NCBI GenBank assembly: GCA_020975725.1
Contig: QXJR01000029.1
Coordinates: 186,001 to 250,000, forward strand
DNA length: 64,000 nt
Direction: 5' to 3'
DNA from: Picocystis sp. L7
Taxonomy: Eukaryota > Chlorophyta > Picocystophyceae > Picocystales > Picocystaceae
The notes beneath the pieces are model-generated. The model had not been told where the DNA came from and ran no database searches. It worked only from the letters and a program-made list of their open reading frames with translations. Positions 1 through 64,000 of this stretch are shown in pieces; within the stretch, counting starts at the first letter, position 1, and each line of letters opens with the position of its first letter. Both the position numbers and the translations under genes were made by a program.

Positions 1-951
1 CTTTTCGTTTGCAGTTTCGTTGTCTTTACCGTTGTCCTGCACAGTTTTGCGTCCATCACTTCTTCAAGCTCGTTTGCCGGCACACACGTTGACCTTGGCA
101 ATGGCTGGAGCGTCCCGCACCGCTTCGGCTTGGGTTGCAGTGTATTCATCCTCAAAATTCTGGCAGGTGGAGGTTGATGCAGAGTGCTTACCATCTCTAG
201 TTTAAGGATGGTTTTTGGGAGGGGGTTCATGCAGCTCGAGTCCGGTCACGGCTGGAGGGCGTGCAGATCCTGCAGGCATTTCACGAGGGGTTTTCTGATG
301 ATAAGGATGCGCTTGTTCGAGCTTCCTCCACGAGATCTGGTGTGTTTCGTCTGTTTGCAGCTCCATATTTATTGTTGCCTTTGCCCTTTCTTCACATCCC
401 TTTCCCCATTATTCCTGCAATGGTGGGAAGCTTTCCACGTGCGGTGTACCCCTCCACCGTCCAACGTTCGGTTGGTTATAGTTGAACGATTCCGACAGGT
501 TTGGATGGGATGCAGGTGGTTCGGTTCGTGGTTCACAACCGTCCTTGTGCTTCTGTTTCGGATGGGGTGACCACGAGAGGGGTGGTTCCTTTTCTTTCCG
601 GTGATTGGACGGGATCTTCCTTTCCAAAGGCGTTGTTCGAACCGACTACCCTGGGGTGAAGCCTCGTTCCAAAGGGACATCTGCATCCTTCTCTTGGTTG
701 TCCCTCGTTTGCTCGGTTCTCCCTACTTCTCCTGTCCATGCCGTACGCCCTTATCCTTTCCTCCAACCGTTCGGGTTCGAAACCGGAACGATTCGGGTTC
801 GAAACCGGAACGATTCGGGTTCGTAACCGGGAAGAAAGGAGCTGGGTCGCCCAACGTAGACAGAACGAAAACCAGCACGGACGTCAACAAGGCGACGTTG
901 AAGCACCGCGGAACGCGAGCGCATTTCACGAGCGAAGGGAAGGAAGGAGGA
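1..951. other. Upstream region of FTR, no gene seen
   Basis: I see no convincing gene here. The open frames are short, overlap one another and carry no recognisable domain. The last 200 bases form the likely promoter of the ferredoxin:thioredoxin reductase gene and contain the tandem repeat listed separately. Confidence 0.5.
768..830 (+). repeat. 22-bp tandem repeat, about 2.8 copies
   Basis: Three successive units share the core GGTTCGAAACCGGAAC, with a single A-to-T change in the last copy. The array ends about 120 bases before the FTR start codon. The core resembles a Pol III B box, but no A box or tRNA fold accompanies it, so a promoter-element array is more likely. Related TTCGAAAC-type sites occur upstream of several other genes in the window. 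Confidence 0.7.
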
Positions 952-1398
952 ATGCAGGCACGTGCGAGTGCTGGAACGAACTGGACCTTCCGCGTCGGGA
1001 AGGTGGGAGCACCGCGCGGGAGGCGTGCGACGCACGTCGTTCGTGCCGAGGTGGAGGTGGAGAAAAAGTCCCAATCCTTGGAAATCATGCGGAGGTTCTC
1101 AGAGCAGTACGCCAAGCGGAGTGGAACCTACTTCTGCGTCGACAAAGGTGTGACCTCCGTGGTCATCAAAGGGCTGGCGGATCACAAGGACGAACTGGGT
1201 GCACCCCTCTGTCCCTGCAGACACTACGACGACAAGGAAGCCGAGGTGGCCTCTGGGTACTGGAACTGTCCCTGTGTTCCCATGAGGGAGAGGAAGGAAT
1301 GCCATTGTATGCTGTTCCTCACCGAAGACAACGATTTTGTGGGCAAAGACCAAGACATCACCCTGGACGAAATCGTGGAATCCACTCAGGGTATGTGA
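952..1398 (+). CDS. FTRB: Ferredoxin:thioredoxin reductase catalytic chain (plastid)
   Basis: This 148-residue protein is the catalytic beta chain of ferredoxin:thioredoxin reductase. The enzyme passes electrons from photosynthetic ferredoxin through a [4Fe-4S] cluster and a disulfide to thioredoxins in the chloroplast stroma. All seven family cysteines are present: C62, the CPC pair at 87-89, the CPC pair at 106-108 and the CHC pair at 117-119, with the conserved block PMRERKECHCMLFL around the last. Residues 1 to about 31 are rich in Arg, Ala and Thr and lack acids until the mature chain begins, as in a transit peptide. I chose the ATG at 952 because the frame also opens upstream, but only from non-ATG codons. 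The C-terminus ends DEIVESTQGM, the same length as plant homologues, so no 3' intron is needed although GTATGT overlaps the end. The gene converges on the CID gene. Confidence 0.95.
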   Translation: MQARASAGTNWTFRVGKVGAPRGRRATHVVRAEVEVEKKSQSLEIMRRFSEQYAKRSGTYFCVDKGVTSVVIKGLADHKDELGAPLCPCRHYDDKEAEVASGYWNCPCVPMRERKECHCMLFLTEDNDFVGKDQDITLDEIVESTQGM

Positions 1399-1816
1399 AT
1401 GGGCAACGGAAATGCACCCTAGGATGGCACTGGTACATACCTTGAACGTGGATCATTGCCCAAGATACAAGCCAAGAACCAGACAGGAAACAGGTTCAGT
1501 TGTTGTAAAAGATGAGAGTCGATGATCAAGTGAAACAAAGTGCATCCAGCCCTCCTCGAATCAAAGCAGGGAAAGACGCACGAGAAACATGCCTATGTAA
1601 TGGAAGCTTTATTCCTCTTGTCATCTTGATGTATTCTTCCTTCGGCAAAACATGTGATGGCAGAACCGCGTTAACAGCTCCTTATTGTTATTTGGTCTAC
1701 CACACGCGAAACTATCAGTACATGTATCCCATACAAGGTATAATCAAACGCCTTAAATGTGTTATTGGGCGCGTATAACTGGCGCATGCCGGCAAGAGAA
1801 AGAGTCAGACAGCTCA
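1399..1816. other. Tail-to-tail intergenic region
   Basis: This stretch lies between the convergent FTR and CID genes and should contain both 3' untranslated regions. I see no further gene or repeat in it. Confidence 0.5.
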
Positions 1817-2851
1817 TTATTGGCTAGCCTGTCTGACGGGGGTTTTGGAGGGGCTGACCCGTATCGGAAGGGATCCAAGCAGAGCACCGCTGCAGTTGAG
1901 CGCGGCCATCGCAGACTCCGCCGCCATGAACTCGACAAACGCTATTCTAGTCGAGTGCTTCTGGTCGCCCAACAGGCGGAGCTTGGATACCTTGCCACAG
2001 AGCGACTCGAAGAACATCTTCACATCGTCTCGCTCAACCTTCTTATCGATGTTAGCAACATAAACTGTTCTGCTGCATTGCTCACGCTCTTCTTCTGTAC
2101 GTGGAAGATAAGTGATGTTGACTGGCACTATGGCAGTCTTGGATGGAAGTACCCGTAAAGGGTACTGGCCCAAAACTGTGTTATTTAGTTCAACCGCTTT
2201 CGTTGCATCATCTTCGCTTGTAAACTCAACAAACGCAAACCGCATGGCAGAGTTTGGATCCCCACAAATACGGCAGTCCACGACGTCGCCGCATCCAGTG
2301 AAAAGGTTCGCCAGCTGCTCTTCTGTCACTTGCTGGTCGATGTCGCATACGTATACAGTTCTTCTAATGTTCTCTTCTCTCTGGGCTTTTTGGGCCGCTT
2401 TTCCTTTCCTGGGGAAGCGGACGTTCTTTCCTCGCCCATTCTCACTGGAGGAACCATTGCCACGGATTCCGTTGGCACTACCTTCGCGGCTGCTGCCACT
2501 GTTGTTGTTCCCGCTCGTACGTCGGGTCTTAGGACGCGAGGGACGTTTGTGACGCGCGTTTTCATCTTGCTGCGGTTCTCCCAAGGCTGGATCATGCGAA
2601 GGAGGCACAAACTCTTGTGCCAAAGGGTTCAACTTGGAGAGTAGGTCTGACAGGTCTTGGACATCGACACCAGCTCCAGATGTTAGGTCTTGATAGCTGC
2701 CGAACTGCGAATACCCCAGGCTGCTGCTGAGTGGTCGGTGCGAGTTTTGTTGTTCGGCCAGGCTCGTTGCTGTTTGTTGCCACGCATCTTGCTCGGTGAT
2801 GCTTGGATATACGTCCGTGTGGAGAGAATGGGTCTGCTTGCGCTGATCCAT
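1817..2851 (-). CDS. PABP-interacting protein with PAM2 and two RRMs (CID8-13 type)
   Basis: This 344-residue protein has the layout of plant CID8-13 proteins. A PAM2 motif (LSKLNPLAQEFVPPS, residues about 71-85) binds the MLLE domain of poly(A)-binding protein. A basic stretch rich in Lys and Arg follows at 102-155 and resembles a nuclear localisation signal. RRM1 lies at about 164-235 (RNP2-like VYVCDI, RNP1-like MRFAFVEF) and RRM2 at about 261-334 (VYVANI, TRIAFVEF). The family links PABP to RNA metabolism; its exact targets are unknown. The N-terminal 60 residues are rich in Gln and Ser. The start is the first ATG of the frame that precedes all the domains. This domain combination is typical of Viridiplantae and is one of the arguments for a green alga. 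Confidence 0.92.
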   Translation of the reverse strand: MDQRKQTHSLHTDVYPSITEQDAWQQTATSLAEQQNSHRPLSSSLGYSQFGSYQDLTSGAGVDVQDLSDLLSKLNPLAQEFVPPSHDPALGEPQQDENARHKRPSRPKTRRTSGNNNSGSSREGSANGIRGNGSSSENGRGKNVRFPRKGKAAQKAQREENIRRTVYVCDIDQQVTEEQLANLFTGCGDVVDCRICGDPNSAMRFAFVEFTSEDDATKAVELNNTVLGQYPLRVLPSKTAIVPVNITYLPRTEEEREQCSRTVYVANIDKKVERDDVKMFFESLCGKVSKLRLLGDQKHSTRIAFVEFMAAESAMAALNCSGALLGSLPIRVSPSKTPVRQASQ

Positions 2852-4240
2852 CTCTTTACGTTGGTTCTCTTTTCGACGGAAGCCGCGCTAGCGGCAGGAT
2901 TCTCTGCGTTGGTTTTCCCTGCCGCCTGGAGATACGTTTGGTTCGTGTCAGCTCTTCGCGTTGCAACGCTCGAATCGCCTTGCTCTTTCTCGTTGTCCCT
3001 CCACGCGATCTTCCTGTTTTTTTTTTCGTTTTCGTTCGACCACGTTGGCTTTGTCGTCGTTCGCGTTTCTCTCTTTCCGTCTGTCTCGGACGTTGGGCCG
3101 TGTATTTCGGTTTCGTGTTTCGTTCGTTTTCGTGGTGGGTGTTGGTTTCCTTCGTCCTCTTCCTTCCCCTCTCTTTTCCTCGTTTCGATGTCCACTCCTT
3201 CTCACCTCTCGTCCTTGTTTTTTTTTCTTCTGCGTTTCCTTTCGTGTGGGTCTGGATCACCACCCTTCGCCACCACCACCACTGCTCGTGGTCGAAGGGT
3301 CGAGGTGCACCCAACACCCACCCACACGGTTGGCCTTGGGTTGTGGTGGATTCCAGCGGAGAAGGGTGGGATGGTGGATCCAACCCCGACCTCTTCCTTT
3401 CTTCTTCTTCTTCTCCTTCTCCTTGGAGATGGATCCGGACCAACCCTTCCCTTTTCGGTCGGGGAAGGCCACCACGAAGCAAAGGGGAAGCAGGTAGGGG
3501 AAGAAGGGGGGACACGGAGCAGACTGCCCCCAATGTGGCCACAGGACCCCCGCCAGGGAGGAGAGACACGTTCAGGAGAGAGGAAGCAAGGGTAGGGTTC
3601 CAACCCTCCCCTTGGTCGGAGGATGGGGACCCACCGGTGGGAAGGCATGCAACCACGATTCCCTTTTCAAAGGGAACCCTACGAAAGAAACCCATCACAA
3701 CCAAGGTCGTTCGACCACACCACCCAACATGCACCCATCGTCGAAACGGGGCCGGGAGAAAGAGAACGAAGAAAACAGGGACGAACCGAAGTGTGTTCAA
3801 GGTAACCATGGAACGAAACCAGAAATAGACCCGGGATCCTTCCGGGATCCCGCATCCCCCAACGAAAGATCGAAGGTAACCGCAGGAAGCGCAGAGGAGT
3901 CTGCCCGTACATTTCAATTCCGAAGGGTCACCAGGGAAGAGATCCTCTGCGAGAAACGGCCGCCGCCAAGGCCTAAAAGACTACCGACCGAAGGGAACGC
4001 GCGGAGGGCCGCGACCCTCATCCTGGGGTTGGTCACCGAACGAACGCGTGGGATGAACTGGAAAGTGGAGGTCGTCACCACTACCTATTCCAAAGTGCAA
4101 GCACTTCCATTGCGATCCTAAATGGATCCACGCAACACCTTTTGGGCGGCAATTTCGAATTGGCGGGTGCAAAGAGTTCTCAAAGAACGGTTACGTTGAA
4201 CGATTCCAACATGTCTTCGACGTCCAGCTAGGTCGTCCGA
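2852..4240. other. Long gene-poor region upstream of the CID gene
   Basis: This GC-rich DNA has strong strand bias: a T/C-rich stretch at about 3000-3260, CTT-type triplet runs near 3395-3425 and an A/G-rich stretch near 3480-3600. Several long open frames overlap on both strands here, but their translations are low-complexity and share no recognisable domain, so I treat them as composition artefacts. It may hold the CID promoter and 5' untranslated region. Confidence 0.45.
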
Positions 4241-5870
4241 GCGTCAAGTGGACTACTCAAAGAAAGCCAACTTGTGGTATTCCCAACCAGAAGTTTTCAC
4301 ATCCATTGTGAAGTTGATGGGGCGGAGAGGAGGACATTTCGTTCACCCACATGTGAAGGTTTTGGCCATTCATGGGCCAGCACATGTTAGAGCGCAAAAT
4401 GAAAGAATTGTCGTTGTTTGCCGTTTTCTTGGTAAAAATATTCCGCTTCCTTGCAAGACTTCTTTAGGTTCATGCTAAATAAAGTTGAAGCCTTGCGTTT
4501 ATCGTGTATGGTTAGATTTCAATCCATGTCGAAATGATCTCCCAGTTCTTAAATGTCCTTATCATACCACAACTTAGTCGGCAAGTTCTTCGAATTCGCA
4601 AACCCTACAATCAACTCCCGTTGCATGGCAAATACCGTGCTACGTATTACCTTTAACGAGATCCTTCTATTTTTGCGAGTTTGAAATCAACGGCCACAAA
4701 CAAAAATCCAGGCATTATAAAAGATGTCGAGGAAGAGCACATCGATAAAGCAAATGTTAACTTGATGTTGTCAACGTATACAACTCTTGAGTGGAGTGCC
4801 ACAAGAAGTGTGGAAAAGTACGAAGAAGCCAAGAACTTCGCAAGGTTTGTTTGCTCGAGCCAATTCCTTCATCCGCATGAAATGCAAACCACTTCAGTTG
4901 CATTCAATACATGCGCCAATGTGTTGGAATTCATAGTCAAAAATTTGATTCATTGTGCAAATTTAGTCATGGGATAGAGTTGATTTTTAGTAGGGATATA
5001 TGCAATAAGAGTGCACGCCATTCCTACACTTATGGGCATTCCTTACCTAATTTATCGATCACGTGCAAATTGACGACAGTAGGGTTTCAACTTGAACATA
5101 AAATACGTTGCGATCAAGGTCGCAACATATCATTTGAGCCCTTCAGGTGCAACGAGCTTGTCCCACCTTCCAACACCCGAACCACCAAGCTCATAACTCT
5201 TGGGATGTGAATGAACATCTTATCCTAGCATTTCTCATTCGTGGATGAAATGGAGAGGATATTCAATCTTTGGCATCCAGCCTTCAACCACTTGCAAGAA
5301 CGCAAGGTTGTCTTCCCACGTAGCTTGCATATCCGACGACACGATCTCCCCATTGAAAGTCGAAGGGTTGCAAAAGCAAGTCTCACGGCACATTCTTGAA
5401 AATTTGATGGAGTCGATTTGTTTTGCATATGAGATCGCACTTGATGGAAGTTGTAACGAGTTTATGCTTGTGTTTAGCATAGGTTCGCACGGAGCTCCCA
5501 GAGGCTCTCGACGTCTCACTAATCAATCACATGCTCGTAGATTTCAAGCTCTACCTCTCTATGTGCCGAAGCTACCTCCGCTCTCTCATCAAGAACGCTC
5601 TTGCGTCCTCCGTGTCATCGAAACCTTCCCCGGTATTTACAATGCTTTTTACTCAATGAACGCTCGTCTACAATGACCGGACAACAGAATGTGAGGTTCA
5701 AACCGTCACCAACATGTAGAATCGTTGAGGCAAAGAGGGGAATCCATCAACAAAAGAAAGCGAATTCCTTTCGGTAGAATCGAGCATGTTTCAAGCAATC
5801 ACAAGAACCAGAAGTATGCAAACATGTTTGAAGTTGGAATGATTATCAAACTCGCATGACTTGCTCGTGC
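4241..5870. other. AT-rich island, possibly decayed mobile DNA
   Basis: Base composition drops sharply to AT-rich compared with the flanking GC-rich genes. Short open frames exist, for example 5235-5519 on the minus strand and 4681-4977 on the plus strand. None shows a domain I recognise. The composition resembles that of the KDZ-like element at 37-39.7 kb, so a decayed element is possible, but this is inference. Confidence 0.35.
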
Positions 5871-6299
5871 TCCTTGAACGAGCGAAGGCCAAGACGGTCG
5901 AAGGTTCGGCCTTTAAATTTTGGTGCACTACGATGAACGACCCTCGGGTGGAACGGATTAGCGTCGTCAAGTCTCAAGCACTCTCCACAAACGCTGCTTC
6001 CATCTATGCATTGAGATCGAGGTAGTTTTCCTCTCCTTGACACGCACGTTCGACGTGGTTGCGTCCGTGTGCACGTCACGTGGTCGGATCGATGTCTCCA
6101 CCATTCGCGGCCCTGGTTTGGATCCCCTTCGGAGTCCTCCTTCGTGGGTGACCTTCCAAGCATCCATCCTCGTGCAGATCCACCCCTCCCCCCTTCGGTT
6201 GTGAACTTCACAACAACCGGTGGGTGCAGTCGGTCCGGATCGCGCGGTTCACTTCGTTTCATCTCGAGTTGGACGCACGCGTGGTCGCGTTTCATCGCC

Positions 6300-7934
6300 A
6301 TGGCCGCGACAACGCACCTTCCGGACGCCTCTTCGCCTCCTGATCCGACCTCTTCCTCTGCATCTGGCGCCCATCGCGCCTCCTACGCATCGCCAGACGA
6401 CGTGTACCTCTCGGACCTGCTCTCGTACAGCTTGGAACGATTGGGACGCGAACCAGAACTTCTGCGATCCGAATCGCAACGCCTCGAGAAGCAGCTGCAT
6501 GGCGTGGCGGTGAAGCACTGCACGTCCTTCGTGTCGGTGGAAGATGGACTGGAGAGTGTGCGCAAGGAGATGGAACTGGCCAAGCAGAGGTTGGACAAGC
6601 TGGCCAAGTCCGCACCGAAGCTCGAACGCTCCTGTCAGGAATGTTTGTCCAAGACAGAAGGGCTGCTTCAAGAAAGCAAAAACAATCGAACGCTCATGCA
6701 GAACCATTCCAGCGTCATGGACTTGCTCGAAATCCCCACGCTCATGGACACTTGCATTCGGAACGGAAATTACGACGAAGCACTGGACCTGGAAGTCTTC
6801 GCTTCGAAACTTGCCACCGTCAACTCTGAATCGAAGGTCGCAAGAATGCTGCATCAGGAAGCCGTGGAAATCAAACAGAGCATGATGGTCACCCTCCTCG
6901 ACAAACTGAAATCCAGCATCCAGCTCCCAGAGTGCTTGAGGGTGGTGGGCTACTTGCGTCGACTGGGATCCTACAGCGAAGTCACCCTTCGACTGAAGTT
7001 TCTGGCATGTCGAGAGTCTTGGCTGCAAGAGGAAGTGGCAAAGCTGGATATGGAGGGATTCGGAACGTACGACTTTCTGAAAAAGCTCACGGATGCCCAC
7101 AGGGTCCATTTATTTGACATAGTCATGCAGTACAGGGCCATTTTCGCAGACGATGCGTCTGCACAGGATGCAGAAATACACAACAAGGGGAACCAGTGCA
7201 CCTTTCAATCGGATGGAGGTGTACTGTACAGCTGGGGATCACACAGGGTCTCGTGCTACTTGGACTTGCTTCGCCGCAATCTTCCTCGCCTCACACAGGG
7301 AAATGACCTGGCAAGCGTTCTGGAACACAGCATGTACTGTGGCATGAGTCTTGGGAGGGTAGGAATGGACTTTCGAGAGCTGCTGGCTCCGATTTTCGAA
7401 ACCTCAGCCGAATCTCTCCTTGCCAATGGGCTTCAAGTGGCAGTGGAAACGTTCCAAGTTGCCCTGGCAAAGCATGATTGGGATCCACTATTGGCATCTG
7501 CTGCAGCTGCCACTTCCGCACAAGATAAGTACAGAGACGTTCAGTCTGATACGTCTCCGCCACAAGACCTCCTTCAGTACTATCCTCTAGCGGTCTTGGT
7601 TGGGGCTCCCTCAAGGAGTATTCTTTCTGCACTGAACGAACTCCGCCACTGTGCGTTCACCTCGTGCGCCGAAAGTTGCGCAAGACTCTTGACAAGTACA
7701 CTGCATGTTGCTTCGTTAGCCCTCGCCAAAGCACACAAGTCTGCTGGGAAAAATGCACAAAGTGTAGGGAATTGTGCACAAGTATATGCCGAGGTAGCTG
7801 TTCCCTACGTCCAGAGCTGCTTTGATAGAATCTTTGTGGGCAAGCGGACATCGGTTGATTTATTGCATGCAGTTCAACCGTTGAACGCAATCGTGTCAAA
7901 AGCCAAGAGAACAGCGCTGAAACCGAAAACTTAG
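6300..7934 (+). CDS. COG8: Conserved oligomeric Golgi complex subunit 8
   Basis: This 544-residue protein matches COG8 (Dor1 family), a subunit of the COG tethering complex that captures retrograde vesicles at the Golgi. The N-terminal Ser/Pro/Thr-rich tail (1-33) is followed by the diagnostic YLSDLLSYSLERL helix and a coiled-coil stretch at about 80-135. Next come the family blocks DLLEIPTLMDTCIRNGNYDEAL and, further on, YCGMSLGRVGMDFRELLAPIF. The length is near the family norm. I chose the ATG at 6300 because it sits in a good initiation context (GCCATGG) and the frame upstream has no family similarity. A polyadenylation-like AATAAA lies at 7958-7963, about 25 bases past the stop. The gene is convergent with the PPR-Smr gene, with about 100 bases between the stops. 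No intron is required. Confidence 0.9.
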   Translation: MAATTHLPDASSPPDPTSSSASGAHRASYASPDDVYLSDLLSYSLERLGREPELLRSESQRLEKQLHGVAVKHCTSFVSVEDGLESVRKEMELAKQRLDKLAKSAPKLERSCQECLSKTEGLLQESKNNRTLMQNHSSVMDLLEIPTLMDTCIRNGNYDEALDLEVFASKLATVNSESKVARMLHQEAVEIKQSMMVTLLDKLKSSIQLPECLRVVGYLRRLGSYSEVTLRLKFLACRESWLQEEVAKLDMEGFGTYDFLKKLTDAHRVHLFDIVMQYRAIFADDASAQDAEIHNKGNQCTFQSDGGVLYSWGSHRVSCYLDLLRRNLPRLTQGNDLASVLEHSMYCGMSLGRVGMDFRELLAPIFETSAESLLANGLQVAVETFQVALAKHDWDPLLASAAAATSAQDKYRDVQSDTSPPQDLLQYYPLAVLVGAPSRSILSALNELRHCAFTSCAESCARLLTSTLHVASLALAKAHKSAGKNAQSVGNCAQVYAEVAVPYVQSCFDRIFVGKRTSVDLLHAVQPLNAIVSKAKRTALKPKT

Positions 7935-8031
7935 AGCTGGATAAGGTATTCGTTTTAAATAAAGGGACATTGGCTATCTGCATTTGTGGAAAACCAGGTC
8001 GGTACATCATTTGGTGGGACTGGAGAAATCC

Positions 8032-9891
8032 TCAAACCTCAAAGTTCATGTAATCCACACGACGGCTGCTTTTCTTGGCAGCCATGTTCTTTAGGAGGCC
8101 GTTCAAGTACTTTCTCCTGACCACCAGGCATCCCTCATTAGAGCCAGTGAGCAGGACAGGCAGATTCAGCCGGTGAAGCTGGGAGACGATTGCATCGCGG
8201 ATTGTACCCCTGCCACGGGCAGAGTTCCGAAGACCTTTTCCTGTGATCACCTGCAGATCTTGCGGAAATGCAGAGCCTCCCCGCACCAGTTCTTCCAAGG
8301 ACTGCAGGGCCGTGGCAAAAGCGAATTGCGCGGTCCATATCGTGTACCCGTGGAGATCGACGACCGTCGATTTCTGGCCTTGCCGTCCCATCCAAATGTC
8401 TGGCAGCTTGTGGCTGTATTTATCGAAAAGCTTCTCCGCGTGCAGCATCTGGCTCAGCACCTTGGCCGAGCGTCCAGATGGCCCTTCCAAGATTTGAGCT
8501 GCATCCATGTAGGCATCGATAAGAATCATGTACCCGATGCTTCCTGGGTCCAATCCGAATGCTGCCATCTCGTCAAAAATCCTTTGCACAGACTGTAAAT
8601 CATGTGCTTCGTTGTACCACCTCATCAGGGATGTGAAGGTCGTGGCATTTGGCTCTACTCCGCAAGCAATCATCCTTGGGATGACCATGTGGGCCTCTTG
8701 AAGCATCCCCGCCTCTCCGTAAGCGTTCAGAAGGGTCGTCCAGGTAACCACGTTTGGGGTGATTCCGTCCTCTTGCATGACTCGCAAGATATTCGAAGCT
8801 GCGTGTGGCCTTTGGGCTCGGGCACAGGCTTGCAGTAGACTGCTGTAGCTCATGACGTCCGGTTTTACGTTGATTTGTTTCATCTTCCCCAGAATGAGTG
8901 CACTCGCCCTGTGTGCGCCCACAGAGGCCAGCGCTTTGAGCACCGAATTGTACACGACCAGGTTTGCGTTCAGACCACACTGCTGCATTTCTTCCAGCAC
9001 GGCGAGGGCTTGGTGGGGCAGCTGCGCTTCCGCGTAGCAGTTGACGATGTGGGAGTAGGTGAGTGCGTTGGGGGTAACATTTTTCTTTTTCATAGTTTCC
9101 AAAAGTGCTCTTGCCTTGTGCGCTTTTCCCGTGCGTGCATACCCAGACATCACCGAGTTGAAGGTGAACACGTTTGGTTGGACCCCCTTTCGTTCCATTT
9201 CTTCGAGCACCATGGCGGCAGCCTCGGGCTTGCGTGCCATCGAGTATGCCTTGATGAGGGAGCTGTAACAGACCACGTCGGGCTCCATCCCTCTGCTACG
9301 TAGCGTCGTAAACACCCCTCTGGCTCCTTCCACGTTTCCCGTCCTAGCATAGGCGTTGCACAAGGAGCTGTAGGTGATGATGTCCGGTCGTATGCCTTGT
9401 CCATGCATCATGTCGATGATCTGTTGGGCATATTTAATGTCTTTCATGGCCCCTGCGTGGTGCACCAGGGTGTTGTAGGTCACTAGGTCCGGTCGGCATC
9501 CTCTAAGGGTCATGTTTCGCAGCAGCATCTTGGCCATCTTGGAGGGCAGGTGCCTGAGGGTGAGGTTGTAGAGGTGCAGTTTGTTGTCTTGATTGTGCTG
9601 TTGTATGGCCTCGACGCATCCTTTCAGCTCGCCTTTGATGGCCATGGTTTTGATCCTCGACCAGATGGGTCCCCCTTCGTGTCCGTTCTTGCTTTCCTGT
9701 GGTTGGTTGGATCCGTGCCTTCGGCTGCATTGGTGTACTGCTATCGTGGCGTTTCGTTCGGTATGGTCTCGACCCTCCTGCACCGACGCTTTCGTCCACC
9801 ATTGTTGCGGTGTTCTGATCTTGCCCAGTGCTTCTTCGACGGCGGTGGTGGTGGACAGGGCTCGTCCCAACCAGCGCTGTCGCCATGCCAT
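8032..9891 (-). CDS. Pentatricopeptide repeat protein with C-terminal Smr domain
   Basis: This 619-residue protein is a PPR-Smr protein. About ten successive 35-residue PPR motifs fill roughly residues 125-480, each beginning with blocks such as VTYNTLVHHAG, ITYSSLCNAYA and VTWTTLLNAYG. Such arrays bind single-stranded organelle RNA one base per repeat. The Smr domain (about 508-600) carries DLHGYT at 512-517 and a GKG loop at 551-553, which in other PPR-Smr proteins is tied to nucleic-acid binding or cleavage. The N-terminus (MAWRQRWLGRALSTTT) is basic and hydroxylated, consistent with a mitochondrial or plastid presequence. I cannot predict the organelle or the target RNA. The gene is divergent from Ataxin-2 across about 1.6 kb. 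Confidence 0.93.
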   Translation of the reverse strand: MAWRQRWLGRALSTTTAVEEALGKIRTPQQWWTKASVQEGRDHTERNATIAVHQCSRRHGSNQPQESKNGHEGGPIWSRIKTMAIKGELKGCVEAIQQHNQDNKLHLYNLTLRHLPSKMAKMLLRNMTLRGCRPDLVTYNTLVHHAGAMKDIKYAQQIIDMMHGQGIRPDIITYSSLCNAYARTGNVEGARGVFTTLRSRGMEPDVVCYSSLIKAYSMARKPEAAAMVLEEMERKGVQPNVFTFNSVMSGYARTGKAHKARALLETMKKKNVTPNALTYSHIVNCYAEAQLPHQALAVLEEMQQCGLNANLVVYNSVLKALASVGAHRASALILGKMKQINVKPDVMSYSSLLQACARAQRPHAASNILRVMQEDGITPNVVTWTTLLNAYGEAGMLQEAHMVIPRMIACGVEPNATTFTSLMRWYNEAHDLQSVQRIFDEMAAFGLDPGSIGYMILIDAYMDAAQILEGPSGRSAKVLSQMLHAEKLFDKYSHKLPDIWMGRQGQKSTVVDLHGYTIWTAQFAFATALQSLEELVRGGSAFPQDLQVITGKGLRNSARGRGTIRDAIVSQLHRLNLPVLLTGSNEGCLVVRRKYLNGLLKNMAAKKSSRRVDYMNFEV

Positions 9892-11024
9892 CCTTGCGTG
9901 TGCTTTTCACCGGTCCATCGACGTGGTGGAATAGCGACACCAAAGACGAGGAGGAAGGAAACCAGAAGGAAAACCCAGGAGAAAACAAAACAAAAAAAAA
10001 ATGAAAAACAGGGAGGGGGACCAGGGAGGGCCGAGAAGGGCCGAGAAATCCGACCCAACAAGGGCAAAGAAGAAGAATAAAAAAAAAGAGGACGAAGGAT
10101 GGATGGACGGAAGGGTGGGCTCGTGTGGATCAACACGTCTATCTCCTTGAATGTGGGTGAATTTGATCGATCATTGTCCCAACCATTCGCTGCCTAGTGT
10201 GACCCTTCCGAATGCTCCCGCAGGCAAGCCACGACACCGGGTTCCAATTGCGAGTGCGTGGGTTCCTATGACCCCCATCGACATGCTCTTCCGACCTCTC
10301 GCGGGCTCGTGATTCCAACAAAGCAGCAAGCGTCCACGCTCCTCTCTCCCACTCCCTTCTGACCCTCTAGTGGAACCCATCCATCCGAGTTAGGCAGTGC
10401 TAAAGTCCCATGCACCTCGTGCTACATTCCTCCATGCTGCACAAGGACCAGCTAGTCCCATACATCCCATCCCGGGCTACCAACCTCCTCCCTTCTCTTG
10501 GGTTTGGAATATATTCACCGAACTGGGTCGACCCGTGTGCACGGGTCTTCGTATTGGGAATGTATCCTCCCTTTTTGGTGGGAAAGCGACAATTCGTTGG
10601 GCTTGATCCTAGGGATTCGTTGCCATAGGGTTGGAACGCTTATCTGGCGATGGCGGATCGATCGCATCTCACGTTGCTGACGTGGTGATGGGGTTGGAGC
10701 AGATGCAAGTAGGTAGGCGTTGTCGTTGTTCGTCATGCAAGAACGGTCCACCGGCACAGTCGCGAGCGCTTCTTGTCGTGCGCTTCCAGCGCGACAGACG
10801 AGAGCACGTCTCGTTGGGACCTCCGCTGACCAACGTGTTCTTCCTCTTGCTCCGTGGTTGATAGCGAGGGCGTTTGCCTCGTCTTCGGTTTCTTCACACT
10901 CCGTCTCGAGTGCCTGGGAGCCCCTTTCCTATTTTCTTTCTTTCTTTCTATGTCGGGTCCCCCGTTTGCCTCGGAGTGGGGATCGTGTCCCCAAGGAAGG
11001 ACTATTCCTTCCAACACCTCCCTT
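9892..11024. other. Divergent intergenic region between PPR-Smr and Ataxin-2
   Basis: It contains an A/G-rich run at about 9945-10085 just upstream of the PPR-Smr start and a pyrimidine tract at about 10930-10949. No gene is supported. It probably holds both promoters. An ATG at 10950 opens a frame that continues through the 33-bp repeat into Ataxin-2 exon 1. Confidence 0.45.
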
Positions 11025-11496
11025 TCGAAGCCAGAACAGAACCGGATGGATCCCCTTTCGAAGCCAGAACAGAACCGGATGGATCCCCTTTCGAAGCCAG
11101 AACAGAACCGGATGGATCCCCTTTCGAAGCCAGAACAGAACCGGATGGATCCCCTTTCGAAGCCAGAACAGAACCGGATGGATCCCCTTTCGAAGCCAGA
11201 ACAGAACCGGATGGATCCCCTTTCGAAGCCAGAACAGAACCGGATGGATCCCCTTTCGAAGCCAGAACAGAACCGGATGGATCCCCTTTCGAAGCCAGAA
11301 CAGAACCGGATGGATCCCCTTTCGAAGCCAGAACAGAACCGGATGGATCCCCTTTCGAAGCCAGAACAGAACCGGATGGATCCCCTTTCGAAGCCAGAAC
11401 AGAACCGGATGGATCCCCTTTCGAAGCTAGAACAGAACCGGATGGATCCCCTTTCGAAGCCAGAACAGAACCGGATGGATCCCCTTTCGAAGCCAG
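11025..11496 (+). repeat. 33-bp minisatellite, about 14 copies
   Basis: Fourteen nearly identical 33-bp units, plus a partial one, carry the core TTTCGAAGCCAGAACAGAAC followed by CGGATGGATCCCC. The only clear variant is one copy with GCTAG in place of GCCAG. Because 33 is divisible by three, several frames stay open. In the frame of Ataxin-2 exon 1 each unit would encode MDPLSKPEQNR. The near-identity of the units points to recent expansion. Confidence 0.95.
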
Positions 11497-11540
11497 ACGT
11501 GCAAGAGCTTCGTCGCATGGATCCGCGCGCGGATGCATCC

Positions 11541-13906
11541 ATGGCGATGTCGGCGCAGCGTTTGGCCTTCCTGGGACACGCCTTGGCCGGACAGCTCGTG
11601 GAGGTGGAGGTGAGACGAAGGACGCAACGCGTGGCGCGAAAGAGAGGTGGGACTCGAGACGTGTCGAGAGGGAAAACAAAAAAGAAAGAGGGAACGAAGG
11701 TCCGAAGCACGGATTCGCCAACACGCGCGCGATGCACGCGCGCGAGAAGACGCGAAACCCGCATGGAAGAGCAGGAACGGGACGACAAGGGAACAGAGAG
11801 GTGCTCCTGGGATGTTCGCAGGCGATGCCGCAGCCCTCGAGAGGTTCGATCCACGTGGCAGTGGGACCGAACGTGGAGGAGGAAAGGAGGAACCACGGGA
11901 AAGAAACGATGGAACGCGAACACGACGGGAAGGATGCGTGTGACCCGCGAAGCAGCGAGAAACGAAACTGACGGAAAGACATGCCGGCTGGACACGAACC
12001 CTTCCCACCCGAATCGTCACGAACGGCACTCGACGACGATCGAAAACCCAACACGGAACGGACCGATGCAACGGTCTTACACAACGGACCACCACGGCCT
12101 ACGTGCTGGTGAACAAATGATCACACGTGTGATTGGCATCGACCGGACGAAAAATCGAAACTGGGCTGGGACGCGGTTGTTGGGAAACGGTCCCCATGGG
12201 TACTACACCTTTCACACGGTCCTTGGACCACCCAGTTGGAAGATGGATCGCGCTACGAAGGCATATTCGCAAAAATGAGCGACGAAACCCATGTTGATTC
12301 ACTACCAGACGTGGAATTGCGCATGGTGCGCTGTGTGCTCACCCCCGATGTTGCGAAACAGAGCTATGCAACTCGCACCTTCCTGGAAATGAAAAAGGCA
12401 GCCGCCGGGAAGGCAAAGGATAGCAATGGGGAGAAGAAGCGGATCCGCCCGGAGCCTGTCTGGGTCATTCCAGGTGGATCGTTGCGACAGTTGATTGCAA
12501 GAAATGTTGGCATAAGGGCTCAGGATGTCGGGGACATCTCTCTGGCAGACGAACTGTCTACTGATGCTGCGCTGGCCAGAGCTTCTACACGCCGAGAGCC
12601 TCGCGAACTTGAGGCCTGGGTTCCAGACGGTGATGAAGCAGACTTTTTGACTTTGGAAGAAAGTGCCAGATCCGAAAGAGGATGGGACCAATTCAAGGTG
12701 AACGAAAGCGTTTTCGGTGTGAAGACTACTTTTGATGAAGATGTGTACACCACTCGATTGAACAAGGATGGCTGTACAATTACAGAGGAGGAAGCAGAGC
12801 TCATTGCCAAGGAAATCGAAGGGAAATTGACCACCAACCCTCATCAAATGGAGGAGCGAGGGCAGGCCCTGGATGCCTTTGGTGACGAAGTAGATGAGGA
12901 AGAAATGTATTCAAGTGTGAAGAGAGATTCCGATGCCACGGAAAAACCTAGCAAAACAGAACTTCCGCAGCCCAAAAAAGCTGCATGGTCCCAACCTGGA
13001 GCTGGTGTGACAATGCTTGCCGGGAAGCCTTCGATGACTATCCAATCAGCGCCAGTAGTTGTTCCCAACCATGCCGCTGCACCTTCTAGAAATGGAAAGG
13101 ATCAAAGCTCAGAATTCATCAAACAGGAACACAGAAGACTGAGGCAGCATTTGACTAATCCTAAGCCATCTGGCGGCACAGTTGGAAGCCCAGGCAGTAG
13201 ATACGCCTTGAAGAGTCCCTTGGTTAGCAATCCAACCGCAGTACAAGCCTTGAATTTAGAGCCAGGAGTGCCTAGGTTGGAAGCCAAAGCAATGCAAGAG
13301 TTCCAGAAGTTCAAGCAAGGGGAAGAAGCCAAGAGAAGAATGGAAGCAGGAAGCGAACGTGACCTGCAGAAGAAAGAACTGCAGGAATTTGCTGCACAGT
13401 TACGCCTGAAGGAGAAAAAAGTCGAAGTTGGGAGCTCATCTCCAAGGAAGGATCCTACCAATGGTATGCCGCCTCAACAGGACATGCGTACTCAGGAGCA
13501 AGGAAAGCTGAATCCAAGTGCAAAGCCTTTTTCGTTCAACCCCAATGCGAAGGCTTTCGTTTTGCCAAAGAAGAAAAACAGCCCTTCAATGGACAGAGGT
13601 GCACCAATACCGTATGGCATGTACATGCCAGCAAGCACAGCTTCTAATATGGCATATCCTCCAGGAACTTCCATGGCTCCGCCACCTGTTCCACATGGTG
13701 CCCCAGTGACGAGCCCTCCAGGCAGACCGACTTTTCCAATGGGGCATACGCTTCGACAGACCAATGCAATCCACGGAATGATGCCTCCTCCGATGATGTA
13801 TGTCGGAAGCCCACCAGGAGGTTTTGGTACTTCACCACCATTCATGCCTCCTCCCTCACCTCCAAGTGGGCCACCTCCTAGAAGAGAGGCGCAGAATGGA
13901 ACTTGA
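11541..13906 (+). CDS. Ataxin-2 homologue (LsmAD, PAM2), two exons
   Basis: Exon 1 is 11541-11609 and exon 2 is 12236-13906, giving 579 residues. The donor is GAG|GTGAGA and the acceptor CCCAG|TTGG, joined in phase 0. The join restores the Lsm-like fold: QRLAFLGHALAGQLVEVE from exon 1 runs into LEDGSRYEGIFAKMS from exon 2. The LsmAD domain lies at about 171-220 (GWDQFKVNESVFGVKTTFDE). A PAM2-type motif lies near 447-468 (KLNPSAKPF, with a second NPNAKAF next to it) and would bind PABP. The C-terminus is rich in Pro, Gly and Met. Ataxin-2 proteins act in RNA granules and translation control. The start is uncertain: ATGs also lie at 11518 and 11547, and the frame is open through the upstream repeat to 10950. 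The 626-bp intron stays open in the exon 1 frame almost to its end. Confidence 0.88.
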
Positions 13907-14351
13907 GTGGTGCTGCTGCCATTTTCTCGAAATATGGTTTGCTTCAGTTTCTGCCATGTGTTAAGGTGAGGCATAAAGAACTTGAGTAACTGCGGCCCAG
14001 CAGACACCAGCCCCCCTGGCATCTTGTTGGACTCTTGCATGAAGATGTGTTCCCTCCAACATTTATGCGGTTCCGCATGACCCCTTCCAGCTGCCAGAGC
14101 CGACAATGGGCAATGCATGGCTTGCACGACTTTTGCCGCTGGCTTACGGCAAGATGCACGGCGTAGCTTTCATTCCCAGCATTGAGATGCCCCTCGACTG
14201 TGCTACATGCATCTCTTTGTTTTCTCAGTTTCTGGAGTGTGAGCTATTGTGGGTTTTGGTAAACACTGTATGGGGAATCACGGGAGAAGATCAAGCACAT
14301 GGGAGCTTTGCACGGGCAATTTATTCAGAAAAGAGAGTGGTGCGTAGGGGG
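13907..14351. other. Tail-to-tail intergenic region
   Basis: This lies between the stops of Ataxin-2 and the ING-SGF29 gene, which converge. I see no additional gene. Confidence 0.4.
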
Positions 14352-15774
14352 TCAACCCAACTTGAAGTCAAAAGGAAGGGCTACAACTTGGTCGGTGCTC
14401 ACTGCCCTCTGCATTATTATCCCGTCTTCTATATCGTCATCAAATTCCAATAGATAATCACCTACAAGTGCGCTTTTCTGTCTTTTTGGAGTAGCAACCA
14501 CAGCAGCACGATAAAATGCAGTGGTACCTGGAAAAACTGCCAAGACGTAGGTACCAGGCGGGAAGGTTTGGATTGTATGCCTAGAGTCCGGCTTTGGAAG
14601 CGGAATCACATTAATCCTCGTCAAGCGGTGGGTGTTGATTTCATCTTCACCTGCATGTTCATCTAATAGGTCAAAGTAGTGTTTGTCTTCGCTCTGTCCA
14701 ATGACCTTGCACACAATCCATTCATCAGCTTCAGCACTTGGAGGAGATACTCTGGCTGCTACATTGTCATCAATTTGTAGGTGCTTGAATGGGTCAATCT
14801 TTTCAGTCCGTACAGAAGATTTTCTTTTCACGTCCTTCCCTCTTGAGGTTTTCGGAGGCCGTACGGATGCTTGCAGAGAAGCGGCTTGCTGCTGCTGCAT
14901 CATCTCGTACGACAGGTCCCCTGCCATCAGGGCTTTTTCCAGTCCTGAGAGATCAGGGGGCAATGAATTTTGTGCGGCGAGCTCCTCCTGAAATTTCAAA
15001 ATATCGCGGTCCAGGTTGACCATGTTGATGTCTATCATTTCGTATGCTAAGACAGCTAACCTGACTTTTTCATGGGACCACTGAGTCACCAATTCGTATC
15101 GTTCTTCAACATCTCTCCGCAGCTCTTCAACCTTTTGGGCTTCACCATCCTGGGCCCTTTTGCCTGACTGAGACGACAGATGGAGCAACTTCTGCACCCT
15201 TTCCCTAGTACCTGCCATCAACTCGGCTGTCCTGTCATCTAGATCCCTGAGCGATCCCAGCAACCGCTGCAATTCCTGAGGCAGAGACACGATCCCTTAC
15301 AATACGATGCACAAGTTCAAGGACCATCCGTCAGTATCTGCTCAAAATTCGCTATACTTGCCAAATTACTTGGAACGTGTTTGTCGTTCTCCTGTTTAGG
15401 TCCGCACGTGACACAGCATTGTTTCGCACCGCTTTGCGAATGGAAGTGGTATTGAATCCTTCCCCACGAGCAGAACCGGGAAAGGAACAACCTACATTCA
15501 ATCCTGCCACTTGTTGCTTAGATTCCTCCTCACGCAACATTTGCGATATCATCCGCCAACTAGCCTGTGAGGACAGGTTGGCCCCAGTGGGTTCAGAGCC
15601 AAGCTCTTCCAATTCGGGTTGTATCGGACACCGTGGGTGCCGCACCAAGCGCGTCTCCTTGCACCAGCCCTTCCTTCGGGAGCTTTTCCTCGCGTCCTTT
15701 TCCTTCCGAAGCACGTCATACGCACCGTCTACGTAGTTCTCCAGGTACGTGGTGGAAGGCGCTTGAGCAGCCAT
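14352..15774 (-). CDS. SGF29: ING N-terminal domain fused to SGF29 tandem Tudor
   Basis: Exon 1 is 15774-15726 and exon 2 is 15295-14352, giving 330 residues. The donor is GACG|GTGCGT and the acceptor TTGTAAG|GGATC, and the 430-bp intron is phase 1. Splicing restores the ING start YLENYVDGIVSLPQELQRLL, continuing to LGSLRDLDDRT and VRLAVLAYEMIDINMVNLDRD; the ING-type helical domain spans about 10-121. A Gln-rich and basic linker follows. Residues about 195-330 are an SGF29 tandem Tudor (VAARVSPPSAEADEWIVCKV, then FPPGTYVLAVFPGTTAFYRA and YLLEFDDD). The expected aromatic cage for methylated H3K4 is F271, Y278 and F301, with Phe where human SGF29 has Tyr. SGF29 reads H3K4me2/3 in SAGA, and ING proteins scaffold other acetyltransferase or deacetylase complexes. 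Here the ING PHD finger is absent and the Tudor pair takes its place. I do not know this architecture from other organisms. Confidence 0.88.
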
Positions 15775-17131
15775 CGCATCCCACCACCGGCCAAAACCCT
15801 AGCCACCCCTTCCCAAGGCCACAGGTACATCGTCTCAATTCCCTCTCCTCTCCCCGGGGGCCGTGGGGAGGATCGGAGGGAACGCGTTCGAGTGGGGGGG
15901 AGGGAAGGCGGGAACGGATCCGACGAGAAGGGGGAGAGGGTTGAAAGGGATCAACGCTTGGTTTTGATCGGACGAATGGGAGGGATAGACCCGAAGGTCC
16001 ACCGGTGAGACAGGGTTTCTGGATCGACGAGCACCGCCCCCACCAACCCCTTCTTCCTCCCCACGATCCGAATCCGAAGGAGGGAGTTTCTTCTCTGCCC
16101 GAGGGGAATCGGGTGGTCCACCCCCGTGGGTCTCGAAACCAATGGACGGTGGAGATCTCCTCCACACATCCACCCTGCACGGGGTGGGGACTCCATCGGG
16201 CCGTGTCGATCGGGAGGTTTTCAGAACCGAATCTTCTCGATCCCCCACCCCGAATGTCGACATGGCCCAAGAGGAAAGACAGACCTTTCCAACCTCAACG
16301 TGCAGTGTTTCGAAACGTCCGGATTGAGTTCGAATACCCAAGGTGGCAGCTGGAAGTGTGCAGGGACAATGTCCGACTTGACCTAGGTTCCAGGTAGGAA
16401 CGTATACACAGACATCACACTACCTCGGGTACGTGTTCGTCTTGAGGATTGGTTCAGACGAGTGTTTTGTTATGCGTGACATCGTGCCTGGACCATCGAG
16501 ACTGCAAGAAAGAACTGGACAAAGGTAGGACTGATGAGACAAACCTTCCGACAGAAAGACATGAATGTCAATTCAATGTCGGAGGCATACACGCAGTCCG
16601 AAAGCGGAACAGGAAGAACCCTACTCCAGATTCCCACAAATGCCACAGGAAAGCGAGCCACAAAGGAAAGAAGTGGATGAGCTGGCAGCAAAACAATTGC
16701 TAGTGAAGACATGCGTACATATTGGGAAGAAAGGGTGAAACCCCAGCAGATGTGTGGACATGGTGATAGCAAAGCAACGTGCGCGAGCACATCCAAGCTG
16801 GCGCAACAAAAATCCCAAGCAGCGAGCTGCCGAAATGTTTGAAGCTTCAATCGGAGACTGAACCATCGACAGCAATGGCAGCAGTACAGACGAGCGACAT
16901 TACTCTGATGTCTCAGAGAAGAGCACGCTTGGTCGCCATGCATGGGAAGCGCACACCTGTTGTGAACTGATTTGTGGCAAGGACAAATCGTACAGATGAC
17001 ACCTCTTCGAATAAGCAAAAGTATCGCCATAGAACAAAAGCACTAGGTTTTACGTGGTGGACCTTAGCACCTGGAGGACCCGACAAGACGAGAGATATTC
17101 GAGTGTAAGATCTAAGTGGCACCTCCATTAT
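15775..17131. other. Intergenic region, no gene seen
   Basis: The first 500 bases upstream of the ING-SGF29 gene are GC-rich and include a GGTCTCGAAACC site near 16129. From about 16400 the composition is more even. Open frames here show no domain and probably are not genes. Confidence 0.4.
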
Positions 17132-18191
17132 TCATCCTTGGCCATCTTGGTTGGGAGGCTGGTTGCCCATCGATGTGCCACTTGGCATACCATATCCCGG
17201 AAGTTGCCCTTGACCCATGAAATGCATTGTGCCTGGCTGAGTTGGTGCCCCCTGTGATTGACGGTAAAGCATCGTTGGATCCATCTGAACTGGTCTCCCT
17301 GCCACGGCATTGGGATCAGCTTGCATCTGCTGTGGCATATAATACATTCCTCCATAAAGTGCGCTGGGATCTGCTCCTCCTGGAACCCCCATCCCTGTTC
17401 TTTGCAAGCCCAGCCCATCATCCTTCAAATCGTCCCTCGGTACGATATCCACCAAGAAGTCGAAAATGTCTGTCTTGGTCACAGCTGCAGCTATGTCGTT
17501 TCTTTGTAGTGTGCGCCTTTTGTTTTCTTCAGAGTGAATCCAGGATCGAAGCGTCAGCTCCAAGATGAACATCTCACAGGCCTTAGCAAACAAAACAGGT
17601 GCTTCTGCGCTGATCATCCTCACGTCCTCGTCAGACTTCATGATTTTCTTTATCCTTGCAAGTGGGAGTTGGTGGTTTTTGAAATCTGCCGCTGTTTCAA
17701 CTTCCTGCGCCTGCTGCTGCCAGAACATCTGCAGTTGCTGCCTGTGGTGTGGAAGCATCTGTTGGTGCATTTGCATGTATGGTTGTACCTGCTGTTGGTA
17801 CTGCATTGGCATCTGCATACCCTGCTACGATGTTCCAACAGGTCTACAGGTCAGCCACGGCTTCCTTTGCTTCGCATTCCCGACGGACGTTCCCTGACAC
17901 AAAACCCTAACATGGTTTCCCACCCTTGCCTGGTCGTTCTCGAGTCTCGCACGGGAGAGGCCTTTCTTTTCTTCACGAAGCCGCACGTGTGCACTCCCCT
18001 TCCCATCCCTTCCCACACCCGTCTCTTCCTTCCTCCTGCTGCGTCCATCGCTTCTCTCTCTCGCTTCGTGGAGCGGACGCCGTGCGCTTCGCCAGGCGTG
18101 TTCGCGGCTGGGACGTGTCTTGCACGTCACGCACCTGGGCTGCGCCTGTTCCTGCGCTTGGTTGCTGTCCTGGAGGTGGTTGTTGCTCCAT
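17132..18191 (-). CDS. NF-YC: NF-YC histone-fold transcription factor subunit, two exons
   Basis: Exon 1 is 18191-18135 and exon 2 is 17821-17132, giving 248 residues. The donor is CCCAG|GTGCGT and the acceptor GTAGCAG|GGT, joined in phase 0 by a 313-bp intron. Exon 1 encodes [19 protein letters not shown]. The histone fold begins at the block [20 protein letters not shown] and continues through [20 protein letters not shown] and [20 protein letters not shown], which identifies NF-YC. The subunit pairs with NF-YB and then recruits NF-YA to CCAAT boxes. Flanking segments are rich in Gln, Met and Pro, as usual for activation regions. The exon 2 frame alone would lack a natural start before the Gln-rich segment, which supports the intron. 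Confidence 0.92.
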
Positions 18192-18845
18192 GACGACGTG
18201 CACGAGCGCTCTTGATGGACCGTGACAAGGCGATCGGAGCGCGCGCGCGAAAGCGCGCTTCGAAGCACGTCGAGAAGGTGTCCAACGGATGCAGTGCTTG
18301 TCGTGGGGGGCACGCGGTTGTTCCTCGCACCTGATTGGTCCGACTGCGGACCGCCCCGGGGGACACGACGAACGGAAGCACGCGATTGGCGAATGGTCGG
18401 TTGGTCCTGGAAGCGGATTGGTCCGCGGGATCGTGAAGGGAGAGGGGGGATTGGATAAGAAAGACCGGGCACGGTTCTGAGGATGGTCCACAACGGTCTG
18501 GACGGATGTGGACCGTTTCCGTTTCCACCTCCATCCCCGTGTGATGGGAGGGGTTCTCCAGGGGAACAGCAAGACCAGCCATGCATCGGGGACACAATGG
18601 TAGTGATGGGCACCCCAACGCCCCGTGGAGGGGGGCAAAAGGTCCCATAGGAATCAAGCTGACATTGCAGCAAGGCAGAGCACTACCGCAGGTGATGCCC
18701 TACATGCAAGGAAACGAACCGACCGATGAAAAAGCGCCCCGTACCAAAGTGTGCAAGAACGAGCGAAATTCGATATTGCCAGGTTCCCGCCCTCCAACGA
18801 AGTACGTGCATCGTACATGATGGGGGAACGAAGATTGCTTCCATC
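18192..18845. other. Intergenic region between NF-YC and the first DUF819 gene
   Basis: It should contain the NF-YC promoter and the 3' region of the first DUF819 gene, both on the minus strand. I see no gene. Confidence 0.4.
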
Positions 18846-19523
18846 TCACATGAATCTCAAGACGTTGAAGCCCAGTGCAACGCACACAAAGGTGGCAATC
18901 GCATATCCAAACGTACCCACCAACATGGCAGGAACAAAAGAACGACGCCAACCCTTTGACACAGCCATGGCAACCGCCGTCGTTGGACCGCCCACGTTGG
19001 CATTGGACGCCAACAGAACATCACGACGGTCAAAACCAAACAGACGACCCAACAAAAAACAAACCAACAAATGAACGCCCACCTGGACAAAACAAAACAA
19101 AAACAAAGAAGGAGCCTTCGTCAACATGCCAACAATGCTGCCGCTCGCGCCAACGCTGGCCAAAAAGATGTTGATGATGATCCCCGCAAGACCCTCCCCG
19201 GACGGAGACAGAGGCTCCAACCAACCCGGAAACACCGTGGCCACAAACGTCACCAACAGCGTGATCAGAGGGATGCTGTACCCGGGAAAACCAAGGAAAC
19301 AGGCCAACCAGCTCCCACAGGCGCAAAGGAAAGAAGAGACCGCAATGGCAGTGGCGCACTGGAGGAAATTCAACGGGGTCTCGTACTCCTCGCTGAACGA
19401 CCCCGAGGCCTGCTTGACCAACTGGCCCTGGCTTTGACCCTCCGCTTCCTCATCCGGACCTAGATGGCGAGCCAGATAAAACAGCAACGCAAAGTAAAGC
19501 GCACAAAGGATGTTGTCAGCAGC
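18836..19523 (-). repeat. Gene-conversion tract, copy A
   Basis: About 688 bases match 20791-21478 at a constant offset of 1955 with no indels. I see one mismatch inside the coding part (18960 against 20915, synonymous). Outside these limits the two genes diverge abruptly. This is the signature of gene conversion or a very recent partial duplication of the 3' halves. Confidence 0.88.
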
Positions 19524-20159
19524 GAGCCCGGACGCAACTGCATCGCCAGAAGTGTCCAGTGCTGCTGTTGTGCTCACGTAGTTGATAGCACCACCGATAT
19601 GTCTGGCAGCAAGGGCAGACGCGATTTTCCAACCGTCAGCGCCCAAAGAATGAAGTGGGATCAAGTACATGGCCACCAAGGTCCCTAAGATAGTCCCAAC
19701 GGATCCAAGCGAAAACATAGTGAGCAGTCTACCTGTCTCTTTAAACACCCTTCTCAGATTCCCTTGAAAGAGCAGTAATGGGACTGCTAGTGGCAGCAGG
19801 TACTTGTTCACAAACCCATACACCGGGGCATCGAATGGGATTATTCCTATGTTACTGAAGGCAAGGGCGATCAGAATGGTGACAATCTGTCCGGTGAACT
19901 GCCTTCCCAGCGGCGTTGTTTCCGACCACATACCCGCCGCTGCTGCGAAGGAAAGTGCCGCCCAGCAACCCCAGTGGTTCGTAGGAGCGATCAACGACAT
20001 GCTCGTGCCACATTTCTGCCGCTGGGAACGCCTCCAGTGCTGCTTCTTGACCATTGGAAGCGGTGTACTGATGCTCCTTCTACATTTTCGTCCAGGGGAA
20101 GCACGTGACCGCAGGGGCCGAACGGCACTCGTTCGTCTTCCGACTGCGAGAGCAGGCAT
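18846..20159 (-). CDS. DUF819-family membrane protein, copy A
   Basis: This 437-residue polytopic membrane protein belongs to the DUF819 (YjcL-like) family, which in plants is predicted to be plastid-located and resembles transporters of the bile acid/sodium symporter type. Its substrate is unknown. Many hydrophobic helices follow residue 60, with family blocks such as GRLLTMFSLGSVGTILGTL, LAARHIGGAINYVS and NANVGGPTTAVAMAVSKGW. The start at 20159 gives MPALAVGRRTSAVRPLRSRA, a basic Ser/Arg-rich presequence that fits a transit peptide. The C-terminal half from LAADNILCALYFALLF onward is identical to copy B at protein level, while the N-terminal halves are only about 60% alike. The pair is in tandem on the minus strand. 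Confidence 0.85.
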   Translation of the reverse strand: MPALAVGRRTSAVRPLRSRASPGRKCRRSISTPLPMVKKQHWRRSQRQKCGTSMSLIAPTNHWGCWAALSFAAAAGMWSETTPLGRQFTGQIVTILIALAFSNIGIIPFDAPVYGFVNKYLLPLAVPLLLFQGNLRRVFKETGRLLTMFSLGSVGTILGTLVAMYLIPLHSLGADGWKIASALAARHIGGAINYVSTTAALDTSGDAVASGLAADNILCALYFALLFYLARHLGPDEEAEGQSQGQLVKQASGSFSEEYETPLNFLQCATAIAVSSFLCACGSWLACFLGFPGYSIPLITLLVTFVATVFPGWLEPLSPSGEGLAGIIINIFLASVGASGSIVGMLTKAPSLFLFCFVQVGVHLLVCFLLGRLFGFDRRDVLLASNANVGGPTTAVAMAVSKGWRRSFVPAMLVGTFGYAIATFVCVALGFNVLRFM

Positions 20160-20800
20160 GATCCTTTCCTCAACGCTCGAGCGCTTGTGGATGCGAGGAA
20201 ATGGCGAAGCGTGTGTCCGCTTTCGCCGTTCGTGTGCGCCAGCTCTGTCCCACGCGAAACCAATCACAACCGAATCCACCCCCCAATCGCCCTGGGAGTT
20301 GTATCCCGTGACTGGGGATCCCATCATGTGACACAACGGGTCAATCCAGGGGACACAAGTCTCAAGGGCACAGATCACCTGGACCAGGGTGGGGATCCAT
20401 GGTAGGAAACAGAACAGGTGGAGATGAACGAGGCGCTCCTTGCATGAGAGACAGGGACAAGGGATGAAACGGACCACTGCCCGTAGAAGGACATGGCAAT
20501 GCATGACCTCAAGCATGGCAATTCAACGCGATAGTGGCCACCTCGTTGCAAAACAAATTCAACGTGACAAGGAAAAGGACCTTGGACCGGCATGCGATTC
20601 CACTTCTTTTGCAAAACGAAGATGCATCGTGGTAGAGAAGCTTCCAGCTTGGACTTTTCTCTGATAGGTCAAGCAGCTCACATGAAGTTCTTAGAAAGAC
20701 CAACATCATGGGACACGGTTGGCAAGTAGGCTGGAGAATAAGGTACAGCTGGAGAACAAGGCAGTCCCATTTATGAAATGGTGAAACAAGTGCTTCCGTC
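20160..20800. other. Intergenic region between the two DUF819 genes
   Basis: It spans the promoter of copy A and the 3' region of copy B. I see no further gene. It is not duplicated on either side of the pair. Confidence 0.4.
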
Positions 20801-21478
20801 TCACATGAATCTCAAGACGTTGAAGCCCAGTGCAACGCACACAAAGGTGGCAATCGCATATCCAAACGTACCCACCAACATGGCAGGAACAAAAGAACGA
20901 CGCCAACCCTTTGAAACAGCCATGGCAACCGCCGTCGTTGGACCGCCCACGTTGGCATTGGACGCCAACAGAACATCACGACGGTCAAAACCAAACAGAC
21001 GACCCAACAAAAAACAAACCAACAAATGAACGCCCACCTGGACAAAACAAAACAAAAACAAAGAAGGAGCCTTCGTCAACATGCCAACAATGCTGCCGCT
21101 CGCGCCAACGCTGGCCAAAAAGATGTTGATGATGATCCCCGCAAGACCCTCCCCGGACGGAGACAGAGGCTCCAACCAACCCGGAAACACCGTGGCCACA
21201 AACGTCACCAACAGCGTGATCAGAGGGATGCTGTACCCGGGAAAACCAAGGAAACAGGCCAACCAGCTCCCACAGGCGCAAAGGAAAGAAGAGACCGCAA
21301 TGGCAGTGGCGCACTGGAGGAAATTCAACGGGGTCTCGTACTCCTCGCTGAACGACCCCGAGGCCTGCTTGACCAACTGGCCCTGGCTTTGACCCTCCGC
21401 TTCCTCATCCGGACCTAGATGGCGAGCCAGATAAAACAGCAACGCAAAGTAAAGCGCACAAAGGATGTTGTCAGCAGC
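20791..21478 (-). repeat. Gene-conversion tract, copy B
   Basis: This is the partner of 18836-19523, colinear and almost identical. The boundary at about 21478 falls within codons for LAADNILC, where the two genes become clearly different again. Confidence 0.88.
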
Positions 21479-22081
21479 CAGTGCTGCTACCGCCACTTCG
21501 GAAGATGTCTGGAGCGCAGACGATGTTCCAACGAAATTGACGGAGCCACCAATGTAGCTTGCAGCCAGTGCTGAAGCGACTTTCCATCTGTCTTCTCCCA
21601 ATGCAGTCAATGGGATAAGCTTGAAGGCAGCAAGGGTTCCAATGACCGTGGCCATGGACCCCAAGGAGAACATGGATAGCAACCTTCCTGTCTCTTTCAA
21701 GGTACGTCTCAGGTTGGCTTGGAGCATCAGCAGGGCTACTCCCAGGGGTAGAAGTTGTGCATTGACAAAGTCGTAGACCGGTGCTTCGAAGGGAATGATG
21801 CCTGCGTTGCTGAGTCCCAAGCCCAACGCCATGGTGACGATTTCTCCGGTGACGAACTTCTTCGCAGCGGTCTTCTGCGACCAGCTTCCCACCGCCGTCG
21901 CGAGCATCAGTGCCGTCCAGCAAGCCCAATGGTTTCCAGGCGAGACCAAGGCCATGCGGGTGCGGTTTCGCCTCCGCCGATCCACGGCGTGTCGTTTCGG
22001 AGCCACGTGCACACGCGTTCCTTGGTTCCTCCATCGCGCGGTTCGGGGCTTCTCCTCCTTCCACCCCGCCCCGATCCGCAT
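20801..22081 (-). CDS. DUF819-family membrane protein, copy B
   Basis: This 426-residue paralogue of the gene at 18846-20159 has the same topology and lies directly upstream on the same strand. Family blocks include GRLLSMFSLGSMATVIGTL, LAASYIGGSVNFVG and the shared C-terminal half. The N-terminus MRIGAGWKEEKPRTARW is basic and could be a presequence. The frame is also open to an upstream ATG at 22186 that would add 35 residues, so the start is uncertain. The substrate is unknown. Confidence 0.83.
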   Translation of the reverse strand: MRIGAGWKEEKPRTARWRNQGTRVHVAPKRHAVDRRRRNRTRMALVSPGNHWACWTALMLATAVGSWSQKTAAKKFVTGEIVTMALGLGLSNAGIIPFEAPVYDFVNAQLLPLGVALLMLQANLRRTLKETGRLLSMFSLGSMATVIGTLAAFKLIPLTALGEDRWKVASALAASYIGGSVNFVGTSSALQTSSEVAVAALAADNILCALYFALLFYLARHLGPDEEAEGQSQGQLVKQASGSFSEEYETPLNFLQCATAIAVSSFLCACGSWLACFLGFPGYSIPLITLLVTFVATVFPGWLEPLSPSGEGLAGIIINIFLASVGASGSIVGMLTKAPSLFLFCFVQVGVHLLVCFLLGRLFGFDRRDVLLASNANVGGPTTAVAMAVSKGWRRSFVPAMLVGTFGYAIATFVCVALGFNVLRFM

Positions 22082-22384
22082 GTGCTGGGACCAGCACCCG
22101 GTCGGGGCACACCCGTCCCTCCGCCGGGGTGCCTCCGCCGCGTGGGTGGGCGTGGCTGGGAGTCTCTGGTGATCCCAACACACCATGGTGGCGGGTGGGG
22201 CAGGGATCCACCATGGATAGACACCAACCCAAGGGAATGGAACCTAGGTCGTGGCGGAGCCATGCCTCGAGGAGAGAAACCACGGCGGATGCGCTGGTCG
22301 GGGAACAGGTGGAGAAGCAAGGCTCGAGCGCGGAAGATCGACCTGGATATCCGGAGGAACGCGTGCGGCTGAGATGTCCATCGC
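22082..22384. other. Short intergenic region
   Basis: This is the upstream region of DUF819 copy B and the 3' region of the UBA-PUB gene, both on the minus strand. No gene is seen. Confidence 0.4.
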
Positions 22385-23365
22385 TTACAGCACCCCGAAG
22401 AACGGATTGTTGAGGGCGGAATGCAACTCTTCACCGGCCGAGTGCAGCAAGGGGGCATCCACGTTCTTCTCCTCAAGCACCAAGTACTCCCCAGACGCGT
22501 CTTCCTCGAAACCTATCAGTGCCAGAAGCTGCAAGCCACAGGGCACCGATGCAACGCGCTGCTGGAACGCAGCATTTGCACGCTTGATCCTTCGATACTT
22601 CTCCTCCTTGGGATGCTTGACGACATTGCCACAATAAGCGAAGATGGTCTTGCAGAAGGTTTTGAACTGCTCTTCGGAAAGGCTTTTCTTGGATTCGACC
22701 AGCATACTCCGCAGTTTTTCAATCTTGCTTACTGGCTTGATGAATGGTTTGGATTGTCCCAGCTGTCTCCTCTTGGCTTCCTCCTCCTGTCTTCTCTTCT
22801 CTTCCGCCTCCCGCCTGTCAGCTTTCTCCTCTTCGGTTTCTTCCGGAGGCAATCCCTTTTTGATCCTCCACTCTTTCCTCGTCTCTTCGATTTGCTTCCT
22901 CACCTTTTCTCTGGCCTCTTCTTCTTCTCTTTTTTCTCGCTGCCTCTCTTCCAGCAACCGCTTCCTGGCAGCCTCTTCCTCGAGCCGTTGCGCAGCCAGG
23001 ATTTCTTTCCCCATCCTGATTCTCATCTTTTCTCGTTCCGCTTCGGTCTTCTTCTCCTCTTCTTCTCTCTTCGTCCTGGCTTGGCGCACCATCTCTTCTG
23101 CCTTTTTCCTGGCTTCATCTTCGGTGAGCTTCGGATGCACCTGTCCTTGTTGCACGAGCAGTGGCTGGTCCACGTCTTCGTCGTTTTCGTGCTCCACCAT
23201 CCATTGCACGGCCTCTTCCACGCCGTCGGATCCGCCGAGATACAGCGCTCTGGTGGCTCGGTTGGCGCCGAAACCCATGGCCACGAGTGCCTGCACTTTT
23301 TCTGGATCCACTTGTGGACTCGTCCACTCCTTTCCTTCCGCTTGCTCTTCCGTTTCATCCTCCAT
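22385..23365 (-). CDS. UBA and PUB domain protein
   Basis: This 326-residue protein has a UBA domain at about 19-62 (VQALVAMGFGANRATRALYL), which should bind ubiquitin. A long, highly charged coiled coil rich in Glu, Lys and Arg fills about 75-215. A PUB/PUG domain lies at about 225-310 (SLSEEQFKTFCKTIFAYCGNV, then KYRRIKRANAAFQQRVASVP), of the type that docks on the p97/CDC48 C-terminus. The same order is found in a plant UBA/TS-N protein. It may act as an adaptor between ubiquitylated clients and CDC48; that role is inferred. I chose the ATG at 23365 because the frame upstream opens only from GTG. It is divergent from the plastid PG-binding protein across a hexamer array. Confidence 0.85.
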   Translation of the reverse strand: MEDETEEQAEGKEWTSPQVDPEKVQALVAMGFGANRATRALYLGGSDGVEEAVQWMVEHENDEDVDQPLLVQQGQVHPKLTEDEARKKAEEMVRQARTKREEEEKKTEAEREKMRIRMGKEILAAQRLEEEAARKRLLEERQREKREEEEAREKVRKQIEETRKEWRIKKGLPPEETEEEKADRREAEEKRRQEEEAKRRQLGQSKPFIKPVSKIEKLRSMLVESKKSLSEEQFKTFCKTIFAYCGNVVKHPKEEKYRRIKRANAAFQQRVASVPCGLQLLALIGFEEDASGEYLVLEEKNVDAPLLHSAGEELHSALNNPFFGVL

Positions 23366-23538
23366 CCTTCGACCGTCCGTTCCGACCGATGCACACGCCA
23401 CCTTCGCTTCGAACCGTCGACGAGGCCACGTGCTTCGCTTTCAGGTGCGGCAGCAAGCCACCCGCCACGAACCCGCGGTCGGTGCAGGCGCGTGGTTGCA
23501 GGTGGTGCCTTTTCGTGGACGTGGGATAGGATGGGATG

Positions 23539-23874
23539 GATGCAGATGCAGGAGCAGATGCAGAAGCAGAAGCAGAAGCAGATGCAGATGCAGATGCAGG
23601 AGCAGATGCAGATGCAGATGCAGATGCAGATGCAGATGCAGATGCAGAAGCAGATGCAGAAGCAGATGCAGATGCAGAAGCAGATGCAGATGAAGATGAA
23701 GATGCAGAAGCAGATGCAAAAGCAGATGCAGATGCAGAAGCAGAAGCAGAAGCAGATGCAGAAGCAGAAGCAGAAGCAGATGCAGATGCAGATGCAGAAG
23801 CAGATGCAGATGCAGAAGCAGATGCAGATGCAGATGAAGATGCAGAAGCAGAAGCAGATGCAGATGCAGATGCA
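23539..23874 (+). repeat. Hexanucleotide array (CAGATG/CAGAAG type)
   Basis: About 56 six-base units with the general form GATGCA or GAAGCA run without interruption between two divergent genes. Variants such as GATGAA and GATGCAGGAGCA are interspersed. Because the unit is divisible by three, all frames remain open. I regard long frames across it, which encode runs of Met-Gln-Lys-Gln or Ala-Asp-Ala-Glu, as artefacts. Confidence 0.95.
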
Positions 23875-24019
23875 CCCTGGGGTGGGCCCAGGGGTCCTTC
23901 CCGAGGGGCAGACACACCGGGTCCCTTGCTGGGACGGCGTGGGACGAAGGGAGGGTGTGTCTGGAGGACAACGGGGGTGTAGCTGGATCCCTGGCGTGCA
24001 CGAGACGGACGGAGTCGCG

Positions 24020-24805
24020 ATGGCCGCTTCGTGGAACACTTGCGCGCGTTCGCGCTTCCTTCGTGCCGTGACGTGCCGTGCCAAAGGCACCAAAGGACCC
24101 ACGGCGGTCCAACTGAGGCGAGAAAGCTACCAGGAGAAGCTCACGTCCCTGAAGGAACGCGGTGCGGACGTGCACGACGTAGGTCCGGAGATCCTCGGCG
24201 AAGGTTCCTACGGTAAAGAAGTGACAGAACTTCAGAAATACCTCGATCGAGACGGATACTACCAGTACGAAGAGTACACAGGATACTTCGGTCCACTCAC
24301 CAAGCAAGCCGTGATGCGCTGGCAAGTGGAACAAGGGATCACGCCCACAGGGAACTTCGGCGTCAAATCCTTGGCACGCTATTGGGAACTGGTGGAACAG
24401 GGGCTTGCAGCCAAAGAAGAGGAGGAAAGTGCCGTAGCACAAAAGCAAGGATGGATGCGCGGGATGGGGAAAGAAACCACCACCTCGGGACAAGCGGTCG
24501 AGCCGGCGAATAGCGCCTCGAACCCCTGGCCCAACCGTTGGCCCCTCGGAATCGCCGTGGTGGCCGTCGTAGCTGCACTGGCCCCTCGGATCTACGTCAA
24601 AGTCCAAGAAATTAGAGAAGAACGACTGGCCGAAGACGAACAGCGGGAACAAGACAGGCTCCGCCAACTCAATCGTTGGAACGCAACAATAAACGTCGAC
24701 CGCCTGGGCGGGCCTGGACCCTCTGTACCATCGAGGAAGTCCATTGCAGATATCGGTAGAGAAAGCTCTTCCTACGACAACGAAGACGTGTCTGGTAGCT
24801 TTTGA
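24020..24805 (+). CDS. Predicted plastid protein with peptidoglycan-binding-like domain
   Basis: This 261-residue protein starts with a basic presequence (MAASWNTCARSRFLRAVTCR). A PG_binding_1-type domain follows at about 62-122 (YGKEVTELQKYLDRDGYY, YFGPLTKQAVMRWQVEQGI). One transmembrane helix lies near 172-192 (PLGIAVVAVVAALAPRIYV), followed by a charged C-terminal segment. In bacteria this domain anchors enzymes to the cell wall. In plastid-bearing eukaryotes it occurs in membrane proteins of unclear role, and whether it binds peptidoglycan here cannot be told. The ATG at 24020 has the context GCGATGG. The frame continues upstream through the hexamer array, but that part has no domain. Confidence 0.8.
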   Translation: MAASWNTCARSRFLRAVTCRAKGTKGPTAVQLRRESYQEKLTSLKERGADVHDVGPEILGEGSYGKEVTELQKYLDRDGYYQYEEYTGYFGPLTKQAVMRWQVEQGITPTGNFGVKSLARYWELVEQGLAAKEEEESAVAQKQGWMRGMGKETTTSGQAVEPANSASNPWPNRWPLGIAVVAVVAALAPRIYVKVQEIREERLAEDEQREQDRLRQLNRWNATINVDRLGGPGPSVPSRKSIADIGRESSSYDNEDVSGSF

Positions 24806-25010
24806 TCGCGCAGTGGAGGCGCTACCGTGATGCATGCGCACCTCCTTCCTCTTTGCGTTGCTTCGATCGTGTTTGCAGCCCGGCGAAGCCTTTGAAGCAC
24901 AAGCGGCTCCTAGAACTTACCGTGCAATCTATGGATGAAGCAAAGCACCAATCACTCCAACATCATTCAGTGGTCCTTCATCGAAAAGAACGCCACATGT
25001 GTGGCGATTT

Positions 25011-25808
25011 TTATTGATATCGGAGCAGTTTCAGGAACATGGACGGAGCCTCGATGCGAACTTTGATGTCCGCAATGTCCAAATCGTGCCCACCTTCAAC
25101 CAGTCCCCATTCTTCCATTTGGAAGTTCTCCTCTACCCTAGACGCATGCAAAGCCTCCATGGGCGAGAGCCTCCCTTGCTCAACAGCCAGAGCAATGACG
25201 AGGGACTTCGTAGCATTGGCAAGCATGTCGACTGCAGACAATTCCCAGTCGTTGAACTTAAGCAGCATCTTCCGTACCGCCTCCACGGTCTCTACATCCT
25301 GGCCGTGCTCCAGTACGTTGTGTGACAACTTCACTGGCTTCTGCACGTGTTCTTCCATCCAGTGGACAATAGGATTAAGCACTTCGTTTTGCTTCTTTAG
25401 AAGCTTTCGATCGATCTCATGTCTACAACAAGCTGTGTCGGTCAAAAAATGGTTGAGAAGCTCTTCGATGGTCCTCCCACGAATACTTGGCATCTGGTCG
25501 ACGGCAGTGCTTACCAAGGTGGTCATCGGCATTGTAAAAGGCATGACACGTCTAGCCCTTTGCCATTCCCATTCTGCAGCCACCGCCATGGCCAAGGCTT
25601 TGCTAGGCAACGAGATGGATTTCCTGGCCGGGGTCTTCAACACGCGACCGTCGATGACCACCTCGTGCAGCCTTGCTTCATGATCATCTGAGCTAGAACC
25701 CCTCCCTTGTCCCAGTTCGCCTTGTTCGCGGCAAGAAGCCACTTCCACCTGGGCATACAAGCGTGCCATCTGGCTGCAACTCCGCCATCCAACTCTCCGC
25801 AACGCCAT
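25011..25808 (-). CDS. ATP12: ATP12 chaperone for mitochondrial F1-ATPase assembly
   Basis: This 265-residue protein matches ATP12, which binds the F1 alpha subunit during assembly of ATP synthase in the mitochondrial matrix. Diagnostic blocks are VVIDGRVLKTPARKSISLPS, ALAMAVAAEWEWQ, PFTMPMTTLVSTAVDQ, DTACCRHEIDRKLLKKQNEV and LANATKSLVIALAV. The N-terminus MALRRVGWRSCSQMARLYA is basic and free of acids, as expected for a mitochondrial presequence. I chose the ATG at 25808; the frame opens upstream only from GTG. The stop TAA overlaps an AATAAA sequence at the 3' end. Confidence 0.93.
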   Translation of the reverse strand: MALRRVGWRSCSQMARLYAQVEVASCREQGELGQGRGSSSDDHEARLHEVVIDGRVLKTPARKSISLPSKALAMAVAAEWEWQRARRVMPFTMPMTTLVSTAVDQMPSIRGRTIEELLNHFLTDTACCRHEIDRKLLKKQNEVLNPIVHWMEEHVQKPVKLSHNVLEHGQDVETVEAVRKMLLKFNDWELSAVDMLANATKSLVIALAVEQGRLSPMEALHASRVEENFQMEEWGLVEGGHDLDIADIKVRIEAPSMFLKLLRYQ

Positions 25809-27353
25809 CGCTCGTGCCTGCACCTCGTTCGTGTCGATCGCGATTGCCTGCAGCTGAAGCTGGGCTTCGATGGAGTTTCTTCTCTCGGGATTCAGTCAAG
25901 GTCGAAACCGAACAAGAACAGGGCGGTGAATGCAGGCTTGTAACCACCCTTGAGTAGGAATTGGCCTTTGAAGTTCACATCGATTGCCTCATGCTTCGCT
26001 TTCGAATCGACAGAGGTTGCCATCAAGCCTCATCGTTTGCTCATGCATGCACCGGTGAGTTTGTTGCGAATCGTCCGTCCTTACTATTGCTTGACCAAAT
26101 GCACATGAGGAGAACCAAGGGCAAGTTCTTGGTGCTTCTAATGTAAAAGACTACATCCAAACTCCGCCGTGATCAAATCCAATGAGAACTTTGCTACGTT
26201 GAAAAGATATGCAAATGATTAAAAATACATATGGAAAGTAGTGTGCTAAGATGAACCGAGACAATATCATACTCACGATGGTACGCATGGAATAAATGGT
26301 TGAGATGGCTTATTTCACAAAAGTAAAAAATCGACCATACGAATGAAACAAAGAGATGCCCACGTAGAACTTCAAGTCTTTGCTTGGAAAGCAGAAGGAA
26401 GTGGGGAAAGTTGACCTCACTCGTCTCTAAGAGGGTTGGTTTTAGATCAGAGATATTCATTTATCGAAGCAAGATCAGCGTTTGGTAACTGTAAGCGTAG
26501 ATTCTACCCATTTCCAAACACACCTAGCATTGCTATTCGATGCTTTACATTGTGCTTTTGTGAATGCGTAGAAACTTCCTGTCCCGGCTTATTCGGCTCA
26601 ACATCTTCACCGAGCCATGGCGGAACGCTCCTTCCATCACCAATCGAAGGACGAAAACAACCGTCGAACATACTGGATTCCTCAAGACTTGGTTCATTGG
26701 GTTGTCCATCGTTCCTAAACTCGAGCAAAGTTAATACGGAGACAACTCCAACCGACCTTCCATGCCCCGTCGGTCATTCCGAGGCTTCTGTTCCCAGAAC
26801 CCCTGCTACAGGAAACCTCGAAACCTTCGCCACTGAGAACCCGTGCTGAAATCTGGTCGGCATGCGGACGTGTCCAAGAAAAGTCGAGTGGTTGGACTGG
26901 ACCGGCATTGGTACAAACACGGGCAAACGAGACGAAAAGGAACCGTAGCAGCTGTAGCACTTTCCGAGAAAGAGCGTGTCCCGGGGCCATGTGTCCCCTT
27001 GGAATTCCTCTGCAAAAGTACTCCATGTTAGGCGTAAGGGAAGGCATATTTCCTCGACAAAACAAGGTACATTGAGCGTGTGCCGTAGAGGTTGGGGCGG
27101 AGGGCTTCGTCGACCATTCGACGCCCCAGATTCCCCCTTGCCGTGCAAAGTGGGTTCGAAACGGGAGCATCCACCAATACCCCGATCAAGCGTCTCCAAT
27201 CGATTAGGATCAGATCGGGTCGAAGAGGAGCCATGCTCTTCCCGGGGGGGTGAGGGCCGTCGTTCGGCGACGATCGGAGTGTTCCCAGAAACTCGAGGTC
27301 CCAGCTCCACGCACTCGCAGATACGTCGTCAGAAGAAGGAGGCGCACGAGAAG
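25809..27353. other. Intergenic region with AT-rich island
   Basis: From about 25950 to 26470 the DNA is clearly AT-rich, then it becomes balanced up to about 27000. No domain-bearing frame is seen. A TGGGTTCGAAACGGG site lies at 27151-27165, about 190 bases before the ShK gene, and resembles the FTR upstream repeat. Confidence 0.4.
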
Positions 27354-28427
27354 ATGGCGGGACGCAAGATGTGGGTCCTTGGTATGGTGCTGACGATGCA
27401 ATTGGCACTGGGGCATCGAATCCTGGCCGAAGATGACATGGCACTCGCACCGGCACCTATGTCCATGGAGGAGACGGAGTGGGACTACCTGGACCAGGAC
27501 GAAACCCTGATGGATGAATTGGACTTAGTCACAACCATCCAAGCGGAAGAAACCCCAGAGCCTGCGGCAGACCTGGAAGAAGCACCAGAGCCGGCTGAGG
27601 ATTTACTTGAGGTCACAAGTGATGAGTTGGAGGAAGTGATGGATATGTACGAGGATGCTCCAGCTCCGGTGCCAGAAGAGGATCCTTTTGAAACCGCAAG
27701 TGATAGCTTCCTTGATTTGGAAGAGGATATCCTGGAGGATGCTCCAGCTCCGGTGCCAGAAGAGGATCCTTTTGAAACCGCAAGTGATAGCTTCCTTGAT
27801 TTGGAGGAGGATATCCTGGAGGATGCTCCAGCTCCGGTGCCAGAAGAGGATCCTTTTGAAACCGCAAGTGATAGCTTCCTTGATTTGGAGGAGGATATCC
27901 TGGAGGATGCTCCAGCTCCGGAGCCAGAAGACGATCCTTTCGAAACCACAACTGACAGCATCTTTGATGTGGCAGAGGATGCTCCAGCTCCAGAGCCAGA
28001 AGAGGATCCTCTTGAAACGCCTAGCGACAGCTTTCCCGACATGATGGAAGACCTTTTCGAAGAGGACATTCCAGAAGACACTCTGCCTACTGAGCTGGAG
28101 GCACCTTCGCCAGCACCTGAACCAGAAGAATTCGATCTTCCGGAAGATGCAGACGATTTCTTTGATACTGAACAGCCCGTGTCAGAGGCACCTGCCATGG
28201 AACCTACCCCATCACCTCAGGTAGATGCACCCGAAGAAGAGGGTGAAACGGAGATCGTCCCAGCCCCCCTGGAAGATCCTGTCGATGACGGGGAGGCAGA
28301 AGCTTGCACAGACATTGCCCCTGATGATGAATTCACATGCGAAGAGCAAAAAAAATTCGGAAAATGCTTGAGGCCTTGGATGCTTGCGGGTGATTACTGC
28401 GCACGCACTTGTGGTCGTTGTGAGTAG
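27354..28427 (+). CDS. Secreted acidic repeat protein with C-terminal ShK domain
   Basis: This 357-residue protein begins with a likely signal peptide (MAGRKMWVLGMVLTMQLALG). The body is extremely acidic and rich in Glu, Asp, Pro and Ala, and includes three near-identical 28-residue repeats (EDAPAPVPEEDPFETASD and following) plus diverged ones. The last 40 residues carry six cysteines in ShKT spacing (ACTD, FTCEE, GKCLRP, DYCARTCGRC). ShK domains are small disulfide folds found in secreted enzymes and surface proteins of many eukaryotes; here it is probably an extracellular module, not a toxin. The acidic tract may bind cations. The stop lies one base from the stop of the convergent neighbour. 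Confidence 0.85.
   Translation: MAGRKMWVLGMVLTMQLALGHRILAEDDMALAPAPMSMEETEWDYLDQDETLMDELDLVTTIQAEETPEPAADLEEAPEPAEDLLEVTSDELEEVMDMYEDAPAPVPEEDPFETASDSFLDLEEDILEDAPAPVPEEDPFETASDSFLDLEEDILEDAPAPVPEEDPFETASDSFLDLEEDILEDAPAPEPEDDPFETTTDSIFDVAEDAPAPEPEEDPLETPSDSFPDMMEDLFEEDIPEDTLPTELEAPSPAPEPEEFDLPEDADDFFDTEQPVSEAPAMEPTPSPQVDAPEEEGETEIVPAPLEDPVDDGEAEACTDIAPDDEFTCEEQKKFGKCLRPWMLAGDYCARTCGRCE
27651..27980 (+). repeat. 84-bp coding repeats in the ShK gene
   Basis: Units of 84 bp, starting with GAGGATGCTCCAGCTCC at 27651, 27735 and 27819, are nearly identical. Shortened, diverged copies follow near 27903 and 27972. They encode the acidic Pro-rich repeat of the ShK protein and probably expand by slippage or unequal exchange. 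Confidence 0.9.
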
Positions 28428-28428
28428 C

Positions 28429-29106
28429 TCATTTCAACCACTGAAGGACTTCTTCTTTTGTACTTTGCTTGAGTGAACGGAAAATGTCCCAATAGATGGA
28501 CTGCCCAGAAATGATAGACTGCGCAGAATCGAATCCAAGCTGATGGATGGTTTCCTTGTGAAAGGCTAGCTGGTCCGAAAAGACTTCCTTTAGCAACAGC
28601 ATGCGAATCATGCCATCGTAGAAGAACAAGTAGGGTTCGCCATCATAATCTCTTCCTCTTGGTTCTAATCTTTCCTGTATTTCTACCATTTCTGTGACAA
28701 TGAGCTCTAGTTTTTCCATCACCTCCCGAAGTGCAGCCCACGCTCCGTTCAACGCCTCGACTCCAAGCCGCAGTTCTGCGTGGGTGAGGTTGTGCCCTCT
28801 CTTCAGGTATTGATCCATCCTCTCCGACGGGAAATTGGTTCTTAGTTTCCTAACGATGCTCCTCTGTTCGTCAAAGGGTTGTGGTGCGAGTGTCGCGAAT
28901 CCTTTCGCCAGGTCCAAGTAGTGCAGGTAGGCTTCCTGATTGGTTTGGTCCCAAGACTGGAGGAGCTCCGCATACGACCTGAACGCCATACGATCCTCAT
29001 CACGGAGAAGCGTGATTTTGTTTCTCGGTCGTTCTTCTCTCTCCTGTCCCGATCCTTCCATTCGATTGTCGGACATCCGTGCGACAGGTCCGCAGGCGAC
29101 GGTCAT
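28429..29106 (-). CDS. Conserved-looking protein of unknown function
   Basis: This 225-residue protein is one that I do not recognise. It is rich in helix-forming residues, with blocks such as FRSYAELLQSWDQTNQEAYL, LRLGVEALNGAWAALREVME and GEPYLFFYDGMIRMLLLKEV, and has no signal peptide or transmembrane segment. The ATG at 29106 is the first; a second at 29076 (MSDNRMEG) is equally plausible. The coding composition is like that of neighbouring host genes. The near-identical 140-bp module at 29320-29459 lies about 215 bases upstream and is oriented toward this gene. The stop is one base from that of the ShK gene, so the two 3' untranslated regions must overlap the opposite coding sequence. Confidence 0.7.
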   Translation of the reverse strand: MTVACGPVARMSDNRMEGSGQEREERPRNKITLLRDEDRMAFRSYAELLQSWDQTNQEAYLHYLDLAKGFATLAPQPFDEQRSIVRKLRTNFPSERMDQYLKRGHNLTHAELRLGVEALNGAWAALREVMEKLELIVTEMVEIQERLEPRGRDYDGEPYLFFYDGMIRMLLLKEVFSDQLAFHKETIHQLGFDSAQSIISGQSIYWDIFRSLKQSTKEEVLQWLK

Positions 29107-29319
29107 GCGACGCGTCCCTCACTGCTGCACGGAAGACCGTTCATGGACCGCAAAGACCGGCTATCCTTCGGTCCTTCCTCGAACCCGGGGATTGACCCCG
29201 CCCTCGACCGGGGGAGTGGACGGGCACCGCGAGTAGGTTTCCCTTCACCTCGGCTCTGTCTCAGGGAGCGAAGGGGGCAGTGGGTTGGGGTGCTCGGAAG
29301 GGGACCGTCCCGCCAAATA

Positions 29320-29459
29320 GGCTTCGTGAATTTTAATAGGACGGTTGGAAACATCCCGGCATGAGGGACTGTGGGATGGCCGATTCCCCAGATAGGCCCA
29401 TCTCGGACATCGGTCCGGTCCCCCCCCTCTCGGGGCCCCCATGCGAAAACAACCCCCCT
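29320..29459 (-). repeat. 140-bp dispersed module, copy 1
   Basis: On the minus strand this segment reads from GTTTTCGCATGGGGGCC to ATTAAAATTCACGAAGCC. It matches 40222-40360 on the plus strand with one substitution and one C-run length difference. It contains a TATA-like CTATTAAAATT near its gene-proximal end. It may be a shared promoter segment or a small mobile element. Confidence 0.92.
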
Positions 29460-30950
29460 AACCCGGGTTTCACTGGGTTCAGGGGGGGGTACACCACGAA
29501 GGTGCCGACCAGGACGACGCATCTGGTGCATCACACCACACGTGGAATCGTGGACAGAGCAGGAGAAGGTCGGACGGAGGGGATCGAAACGCTCGAGAGG
29601 TGGAAAAGATAGACAGGAACAAGTGTCGGAAGAAGAGAGGAGGGGAAGAAGCGCTTGGAGTGGAGGTGATCGTTCGTGGACCATCGGGATCCTCACGGGC
29701 CTGGACGCTGCAACACCACCAACGACGTGGCTGTCGAGCTGATGCGGGTTGCGTGGCCGTTCCTCCCGACACGTCCACGGGTTGGAAGGAACGGCAACGC
29801 AACTACTTGCTGCTTTCCATGCGAAAGAGGACGGAGGGGGGCGCGGAGGGGGGGGAGGTGGATCCTGCTGCGAGAAACTGGTGGACAACCTCGCCGATTT
29901 CTGATCTAATTTGCATGCTGAATTGACATCAGAAAAAAAGAGAGAAGGTGATGACCAATTGTCTAGCAAGCTAGTGCTAGCTTTGCCAATTTTCTTGCAA
30001 GAAAAGAGACACATGGTCATTGCCTTCTCCTACGGAGAGACCAAGTGCACATTGGTATTGTGCAAGAGTCATATTCGACATGCACAAGTTCAAGACATCT
30101 TTGGCCTTACGTTGCATCTTTGCACTAGGCTTCGTGAAAGAGAACCAGCCTACTTCGGCGTAAGGCCACCATGGAGCCTCCTTGGTCAATAATGCCCTTT
30201 GCCGGGAGGACAACAAGATTGGCCGAATTCCTCCTTGCTCTAGAGGCAGGGCTTTAGACTTTCTTGGAATATCTGCCACGATAGCCTTTTGAATGTACCT
30301 GATTGTTGCACAGGTTAATTTCAGACCAAGAGTTCTTGGAGTGCCATTGCGAGCTCTCCTTGCATCGATCTCAACTTGCATCGCAAGGTGGGTGCGGATC
30401 ATATCGGGCCCTTCTCTCATCCAATATCCTAGCACTGGCAAATGCTCTAGACTTTCGGAGTGGACCGATGATGCTTGATTGTCTTTGCATAACAACAAGA
30501 CATAATGGAGGCGCTCTTCTTTCTTCTTTGCCCGATCGAGACTCTTCAAAGCATTGGCCAAATGCGAAAATGTGCTTGCCCTCAAAGGCAAGCCTAATGA
30601 TGTATTGTGCATGGGTTCAACGTGTTCTCCTTCTTCAGTCATGTCTCAGCGATTCTTTACGACCGAACTACCCGATATGCACGGCGACTTCCTTCGCAAA
30701 ACAATTTTGTAGATCTCCCGTGCACCGCGCACCCGAGTGGATTGACCCTGCACGTTTGTGAGGGGATCGATGCCCATTGGTAGAACCCTTCCTGGTAAAG
30801 AGGTTCCTCTGCGGTACTAGTCATCATGGATAGTTCTCCAAGGTAACAAAATTGCGCTTTGAGGCATTTCTTGCAGAGCTCGTGGATTCCTGTCATGCTA
30901 CAGGGGTGGCATCAAGAGACTCGTCGAATGAACTGGACCGACCTCCCAAT
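29460..30950. other. Region between the 140-bp module and the Harbinger element
   Basis: Bases 29460-29880 are GC-rich with no gene. From about 29890 to 30890 the DNA is AT-rich and holds the uncertain minus-strand frame at 29977-30642, with another short open frame at 30657-30896. Confidence 0.4.
29977..30642 (-). CDS. Uncertain ORF in AT-rich island
   Basis: This is a 221-residue open frame with ATG start and ordinary-looking composition (blocks such as SHLANALKSLDRAKKKEERL and PRTLGLKLTCATIRYIQKAI). I recognise no domain. A second minus-strand frame just upstream (30657-30896) encodes a Cys-containing stretch and might be another exon. Its AT-rich base content differs from host genes and resembles the KDZ-like element, so an element-borne gene or relic is possible. 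Confidence 0.35.
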   Translation of the reverse strand: MTEEGEHVEPMHNTSLGLPLRASTFSHLANALKSLDRAKKKEERLHYVLLLCKDNQASSVHSESLEHLPVLGYWMREGPDMIRTHLAMQVEIDARRARNGTPRTLGLKLTCATIRYIQKAIVADIPRKSKALPLEQGGIRPILLSSRQRALLTKEAPWWPYAEVGWFSFTKPSAKMQRKAKDVLNLCMSNMTLAQYQCALGLSVGEGNDHVSLFLQENWQS

Positions 30951-31299
30951 AGAGGACTTCGGATTTGCCCCGACGAACAACTTCGGAGGGTTTTTTATTT
31001 TTGTGTTAAGCATCCGTGAAATAGGGCGGGTCGAGGACTTCGCTTTCACCGGGCATTTCAACTGCGGGAGGTCAGGTCACCGTCCTCGAAGGTAGTTGTA
31101 AGGTATTTGGAGTTTAAAACCAAGAGCAACGTAGGAGGGTGTCGTTTCAAGATCCCGTAAATGGAACAGGTTCCCGCCATCTTCTACAAGGCCTTTCCCG
31201 ATAACTCCGTGTCCATTCACCCTAGGAATCGAAAATACACAAGGCGTGGAGGATCTTGCTGTCAAGGGCGCCAGGAGCAACTTCCGAATCGCGCATGCG

Positions 31300-32166
31300 A
31301 TGGTGCAAGAAGAGGACAGGCCTCCTCTCAAAAGGAAAGATGTCAACGTAACAACCTCGAAGGCCGCCAAGTCGATGGAAGATCAAAGATCACGCAATAC
31401 GTGGACGAACGCACGGAAGTACGCGCTCTTGAATCAGATTTGCGTGGAGTCATGTGACCCATTCAAGGTCGATGCAAATCGTGATCAGAGGAAGAAAGCG
31501 TGGGAGGCTTTGGTTGCATCCCTCCGAGAGCACACTGATGGACTTTTCGCGGAGTTCGAATTGTCTATCGATTCTGTTCAGCGGCGGGTAGCTATGTTGG
31601 CCCGAGAGGCGCGGAAGTGGAACGAGGATGCAAGGGCCTCTACTGGTCGAGGAGGGGGGTATGCCCATACAGAGGTGGAGGAACTTCAACAACGTTTGGT
31701 GGAGAAGATCGACGAGCGAGCTGCAGCATCGAAGGCTGTACGTGACGAACTTGCTTTGCGACGTGCAACATTGACGGAGCAAGGGCGCAACAACGTGAGT
31801 CGTCAAATGGAGACGCACCGCCAAACGGCGAAGCGCGGACGGTCGTCCATGTCCAAAGGAAACGATGGTGCTTTGTGTGCTGAGGTCGAAGACACTCGTA
31901 AGAGCATGGACGACATTTGCGATCTCACGCGTAAAGCTTTGCTCCATGCGACGCGTTCCAATGCACGTGCCGAGTGGGCACGCGAGTTCGAGCTTCACAA
32001 GAGGTTCCCGAACGACTTTCCAAGCCCAGGACCACGCGACGAATGGGTAGCAGCTGCTGTGAACACCTTCGAGGAGGAGAATGGGAGCCTTCTCCGCCGT
32101 TCATCTTCCAGACCCTCGACCATTTCGTCGGAGATGGAGGAGGTTGTCGTGAACGAAGCTACTTGA
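31300..32166 (+). CDS. Harbinger Myb/SANT-like DNA-binding protein
   Basis: This 288-residue protein carries a Myb/SANT-like trihelix segment (NTWTNARKYALLNQICVES, then KKAWEALVASLR and QRRVAMLAREARKWN). A charged helical region rich in Arg, Glu and Lys follows. In PIF/Harbinger elements the second gene encodes such a protein, which binds the element and brings the transposase into the nucleus. I chose the ATG at 31300; the frame upstream opens from GTG. The protein sits inside the TIRs and converges on the transposase gene. Confidence 0.8.
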   Translation: MVQEEDRPPLKRKDVNVTTSKAAKSMEDQRSRNTWTNARKYALLNQICVESCDPFKVDANRDQRKKAWEALVASLREHTDGLFAEFELSIDSVQRRVAMLAREARKWNEDARASTGRGGGYAHTEVEELQQRLVEKIDERAAASKAVRDELALRRATLTEQGRNNVSRQMETHRQTAKRGRSSMSKGNDGALCAEVEDTRKSMDDICDLTRKALLHATRSNARAEWAREFELHKRFPNDFPSPGPRDEWVAAAVNTFEEENGSLLRRSSSRPSTISSEMEEVVVNEAT

Positions 32167-32465
32167 GAACGTAAAGTAGATTTGCAAATTTCTATTCCTA
32201 CTTCTTTTTCGTCCATTCCACAACTTTGCGTCCTCGGAAGTTCCCTACTTGCGAGCTATGTCGACCGCGATGTTGTTGCATAAAAGAAATTTTGTTTCTT
32301 ACCTTTATTACAAAGAGTGCGATGACTCAGTAGGGTGGAAAAGACAGAACACAACTCCACCACTTGCAACCTTTCATCATCCACATCCACAGGTTGTCAC
32401 TCACCAATGCAAAACATTTCGCAATGTAACATTCATACTGTACACACCGTACTCCGCTTCCCATC

Positions 32466-33846
32466 CAGCAGATTTCTGCAACCAGCGAGAAACCATCCAG
32501 CAGATTTCTGCAACCATCCAGCAACCATCCAGCAGATTTCTGCAACCAGCGAGAAACCATCCAGCAGATTTCTGCAACCTTCCAGCAACCAACCAGCAGA
32601 TTTCTGCAACCATCCAGCAACCATCCAGCAGATTTCTGCAACCAGCGAGAAACCATCCAGCAGATTTCTGCAACCTTCTAGCAACCAACCAGCAGATTTC
32701 TGCAACCATCCAGCAACCATCCAGCAGATTTCTGCAACCAGCGAGAAACCATCCAGCAGATTTCTGCAACCAGCGAGAAACCATCCAGCAGATTTCTGCA
32801 ACCAGCGAGAAACCATCCAGCAGATTTCTGCAACTATCCAGCAACCATCCAGCAGATTTCTGCAACCAGCGAGAAACCATCCAGCAGATTTCTGCAACCA
32901 GCGAGAAACCATCCAGCAGATTTCTGCAACCAGCGAGAAACCATCCAGCAGATTTCTGCAACCAGCGAGAAACCATCCAGCAGATTTCTGCAACCTTCCA
33001 GCAACCAACCAGCAGATTTCTGCAACCATCCAGCAACCATCCAGCAGATTTCTGCAACCAGCGAGAAACCATCCAGCAGATTTCTGCAACCTTCCAGCAA
33101 CCAACCAGCAGATTTCTGCAACCATCCAGCAACCATCCAGCAGATTTCTGCAACCAGCGAGAAACCATCCAGCAGATTTCTGCAACTATCCAGCAACCAT
33201 CCAGCAGATTTCTGCAACCAGCGAGAAACCATCCAGCAGATTTCTGCAACCAGCGAGAAACCATCCAGCAGATTTCTGCAACCAGCGAGAAACCATCCAG
33301 CAGATTTCTGCAACCAGCGAGAAACCATCCAGCAGATTTCTGCAACCTTCCAGCAACCAACCAGCAGATTTCTGCAACCATCCAGCAACCATCCAGCAGA
33401 TTTCTGCAACCAGCGAGAAACCATCCAGCAGATTTCTGCAACCTTCCAGCAACCAACCAGCAGATTTCTGCAACCATCCAGCAACCATCCAGCAGATTTC
33501 TGCAACCAGCGAGAAACCATCCAGCAGATTTCTGCAACCAGCGAGAAACCATCCAGCAGATTTCTGCAACCAGCGAGAAACCATCCAGCAGATTTCTGCA
33601 ACCTTCCAGCAACCAACCAGCAGATTTCTGCAACCATCCAGCAACCATCCAGCAGATTTCTGCAACCAGCGAGAAACCATCCAGCAGATTTCTGCAACCT
33701 TCCAGCAACCAACCAGCAGATTTCTGCAACCATCCAGCAACCATCCAGCAGATTTCTGCAACCAGCGAGAAACCATCCAGCAGATTTCTGCAACCTTCCA
33801 GCAACCATCCAGCAGACTTTTGCAACCGTCCAGATAATTTTTGCAA
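32466..33846 (+). repeat. 32-bp minisatellite inside the Harbinger element, about 43 units
   Basis: Each unit has a constant 19-base core (CAGCAGATTTCTGCAACCA) and a 13-base linker of three main kinds (GCGAGAAACCATC, TCCAGCAACCATC, TCCAGCAACCAAC). The core contains the inverted repeat GCAGA-TT-TCTGC. Linker types recur in blocks, often as a 96-bp triplet, so the array has higher-order structure. A 96-bp period keeps several frames open, and the 350 to 560-residue frames here are artefacts. The array lies between the stops of the two transposon genes. Confidence 0.95.
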
Positions 33847-33863
33847 GGAGCGAGAGATGACTC

Positions 33864-35054
33864 TCATGGCTCTGATGCAGATGACACATCTACATGCGCA
33901 GCAAACTTCGCCTTGTATTGACTCATAGATGGAGGCTGCATCTCGAAGAACCTATTCGCAACGCCTCCGTATGCACAAGTGTGGAAGTTAGTCAACATTG
34001 CCGCTACCCAGTCCTCCATACCTGTTGCTCGCGAACCTGTAACCTTCCTCGTCTTGTCAGTAATGAAGGGCCATATGTTCCCAAGCTTTCCAAACACCCA
34101 CTCCACACTTTCACGGTATCGAGACATGTCCCGCGCCAGCATGCGTTCTGAGCGTGTGATCCTGTTTCCTTTTGGAGCGCGTAGGAGGACGTCACACTGT
34201 GGATAAGCTGAATCACCATACATGTACAGCGTGCTACCAAAACGATCGCGCATCCCCTGCAACCTCGGAATCAATCTAGAGTCATCCAACATCACCGAGT
34301 CGTTCGTTCGGCCACTTGCCGGTCCATGCCAATCACCAATCAAAAAATTAGGCAACACCACGCATTGGTATTTCGTTTTGTGCCCTCGCTTCCATCCGTT
34401 GTACATGCTTTCCTGGTCAATGATGGGACGACATATGTCAAACATCGTCCCATCAATGAACCCAAAACAATGAGGCAACGGACATCCCTGTTCCCGTAAT
34501 GCATGCGCGAAAGCTGCCAACTCGTCCTCCCATAGCTCTAAACGCATTGATACTCTTGCGATCCTGTACACGTGACGAAGGATCACGTTGTACATCTCGG
34601 ACAGGGCAGGAGGTGAACGATCGAAGATCGTGGCCAAGTGTGTCAGGGTTTCCCGTCCCGCTAGTCTGCGCAACAAGAGAAGGAACGCTTCTTCTCCCTT
34701 GAAAACACGTCCACAAGTAGGACTCCGCAACCGCTCGGGGATCTCTAACAAGCGGATAAGCTCCCGAATGTGACCACGATCAAAACGAAAGTTCCCACGC
34801 AACGTAGCGTCCTCGAAATCGTCCAGCCAACGCGCGTTGTTCGAAATAGCAACCCGAGGATTCCAGCGTTGCTTCATCTGACGCAGCAAGCGTTGGCAAC
34901 GCAGGACCACCATTGCAAAAGCAGACGAGAGTGCAATCGACAGCTCCGGATGGTTAGGGAACGCGACGAGCATTGCCTCCCGCATCCGCAAGCTCTTCTC
35001 CCGCATCTCCTCCGTCTGGATGATCTGGAGCACTCGACCATACCTTTGAGGCAT
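33864..35054 (-). CDS. Harbinger DDE transposase (DDE_Tnp_4)
   Basis: This 396-residue protein matches PIF/Harbinger transposases. An N-terminal helical region (about 1-95) is followed by a helix-turn-helix-like block (FKGEEAFLLLLRRLAGRETL). The RNase H-like core shows the first Asp in GFIDGTMFDICRP, GHKTKYQCVVLPNF, the block GPASGRTNDSVML, the second Asp in MYGDSAYPQCDVLL and the Glu in RYRESVEWVFGKLGNIWPF. The catalytic DDE set therefore appears intact. The length is typical. ATG at 35054. It belongs to the element bounded by 45-bp TIRs. Confidence 0.93.
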   Translation of the reverse strand: MPQRYGRVLQIIQTEEMREKSLRMREAMLVAFPNHPELSIALSSAFAMVVLRCQRLLRQMKQRWNPRVAISNNARWLDDFEDATLRGNFRFDRGHIRELIRLLEIPERLRSPTCGRVFKGEEAFLLLLRRLAGRETLTHLATIFDRSPPALSEMYNVILRHVYRIARVSMRLELWEDELAAFAHALREQGCPLPHCFGFIDGTMFDICRPIIDQESMYNGWKRGHKTKYQCVVLPNFLIGDWHGPASGRTNDSVMLDDSRLIPRLQGMRDRFGSTLYMYGDSAYPQCDVLLRAPKGNRITRSERMLARDMSRYRESVEWVFGKLGNIWPFITDKTRKVTGSRATGMEDWVAAMLTNFHTCAYGGVANRFFEMQPPSMSQYKAKFAAHVDVSSASEP

Positions 35055-35393
35055 CGTGCTCGGCGTTGTTTGCTTCCCGCGTTCCTCGAGGCGAATGTAT
35101 ACCGCGGAGGATCCTCTAGGTTTCGGTCGAGGCTGACCGTCCGACGAAATCCTCTGCGCATCTGTTTTTTAGGATCCCATACTGGGCCAATCCGTAGGCT
35201 TTCTCATCCCCCAACTGTACGAGATGCGTAGAGGACGCAAGGTTTCATCCGCCGAAAACCCCACGATTTCGTCCGGTTTTGGCTCGACGGAGGATCCCCA
35301 AATCCGGGTTTAGGGATTTTTTTTGGTTAAAAACCCTCCGAAGTTGTTCGTCGGGGCAAATCCGAAGTCCTCTAATGCGTCCACTCGAAACCT

Positions 35394-36350
35394 GCATCGC
35401 CTCGATGCGAGGCAGGTCGCAACGGGACGCACCTGCAGGTTCGCCCAGGTGCATCGCCTCGATGCGAGGCAGGTCGCAACGGGACGCACCTGCAGGTTCG
35501 CCCAGGTGCATCGCCTCGATGCGAGGCAGGTCGCGACGGGACGCACCTGCAGGTTCGCCCAGGTGCATCGGCTCGATGCGAGGCAGGTCGCAACGGGACG
35601 CACCTGCAGGTTCGCCCAGGTGCATCGGCTCGATGCGAGGCAGGTCGCGACGGGACGCACCTGCAGGTTCGCCCAGGTGCATCGCCTCGATGCGAGGCAG
35701 GTCGCAACGGGACGCACCTGCAGGTTCGCCCAGGTGCATCGGCTCGATGCGAGGCAGGTCGCAACGGGACGCACCTGCAGGTTCGCCCAGGTGCATCGGC
35801 TCGATGCGAGGCAGGTCGCGACGGGACGCACCTGCAGGTTCGCCCAGGTGCATCGGCTCGATGCGAGGCAGGTCGCGACGGGACGCACCTGCAGGTTCGC
35901 CCAGGTGCATCGCCTCGATGCGAGGCAGGTCGCAACGGGACGCACCTGCAGGTTCGCCCAGGTGCATCGGCTCGATGCGAGGCAGGTCGCAACGGGACGC
36001 ACCTGCAGGTTCGCCCAGGTGCATCGGCTCGATGCGAGGCAGGTCGCGACGGGACGCACCTGCAGGTTCGCCCAGGTGCATCGCCTCGATGCGAGGCAGG
36101 TCGCGACGGGACGCACCTGCAGGTTCGCCCAGGTGCATCGGCTCGATGCGAGGCAGGTCGCGACGGGACGCACCTGCAGGTTCGCCCAGGTGCATCGGCT
36201 CGATGCGAGGCAGGTCGCAACGGGACGCACCTGCAGGTTCGCCCAGGTGCATCGGCTCGATGCGAGGCAGGTCGCGACGGGACGCACCTGCAGGTTCGCC
36301 CAGGTGCATCGGCTCGATGCGAGGCAGGTCGCGACGGGACGCACCTGCAG
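35394..36350 (+). repeat. 57-bp satellite array, about 17 units
   Basis: Units of 57 bp begin with CATCGCCTCGATGCGAGGCA or the CATCGGCTCGATG variant and contain the palindrome ACCTGCAGGT. Only two positions vary regularly: GCCT/GGCT and CAACG/CGACG. The array starts about 20 bases past the right end of the Harbinger element. The unit is divisible by three, so up to six frames remain open; I do not treat these as genes. Flanking DNA to 36963 shows no clear gene. Confidence 0.95.
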
Positions 36351-36963
36351 TTGGTATGCATTGGGGCGGAATTCGATCTTCCTGACATGCGCGACTTTGT
36401 TTGCATTCTGTCGGACGAAATGAAATCCACTGATCGCCTTAAACCCGCATTTCTCGCGATCTCGCTTTTGTGTGCCGATCCATGCAGGCCACCTATGCTA
36501 CGAAAGTTGTCGATCCACAGGTTGTTCTCGGTCTCAAGATCTACCGCCCCTGTAGCACTAGCCTGCCCTTGCAACGGGCGCCGACTTCCACGTCAAAGGA
36601 CGAAGACGCCGGACGGTCAACGGACGCATCCAACGTCTCGGTCAAAAGAACGGGCCGTTAACGCGCGCGAACAAGGAATACGTGGTACGTAGACAGCGTG
36701 TTGCACCACGAATGTATGGATGTGGCATGTGATAGAGGCTTGGTCTAGTTTCCCGTGTGGAGTTGAAAAGGCATGATACTCTTTTCGAAAGGCATGAAGC
36801 TAACGTGGCAACTGAGGATTACATTGCTCCTGCTAGAATAACGCTTACAAAGATATCGACGAAGCAAGCGAGGAAGTATCGGGCAAGAGATCCTCTTCGT
36901 TCTTGTTGAGGTGGTGGAGTTCTTGCATTCATCTTCGAACGTTTTCAATCTTCCACAAGGGCC
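36351..36963. other. Region between the 57-bp satellite and the KDZ-like gene
   Basis: Short open frames exist on both strands, but none has a domain. Composition shifts from GC-rich to AT-rich toward the transposase gene. I looked for inverted repeats matching the DNA after 39720 and found none. Confidence 0.4.
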
Positions 36964-39717
36964 ATGCCAAAATACCTTGGATTCCGTAAGTCTCATAAGA
37001 AAAATTTCGCGAACCGAGTCAACGTAGGGAAGAAGCGGAAGCAGAAGTCCCTTGTTGAAGATGTTGAGGGATCCAACACGGAGGACCGTGTCATAGTAGA
37101 AGTAAGTGAGAGTCCGGGCTTGGGAGATGACGGTTTCATACCAATCGAAGATCTGGGAGAAGGTGATGGCAACGAATCATTGCGTGATGTACCTGCTGAA
37201 TGGTCACATTCTGATCTCTTTTTTCAGTCCTACGTTGCTACAAATGGGGTGCCGACCGTCAACAGAAACTCAGAAGAGATAGTCTTTGTTGTTGTTGGGT
37301 TGTCAAGCAACAACGCACCCATACCACTAGGTATGTGCAGTGCAAGGAAGGTGGACGGTCTCACAATGAGCTATTGCAATGTGCATGGTTGTGGGGGGAG
37401 TGAATGGGCTTATATGGACATGGCGACCCGTGGAATAGGACAAATTTGTAGATGCACACAGAACTTATTGTCTGTCTTTCCAAGCATCATTGAAGTGGAT
37501 ATTCCTTTTCAGAGAGGAATGGTATTGTTGTGTGATGGGATTGGTGTGGATGTACGGGAAGACATTCTTCAAGACGTTCGAAGTGTGGATGCTAATCTCT
37601 CTAGGGAAGATTTGGAAGAGCATGAGAAATTGAAGGGCATGGCAGGTTTGGTTTATGAATTTGAATTGGAAGAAAAAGGTAACCTTTTCAAAGCGGTATG
37701 TTGTGGATCGCGTGAAGATGCACATGCATGGGGACTTACGAGGCAATACGGCTCACAAAGACAAGACCGCTGTTTGACTTGCAAAAGGCATACAACATCT
37801 TGCATACACACGAAGTGTATTCGTCGTTGTTGCACGGACATCCTCCTCGATAATGCTTGTGTGGGGAGCCGTGTGAGCGGGCCGGAACTGGAAAGAAATG
37901 AGGTACAAGAATTTGCAACAGTTGAAGCAGCTTTCAAACGAAGGCAACTTGGGAACTTCTTTCACAAGCCTAGCAAAGAAGTAGCGATTAGCATGCACAA
38001 GGTCACTGAAGCTATCGGCAGAATCATGGCTAAAAACTTGATGGAGGATAATGCGAAAGTGGTCCTAGACATGGACAAGTGCTTTGGACCCGTGTCAAGT
38101 GACGGTGGTTGTCGTCGGTGCAAAACACAGCATTTGCAAGCAATTGACAATTGCATAATTGTCAGTCAATATGGATTTGTGACAGTTATTGGGGCCAAGG
38201 TTTGTCCACATTGTGCATGTGATCCTCGAGCGTGTGCCTTTTTCTTTGTTCCACGGAAAGGTAGCGGCGAAAGAATGGAGTATCACCACTATATCTTTCT
38301 ATTGCGTGACTTGATGTTGTGTTGGAATTCTTTCTCTGAAACCAAGCACACATTCATAAGTTTACTTACAACGCTTGTGAAGCAAGGGATGTACTCGGGG
38401 CCATCAGGAAGCGTGAATGCGAGGCAATTGATAAAGGCATCGAGAGATAGTTTCCGTCAAGCCATGCGAGGGATAATTGCCGCAATTGACATTGACAATC
38501 ATCATCCATTTCAATGTGTCTGTGAGAGAGGAAAACAATGCAAGCGAATACATATCGACGGGATCGTGCTGGGAGTGAGGAGGAAAGCGGCAGACTTTGA
38601 GCAACCATGGCTGCGTTGTAGGGATCCGATACTTGTGAAGCCATCCGCACAAAATTACTTGCCCAAAAAGACGAGGGGGCTCTTGTGGGGGCTTGCAACT
38701 AGTGGAATTGCGTTGGGAGAAGTGTTGGAGTTGAAACTTCAGTGCCCTTGGGAGTTAAGTATCTTGCTCATGGACCAATGCCTCAACGAGACTAGACCAG
38801 GCCTTTGGTACTTAGTGAGAAACTTGAGAGAGCTAGGAATGGCCATTGGATCACACTACCCGTTGAACTCCCTCATACCAAGTGATTGCCGGGAATTATT
38901 GGCTAGAATTTGCAACATGGAATTGGCATGCCAACCAACCGATCCAGCAATAGCAAGCATGTTTCCAAGCAGTAGATTCTTGGGCATTGCTATGGAATAC
39001 TTGACAAGACACACAAGCAAAGATCAATTGGACCCTTTCTTACAATATTTGCTTTTGAGAGTCAAGAAAAGCACAATCCAAGAATCTCTCGTCGAGCAAG
39101 GTGAGTGCAGCTCCCACTCCACATACTTGAAGTCTTTCGAGGGGATTTCCACTTTGCATTTGATGTCGAAGACAGGTGCAATGGGTCCCAAAGGCAAATG
39201 GGTCAGATCAGCAAGGCATTATGGGAAGGAAAGTGTCGTAGAAGCAGAGAAAGACCATGCACGAAGCATACACTTTACCCCCGGACTAGTGTATTATCTT
39301 TGTGGAGGATGTCAACGTGTTGTGGGATTTCATGTCATCAACGAAAAAAATGCCGAAAGCACAACAGAAATTGTGGAGTACTTGTATGCATTCTTTCCTG
39401 ATGCTCCTGAAGAGATCGTGTACGACAATGGAAAGGAACTTGAACTGGCCGCTAGTCTCCGCGAACCATATTTTTTTCGCAAGACCAGATTTTTTCAAGA
39501 TCAAATGCATCATAGAAATCACACCACCGCTCCTGAGCATTACAACTCGAAACACAACAGGAGCATCATTGGCCCTCTGAGTGAGCAGTTCAATGCTTCT
39601 GTCCGCTGCCGGCAGAATAGCATGATGTTCAGCTCACAAGTAGGCTACATCACGTTGATTTGTGCCCAAGCCCTCTACTGGAACGCAAAGAAAAGAGAAA
39701 CATTGGAGGACATGTAA
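36964..39717 (+). CDS. KDZ-like (Kyakuja-Dileera-Zisupton) transposase
   Basis: This 917-residue protein resembles KDZ-type transposases and their HMGXB3-like relatives. A SWIM-like Cys/His cluster lies near 270-300 (CLTCKRHTTSCIHTKCIRRC), and a second Cys-rich region at about 365-425 includes CPHCACDPRACAFFF. The C-terminal core carries family-type blocks: HFTPGLVYYLCGGCQRVVGF, APEEIVYDNGKELELA, FQDQMHHRNHTTAPEHYN and SEQFNASVRCRQNSMMF. The frame is fully open. Its AT-rich composition is unlike the host genes and suggests a different origin. I found no terminal repeats or target duplication, so the element limits are unknown. The superfamily call rests on motif memory. Confidence 0.72.
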   Translation: MPKYLGFRKSHKKNFANRVNVGKKRKQKSLVEDVEGSNTEDRVIVEVSESPGLGDDGFIPIEDLGEGDGNESLRDVPAEWSHSDLFFQSYVATNGVPTVNRNSEEIVFVVVGLSSNNAPIPLGMCSARKVDGLTMSYCNVHGCGGSEWAYMDMATRGIGQICRCTQNLLSVFPSIIEVDIPFQRGMVLLCDGIGVDVREDILQDVRSVDANLSREDLEEHEKLKGMAGLVYEFELEEKGNLFKAVCCGSREDAHAWGLTRQYGSQRQDRCLTCKRHTTSCIHTKCIRRCCTDILLDNACVGSRVSGPELERNEVQEFATVEAAFKRRQLGNFFHKPSKEVAISMHKVTEAIGRIMAKNLMEDNAKVVLDMDKCFGPVSSDGGCRRCKTQHLQAIDNCIIVSQYGFVTVIGAKVCPHCACDPRACAFFFVPRKGSGERMEYHHYIFLLRDLMLCWNSFSETKHTFISLLTTLVKQGMYSGPSGSVNARQLIKASRDSFRQAMRGIIAAIDIDNHHPFQCVCERGKQCKRIHIDGIVLGVRRKAADFEQPWLRCRDPILVKPSAQNYLPKKTRGLLWGLATSGIALGEVLELKLQCPWELSILLMDQCLNETRPGLWYLVRNLRELGMAIGSHYPLNSLIPSDCRELLARICNMELACQPTDPAIASMFPSSRFLGIAMEYLTRHTSKDQLDPFLQYLLLRVKKSTIQESLVEQGECSSHSTYLKSFEGISTLHLMSKTGAMGPKGKWVRSARHYGKESVVEAEKDHARSIHFTPGLVYYLCGGCQRVVGFHVINEKNAESTTEIVEYLYAFFPDAPEEIVYDNGKELELAASLREPYFFRKTRFFQDQMHHRNHTTAPEHYNSKHNRSIIGPLSEQFNASVRCRQNSMMFSSQVGYITLICAQALYWNAKKRETLEDM

Positions 39718-40499
39718 CCATTCTACGCGGCCCCCATTACTTGTAACCCCATAGTTTTGTTCCCCATTCAAGTGGGGTTGGTCAATGACAGCATGGCTTT
39801 TTCGCTCCGCAGGGCACAATTCCATCAACATGGTTTGGTCAGCACCTTCCCTCACACCTCTCGTTCTTCCATTGCGTTATCGTGCCACTTCGAAGTTGCG
39901 TGGTCTTTCTTCCCTTTCTTCGTCTAAAGCAGGAAGAACGACCACGCAACCACCAGCAGCTCGGCATCCCATCGGTGCGTTTCGTGTAGGCGACCAAAGG
40001 TTTCGTGCGTGCCTGCTGGTCCGTGGACGGCCGAACCAGGCCACGGTGTTTTTCCCTGCCCCTCCGATGTCCTCCTCGCTTCTTTCCTCTGCCCCACGCA
40101 CGGTTGTCGATGCGTTGCGTCCGCTCTTCTCTCCTTCCTTCAAACGCTTGTGGCCTGGACCGACGTGTCGGACGCGCTGGAGTGGGTCGAAACCCTCATG
40201 GTCTGTACCTGTGGCGAAGGAAGGGGGGTTGTTTTCGCATGGGGGCCCCGAGAGGGGGGGACTGGACCGATGTCCGAGATGGGCCTATCTGGGGAATCGG
40301 CCATCCCACAGTCCCTCATGCCGGGATGTTTCCAACCGTCCTATTAAAATTCACGAAGCCTGACTCCGTCCCGCTTCCATCCGGGCACCGGGGAGGGGAG
40401 TGGGGATGGACCGAATGGACCGTCGGTCCAATCGGTCCAAAGACCGCAGCACGCAAAGCATGCAAAGCACGCGAAGCACGATCAAAACTGGGCGGCGCC
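39718..40499. other. Upstream region of SF1
   Basis: After the KDZ-like gene the DNA returns to host-like composition at about 39840. The region contains the 140-bp module copy 2 and a GGGTCGAAACCCTC site near 40184. The SF1 frame is open upstream, but no family similarity precedes the ATG at 40500. Confidence 0.4.
40222..40360 (+). repeat. 140-bp dispersed module, copy 2
   Basis: This plus-strand copy of the segment at 29320-29459 ends 139 bases before the SF1 start codon and, like copy 1, reads toward its gene. It contains the same CTATTAAAATT. The sequence outside the module differs between the two sites. The two copies are inverted relative to each other and about 10.8 kb apart. Confidence 0.92.
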
Positions 40500-42668
40500 A
40501 TGGCCGTGGCCAGCACTGCGCCGGCGTTCGCGCTCGATCGGAGCGGATGGGGTCCCGAGCGAGGTTCCGAAGAACCCAAGAGGAAGAGGAAGAGTCGATG
40601 GGAGTCGGCGGATGCGAAGGAAGCGCCTGCGGAGAAACGGAGGACGACGCTGCCGAAGAACTTGACGCCGACGGGAATGCTCACGCTGCCTGGTGGCGTC
40701 AGGGTCCAGGTGCCTCCGGTGTTGTTGGGATTGGAAGCATACGTGTCGCATGACACGCGAGATGCAGAACTCCGGGATTTGCACGACGAATTGGCGAACA
40801 TTACGCACCAACTCGTGACGGGAAGGATCGAACTCCCTCCGGAACGTGAAAGGAGCCCTTCTCCACCCCCGGTCTATGACGAACGCGGTAAACGTGTCAA
40901 TACAAGAGACGTTCGGATGAAGGAAAAGCTGGAGAAGAAGAAGATACGCGTCATCGAGGAGTTGCTTCGTAAAGACAAGAACTTTCGTCCCCCCATGGAC
41001 TACCGTCCGCAGAAGAAGAGAAGGAAGATATACATACCCGTGAAAGAGCACCCCGGCTATAACTTCTTCGGCCTAATCATCGGACCGCGAGGAAACACCC
41101 AGAAGAGAATGCAGCAGCAAACGAACACAAGGATATCCATCCGAGGAAAAGGTAGCATCAAAGAAGGCTCAAACCGACCGAACCCTGGGAAAAACAACGA
41201 CGAGGAGGATGATCTGCATGTGTTGGTCGAGGGTGACAAGGAAGAAGACATGGACAAGGCCGAAGATCTCGTCAAGAAGCTTTTGAAGCCTGTGGATGAC
41301 AGCTCGAATGATCATAAACGGGCCCAGCTTCGTGAGCTGGCAGCTATGAATGGAACGTTGCGTGATGACGAGCAGTGGTTAGATCGTTTGAAGGAAGAGG
41401 GTGGCACTGGTAGTGGTGACACATATCGCCTGCCTGAACACATCCAGAAGAAGGTAGATGAGCAGTACCAGAGGGACATTGCAAAGGTGCGCCCTGAAGA
41501 AGCAGGCAAGATCGACCAAGAGTACAGTGCTTTCCTGCAGGAACTCGGGGGGGCACCGTTGCCTGGAAACGAACATGCAAGGCATGTTGCCAGACCTGGA
41601 CTTGGCAGTCGCAACCGTGATGCAGGTGATCCTGAAACTAAGTTGTATGTTGCTGGCCTACCATACTCCCTCACCTCTGAAGGGCTGCGTGAAGTAATGG
41701 AGCCGCATGGAACTTTGGTTGAGTGCGATGTCATCATGGATAGGGTTACGGGGCAGAATAGAGGCTTTGCTTTTGTTCAGTTCTCTACCGCGGAAGAAGC
41801 ACAAACAGCAATTGGGGCATTAGATGGCACTTTTATCGAAGGAAGGTGTCTCGACGTGCGAATCAAGGGGACCGAGCGCCCTCCAAGGACCGGGCCAAGA
41901 TTTCCGCCTCGTGGACGTGGGCAATACCCAGGAGGGCCTATTCCACCTCCACAGTGGCAAGGTGGGTTTGACAGAAGGCACGGACGGCCCCCGCCTCCAG
42001 AGCACGGGTACGGAGGACCGCCAGGACCTTATCCTGGTGGTCCTCCACGCCACTTTCCTGGCGGTCCAGCTAGTCAAGAGGGGCCACCACGATCGCATCC
42101 TGGATACTATGGTAGAGAGCAGCCGCCTGCACCATATGGCCAGACCAATCACGGAGTGGAACCAAGTTATGGTGCTCAGTACAGAAACGGACCTGCGAAC
42201 TTCAGACCTGGTCAACCGCCTCCGCCACGGGGTCCTCCAGGACAACCCCCTCCGCCACCAGGGCTTCCAGGACAGCCTCCCCCGCCACCTGGTGCACCCA
42301 GACAACCGCCGCCTCCGCCTGGTCCTCCGGGACAGCCTCCTCCGCCACCTGGTGCACCCGGACAACCACCGCCGCCACCAGGGCTTCCGGGACAGCCTCC
42401 TCCGCCACCTGGTGCACCCGGACAACCGCCGCCACCACCTGGTCCTGATTCAGGCTCTCTTGGACAATCTGACCCTTCACAGTCGTACTATCCTGGAACA
42501 TATGATCGATCAGCATCGCAGCGTGGTTCCCATGAATGTCCAGCTCAAGATCAAGCAACGCGGAGTGCACCCAATCCACCAGGTGCAACAGATGCAGCTG
42601 TTGACAATAACCAACAAAGAAGCACCCTAGATGAGGAATATGAGAACTTTATGAAGGGTATCATGTAG
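40500..42668 (+). CDS. SF1: Splicing factor 1 / branchpoint-binding protein with RRM
   Basis: This 722-residue protein is the branchpoint-binding protein of early spliceosomes. A U2AF-ligand motif sits at the N-terminus (KRKSRWES, W34). The helix-hairpin region covers about 78-165 and includes the SPSP phosphosite motif at 119-122. A KH-QUA2 domain covers about 173-290 with the loop GPRGN at 195-199. An RRM lies at 381-455 (KLYVAGLPY, RGFAFVQFS), as in plant SF1. The C-terminus is a long Pro/Gly-rich tail with repeated QPPPPPG-type units. The two CCHC zinc knuckles that plant SF1 carries between KH and RRM are absent; that segment (288-345) has no Cys at all. The ATG at 40500 has context GCCATGG. 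AATAAA lies at 42704-42709. Confidence 0.93.
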   Translation: MAVASTAPAFALDRSGWGPERGSEEPKRKRKSRWESADAKEAPAEKRRTTLPKNLTPTGMLTLPGGVRVQVPPVLLGLEAYVSHDTRDAELRDLHDELANITHQLVTGRIELPPERERSPSPPPVYDERGKRVNTRDVRMKEKLEKKKIRVIEELLRKDKNFRPPMDYRPQKKRRKIYIPVKEHPGYNFFGLIIGPRGNTQKRMQQQTNTRISIRGKGSIKEGSNRPNPGKNNDEEDDLHVLVEGDKEEDMDKAEDLVKKLLKPVDDSSNDHKRAQLRELAAMNGTLRDDEQWLDRLKEEGGTGSGDTYRLPEHIQKKVDEQYQRDIAKVRPEEAGKIDQEYSAFLQELGGAPLPGNEHARHVARPGLGSRNRDAGDPETKLYVAGLPYSLTSEGLREVMEPHGTLVECDVIMDRVTGQNRGFAFVQFSTAEEAQTAIGALDGTFIEGRCLDVRIKGTERPPRTGPRFPPRGRGQYPGGPIPPPQWQGGFDRRHGRPPPPEHGYGGPPGPYPGGPPRHFPGGPASQEGPPRSHPGYYGREQPPAPYGQTNHGVEPSYGAQYRNGPANFRPGQPPPPRGPPGQPPPPPGLPGQPPPPPGAPRQPPPPPGPPGQPPPPPGAPGQPPPPPGLPGQPPPPPGAPGQPPPPPGPDSGSLGQSDPSQSYYPGTYDRSASQRGSHECPAQDQATRSAPNPPGATDAAVDNNQQRSTLDEEYENFMKGIM

Positions 42669-43733
42669 TCTCATGAGAGGAGAGATTTCCTTGAGAGTTT
42701 TGGAATAAATGTTGTGAGAAAGCTATGTTTTATTGCAGTGCCGGTTTTTCAACGCTTTCTTCCTACATGCCACCCATCAAGGAAGATCCATCTGCTACAG
42801 CAGTTAATGTAGAAGCAGTACCGCTGCTATCGCTCTTTCTGGAGAAAGGGGCGTGCTGCAAAGGTGACACTAGTCTGCGCGCAAGAGGAAGCTGCCCTGT
42901 TTTGCTTCGTGCTTGTTTCTGTGTGCTTGATCCTAGGCAGTAAGTTCGTGGTGGTCTTCCCTGGGGTAATGCCAAAGTTGTTCTTGCCATCCGTACTCTT
43001 CCACATGTCTTTGAACTTTGTTGGGAAGCGCAGTGCTGATTTCACAGAATCGTTCACCTTCTCTTGCATCCCTTTGTTGCTCATCAAGTACCGGGACAGT
43101 TCTCTGGACCTTCGATACAACCTGGGGAACCCATATGTCTATTCGGCGGGAGCGTTGTCTCGCCGTACAAGGAAAAGGGCAGAACGAACGAACCACACCG
43201 TCAGTGCTCCGCACAACGAAGCTTCTACGACTCGGGCATCCGTCCTCCGATTCCTGCACACGTACGTATCCTATCGCCAGGGCTGCCACCTTCTTGGCGA
43301 TGGAAAACGCCAGCACCTTTCCACTGAGACAGACCGAGCGGTGCACACCAGTCAGCTCCGCCGCTCCGCCACGCGTGCGAATCGCACATCCCTCTCCGAC
43401 GCCCGGGACGGTCCATGAGGCGCCTCTTCTCCATGGTCCGAAACCTCTTTTCCTTCGAACGCGCCCTTCGCATCCTTCGCGGGAAGTTTCGCGCTGCTTA
43501 CATCACGGAAGGCATCGCGAGTGCTCGAAAGACGACGTACGAGACCCACCCGAAGCAGCCCATGGGGTTAAATTCGATGTTAATCTCATTCCACGTGGAG
43601 GGTGCTTGGGGAGGTGAATCACACCCCGGCTGGTAGGGGGACGATCTTTAGGTGGATGATGGGGAAGCGGAGAAAACGTGCACATCATGTTCATTCATGT
43701 ATAGTACAAATGGAGGATCGTGCCCGGAGAAAA
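42669..43733. other. Region between SF1 and the CorA-type gene
   Basis: It contains the uncertain minus-strand exon at 42827-43120 and otherwise no supported gene. Possible upstream exons on the minus strand between 43150 and 43550 could not be joined convincingly. Confidence 0.35.
42827..43120 (-). CDS. Possible 3' exon of an unknown gene
   Basis: The frame encodes a basic, helical-looking segment (RRSRELSRYLMSNKGMQEKV, then SALRFPTKFKDMWKSTDG) that ends at 42827. A CCCCAG acceptor-like site lies just upstream at about 43132. I could not place the preceding exon in phase. The gene identity is unknown, and this may be a chance frame. Confidence 0.3.
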   Translation of the reverse strand: MYRRSRELSRYLMSNKGMQEKVNDSVKSALRFPTKFKDMWKSTDGKNNFGITPGKTTTNLLPRIKHTETSTKQNRAASSCAQTSVTFAARPFLQKER

Positions 43734-45464
43734 TTAGACCAACTTGCGTAGTGCGGGCATCTTTGCCATCTTCTGAACCCTCGATTGAAGCCTGGGGATC
43801 AGAGTGAACGCTGAAAAAAAGTAGCAAAGAATCAACACCCAAAAAACAAAATAGCTCTGCTTCCAGGAAAGCTCGGGCATGAAGTGAAAGTTCATCCCGT
43901 ACACGCCCGTGACAAACTGTGCAGGGAGAAAAACAACGGTGATGAGCGTGAAAATAAACATGTTGTTGTCCATGTGCTCTTCCCTCATCCTCTTCCTCTC
44001 GCTCCGAAGGCTCTGAATGACGCTAATGTTTGCCGCTAGTTCTTCTATGCACATTTCCAAGTGGTCTTGGGCATCATGCAGATAAAGGGCACAGTCCGAA
44101 CTCACTATAGACTTATCTTGTACACAAAGGTGGAGCATCCTTTGCATGGGCCGTAGCAAATGCAAAAGTTCCATGATCTGCTCTTGGAAGGGTTCAAGCT
44201 CATGAATGTCAAATGTAAGCTTGCTGTGCCTCAGCTCCATTCTAAGCTCATTGATCACCGTCCCAAACACATTTTTCACATCCACGATCCGGTCTACAAT
44301 CTTATCAAGTAGCTCGTACAGCAAGTAAGAACCATCGTACTGCCGCAGTAAAGATGTGGGTGACAACAGTTTTTCCCGGATGTCCATAAAGAAGTCGTCC
44401 AAATAATCAGCAGACAACTCGTCGCTCGTTGTAATGACAGAGATGACCAACGAGTAGTCGTTCTTGACGAAAAAACTGGCCTGCCCGTGAAAAATGGCAG
44501 TCACATCTCTAGACGGGTAGATTTCGTGCAGCTCAAGAATCCGGGAGCTGTCTACATGCTTCACAACTTTGATGACTGGACAGGAGATGAAGTAGTATCC
44601 ATCGAATCGATGCACTTTTGCTCTTGTATTTTCCATTGCGTCCTCCAATGAAAGCGGATGCAACTTGTACTTGACCGCCAGCCTTTGCAGTATGAGAGGA
44701 TCCCGTCCGTCCAGGTGTATCCACCTTACATTCGTCCAAGATGGCCTTTTCCGTTGGATCCAACCCTTCATGTCAGTATCTGATGCGAGGTGGGGTTGGT
44801 AATGGTGGAAGTTCGCATTGTAGTCGATGCTGGACAGCTTGCTCGTACTGACGAAGCTGCTTCTCCAATGGCTCACTAGATCCGGACGGAACAAAACACT
44901 CATTTGCACTTCCTTGATGGCTCGTTCGAACTCATGCAAGTTGATGTCTCCGCTGGCGTCTTTGTCGATGTTTTTCAAAATCTCCATGAAGTTCTCGTCT
45001 TTGATGTCGAGTCCGAGTTGGTCGAGTCCTTCACGGAAGGTGGAATACTTGATGGTTTTCCCTTCGATGTCCACATCCCCATCGTCGGTTTCGTTCTCCA
45101 CCGCTTCTCTTTCGTACAAGGCTGTGAAGATCATCCTCACCCTGAACTGTGTGAGATCGAAGATGGATCCCAGGACGTCGAACTCTTCTTCTTCGTCGGA
45201 CTGCACGTCGAAGTGTCCGGGGTTGTCCATCTTCTTGTGTCGGGATCCTCCTTTCTGCCACTTCATCTGCGGCACGTGCATGCCGTATATCTGCTGCATG
45301 TACTGCAGGAAGGCTCCGAAGCGCTTCATGGAAGGGCTGCTCTCCGACGGTTTCCGTGCCACACGTACGATGAGCTCGCTCTCTCCGTCGCCACGCCGTT
45401 CCCAGCTGTCCGTGCGCACCAGCCGGGTGTATCCCCTCCCTTGGTCCGTGGAGAACCTCGCCAT
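43734..45464 (-). CDS. CorA-family Mg2+ transporter with N-terminal EF-hand
   Basis: This 576-residue protein is a CorA-type magnesium channel. Two C-terminal transmembrane helices flank the signature YGMNF (GMN at 523-525) followed by MPEL, and the preceding long helix ends with RKRMREEHMDNN. The N-terminal third contains a canonical 12-residue EF-hand loop at 167-178 (DKDASGDINLHE, with D167, D169, S171, D173, N175 and E178). A degenerate EF-like segment sits before it at about 108-150. This suggests direct Ca2+ control of Mg2+ flux, which is inference. I chose the ATG at 45464; the open frame runs about 200 codons further upstream but is Arg/Pro-rich and without domains. Membrane location (plasma membrane or organelle) is not evident. 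Confidence 0.9.
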   Translation of the reverse strand: MARFSTDQGRGYTRLVRTDSWERRGDGESELIVRVARKPSESSPSMKRFGAFLQYMQQIYGMHVPQMKWQKGGSRHKKMDNPGHFDVQSDEEEEFDVLGSIFDLTQFRVRMIFTALYEREAVENETDDGDVDIEGKTIKYSTFREGLDQLGLDIKDENFMEILKNIDKDASGDINLHEFERAIKEVQMSVLFRPDLVSHWRSSFVSTSKLSSIDYNANFHHYQPHLASDTDMKGWIQRKRPSWTNVRWIHLDGRDPLILQRLAVKYKLHPLSLEDAMENTRAKVHRFDGYYFISCPVIKVVKHVDSSRILELHEIYPSRDVTAIFHGQASFFVKNDYSLVISVITTSDELSADYLDDFFMDIREKLLSPTSLLRQYDGSYLLYELLDKIVDRIVDVKNVFGTVINELRMELRHSKLTFDIHELEPFQEQIMELLHLLRPMQRMLHLCVQDKSIVSSDCALYLHDAQDHLEMCIEELAANISVIQSLRSERKRMREEHMDNNMFIFTLITVVFLPAQFVTGVYGMNFHFMPELSWKQSYFVFWVLILCYFFSAFTLIPRLQSRVQKMAKMPALRKLV

Positions 45465-46227
45465 GGCCTCCCTTCGCCTCCCGAACGCGTCCTTTCTGCG
45501 CCAGGGAAAGGCGCGCACGTGCGACCAAAGCACGCGAGCCGGAATGCGCCATGGCCGAGCGCGCCCTTCCCAGCTCCCCCATCTACCGCCCCTGGAGCAC
45601 GTGGGGTGGCTCGGTCCATCCCCCCTTTCTGGGGATCGGATCCCCAGTGGGATCCAGGCCTGGGTCAACCCGGTTGGTGCACGTGCAGGTGCCCAGTGGA
45701 CGAGGGGGACGTGGCGGTTTCGCCAAGGTGTCGATGGAACGATGGGGAAGCGGAAGGGAAAGCCTCGCACGTGGAACGCACACGTCGAGGTCCTTCGAGA
45801 GGAACGGTGCAGGTGGGCGTCTCTTCGCGGGAAGGGGGGGGGCCGATGGCCGCACCGAGGCAGCCTGGGAGAGAACGGGGTGGGCGAAGGATGGGTTCCG
45901 GACGAAACCCGCACGGTCCGAGGTGGCACAAGTCGTGCATGCCCGCGTAGCTTGCTCACGAAAAGCGACGAACGAACGGGGGATGTGTGCCTGGGACGCA
46001 GGACGCGTGTCCAGCCCAGTCCCATCCGTCTCGTTCGTGCATCGCTCCACAAACGTCGATCCATTCTGCTGGTCACGTGAGACCGTCTCCATCACCGAAC
46101 CCAAGGCCACGTGTCCCCCGGGTCTCCCCCGAAGAGAAGAAACTCCTTCGAGGGCCCCCTCCCCCTTGGAGTTAACTCGAGGGAGTAAATTCCGGTCCAG
46201 CAGGGAACGAAGGACGAGTGGTGCGGC
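45465..46227. other. Divergent intergenic region
   Basis: This GC-rich DNA lies between the CorA-type gene and the small plus-strand gene. It should contain both promoters. No gene is seen; long minus-strand frames here are extensions of the CorA frame. Confidence 0.4.
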
Positions 46228-46668
46228 ATGAGGCGGTGGACGCGCGTGAAGCGGTACTTCGCACACGACTTCAAGGAGATCGTGTGGCCTTCGCCCATGG
46301 ATGATCCACCTGGAACCGTGGTGGAAGTGGAACGGAGGCTCACGTTTCGAGAAAACCTCGAGTGCGTGCGGGACGGGACGAAAGATTACCTCGAGAGCTG
46401 GAAGGTGTCGCTCGGCCTGGACAAAAGAAAAAAAGAGGGAAAAACACCGAACGATCAAGAGGCCAGGGAGAATCAATCACAGGAAGACTTGGAGGTGACC
46501 GCCAAGCTAGGCGCAATCCGAACGGCCGAAGGGATCAAGCCAATCCTCCAGAAACTGTACTTCACCCGCCTCTCGGTGTACAAGGAAGCGGTGCAAAACT
46601 TCATCGAAGGATACAGGGAAGGACTACGGGCCGAACTGAAACCAAAACAAGAAGGCAAAGGCGACTGA
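46228..46668 (+). CDS. Small protein of unknown function
   Basis: This 146-residue protein is one that I do not recognise. The N-terminus MRRWTRVKRYFAHDFKEIVW is strongly basic and aromatic. A DPPGTVVEVERRLTFRENLE block and a charged Lys/Glu-rich middle follow, ending in helices (GIKPILQKLYFTRLSVYKEA). There is no transmembrane helix. An organellar presequence is possible. Composition matches neighbouring host genes, and the frame is the longest on that strand between two well-supported genes. Confidence 0.62.
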   Translation: MRRWTRVKRYFAHDFKEIVWPSPMDDPPGTVVEVERRLTFRENLECVRDGTKDYLESWKVSLGLDKRKKEGKTPNDQEARENQSQEDLEVTAKLGAIRTAEGIKPILQKLYFTRLSVYKEAVQNFIEGYREGLRAELKPKQEGKGD

Positions 46669-46766
46669 CGAGGGTGCACCAGCCACCAACACCACGCCGT
46701 CCAAGTTGCACCGCACCGTGCATGACAGTGCCAGGGCATGGACGTAGCCAACTCAGCACTCGATGC

Positions 46767-47175
46767 TCACAGGAAGAGGGACTGCTGGGACGTATTGGCC
46801 AGCTTGCAAACTTCGTTGTACACTTCCAGATCTGCAGCGCACGACCCACAGCTACGTCAGCACAGACCGTAAATAAACGTCGCGAACGAAAACGCGACCT
46901 TCGTCCGATCACGCACCAAAGTTCTCTCCGAACGGAGTGTGTTCCGCCTCCGTCATGGAGGTGGGACCGTCGACCAGTCCTTCCACTTCCACGAAGCTCG
47001 TTTCGTATGGAGCACCCGCTTTGGTCTTCACGAGCACGATCCCTCCGTCTGCAGCCTTTACCTTGGCCACGCCGCCGTCGAATCCTTCGCATTGGCCCAC
47101 GAGCCTGACCTTCTTCCCCACGAAGCGCGGCAAGTATTCGAAGTTCACGCGTGGTGCCGGATCGGTGCAATCCAT
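46767..47175 (-). CDS. RPA3: Replication protein A 14-kDa subunit, two exons
   Basis: Exon 1 is 47175-46917 and exon 2 is 46831-46767, giving 107 residues, the usual RPA3 length. The donor is TTTG|GTGCGT and the acceptor GCTGCAG|ATCTGG, with an 85-bp phase 1 intron. Exon 1 encodes an OB fold (PRVNFEYLPRFVGKKVRLVG, VEVEGLVDG, FGENFG). Exon 2 supplies the C-terminal helix DLEVYNEVCKLANTSQQSLF, which matches the RPA3 trimerisation helix. Without splicing the protein would stop just after GENFGA. RPA3 forms the RPA heterotrimer that binds single-stranded DNA in replication and repair. This is the only placed intron that is not near the 5' end. Confidence 0.92.
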
Positions 47176-47887
47176 GTCGGCGTTCCTCGCTCTTGCGCGA
47201 GCGTCCGTTCCAGGTCCTTTGCTTCCTCGTCCCCTGGCCTCCTAGGTGCCACGAGTCGATCGGTTGAGGCTGCGGTTGCTCTTCCGCTTGCGACGAGACG
47301 GACGTGGTGTGGACTCCCGCGCACTCGTGCTTTGAACCACCGATTGGTGCATTCGCCCAGGGGAAGGGAGAGGGGACCGAGGTTGGGACGGAATAGAAGG
47401 AAACGGATGGACGAGCAAAGGAGGGCTTGACCGAAGGAAAGGAACACACCCCGATCGAACGCCCCGAACCGACCGGGGTGTCGGTGGGGATGAAAAAGAC
47501 AGTGCGCGCAGAGGACCGTTCTTGGTTCAGGCTCCTGTTTGGGCGAAGGCAGGTCCTTTGCGAGCGACGTACGACCAGGTCACCCACCGCAATGAGACCA
47601 AGTGGTGTCCCCCCAACGAATGAGCAGAGGAGTCCAAGGAGAAGCAGAAGCACGACGTTTACTCGGAGCCGAGAGGGACAGATACAACATATAAGATAGA
47701 AATCCTGTGCCGTGGTGCAAGCTGCTTGACTGCACAGTGATCAAGCAGTTCCGATACGTGTACTACACCAACGTGAAGCTCTTCCATCGGGAACAAGCCT
47801 GCAGGAAGGATCACATCACCTTACCCATAGAAAAGAATCTGAGCGCTACTCCACAACTGCAGCGGGGGAAAATCGTGCGTGCATGCC
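47176..47887. other. Intergenic region upstream of RPA3
   Basis: This is the likely RPA3 promoter followed by the 3' region of the next minus-strand gene. No gene is seen. Confidence 0.4.
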
Positions 47888-48619
47888 TCACTCATTCTGC
47901 ACCTCTGATTTTGCTAATTGCTGTTGTCTAATCTTCAGGATGGTGCACACATTCAGGTGGGAACGGAGCAATGCTTCGACTTCGTCAGAGGATGACATTT
48001 CCATGATTTGATCTACAGTGAGTGATTTGCCTACTCGGAGGGCCTGCGGGTGTGTTGCTAGGGCAAACTGCAAGTACAGGTACTGTAGAGCTTCGTTGTA
48101 GAAGCGATCCATCCCTTCTAAGACATAGCCCAACTGCTCAAAGCTCTCCCCCCACTCCGAATGCAGATTGCACATTTCCCGCGCACATTCCCCCTGCAGC
48201 TTTTGGTGCAGCTGAGACGCGACATAGGAACACTCCACCGATTGTAGCAAGGCATCGTGCAGGCTTGCTCCTATGCAACAGTGCAGGTTAGCCCCTTTTT
48301 TCATCTTGTCAGATTCGTCTTTGTTTGGCAATCCTGGTGTTGTGGGTGGGCTCTTCCTTTCAATCCTACAACTGTCCTCCGGTCCCTCTACTTTCTTCTT
48401 ACTGAAGAGTATGGAGCTGATCACACGCTCCAATTTTTCTCGCCTTGCAACATGATCGTGCACTGCTGGGTTTGTGACTTCTTCCTTGCACGCGTCCGTT
48501 TCGAAGGGAAAGGATGGGTTTTTCTTCCCTGCTTTATCCTTTCTAATGCCGTTTTTGATGAATGCGCTTAGTGCACACTGCTGCAGGGTGTTTTTTTTCC
48601 TCAGCGACGTTTGGTTCAT
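47888..48619 (-). CDS. Unknown protein with PIP-box-like N-terminus
   Basis: This 243-residue protein is one that I do not recognise. Residues 14-21 (QCALSAFI) fit the PCNA-interacting pattern Q-x-x-L-x-x-aromatic-hydrophobic, and basic residues flank it. Many replication and repair proteins carry this motif right at the N-terminus. A charged, disordered-looking middle (about 25-110) precedes a helical C-terminal half (LHDALLQSVECSYVASQLHQ, EGMDRFYNEALQYLYLQFAL). It lies next to RPA3 on the same strand, but co-function is only suggested. The ATG at 48619 precedes all of these features. Confidence 0.7.
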   Translation of the reverse strand: MNQTSLRKKNTLQQCALSAFIKNGIRKDKAGKKNPSFPFETDACKEEVTNPAVHDHVARREKLERVISSILFSKKKVEGPEDSCRIERKSPPTTPGLPNKDESDKMKKGANLHCCIGASLHDALLQSVECSYVASQLHQKLQGECAREMCNLHSEWGESFEQLGYVLEGMDRFYNEALQYLYLQFALATHPQALRVGKSLTVDQIMEMSSSDEVEALLRSHLNVCTILKIRQQQLAKSEVQNE

Positions 48620-49591
48620 GCTCCGATGTTTCGGTTCCTACCTATCCTAACTGATTCGCACCTTCGCTTGTGCTCCACTTGCCCTCCTGTTTTGAGCGCC
48701 GACCTGGTTCCTTCCGTCCGTCTTCGTCTCGCTTCCACGCCCGTTTCCCGGTCCTCGAACCCTTCTCTCCGTCCGCCTGCTCCACCGCGGCTTGACGTGC
48801 GACCCTTCCAGCCCCTTCTGGTCCCGTATTTCGCGATCTTCCTCCTCGTTGGCCTCGTGGAAGCACGTGTGCGACGTGTGGAGGCGACTGCGCCTCAACG
48901 AGGCGGACGAGTTCGCCGTCCCTTCCCAGAGGGACACGAACCGCCCCCGAGGTTAACCACAGATGTTAATTCAGTTAATCCGAGGGGACGCGCGAAAGGA
49001 GGGGGAGATCGAGGGAGGGCGTTGGCGTGAACACGAGGGAAGTTAAGCGTAAACTCGAAGGGGTCGGACCACCCCCGAGGCGGGGGGTTTCTCTCTCGGA
49101 AGCGTCTTCGCCCCGTTTTCCTCCCCACCATCGGGATCTTTGGGTGAAGGCATCGATGGAGGCACCGAGATTTCGATCGGGGGATCGAGACCTTCGTGGG
49201 GCTCGGTTGGGGCGGAGGTCTGCACGTGTCTGGGAGGGGTGGGGGGTGGGATCCTCGACCGTCCTTCCCGGGTTCTCGGAAGGATCCAAGGGGGGGTTCC
49301 TCGGACGTGGAGACGGATCGGTCGGGGAGGGGACAGGCGAACCCCCCTCTGGATCCCCGAGGGGCCCTTCTTTCTCGGACCACGTGACGCCTCCCCACCC
49401 CGTACGAGGAACCCGGGATCCCAGCACCACCGCAGCACCGAGATGCCACGTGGCACCATCGGGCGAAGCCGTCGGGCGCGCGCTCCACCGCACGATCCGA
49501 CACGTGACGAGGCGGATCCCCCCGTCCTCCCCCATCGGACGCCCTGGCCTTCTCGCCTCCCTCCCCCGACACAACCCGGGGCTGCCGTGCG
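48620..49591. other. Divergent intergenic region
   Basis: This very GC-rich DNA has several G-runs (for example near 49230-49300) and lies between the PIP-box-like gene and the TLDc gene. Long open frames overlap on both strands because of composition, and none has a domain. Confidence 0.4.
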
Positions 49592-50419
49592 ATGCACGCG
49601 GCACGTGCGCCTCCGCCGTGCAGGCGGCCGGGGCTGCCGGTGGTGCGGGCAAGGAAGGAGGACGATGGCGGAGGAACCAAGGACGTGGTGGAGCGATGGT
49701 TCGCACGTGCGTTCGGGGAAGAAGCGCTCCGAGACGCACGTCCCATGGGAATGAAACGAATGGACGTCGACACGTGCCCAGAAGCCTACGGTCCAGCGTC
49801 CAAGGAAGACGTGGCCAGTCCGTTGGAAGGGGATGATGCCATGACGAAGCTCGTACGTCCGCTCCTGGCGAAGACACAGCTGGAGAAACGAAGACTCCAA
49901 CTCGCCTACGATGCCGAAACCGACGGATGGAACGCCCAAGCCTTCCATCGGTGCGTGGATGGACGTGGACCAGCTGTGGTGGTGGCGAAGACCAGCCATG
50001 GAACGGTGTGCGGTGGATACAACCCCAAAGGCTGGATCGGACTCGGAGATGACCGAGCGTCCAGAGCGGCCTTCCTCTTCCGCATCGACGAGGAAGAAGA
50101 CGGAGTTGGATGGGAAAAGGTGCAGAAAGTTGGGGGTGACGCCCTGGCGGTGTGCGATCAGAGCGATTGTGGACCGGTGTTCGGAGCGGACGCGCTTGTC
50201 ATCAAGCTACAAGGACCCAATGGCAAAGAAGCCAAGTGCCGATTGGGTGCCTACTACGAAAATCGCGCAGATGGAAGCCGTAACCTCTTTGCCAAGGAGG
50301 AGAAAGCGAGAGGCGGGGGAGGTAAGGCCCAACTGGTGTCCTTGCGAGTCCTGGTGGCTGAAGGGAAGGGGGAAGAATGGGAGCTCGATGGCATCGTATG
50401 GAAAACCAAGCTCGAATGA
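49592..50419 (+). CDS. TLDc domain protein
   Basis: This 275-residue protein carries a TLDc domain at about 90-275: LQLAYDAETDGWNAQAFHRC, GRGPAVVVAKTSHGTVCGGY, NPKGWIGLGDDRASRAAFLF and later CLRLGAYY-type and ELDGIVWKT blocks. TLDc proteins are linked to oxidative stress protection and, in several eukaryotes, to binding the V-ATPase; the role here is unknown. The N-terminus (MHAARAPPPCRRPGLPVVRA) could be a presequence. A later in-frame ATG near 49745 is an alternative start. The gene converges on acetyl-CoA synthetase, with about 175 bases between stops. Confidence 0.82.
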   Translation: MHAARAPPPCRRPGLPVVRARKEDDGGGTKDVVERWFARAFGEEALRDARPMGMKRMDVDTCPEAYGPASKEDVASPLEGDDAMTKLVRPLLAKTQLEKRRLQLAYDAETDGWNAQAFHRCVDGRGPAVVVAKTSHGTVCGGYNPKGWIGLGDDRASRAAFLFRIDEEEDGVGWEKVQKVGGDALAVCDQSDCGPVFGADALVIKLQGPNGKEAKCRLGAYYENRADGSRNLFAKEEKARGGGGKAQLVSLRVLVAEGKGEEWELDGIVWKTKLE

Positions 50420-50593
50420 GCCATGCCAGGGCAGGCCGCATTGGAGTGTTTGGTACGAAGAAAAGAACAATGGAGCTTCTTGCTGCCGTGGGGAAAGGGA
50501 CTAGCGACGCCATAGCGAGTTCTTCTTTGGATCATCCGCCCTTTTTACCTTCTCCTGTGTTAATCAATCGGTAGTGCACTCGTGGAACCACCC

Positions 50594-52834
50594 TCACTTG
50601 CCCCGAAGGGAAATCAAAACATCCACCACCTGTGGATCTGCCAAAGTAGACGTGTCTCCTATCTCATTGTCCTTCTTTCCAGCAATCTTGCGCAAGATCC
50701 TGCGCATGATTTTTCCGGACCTCGTCTTTGGCAGGGCGGGTGCCCAGTGGATCACATCTGGGGTGGCAAAAGGTCCGATGACAGATCGCACAACGTTCTT
50801 CAGCGCCGCTCTTAGCTCATCGCTGGGTTCATGTGTATCCAAAAGTGTGACGTATGCGTAAATGCCCTGGCCTTTAACCGGATGGTCGTAACCCACCACG
50901 GCTGCCTCCACGCAACCTTCGTGGGACACCAATGCACTTTCTACTTCGGCCGTCCCAATCCTGTGACCGCTCACGTTGATGACATCATCAACTCTACCAG
51001 TGATCCAGTAGTAACCGTCCTTGTCTCTGCGACAACCATCGCTGGTGAAAAAGTAACCTTTGAAAGCACTGAAGTAAGTCTGTTCAAAGCGCTTGTGATC
51101 CCCGGCTACAGTACGCATGATGCTTGGCCACGGTTTTTTTATAAGGAGGATGCCTTCACACTCCCCTTCAAGTTCATTGCCTTTCTCATCTACAATCACA
51201 GGCACCACTCCAAAGAAAGGGAATGATGCCGACCCAGGCTTCTCGTCAAAGGCGCCAGGTAGGGGGGTGATCATGTGAGCCCCTGTCTCCGTTTGCCACC
51301 AAGTATCCACAATGCGACAACGTCCCCCTCCTACAACAGAGTGGTACCAATTCCAAGCTGTAGGATTGATCGGCTCCCCAACACTGCCAAGAACTCGGAG
51401 TGTTTTCCTCGAGTATTTGGTAACAAACTTATCACCAAATCCCATAAGGCTCCGGATGGCGGTAGGAGCGGTGTAGAACACGGTCACGCCCCATTTGTCG
51501 ATCACCTCCCAGCACCTTCCTGCATCAGGATAGGTAGGGACACCTTCAAACACAAGGGTTGTAGCTCCGTGCACCAATGGTCCATATGTGAGATACGAGT
51601 GGCCAGTGATCCACCCACAGTCAGCAGTGCACCAGTACACGTCATCAGGTTGGTAGTCGAAAACATATTTGAACGTTGTCCCGGCTCCCACCATGTATCC
51701 TGCAGTTGTGTGCAGGACTCCTTTGGGAGTTCCAGTAGAACCACTCGTATACAGCTTGAAGAGCGGGTCCTCCGCATCCACCCATTCCACCGGGCAATCT
51801 GCGGACATGGGGTCGACCTCTTCGTCCCACCAGCGATCACGTCCCTCTTTCATATTGGTTTCAGAGCGTGGATCCACCCTCTCATTCGGATAGACTAGCA
51901 CCGTCTTGACATGGAATCCCTTGGATTCGCATATTTCCAGGGCTTTATCGACAATATCCTTCAGGATGATCTTTTTCTTCCCACGCATCACTCCGCTGCA
52001 CGTCAAGAGGATCTTAGTCTTGCAGTCGATCATTCTGCTTGCGAGGGCTTCTGCCGAGAAGCCGGCAAAGACGACAGAATGCACCGCTCCAATGCGCGCG
52101 CATGCAAGCATGGACTCCGGCAGTTCGGTGATCATGGGCAGGTACATGGTGACATCGTCTCCTTTCTGGATGTCGTTGGCTTTCAGCCAGTTGGCGAGTT
52201 TGCTGACTCTCTCCTTGAGTTGACTGAACGTGATGGTGTGGGATTCCTCCGGGGAATTCCCTTCCCAGATGAGTGCGGTCTTGTTCCCTTTTCCTGCTTC
52301 CACATGGCGGTCCACAGCATTGTAGCACACGTTGGTCTGTGCCCCTTGGAACCAGGAGATGTGCACGTCCCCTTTGTCCATGTCGAAGTTGTACTCTGGT
52401 CCCACGTTGTCCCATTTCTTGTGCCAGTAGAAATCTTCGGCTATGTCGGCCCAGAATCCAGCCGGATCCTCGATGGATCTTCGGTGCGATGGGTTTCCAA
52501 AACCGCGTCAGTTCGATCTGGTGCATCGACGTACGCAATCCTGCCCGGTATACACCCCTGCAAGCGCGCGTTCAAGACCTCACCTCCGGTACATCTCGTC
52601 GTACTGCTCCTTGCTCTTCACGTGAGCCTTTTCGGCGAACGCTTGCGGCGGCGGATAGGTTGCGCCTTCCATGTCTTCGCTTCCTTCGCCTTCGAAGTCG
52701 TCTGCGAAGGAAAGGGACTGGTCTAGCGCGCGTGACGGGCGCAGGCGCGTCCTTCTCAACGTGCACGTCCTCTTCGAGCTCCTGCAAGCAGGATTCGTCC
52801 GTGCAAGCGCCGAACGGTGCGCGTGCGCGTGCAT
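50594..52834 (-). CDS. ACS: Acetyl-CoA synthetase, two exons
   Basis: Exon 1 ends at 52584 and exon 2 is 52478-50594. The donor is CGGAG|GTGAGG and the acceptor ACCGAAG|ATCC, with a 105-bp phase 2 intron. The join restores [20 protein letters not shown], a family hallmark. The enzyme makes acetyl-CoA from acetate, ATP and CoA. Motifs seen are [11 protein letters not shown] (ATP binding), [39 protein letters not shown] and the catalytic lysine region [11 protein letters not shown]. From the ATG at 52672 the protein is 657 residues. From the ATG at 52834 it gains 54 residues rich in Arg, Ser and Thr that look like a transit peptide, and I prefer this start because plant ACS is plastidial. The choice is uncertain. 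Confidence 0.9.
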
Positions 52835-54571
52835 CCAGTCGAAGACGACGCCGACGAAGATGGCAATGGACGTCGGAGCTTCACCACCTGCAGACACCCC
52901 CCCCTTTCCACAGATGCACCACGGGACGTTTCTGCCAGGATCCCCTCGAACCCTCGCCACACCCCAGGCATTCGCAGACACACCTGGTCGAGGAAGTCTT
53001 TCGCCCAACCGAACTCTTCCTTGGAACCATTCTCATGGATGGACGATGCGGCATGTTTGGTAGCAATGCAACAGGATTGGAAACGAAAGAACCACATCCA
53101 CGCCGAAGAGGCACCCATCGGTGTGCACCTTGTACGGTCTCCCCCGGCTCGGAGGACTACACGATGATCACACAGTACATGCGTTCAACACCAAGCCGAC
53201 AACTGGCAACACACGGCTCTCCACGTGCTCCCCCGTCCAACATAGCCCAACGTCAATTCCTCGAGGTCGAGATCCGTATTGTGTTCCACTTGCTTCGTGA
53301 ACATGCCAAAGATAAGGGTGCCAAGGGAAGGCCAACACCGCGATGCCCGCAAAGCAGACGAGGTGGGAGTAACCCTCACTTGGAAGCATGGGATCCCTCA
53401 CGAGCATGCTATTACACGGCGGAGGGGCATTCGTACGAGCAAAGGGAGCAAGATGTACAAAGGCAAGAAGGCTTCGGATGAACCGTCCAAAATAAAGAAA
53501 TGTAGGTAAGGGCAAAGTACAAGGGAAACCGAGACGAAACACTTGCAAAATTAATTGTCTCAAGCACCGTGCACAAACAAGCAATTAATACGATCGAACC
53601 TATCAAAATTTCCGCTAGTTTTGCAACGCTTGAAATTGCTTGCATAGGTCTACTTCATAGAAAAACTAGAGCGCACCAAAAGTATTCCAAAAATCTGCCT
53701 TTTGTACGTAAGATCCAACGGCATCCGTTTATTCTCACTAGTAGTGTTTACACCATTGCATTGCCGTACCTTGGTTCGTTCCATTGATTGTAGCATACAT
53801 GAAGATGCCCTTATCTCGCCAAACCGTGCCAATGGAAAATCCATTGCAAGCAAGGTAAACACTCGTCTTTTTAAAATGGGCAGCGAATATGGCTCTGTTG
53901 ACGCATTCTTCTAGTATTTGATACAACAACGAGTCGACAATAGGAACTTTACACATCAACATTCCTTTATGTACGACAATGTGCACAAGCCGATTATTTG
54001 TATGATGCAAAATATTATCGATCGGTTAGATGCACAAGCTGTTCGAGCATGAACGTCTTGGTCATAATGTATGAGTATTGTTATCCATGCAACGGTGTGT
54101 TTGAATCCAAATCGTTTGACAATCGGCCCTAGACAGGGGCAATCTTAGTCGTTGTTTTATGCATTTTTCTTCGTTCATTCCTCCCCTCTCTCTCCAGTCC
54201 GGCCGGTGCAATTCTACGTCTGAATACGGCCGTACATTCCAAGCTTCCATCCTTCGAGACGGCACCAACTATCACGGCTTGGTCCACACTTGTTGCATAT
54301 TCGTTCTCAAGTATGCAACCCGCATCTTTTTTCATGTTATTTCCATTCAAGAGGGGAAGTGGATGCGCCGGATGCACAAACCTCCGTCGAATGTTATCAC
54401 TCGGTACCTCGCTTGACTCTTTGCAAATCCAAATGGAAGCCGTTTCGGCACGGTTTGCGTGGTTGATCGCCTTCCTTGGCATCCTTCACACCGCTTCATC
54501 TACCTTAGCTAGGATCGGGGTAGATTCTTCTCTCCATTCCCCCTTGGGTCTCATCCGATGGATTGGAGATT
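52835..54571. other. Intergenic region with AT-rich island
   Basis: Bases 52835-53490 are host-like and contain no supported gene. From about 53500 to 54330 the DNA is AT-rich with only short frames. The last 200 bases should hold the promoter of the GT61-like gene. Confidence 0.4.
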
Positions 54572-56089
54572 ATGAACCGACGGTCATCCTGTTCCTTCGA
54601 CGACCTCTTCGACGCCCTTCGACGTGGTGCTTCTCCAGCTTTCGAGCACTCGCAAGGCAGTTGTGTCTCACTGGTTCCTCCTGGAAACGGCAGAGAGGAC
54701 GTCTGCCGCCTTCCAGGTGAAGCGTCACCCGCACCGATGACCAAGACCAACCTGAGCGGATGGAAGAAAGCTTCGAGGCTGGCCTGCATCGTAGCTGGGA
54801 CGTGGATTTGGGTACTAGTGGCCGTGCAATTGGGAAGGAGAAGATGGAAGCCGGAGCCGAAAACACAGAAACTCGCCAATGGAAAAGCAATCCTGGGCAA
54901 TGAGACAGAAAGGGCAGCTGGGCAGCTCCTTCCAAGAGAAGCCAAGGAGCAGTTGCAGGAGAATGCGCAGTCGCTCACGGGGAAGACAACCACGAACAAT
55001 TGGAATGTATGCAGATTTGATAATGTCTGCGTCAACTTGACACACATAATTTTTGACGTTCACACAGACAGGGACACAGTTGCGTCCTTGGACAGCCGCC
55101 TCCGAGACTGCTGTGAGAATGAGGTGCCTTGCGAGGAGTACGGTACCATTTGCAACTGTTTGCACAAACATGGAGGAGTCCGTGCTTATAGGGGATGGCA
55201 GGTGGCGGTCTCAAGAGAATGGAGTCACTCTGTGCACTTAGGGGGCGATACCTGGCTCCTGAACACCAAAGTCACAAGAACTCACCCGTGGCATTTTGCG
55301 ATGAAAGTTGTCCAGTTGGCTTCCATCCTGATGCACAGAAAAACAATTTCAGTCCCCACTCCACAGCACGTAGTATTCCAGGACTACCCTGTGCAACAGA
55401 TGAGCGACTGGGATCGACTGGTGTGGAAAATCAGTGCGGGTGTGTGGGGCGGTTCTACGGAGGACTATTTTACTGTCGGTGCTCAGAAGCCAACGTGCTT
55501 TAGATCCTTGTACTTCACCAGTGAGTATGACAGGTTTTTCAAGCGCCGTGACGAAGTTTCTGCATGGCGCAGAAGCATGCTCGGCATGGTTGGAAAGCAG
55601 CTTTGCAACTCTGGCTCGTTAGATTGCTTCCTGAGTTGGTGTGCCTCGCCACTGATTGGCATTTTGCACAGGATTGAGGGCACAGCAGAACGCAGTATCA
55701 CCAATATAGAAGAGGTGGAGCAAATCCTTTCACGGAGTTTTGGTCTAGCAGTAGAGCATTTTAACGTTTCGTCGTTGGACAGCCCGCTGTTACAAGCGCA
55801 GAAATTTGTGAAGTATCGGGTGATTTTTTCTGCACACAGCAGTCAGTTGGCTAATCTTCTGTATGCTCATCCAGCTGCTGTGGTGATCGAGGTTTGTGTG
55901 GATTGCGATCCGGTGTTTCGGATCTTAGGAGAGTCCCTTGGCTTATTTTATGTCCGTTCCAGGTTTCATCTGCCTGCGACCGAGGCTCCTAGTATCAAGA
56001 ACTCTGATGTCCAGGTAAACATCAGCGCACTTGCAAGCAACATACGACCTGCTGTCGAGTACGTCCGCGCGGCCTGCATGGATCCATGA
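54572..56089 (+). CDS. GT61-like glycosyltransferase, type II membrane protein
   Basis: This 505-residue protein has an N-terminal cytosolic tail, one signal-anchor helix at about 68-88 (ACIVAGTWIWVLVAVQL) and a lumenal domain. The C-terminal block YRVIFSAHSSQLANLLYAHP followed by AAVVIEV matches the GT61 (DUF563) family signature, which covers plant xylosyl/arabinosyl transferases and EOGT-type O-GlcNAc transferases. Several cysteine pairs in the 150-210 region fit a Golgi or ER lumenal fold. Donor and acceptor sugars cannot be predicted. I chose the ATG at 54572; the frame opens three codons earlier from TTG. Confidence 0.75.
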   Translation: MNRRSSCSFDDLFDALRRGASPAFEHSQGSCVSLVPPGNGREDVCRLPGEASPAPMTKTNLSGWKKASRLACIVAGTWIWVLVAVQLGRRRWKPEPKTQKLANGKAILGNETERAAGQLLPREAKEQLQENAQSLTGKTTTNNWNVCRFDNVCVNLTHIIFDVHTDRDTVASLDSRLRDCCENEVPCEEYGTICNCLHKHGGVRAYRGWQVAVSREWSHSVHLGGDTWLLNTKVTRTHPWHFAMKVVQLASILMHRKTISVPTPQHVVFQDYPVQQMSDWDRLVWKISAGVWGGSTEDYFTVGAQKPTCFRSLYFTSEYDRFFKRRDEVSAWRRSMLGMVGKQLCNSGSLDCFLSWCASPLIGILHRIEGTAERSITNIEEVEQILSRSFGLAVEHFNVSSLDSPLLQAQKFVKYRVIFSAHSSQLANLLYAHPAAVVIEVCVDCDPVFRILGESLGLFYVRSRFHLPATEAPSIKNSDVQVNISALASNIRPAVEYVRAACMDP

Positions 56090-56529
56090 GCAGGTTTCCA
56101 GTTTATCCAATGCACGATTCGATCACGTTCGATTCTTTCGACGGTTCCCGCTCCCTCTTTTCCGTCTTCAGCTGTTGCCGCTTCTGCATCCGTTTTTGAA
56201 CCGTCCAAGCAGGCGGGTCCCCATCACCGCCTGGAGAGATCCTCTGGCGTTCTCGATATCCATGGATGGATTCATCGATACTTCCTCTTGAGGTTTCGAA
56301 ACCCGATCCTCACCCCATCCTCGAGGGCCGCTTGGGTTCGGTCCGGTTCCAACCCGGTTCACGAAGGAGCTTTGATCGGCACGTTTGACGTTTTCCCCCT
56401 TTCAAGCCCTTCCTTTCGATGGGGTCGGGGGATCGGTTGAAGGCGACCGTGCCGAATCTTCCCGCCATTTCCAACGCGACATCGAGGCGAAGGAGACGAG
56501 CGCAAACGCGTGGAAAGGCGCGATTGGCG
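56090..56529. other. Upstream region of PSF2
   Basis: No gene is seen. A site reading GGTTTCGAAACCCG at about 56292-56305, some 225 bases before the PSF2 start, resembles the FTR upstream repeat core. Confidence 0.4.
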
Positions 56530-57422
56530 ATGGCCACCGTGCGAACGGACGCGTCCGGATGTCCGGAACCGGAGCAGCTGATCTCCAACGGGGAGGTGAG
56601 CCACAGGAACGCGCGCGGATGCGGGAGGAAGGGACGAGACGTCGGATCCGAGGCGCAACACCCACGAGAAGACGAACGCATGGAATGAAACTGACGCCTG
56701 TCGACAAACCGACGATGGATTCCGTCGATGGGAACGAAACCTCGGGACGCGTTGTGCTTCGGAACGCATCCGTGTCGTAGCTCGAGTTCGTTGCGGAGGA
56801 CGAGCCGGTCGAAATCGTCACGAACTTCAGCATGCCGGTACTACGCATGATGGGTGGAGAGTTTGGCCCTTTCCAAGCACAACATCCAATGCAAGCACCC
56901 TTGTGGCTAGCTATCGCTCTTCACAAGCGTAGGAAATGTAGGATCAGACCGCCAGTTTGGATGGAAATCCAGTCCTTGCAAAGGACGCTGGAGGAAGAGC
57001 GTGAATCCGAGGGAGAGTTCCAACCTCTTCCCTTCCGGTACATTGAAGTTGCACAAGTCCTCTTTCGTGAATGCAGGGATGAAGAGACTTGGGATGGAAG
57101 GGAGAACTTGTTTCGAATTAGAAGTCTAGTAGAAGATATAAGGATGATTAGATTACACAAAATCCAGTCTGGTCTTAAGAGGCTGGAACGAAGCGCATTA
57201 AAAGTTACACTCGACAATCTCTCGGCGATGGAGGTCAACCTGATCAGGCCATTCTTGACAAAGTCACTCAATCGTTATTACCACATCGAGCAGAAGATAG
57301 AGAACACACCTCCATCCCCCACAACACCAATTTTAGGAGATGCACCTCCTGCTGCAAGGGGGGCAACCCCAACTACAGACGGCCAGGCGGCACGTCCCGT
57401 CCGTACCCTACGAAGAACGTGA
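56530..57422 (+). CDS. PSF2: GINS complex subunit PSF2, two exons
   Basis: Exon 1 is 56530-56595 and exon 2 is 56781-57422, giving 235 residues. The donor is GGGGAG|GTGAGC and the acceptor GTCGTAG|CTCGAG, joined in phase 0 by a 185-bp intron. Exon 2 begins with LEFVAEDEPVEIVTNFSMP, the family N-terminal beta domain. GGEFGPF, APLWLAIALHKRRKCRIRPP, PLPFRYIEVAQVLF and RIRSLVEDIRMIRLHKIQSG follow. PSF2 is part of GINS, which joins MCM2-7 and CDC45 in the replicative helicase. The exon 1 sequence is not conserved in the family, so it is supported by phase and splice sites only. The C-terminal 45 residues are Pro/Thr-rich and disordered. Confidence 0.88.
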
Positions 57423-57887
57423 CTTTCCATGAAACAAATAGGGTTGGTAGATTCTGAAGAATGGCTCTACACCTGCGTCAGCACCAGGGTCAGCGAGGTA
57501 CACCTCGAAAGGTCGAAGGTCATGCACAAGGTTGCACTCAGAAGGATCCATTGGTATGTTCTTTTCTTCACTCAAGTGAGTCAAGTAGTAACCAGTTTCC
57601 TCATTGCGTGAGGGAAAAGTACCTTGCAATACGCTGGGACTTACCTCCAAGGAATCATGGAGTCACGATGATGGATTTGTACATAGCATCCTATTCACAA
57701 TACGGCTGCAAAAAACGTGACAGTCAGCAAGGCACAAAATTTTTCCGCTTACTGAAGTCGTTGAGAAAGGCCTCAGTCCTATCGATCAACTATCATGGTG
57801 TTATCAACAGTTTATTTGATGCCATCACAGGCCAAATGCATACTTCAATATCCTATGCTCGCTCCGACATACCTCTTTACAAACCAT
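57423..57887. other. Tail-to-tail intergenic region
   Basis: It lies between the PSF2 and CCA-enzyme stops. It is somewhat AT-rich. An 80-codon minus-strand frame at 57408-57650 has no domain, and I do not call it. Confidence 0.4.
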
Positions 57888-59450
57888 TTAACCTTTCTGG
57901 GCAAACATTTCTGCAAGCCACTTTTTGCACTCTTCCCCCCCTTGCCCTGGGTTGGCCAGCTGCCACTCCATCTGCGCAGCCATTGCAACACCTAGTCGCG
58001 GCCCACCCTTTTCCATTCCAAGCAAATCCATGACCGCCTTCCCATCCAGCAAGGGTTTGAGCTTCCACGCTTCTCTGAGACCAAGTGTGGCAATGGACGC
58101 CTCCACATTCTCGCAAAGCTCGATGATTTCTACCACGGACGAATCTTTGTACATCGGTTCATCTCCGGCTACAACCTTCTCGATCGGACACGTGACAGGA
58201 TCACGTAGAAGAGACGCGAGCACAAGGCACGCCTTCCAAAGATGACCCAAGTCTCTTATCAGCGACCCGGTCCCTATTCTAGTGCTCTTTGACAGATCTG
58301 GAACCCCTGCTTCTGTTTGCAGCACTGCAAATAGATTCTCGAACCTCTGTGCATGGTTGTGAAGTAGAGCAACTGCTTCCGCATCCCTCGTCCTTAGCTT
58401 TAACGAATCCCTGATGATGTGATATGCTGCCTCCTTGACCTTTCTTTTAGGCCCAATGTGCGTTTGATGGCGTAGCGGCAAAAGCAAAGCCGCATACAAG
58501 AATACATGTTTTTCCTCCGGTGTGAGGTATTCCTCCCCAAGCTTCCCCAGCACTTCCCACGCAAGTTCGAGGGACTGGCTGCACCTTTGACCGTAGCGCT
58601 GGATCAAGCATTCCCCTGGGATCGCAAAGACGATCTCGAAGATGTTCATGTCGCAGAAGTCTTTCACGCCTTGCACTGGATTTGCGCTTTTCATGAGCGT
58701 GTCCACCTCCACACCGATCCTCTCCCGGCTGATTTTGTCGGAGAGTGCTCGCCGGACGTCGTCTTCCCTCGCCGCTTCCAACAGTCCATCGGCGTATTGG
58801 AAGTGGAACCTCGCCCTATACCTCACGGCTCGCAGCACACGCAGCGGATCATCCAGGAAGGTCTTTTTGGGTGGGAGTGGCGTTCGTATGGTTTGGTTGT
58901 GGAGGTCTTCCATCCCTTTTCCAGTGAAATCTTCCACGATCCCTTGGTTGATGTTGTAGAAGAGTGCATTGATGGTGAGATCTCTCCTGACGGCGTCTTC
59001 GAGCGGCGTTCCAAACTGCATGGTCGGTATCCTGGAGTTTTCGGCGTAGGATTCTGCACGTAGGTTGACGAAATCGATCCATTCGCCTAGGATCTTCATC
59101 CTGGCGGTTTCGAGGTGTTTGGATTGTTCTGGATTGCTGAGGATGACGGCCACGTGGTGTTGTTCGTCGCCTTGCGCCTTGAGGTGTGCGTTGACCGCAT
59201 CGGCGAACTCCTTCCCAAGCACGTTGTCCAGTGCGATGTCGATGTCGTTCGACGTCTTTCCCATGAGCTTGTCTCGCACCCAGCCGCCGGCACATCGCAG
59301 CGTGGTCTTCCGTCCGTCCGCCTCCACCGCCGCCAGGAGCAGTTCGAACACCTTCTTCTCCACGTGGTTCAGGTCCAGCGTCCCTCCTGCAGCTCGCGTG
59401 CGTGCCATCCGACTCGCAGGAACGCGCAACCAACGCGCCGAAGCGCGCAT
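57888..59450 (-). CDS. CCA: CCA-adding tRNA nucleotidyltransferase
   Basis: This 520-residue class II enzyme adds or repairs the 3' CCA end of tRNAs. The nucleotidyltransferase signature is LRCAGGWVRDKLMGKTSNDIDIALD, read in two parts: the GGWVRD block ends at residue 60 and the metal-binding D69 and D71 follow. Other family motifs are RRDLTINALFYNI, FTGKGMEDL and DDPLRVLRAVRYRARFHF. The long helical C-terminal region is typical of eukaryotic enzymes. The N-terminus MRASARWLRVPASRMARTRA is basic and suggests mitochondrial or plastid targeting, possibly with a second start at M15 for the cytosolic form. It is one exon. Confidence 0.93.
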   Translation of the reverse strand: MRASARWLRVPASRMARTRAAGGTLDLNHVEKKVFELLLAAVEADGRKTTLRCAGGWVRDKLMGKTSNDIDIALDNVLGKEFADAVNAHLKAQGDEQHHVAVILSNPEQSKHLETARMKILGEWIDFVNLRAESYAENSRIPTMQFGTPLEDAVRRDLTINALFYNINQGIVEDFTGKGMEDLHNQTIRTPLPPKKTFLDDPLRVLRAVRYRARFHFQYADGLLEAAREDDVRRALSDKISRERIGVEVDTLMKSANPVQGVKDFCDMNIFEIVFAIPGECLIQRYGQRCSQSLELAWEVLGKLGEEYLTPEEKHVFLYAALLLPLRHQTHIGPKRKVKEAAYHIIRDSLKLRTRDAEAVALLHNHAQRFENLFAVLQTEAGVPDLSKSTRIGTGSLIRDLGHLWKACLVLASLLRDPVTCPIEKVVAGDEPMYKDSSVVEIIELCENVEASIATLGLREAWKLKPLLDGKAVMDLLGMEKGGPRLGVAMAAQMEWQLANPGQGGEECKKWLAEMFAQKG

Positions 59451-59543
59451 CGATGTGCGCCGAACCCCCTCCCGACCCTAAACCCTAGGAAGGGGGCCGA
59501 GGGGTACGTATCCGTACGCGTCCTGGGTACGGACCGGGGCGGA

Positions 59544-61115
59544 TCAGGTGCGTCCGGTGTGCTGGAGGAGGCGATCGTAGGTGTCCAAGGCACCCCGGAG
59601 GACCGAGAGGCCTTGGATCAGCTCGGCATGGTGGACCAAGCCAATGCATTGCTCCAGTGCCGTGTCTTCGATGGTGTGGAGGAGATGGCGACAGTCCTGG
59701 CTCTGCTTGCGATACGTATGCAACAACTTGCGGATCTTGTGGGAAGGGAGACGGATCTCCCCGGGAACCACCAAATACACATGGCCGTGGATGAAGGACA
59801 CCAAACCACCCACCTCCACGCTCAAGTCCTTGATGGATGGAAGCAAACAAGACTTCAACTCGTCGCTGATGGATGGAAACATGTTGGCCATGGATTCGTT
59901 CACAGATTGAAGCCCGACGTTGAAACGCATGCACACGTCGTCGACGCAATCCTGGTGCCAATTGCCTGGAACGACCGTGCCTTTGGTGTGAAACCTCCGC
60001 TTGAACTTCTCCAGGAAACTCAAACGGTCGCCAGACGATTCGGACGAACATCGCTTGGAATGATGATGGACTGGGTTGTCACTGTAGCTTGCGAAAATCA
60101 TCGGTTGGGGTCCATCCACATCTGCTGGATCCAAATCAGCGTACTTGTCTTTAGAAACTTTGCCTGACCTCCTGATCCTGTACACATACACACCTGCAGC
60201 TGCGAGAACGACCATTGCAGCGGCAATAGGAAGCAGTACCACGAGCAGGGCACCCACCCTACTTTTGTTGGATTTGATGTCGGTGTCCGATCCAGGGAGA
60301 GTGGGGGATGGATCTTTGCTGGATTCAGAATCCGACGCAGGGGACACGTACAACCACTCGAGGGCAGTGATATGCGTAAGCTCCTCCATCTTTGTCTTCA
60401 GTGTCTCCGTGATGGAGTCCAAGTAGTCAGGCCGTTTCAATTCAAACATAAGAGCTGCAGCGTGTTCTTCTGTGATATTGAACAAAAGGACTTCGACTTT
60501 GAGGAGAGTAGCACTGTGATGGCTCCTCTGTCCTGGAGAACCGGAGTAGCAGGCTCCGCTGTTGGTTTCCTTCTCCAATGTCTGCAAGAAAAAGTCTCCG
60601 TGTGTGTTCAGGGTGCGCAGAGTGCTTCCAAACGTTTCCAGCTCGATCTGCAGGTATTGCTCCAGTGCGTCGCATACTTTCCATGGCTTGTCAGCAGGTG
60701 GAGGGGCTGGAGATGGAGGTGGAGGAACAGGTAACGGTGGTGGAGGAACAGTTGATGGTGGTGGTGGAGGAGGAGAAGGAACGGTGCAATTCTGCGTCTC
60801 CACGAAGGTCTGGTTGCCGTCCTGAAGGATTCCCGTCTCGTCGAACCCACAAGCACCCCAGAGGGGCTCACCAGACGAAGATTCGCAGGGTGCACATGCT
60901 TCTATACTGTTGTATTCGCACAACAATGCTGTCACGTTGCGTTCTCGCAGTCCGTCCATGCACTCCGACCAGGCTGAATCTTGGTCGTAATAGGCACATT
61001 TTTCGCTCGGCGGTCCCAAATGGCAGACCGTGAAGTTTCCTGTGGCTTTCACCAGACCTCTTCTCAAGAATATCGAGGCAGCAATCAGGACCTTGGCCCA
61101 CGCGAGCGCGCGCAT
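59544..61115 (-). CDS. Type I membrane protein with Cys-rich ectodomain and Pro-rich stalk
   Basis: This 523-residue protein has no family that I can name. A signal peptide (1 to about 25) leads into a Cys-rich segment (30-110; for example CAYYDQDSAWSECMDG and EACAPCESSS). A Pro-rich stalk (113-142, SPPPPPP-type), reminiscent of algal wall glycoproteins, follows. A second extracellular domain spans about 145-260, with VEVLLFNITEEHAAALMFEL just before the membrane. One transmembrane helix lies at 287-313, and a 210-residue cytosolic domain follows. Several N-x-S/T sites are present. It may be a surface receptor or wall-linked protein. The neighbouring gene at 61713 encodes a protein of the same general design. 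Confidence 0.75.
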   Translation of the reverse strand: MRALAWAKVLIAASIFLRRGLVKATGNFTVCHLGPPSEKCAYYDQDSAWSECMDGLRERNVTALLCEYNSIEACAPCESSSGEPLWGACGFDETGILQDGNQTFVETQNCTVPSPPPPPPSTVPPPPLPVPPPPSPAPPPADKPWKVCDALEQYLQIELETFGSTLRTLNTHGDFFLQTLEKETNSGACYSGSPGQRSHHSATLLKVEVLLFNITEEHAAALMFELKRPDYLDSITETLKTKMEELTHITALEWLYVSPASDSESSKDPSPTLPGSDTDIKSNKSRVGALLVVLLPIAAAMVVLAAAGVYVYRIRRSGKVSKDKYADLDPADVDGPQPMIFASYSDNPVHHHSKRCSSESSGDRLSFLEKFKRRFHTKGTVVPGNWHQDCVDDVCMRFNVGLQSVNESMANMFPSISDELKSCLLPSIKDLSVEVGGLVSFIHGHVYLVVPGEIRLPSHKIRKLLHTYRKQSQDCRHLLHTIEDTALEQCIGLVHHAELIQGLSVLRGALDTYDRLLQHTGRT

Positions 61116-61712
61116 GCCGCTCGTCGGAATTCAGTTGCATGTCGGCATGCGACATGTGGCCGACCACCGTCCATCTGGGGGTGGAGAATATTCTCCACGA
61201 CCTTTCCCTTCGGACGGGGTCGACTGTTCGGGCGACTGATTGACCCTTTAGTTAGCAGCCCCAAGGATGGGCCAGGCAACGTAAGGGAATGGACAAGAAC
61301 TACGAACAAGTGCTGGTCTTGCCATGAGAAAGAATAGGGAAAGGGAAATCCAGGCATGTGGTAGGGTAGATGGAGCCTGCACCTTCCGGATGGCGCCAGA
61401 AGGCATCGCCAGTGGCGAGCGAGGAGGGAGATGACGATTTGAAACCTTTTTGGCATGAAACACACGATACCGGCCATTAAACTCAGGAACTAGTGCTCGC
61501 ATGGCAGCAAACATTCCATTACAATCAAGACGATGTAGACCAGGTAGGGTATGGATCGGCACTTGGATCCCAACCAAGAAGGCTACCGTGGAGTGGAAGG
61601 TCTGTGGCACTGTCATCCAAACAGATTCCTTTATCAAGAAATAAGCAACAAAGGGCATGTTTTTGGGATGGAACTATGAGGTCTCCAAATACTGCTTATG
61701 ATTTCAAGACCT
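61116..61712. other. Intergenic region between the two membrane-protein genes
   Basis: This is the promoter region of the 59544-61115 gene and the 3' region of the next minus-strand gene. No gene is seen. Confidence 0.4.
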
Positions 61713-64000
61713 TCAAATCACATGGACACTGTGCTTGCGATATTGCTTTCTGTACACAACGATCGCCGCGCAAATTAGGGCCACTGCCACAACTGCTCCA
61801 ATGCTCACTAATACATACACCAGCGTGTTGCTAGCCTTTCCTCCATTCTCTTCTGGTGGCGGGCTCTCCTGCCCGTCAGATGGTGCCTGCAAATTGATCT
61901 CTGAATAACCATCAAGAAAGCTGATACCTTGAATGTCTGGAAATATGCTTGCCTTCAATGTCTCAAGGATTTCAACCAATGAGCCAGCATCCTCAAACTT
62001 GTTCAGTAGAGAGACTGCTTTGGCTTCGCCTTTGACGGCAAATGTAATATTCAAGTCCACCCCAACGTTTGATAGGAATAGCAAGCTGCTCTCAATTTGA
62101 TTTGATTCACGAATCAGACAAAGACCCACCCCGGCAAAGTCCTCAAGAACAAGTACGAATGCCTCCATTTGCGTAATTAGGTCACCAAGAGCAACCCCAC
62201 TGGTGCGAAGACTAACCACCACAAGAAATTCTGCCTCACAACTACCTGAATCGTAAATTGGTCCTGGCAGAACACTTGGATTATCAGCAGGAGGGGTTGG
62301 AGCATTAGGAAGAGAGCTTGGCGGTGTAAACGTACCATCAGATGGAGCTTCTTCCAGTGGCGGTTCCATTACCCCCTCATCATCTTCCTCAGGAGGACTA
62401 ACAGGCACTCCTTGCTCTCCTGTGCACTCCACCGTGTGCACGATCACGTCGTTGTCTACCAATTCGATCTCCCCCTCCAACGTGCAGGGATCTACACACG
62501 GTGAACTCAGGGAACAAAGTGTATCATCCAAGCACGTGCTCAGCAATGTGGAGGTCCGGTTCTGGGTCTCCTCCTCCAGTGAGCAAGAAGAAAAGTCTGT
62601 GAAGGGCTCGATTTTCATGCAGTTCTCGATGCTCGTGTCATTTGGAAAAAGGAAGCAATAACAGAACGAGGCTTCGCAGGGCTGATGAGGGTACACCTCC
62701 TCCGAACCATCTGCAGGTGGAGGATCCAACGGAGCTGGTTCAGGAGGGGTGCACTCCACCGTGTGCACGATCACGTCGTTGTCTACCAATTCGATCTCCC
62801 CCTCCAACGTGCAGGGACCCCCACATGTTTGGACGGACGTACAGAACAGATCGTCTGAACACGTGCTCAGCAATGTGGAGGTCCGGTTCTGGGTCTCCTC
62901 CTCCAGTGAGCAAGAAGAAAAGTCTGTGAAGGGCTCAATTTTCATGCAGTTCTCGATGCTCGTGTCATTTGGAAAAAGGAAGCAATAACAGAACGAGGCT
63001 TCGCAGGGCTGATGAGGGTACACCTCCTCCGAACCATCTGCAGGTGGAGGATCCAACGGAGCTGGTTCAGGAGGGGTGCACTCCACCGTGTGCACGATCA
63101 CGTCGTTGTCTACCAATTCGATCTCCCCCTCCAACGTGCAGGGACCCCCACATGTTTGGACGGACGTACAGAACAGATCGTCTGAACACGTGCTCAGCAA
63201 TGTGGAGGTCCGGTTCTGGGTCTCCTCCTCCAGTGAGCAAGAAGAAAAGTCTGTGAAGGGCTCGATTTTCATGCAGTTCTCGATGCTCGTGTCATTTGGA
63301 AAAAGGAAGCAATAACAGAACGAGGCTTCGCAGGGCTGATGAGGGTACACCTCCTCCGAACCATCTGCAGGTGGAGGATCCAACGGAGCTGGTTCAGGAG
63401 GGGTGCACTCCACCGTGTGCACGATCACGTCGTTGTCTACCAATTCGATCTCCCCCTCCAACGTGCAGGGACCCCCACATGTTTGGACGGACGTACAGAA
63501 CAGATCGTCTGAACACGTGCTCAGCAATGTGGAGGTCCGGTTCTGGGTCTCCTCCTCCAGTGAGCAAGAAGAAAAGTCTGTGAAGGGCTCGATTCTCATA
63601 CAGTTCTCGATGCTCGTGTCATTTGGAAAAAGGAAGCAATAGCAGAACGGGGCTTCACAAGGTTGAGAAGCTGAAAAATTGGAGTCATTGCTTTCTTCCA
63701 ACCTTCTCCCCTCTCTTGTAAGAGGAGCTGGTAAATAAGTTTGGGGCACAACATGCACAGACTTGGAGTCCTCTGTCAGATACGTGCAAGGGGCTGTGTG
63801 GGTGTAGTAATGTTCGGCGACTTCTTCAACAAATCCTTCGTCAAAACATTGTTTCCTGCAGTCAACATTGTCTTCACAGGTTCCAGCTTCCAGGGAACAA
63901 ATACTGCTGGCCACTACATACCTTGTCTTGTTGTGAACTCCGTCCAAACATGGGGAGAATTCCCCGATGGATGCGACGGCCATGCATAGATTTCTCTCAT
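61713..64000 (-). CDS. Repeat-bearing type I membrane glycoprotein, 5' end beyond the window
   Basis: From the first ATG in the window (63983) there are 756 residues, but the frame stays open to the window edge and there is no signal peptide, so the true start probably lies outside. The ectodomain holds a Cys-rich N-terminal part and four nearly identical 109-residue repeats, each starting near QPCEASFCYCFLFPND and ending with VDNDVIVHTVECT plus a short Pro-rich linker. A non-repeated juxtamembrane domain follows (VVVSLRTSGVALGDLITQME, VDLNITFAVKGEAKAVSLLN). One transmembrane helix (TLVYVLVSIGAVVAVALICA) and a short basic tail end the protein. I do not recognise the family. It is likely a cell-surface protein. 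Confidence 0.78.
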   Translation of the reverse strand, partial: ERNLCMAVASIGEFSPCLDGVHNKTRYVVASSICSLEAGTCEDNVDCRKQCFDEGFVEEVAEHYYTHTAPCTYLTEDSKSVHVVPQTYLPAPLTREGRRLEESNDSNFSASQPCEAPFCYCFLFPNDTSIENCMRIEPFTDFSSCSLEEETQNRTSTLLSTCSDDLFCTSVQTCGGPCTLEGEIELVDNDVIVHTVECTPPEPAPLDPPPADGSEEVYPHQPCEASFCYCFLFPNDTSIENCMKIEPFTDFSSCSLEEETQNRTSTLLSTCSDDLFCTSVQTCGGPCTLEGEIELVDNDVIVHTVECTPPEPAPLDPPPADGSEEVYPHQPCEASFCYCFLFPNDTSIENCMKIEPFTDFSSCSLEEETQNRTSTLLSTCSDDLFCTSVQTCGGPCTLEGEIELVDNDVIVHTVECTPPEPAPLDPPPADGSEEVYPHQPCEASFCYCFLFPNDTSIENCMKIEPFTDFSSCSLEEETQNRTSTLLSTCLDDTLCSLSSPCVDPCTLEGEIELVDNDVIVHTVECTGEQGVPVSPPEEDDEGVMEPPLEEAPSDGTFTPPSSLPNAPTPPADNPSVLPGPIYDSGSCEAEFLVVVSLRTSGVALGDLITQMEAFVLVLEDFAGVGLCLIRESNQIESSLLFLSNVGVDLNITFAVKGEAKAVSLLNKFEDAGSLVEILETLKASIFPDIQGISFLDGYSEINLQAPSDGQESPPPEENGGKASNTLVYVLVSIGAVVAVALICAAIVVYRKQYRKHSVHVI
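62400..63665 (-). repeat. 327-bp coding repeats, four copies
   Basis: Four direct units spaced exactly 327 bp encode 109-residue Cys-rich modules. The middle units differ by very few bases. The membrane-proximal unit differs most, with CLDDTLCSLSSPCVDPC in place of CSDDLFCTSVQTCGGPC. Such uniformity suggests recent tandem duplication or ongoing homogenisation. Confidence 0.95.

What the first reader, a model, noticed from the sequence alone, without database searches (positions are those of the whole stretch)
14352..15774. ING domain fused to SGF29 tandem Tudor
Once a phase 1 intron is removed, one protein holds a full ING-type N-terminal domain and an SGF29 double Tudor with a likely H3K4me cage (F271, Y278, F301). 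ING proteins normally end in a PHD finger that reads H3K4me3; here a different H3K4me reader takes its place. This would join the scaffold of one class of acetyltransferase or deacetylase complex to the SAGA reader. I know of no such architecture. The domain calls are seen in the sequence; the functional link is inference.
Basis: partly seen in the sequence, partly recalled or inferred. Interest (0 to 1): 0.78.

Follow-up and report, generated by a model that had tools for sequence, protein, structure and literature searches.

The report
Algal ING domain fused to SGF29
A small green alga makes one protein that joins the anchoring half of an ING chromatin protein to the methyl-histone-reading half of SGF29, so a reader normally found in one acetylation machine appears to have been placed on the handle of another.

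Summary
One stop-free 314-codon frame (14352-15296, minus strand) carries an ING N-terminal domain (51.0 bits) and an SGF29 tandem Tudor (94.4 bits; cut-offs about 24), so the fusion does not depend on the intron. Joining the predicted exon 1 raises ING to 62.3 bits. F271, Y278, F301 and D303 line up with the human cage Y238, Y245, F264, D266. A database protein, 94% identical, has the same two domains. Six-frame search found no other SGF29 Tudor in the genome and one other ING over cut-off, a canonical ING-PHD. The host is an alga with chlorophyll a/b antenna proteins. GCN5, ADA2, two MYST enzymes, EPL1 and EAF6 were found, ADA3 not. The ING half scores best with plant ING2, a NuA4 subunit, and poorly with ING1, which recruits the GCN5 complex PAGA (on recalled sequences). 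Most likely reading: an ING2 whose PHD finger was replaced by SGF29's H3K4me reader, docked in a NuA4-like MYST complex. Complex membership is inferred.

The parts
15726..15774 (-). exon 1: ATG and first 16 codons plus one base (MAAQAPSTTYLENYVD + G); start of the ING domain
   Evidence: frame-keeping GT-AG junction; raises ING from 51.0 to 62.3 bits and completes profile positions 1-8
15296..15725 (-). predicted 430-nt phase 1 intron, GTGCGT...TAAG
   Evidence: no RNA evidence
14352..15295 (-). exon 2: rest of ING domain, linker, SGF29 tandem Tudor, stop
14991..15295 (-). ING N-terminal domain, exon 2 part (residues 17-118; whole domain is residues 10-118)
   Evidence: Pfam PF12998 62.3 bits; genome search 54.4 bits here; fold match to ING3/4/5
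14373..14768 (-). SGF29 tandem Tudor (residues 193-324)
14436..14534 (-). stretch holding the predicted H3K4me cage: F271 (14532-14534), Y278 (14511-14513), F301 (14442-14444), D303 (14436-14438)
   Evidence: alignment to human SGF29 chain 3lx7; residues checked; cage named in PMC4589357

Best explanation
A gene found once in a small-genome green-lineage alga encodes an ING2-type protein whose C-terminal PHD finger has been replaced by the SGF29 tandem Tudor. Shown: both domains in one frame, an intact cage, a separately recorded relative with the same layout, no other SGF29 Tudor found in the genome, and one separate ING-PHD. Inferred: the two long helices of the ING half pack with EPL1 and EAF6 in a NuA4/Piccolo-like MYST complex, as Yng1 does with Nto1 and Eaf6. 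The Tudors then hold that complex on H3K4me2/3 nucleosomes in place of the PHD. Because ADA3, SGF29's companion in the GCN5 module, was not detected, SGF29's reader seems to have moved from the SAGA-type to the NuA4-type machine, while the other ING (with PHD, on balance ING1-like) may serve the GCN5 complex.
For: Both domains far above Pfam cut-offs in one uninterrupted frame; relative P0001 with the same two domains, 18 differences in 314 aligned residues, spread evenly: ING 6/102, linker 5/72, Tudor 7/140. One SGF29 Tudor found in the genome; ING over cut-off at 2 of 5 matches, the other being ING+PHD. Fusion ING domain versus recalled Arabidopsis ING2: score 215, shuffle z 31, the best of the five partners tried; versus recalled ING1: 99, z 10; it shares with ING2 an insertion of seven residues and the PPD tail. 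The ING-PHD gene is closer to recalled ING1 over its length (363 v 313) and in its PHD (212 v 193). ING2 co-purifies with HAM1, EPL1A/B, EAF6; ING1 recruits the GCN5 complex PAGA (PMC12579105 passages). Yng1 N-terminal helices bundle with Nto1 and Eaf6 (PMC12789522 passages). The genome holds 2 MYST, 1 EPL1 and EAF6, GCN5 and ADA2; ADA3 gave only 17.3 bits, below its cut-off, in a frame that I read as an SMC protein. Human Y238F, the same residue change as F271 here, binds H3K4me2/3 like wild type (PMC4589357 passages).
Against: No transcript, binding or complex data. My ING1 scores low with every partner (99-142), so its low score with the fusion partly reflects its own divergence; the fusion also scores 164 with the alga's ING-PHD and 151 and 147 with human ING4 and ING5. 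By N-domain score the ING-PHD gene is a little nearer ING2 (159) than ING1 (142), so the two-ING assignment is not clean. ADA3 absence is a six-frame profile miss in an assembly of unstated completeness and could be divergence or a gap. The known relative is very close, so conservation shows little beyond recent constraint. EAF6's second copy is marginal (26.2 bits against 25).
Confidence: 0.55

Rival explanations
1. The fusion is a subunit of the GCN5/ADA2 acetyltransferase: ING1 works with GCN5 in plant PAGA and SGF29 sits in SAGA, so the fusion merges two GCN5 partners into one H3 acetyltransferase subunit in a lineage without ADA3.
For: GCN5 and ADA2 were found in the genome; ADA3 not detected; ING1 recruits PAGA in Arabidopsis and rice (PMC12579105 passages); ADA3, ADA1, SPT20 and SGF73 were reported not detected in about 20 Chlorophyta genomes (PMC7915528 passages).
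Against: The ING half scores best with ING2 (215) and worst of five with ING1 (99) (recalled yardsticks), and ING2 goes with NuA4.
Confidence: 0.27
2. SGF29's ordinary N-terminal coiled coil is itself a distant ING domain in all eukaryotes, and this alga merely kept the resemblance; there was no fusion.
Against: Profile of 29 plant SGF29 N-termini against five ING sequences scored 12.5 (14.4 against the three canonical ones); 28 of 100 column shuffles and 14 of 45 SMC3 windows reached 12.5, and the reversed ING profile gave 12.0, whereas the fusion's ING domain against canonical INGs gave 95.3. The hairpin matches seryl-tRNA synthetase (10.6) and designed bundles (10.2) equally. None of 4 plant SGF29s hit Pfam ING at E up to 10, within HMMER's filters. 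The algal domain scores as high as a true ING (62.3 v 62.3 bits).
Confidence: 0.06
3. The protein belongs to a histone deacetylase complex, as some ING proteins do.
For: The yeast ING protein Pho23 has solved chains (its place in the Rpd3 deacetylase complex is recalled); plant ING2 was reported with HDC1 (PMC12579105 passage).
Against: Sds3 was not detected in the genome, which is weak evidence; SGF29 is known as a coactivator subunit.
Confidence: 0.08
4. Artefact: wrong gene model, chimeric assembly or a dead gene.
For: No RNA evidence; the intron is predicted.
Against: Both domains are in one open frame without any splice; a separately recorded relative, 94% identical, has the same layout; 18 differences, none in the cage.
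Confidence: 0.04

Closest known systems
Plant ING2 (Arabidopsis AT1G54390), NuA4 subunit
   Same: N-terminal helical domain with an insertion of seven residues and a PPD tail (recalled sequence)
   Different: no PHD finger; SGF29 tandem Tudor instead
SGF29 (SAGA/ATAC HAT module; human SGF29, Arabidopsis SGF29a/b)
   Same: tandem Tudor with conserved cage; 32-37% identity to 24 database SGF29 proteins in the alignment
   Different: the N-terminal coiled coil is replaced by an ING domain; the 119 other proteins listed carry no ING domain
Yeast Yng1/Yng2 and human ING4/ING5
   Same: ING N-domain fold and an H3K4me-reading C-terminus
PAGA complex (GCN5-ADA2A, recruited by ING1) in Arabidopsis and rice
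   Same: shows that an ING protein can work with GCN5
   Different: nothing I saw describes ING1 and SGF29 as one protein there; the ING half here is ING2-like
Plasmodium GCN5 complex, where PfPHD1 replaces the SGF29 reader (PMC8396726 passages)
   Same: swap between a PHD finger and the SGF29 Tudor as H3K4me3 reader of an acetyltransferase
   Different: opposite direction and no fusion described in the passages seen

Membership tests
ING family | N-terminal helical ING domain | tested here: met
   PF12998 62.3 bits, 1-102/102; fold match to ING3/4/5
ING family | C-terminal PHD finger reading H3K4me3 | tested here: not met
   no PHD in the protein; the stop is at 14352 and the next frame with a domain (LsmAD, opposite strand) ends at 13906
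ING2 subfamily (plant NuA4) | closer to ING2 than ING1, with the seven-residue insertion | tested here: met
   215 v 99; yardsticks recalled, only PHD parts checked; no tree was built
SGF29 family | SGF29 tandem Tudor | tested here: met
SGF29 family | aromatic cage Y/F, Y, F and acidic D266 | tested here: met
   F271, Y278, F301, D303 (cage from PMC4589357)
SGF29 family | acidic pocket for the H3 N-terminus (human D194/D196, recalled) | tested here: inconclusive
   acidic residues E205, D207, E208 lie in the matching stretch; not modelled
SGF29 family | own N-terminal coiled coil | tested here: not met
   its place is taken by an ING domain; profile comparison shows no relation, though the fold is alike
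SAGA / NuA4 subunit | physical presence in the complex | not testable with these tools
   needs purification

The most novel reading that the evidence does not exclude
In a green algal lineage without ADA3, the SGF29 H3K4me reader left the GCN5 module and was joined to the NuA4-type ING (ING2) in place of its PHD finger, so that an H4 acetyltransferase is now steered by SAGA's reader; ING-PHD and SGF29-Tudor are interchangeable parts.
Probability: 0.45. Interest if true: 0.75.

Novelty: new variant of a known kind. Interest (0 to 1): 0.6.

Why it matters
It is a natural domain swap between two H3K4me readers that belong to different acetyltransferase machines, in a genome where no other SGF29 Tudor was found. 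It makes a testable case that reader modules are exchangeable between SAGA-type and NuA4-type complexes, and it may explain how SGF29 survives in green algae in which ADA3 was not found. A fusion of this kind also points to a functional link between ING2/NuA4 and SGF29 that could be looked for in plants.

Tried and rejected

Literature: searches for SGF29 with 'ING domain' and with 'inhibitor of growth' plus 'coiled-coil' gave 0 papers; SGF29 with 'inhibitor of growth' gave 10, seen as listing only except passages of PMC8396726, none titled on a fusion. SGF29 with 'red alga' gave 1 and with 'green algae' 2. This does not show that no paper reports it. The library holds open-licence papers only, and the supplementary tables of PMC7915528, which may list algal SGF29s, could not be opened (cap 0; not tried).

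Full report
What is there. On the minus strand, 14352-15296 is one frame of 314 codons without a stop. Pfam finds in it an ING N-terminal domain (51.0 bits) and an SGF29 tandem Tudor (94.4 bits), both far over cut-offs of about 24. The key claim, one protein with both domains, therefore needs no intron. Of two GT-AG pairs found near the expected ends, one keeps the frame and adds MAAQAPSTTYLENYVD from 15726-15774. With it the ING domain becomes complete (profile 1-102) and rises to 62.3 bits, the same as the genome's canonical ING protein. The splice remains a prediction without RNA.

Independent copy. The protein database holds P0001, 324 aa, 94% identical, in a cluster of 20 member sequences, with the same two Pfam domains. 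Over 314 aligned residues there are 18 differences: 6 of 102 in ING, 5 of 72 in the linker, 7 of 140 in the Tudor part; none is a cage residue. Its first residues do not match exon 1; I read them as the end of its intron translated, so its own exon 1 is not seen. This argues against an assembly chimera, but the relative is too close to say when the fusion arose.

Host and gene set. The assembly is 20.5 Mb in 30 contigs; its completeness is not stated. It has 18 matches to the chlorophyll a/b binding family, one of them LHCII-like, and no phycobilisome linker was found. The host is therefore an alga of the green lineage or, less likely, one with a secondary green plastid; its name is not known. 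Searched in six frames: SGF29 Tudor 1; ING over the cut-off 2 of 5 matches, this one and an ING-PHD on contig C17; ADA2 1; GCN5 (GNAT plus bromodomain) 1, seen when the frames of 6 of the 11 bromodomain matches were scanned (the frames of L027/L028, L030/L031 and L033 were not scanned, and L026 and L032 were scanned only as far as the locus reached); MYST 2 over cut-off, both with a Tudor-knot chromodomain; EPL1 1; EAF6 2, the second marginal; ADA3 none over cut-off, the single weak match lying in a frame that reads as an SMC protein (my reading of the translation); Sds3 none. [quoted passage not shown] Whether those SGF29s carry an ING domain I could not see.

Which ING. Arabidopsis ING1 recruits the GCN5 complex PAGA; ING2 co-purifies with NuA4 subunits HAM1, EPL1A/B and EAF6 and was also reported with HDC1 (PMC12579105, passages). 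Their PHD parts match the solved chains 9m4s (ING2, identical over 73 residues) and 9m4r (ING1, with two residues missing in my copy); their N-terminal parts are unchecked. The fusion's ING domain scores 215 with ING2 (z 31 over 500 shuffles), 164 with the alga's ING-PHD, 151 and 147 with human ING4 and ING5, and 99 with ING1 (z 10); it shares with ING2 an insertion of seven residues and a PPD tail. My ING1 scores low with all partners (99-142), so the contrast partly reflects ING1's divergence. The ING-PHD gene is mixed: its N-domain scores 142 with ING1 and 159 with ING2, but full length it is 363 v 313 and its PHD 212 v 193 in favour of ING1. So the fusion is most likely the ING2 of this alga. 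No tree was built.

Mechanism. In yeast NuA3 the two N-terminal helices of Yng1 bundle with a C-terminal helix of Nto1 and with Eaf6 (PMC12789522, passages). The inferred picture is that the fusion docks by these helices to EPL1 and EAF6 in a NuA4-like complex and reads H3K4me2/3 with the Tudor pair. Shown: domains, cage residues, copy number found, gene set found. Inferred: binding, docking, targeting. The main rival is a place in the GCN5/ADA2 complex, where SGF29 normally sits and with which ING1 works in plants.

Fusion or old kinship. SGF29's own N-terminus is also a two-helix hairpin. I tested whether it is a distant ING domain: 29 plant SGF29 N-termini against an ING profile scored 12.5, reached by 28 of 100 column shuffles and 14 of 45 SMC3 windows, while the fusion's ING domain against canonical INGs scored 95.3; one of five single ING sequences, ING5, gave a weak hit (20.6). 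The predicted hairpin resembles ING chains no more than seryl-tRNA synthetase or designed bundles. A true fusion is the better reading. The plant set is shallow (effective sequences 1.5), so a deep kinship is not excluded.

Novelty. Of 120 proteins listed only P0001 has both domains; the other 119 have the SGF29 Tudor and no ING. Those with an organism name are land plants, and 260 further hits were not listed. Paper searches showed no report of an ING-SGF29 protein. I rate it a new variant of known kinds: known parts, a combination I could not find described.

Noticed in passing
window 11020-11497: 33-base tandem array, 14.5 copies, 99% matches, crossed by at least four long open frames on both strands (e.g. 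SKPEQNRMDPL repeats), upstream of the LsmAD (ataxin-2-like) gene.
   Followed up: no
window 32461-33827: 32-base array of 42.7 copies, in a stretch with strong GC skew (-0.283 for 32001-34000).
   Followed up: no
window 35393-36350 and 62422-63656: 57-base array (16.8 copies, 98%) and 327-base array (3.8 copies, 97%).
   Followed up: no
window 18846-20522 and 20801-22243: two adjacent DUF819 frames on the same strand, a likely tandem duplication.
   Followed up: no
L019 1093-1707 (contig C8): second, diverged EAF6-like protein (26.2 bits, cut-off 25) with an N-terminal extension; with two MYST enzymes and two ING domains it hints at two MYST complexes.
   Followed up: partly
window 17132-17824: NF-YC-like histone-fold frame near the fusion, same strand.
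   Followed up: no
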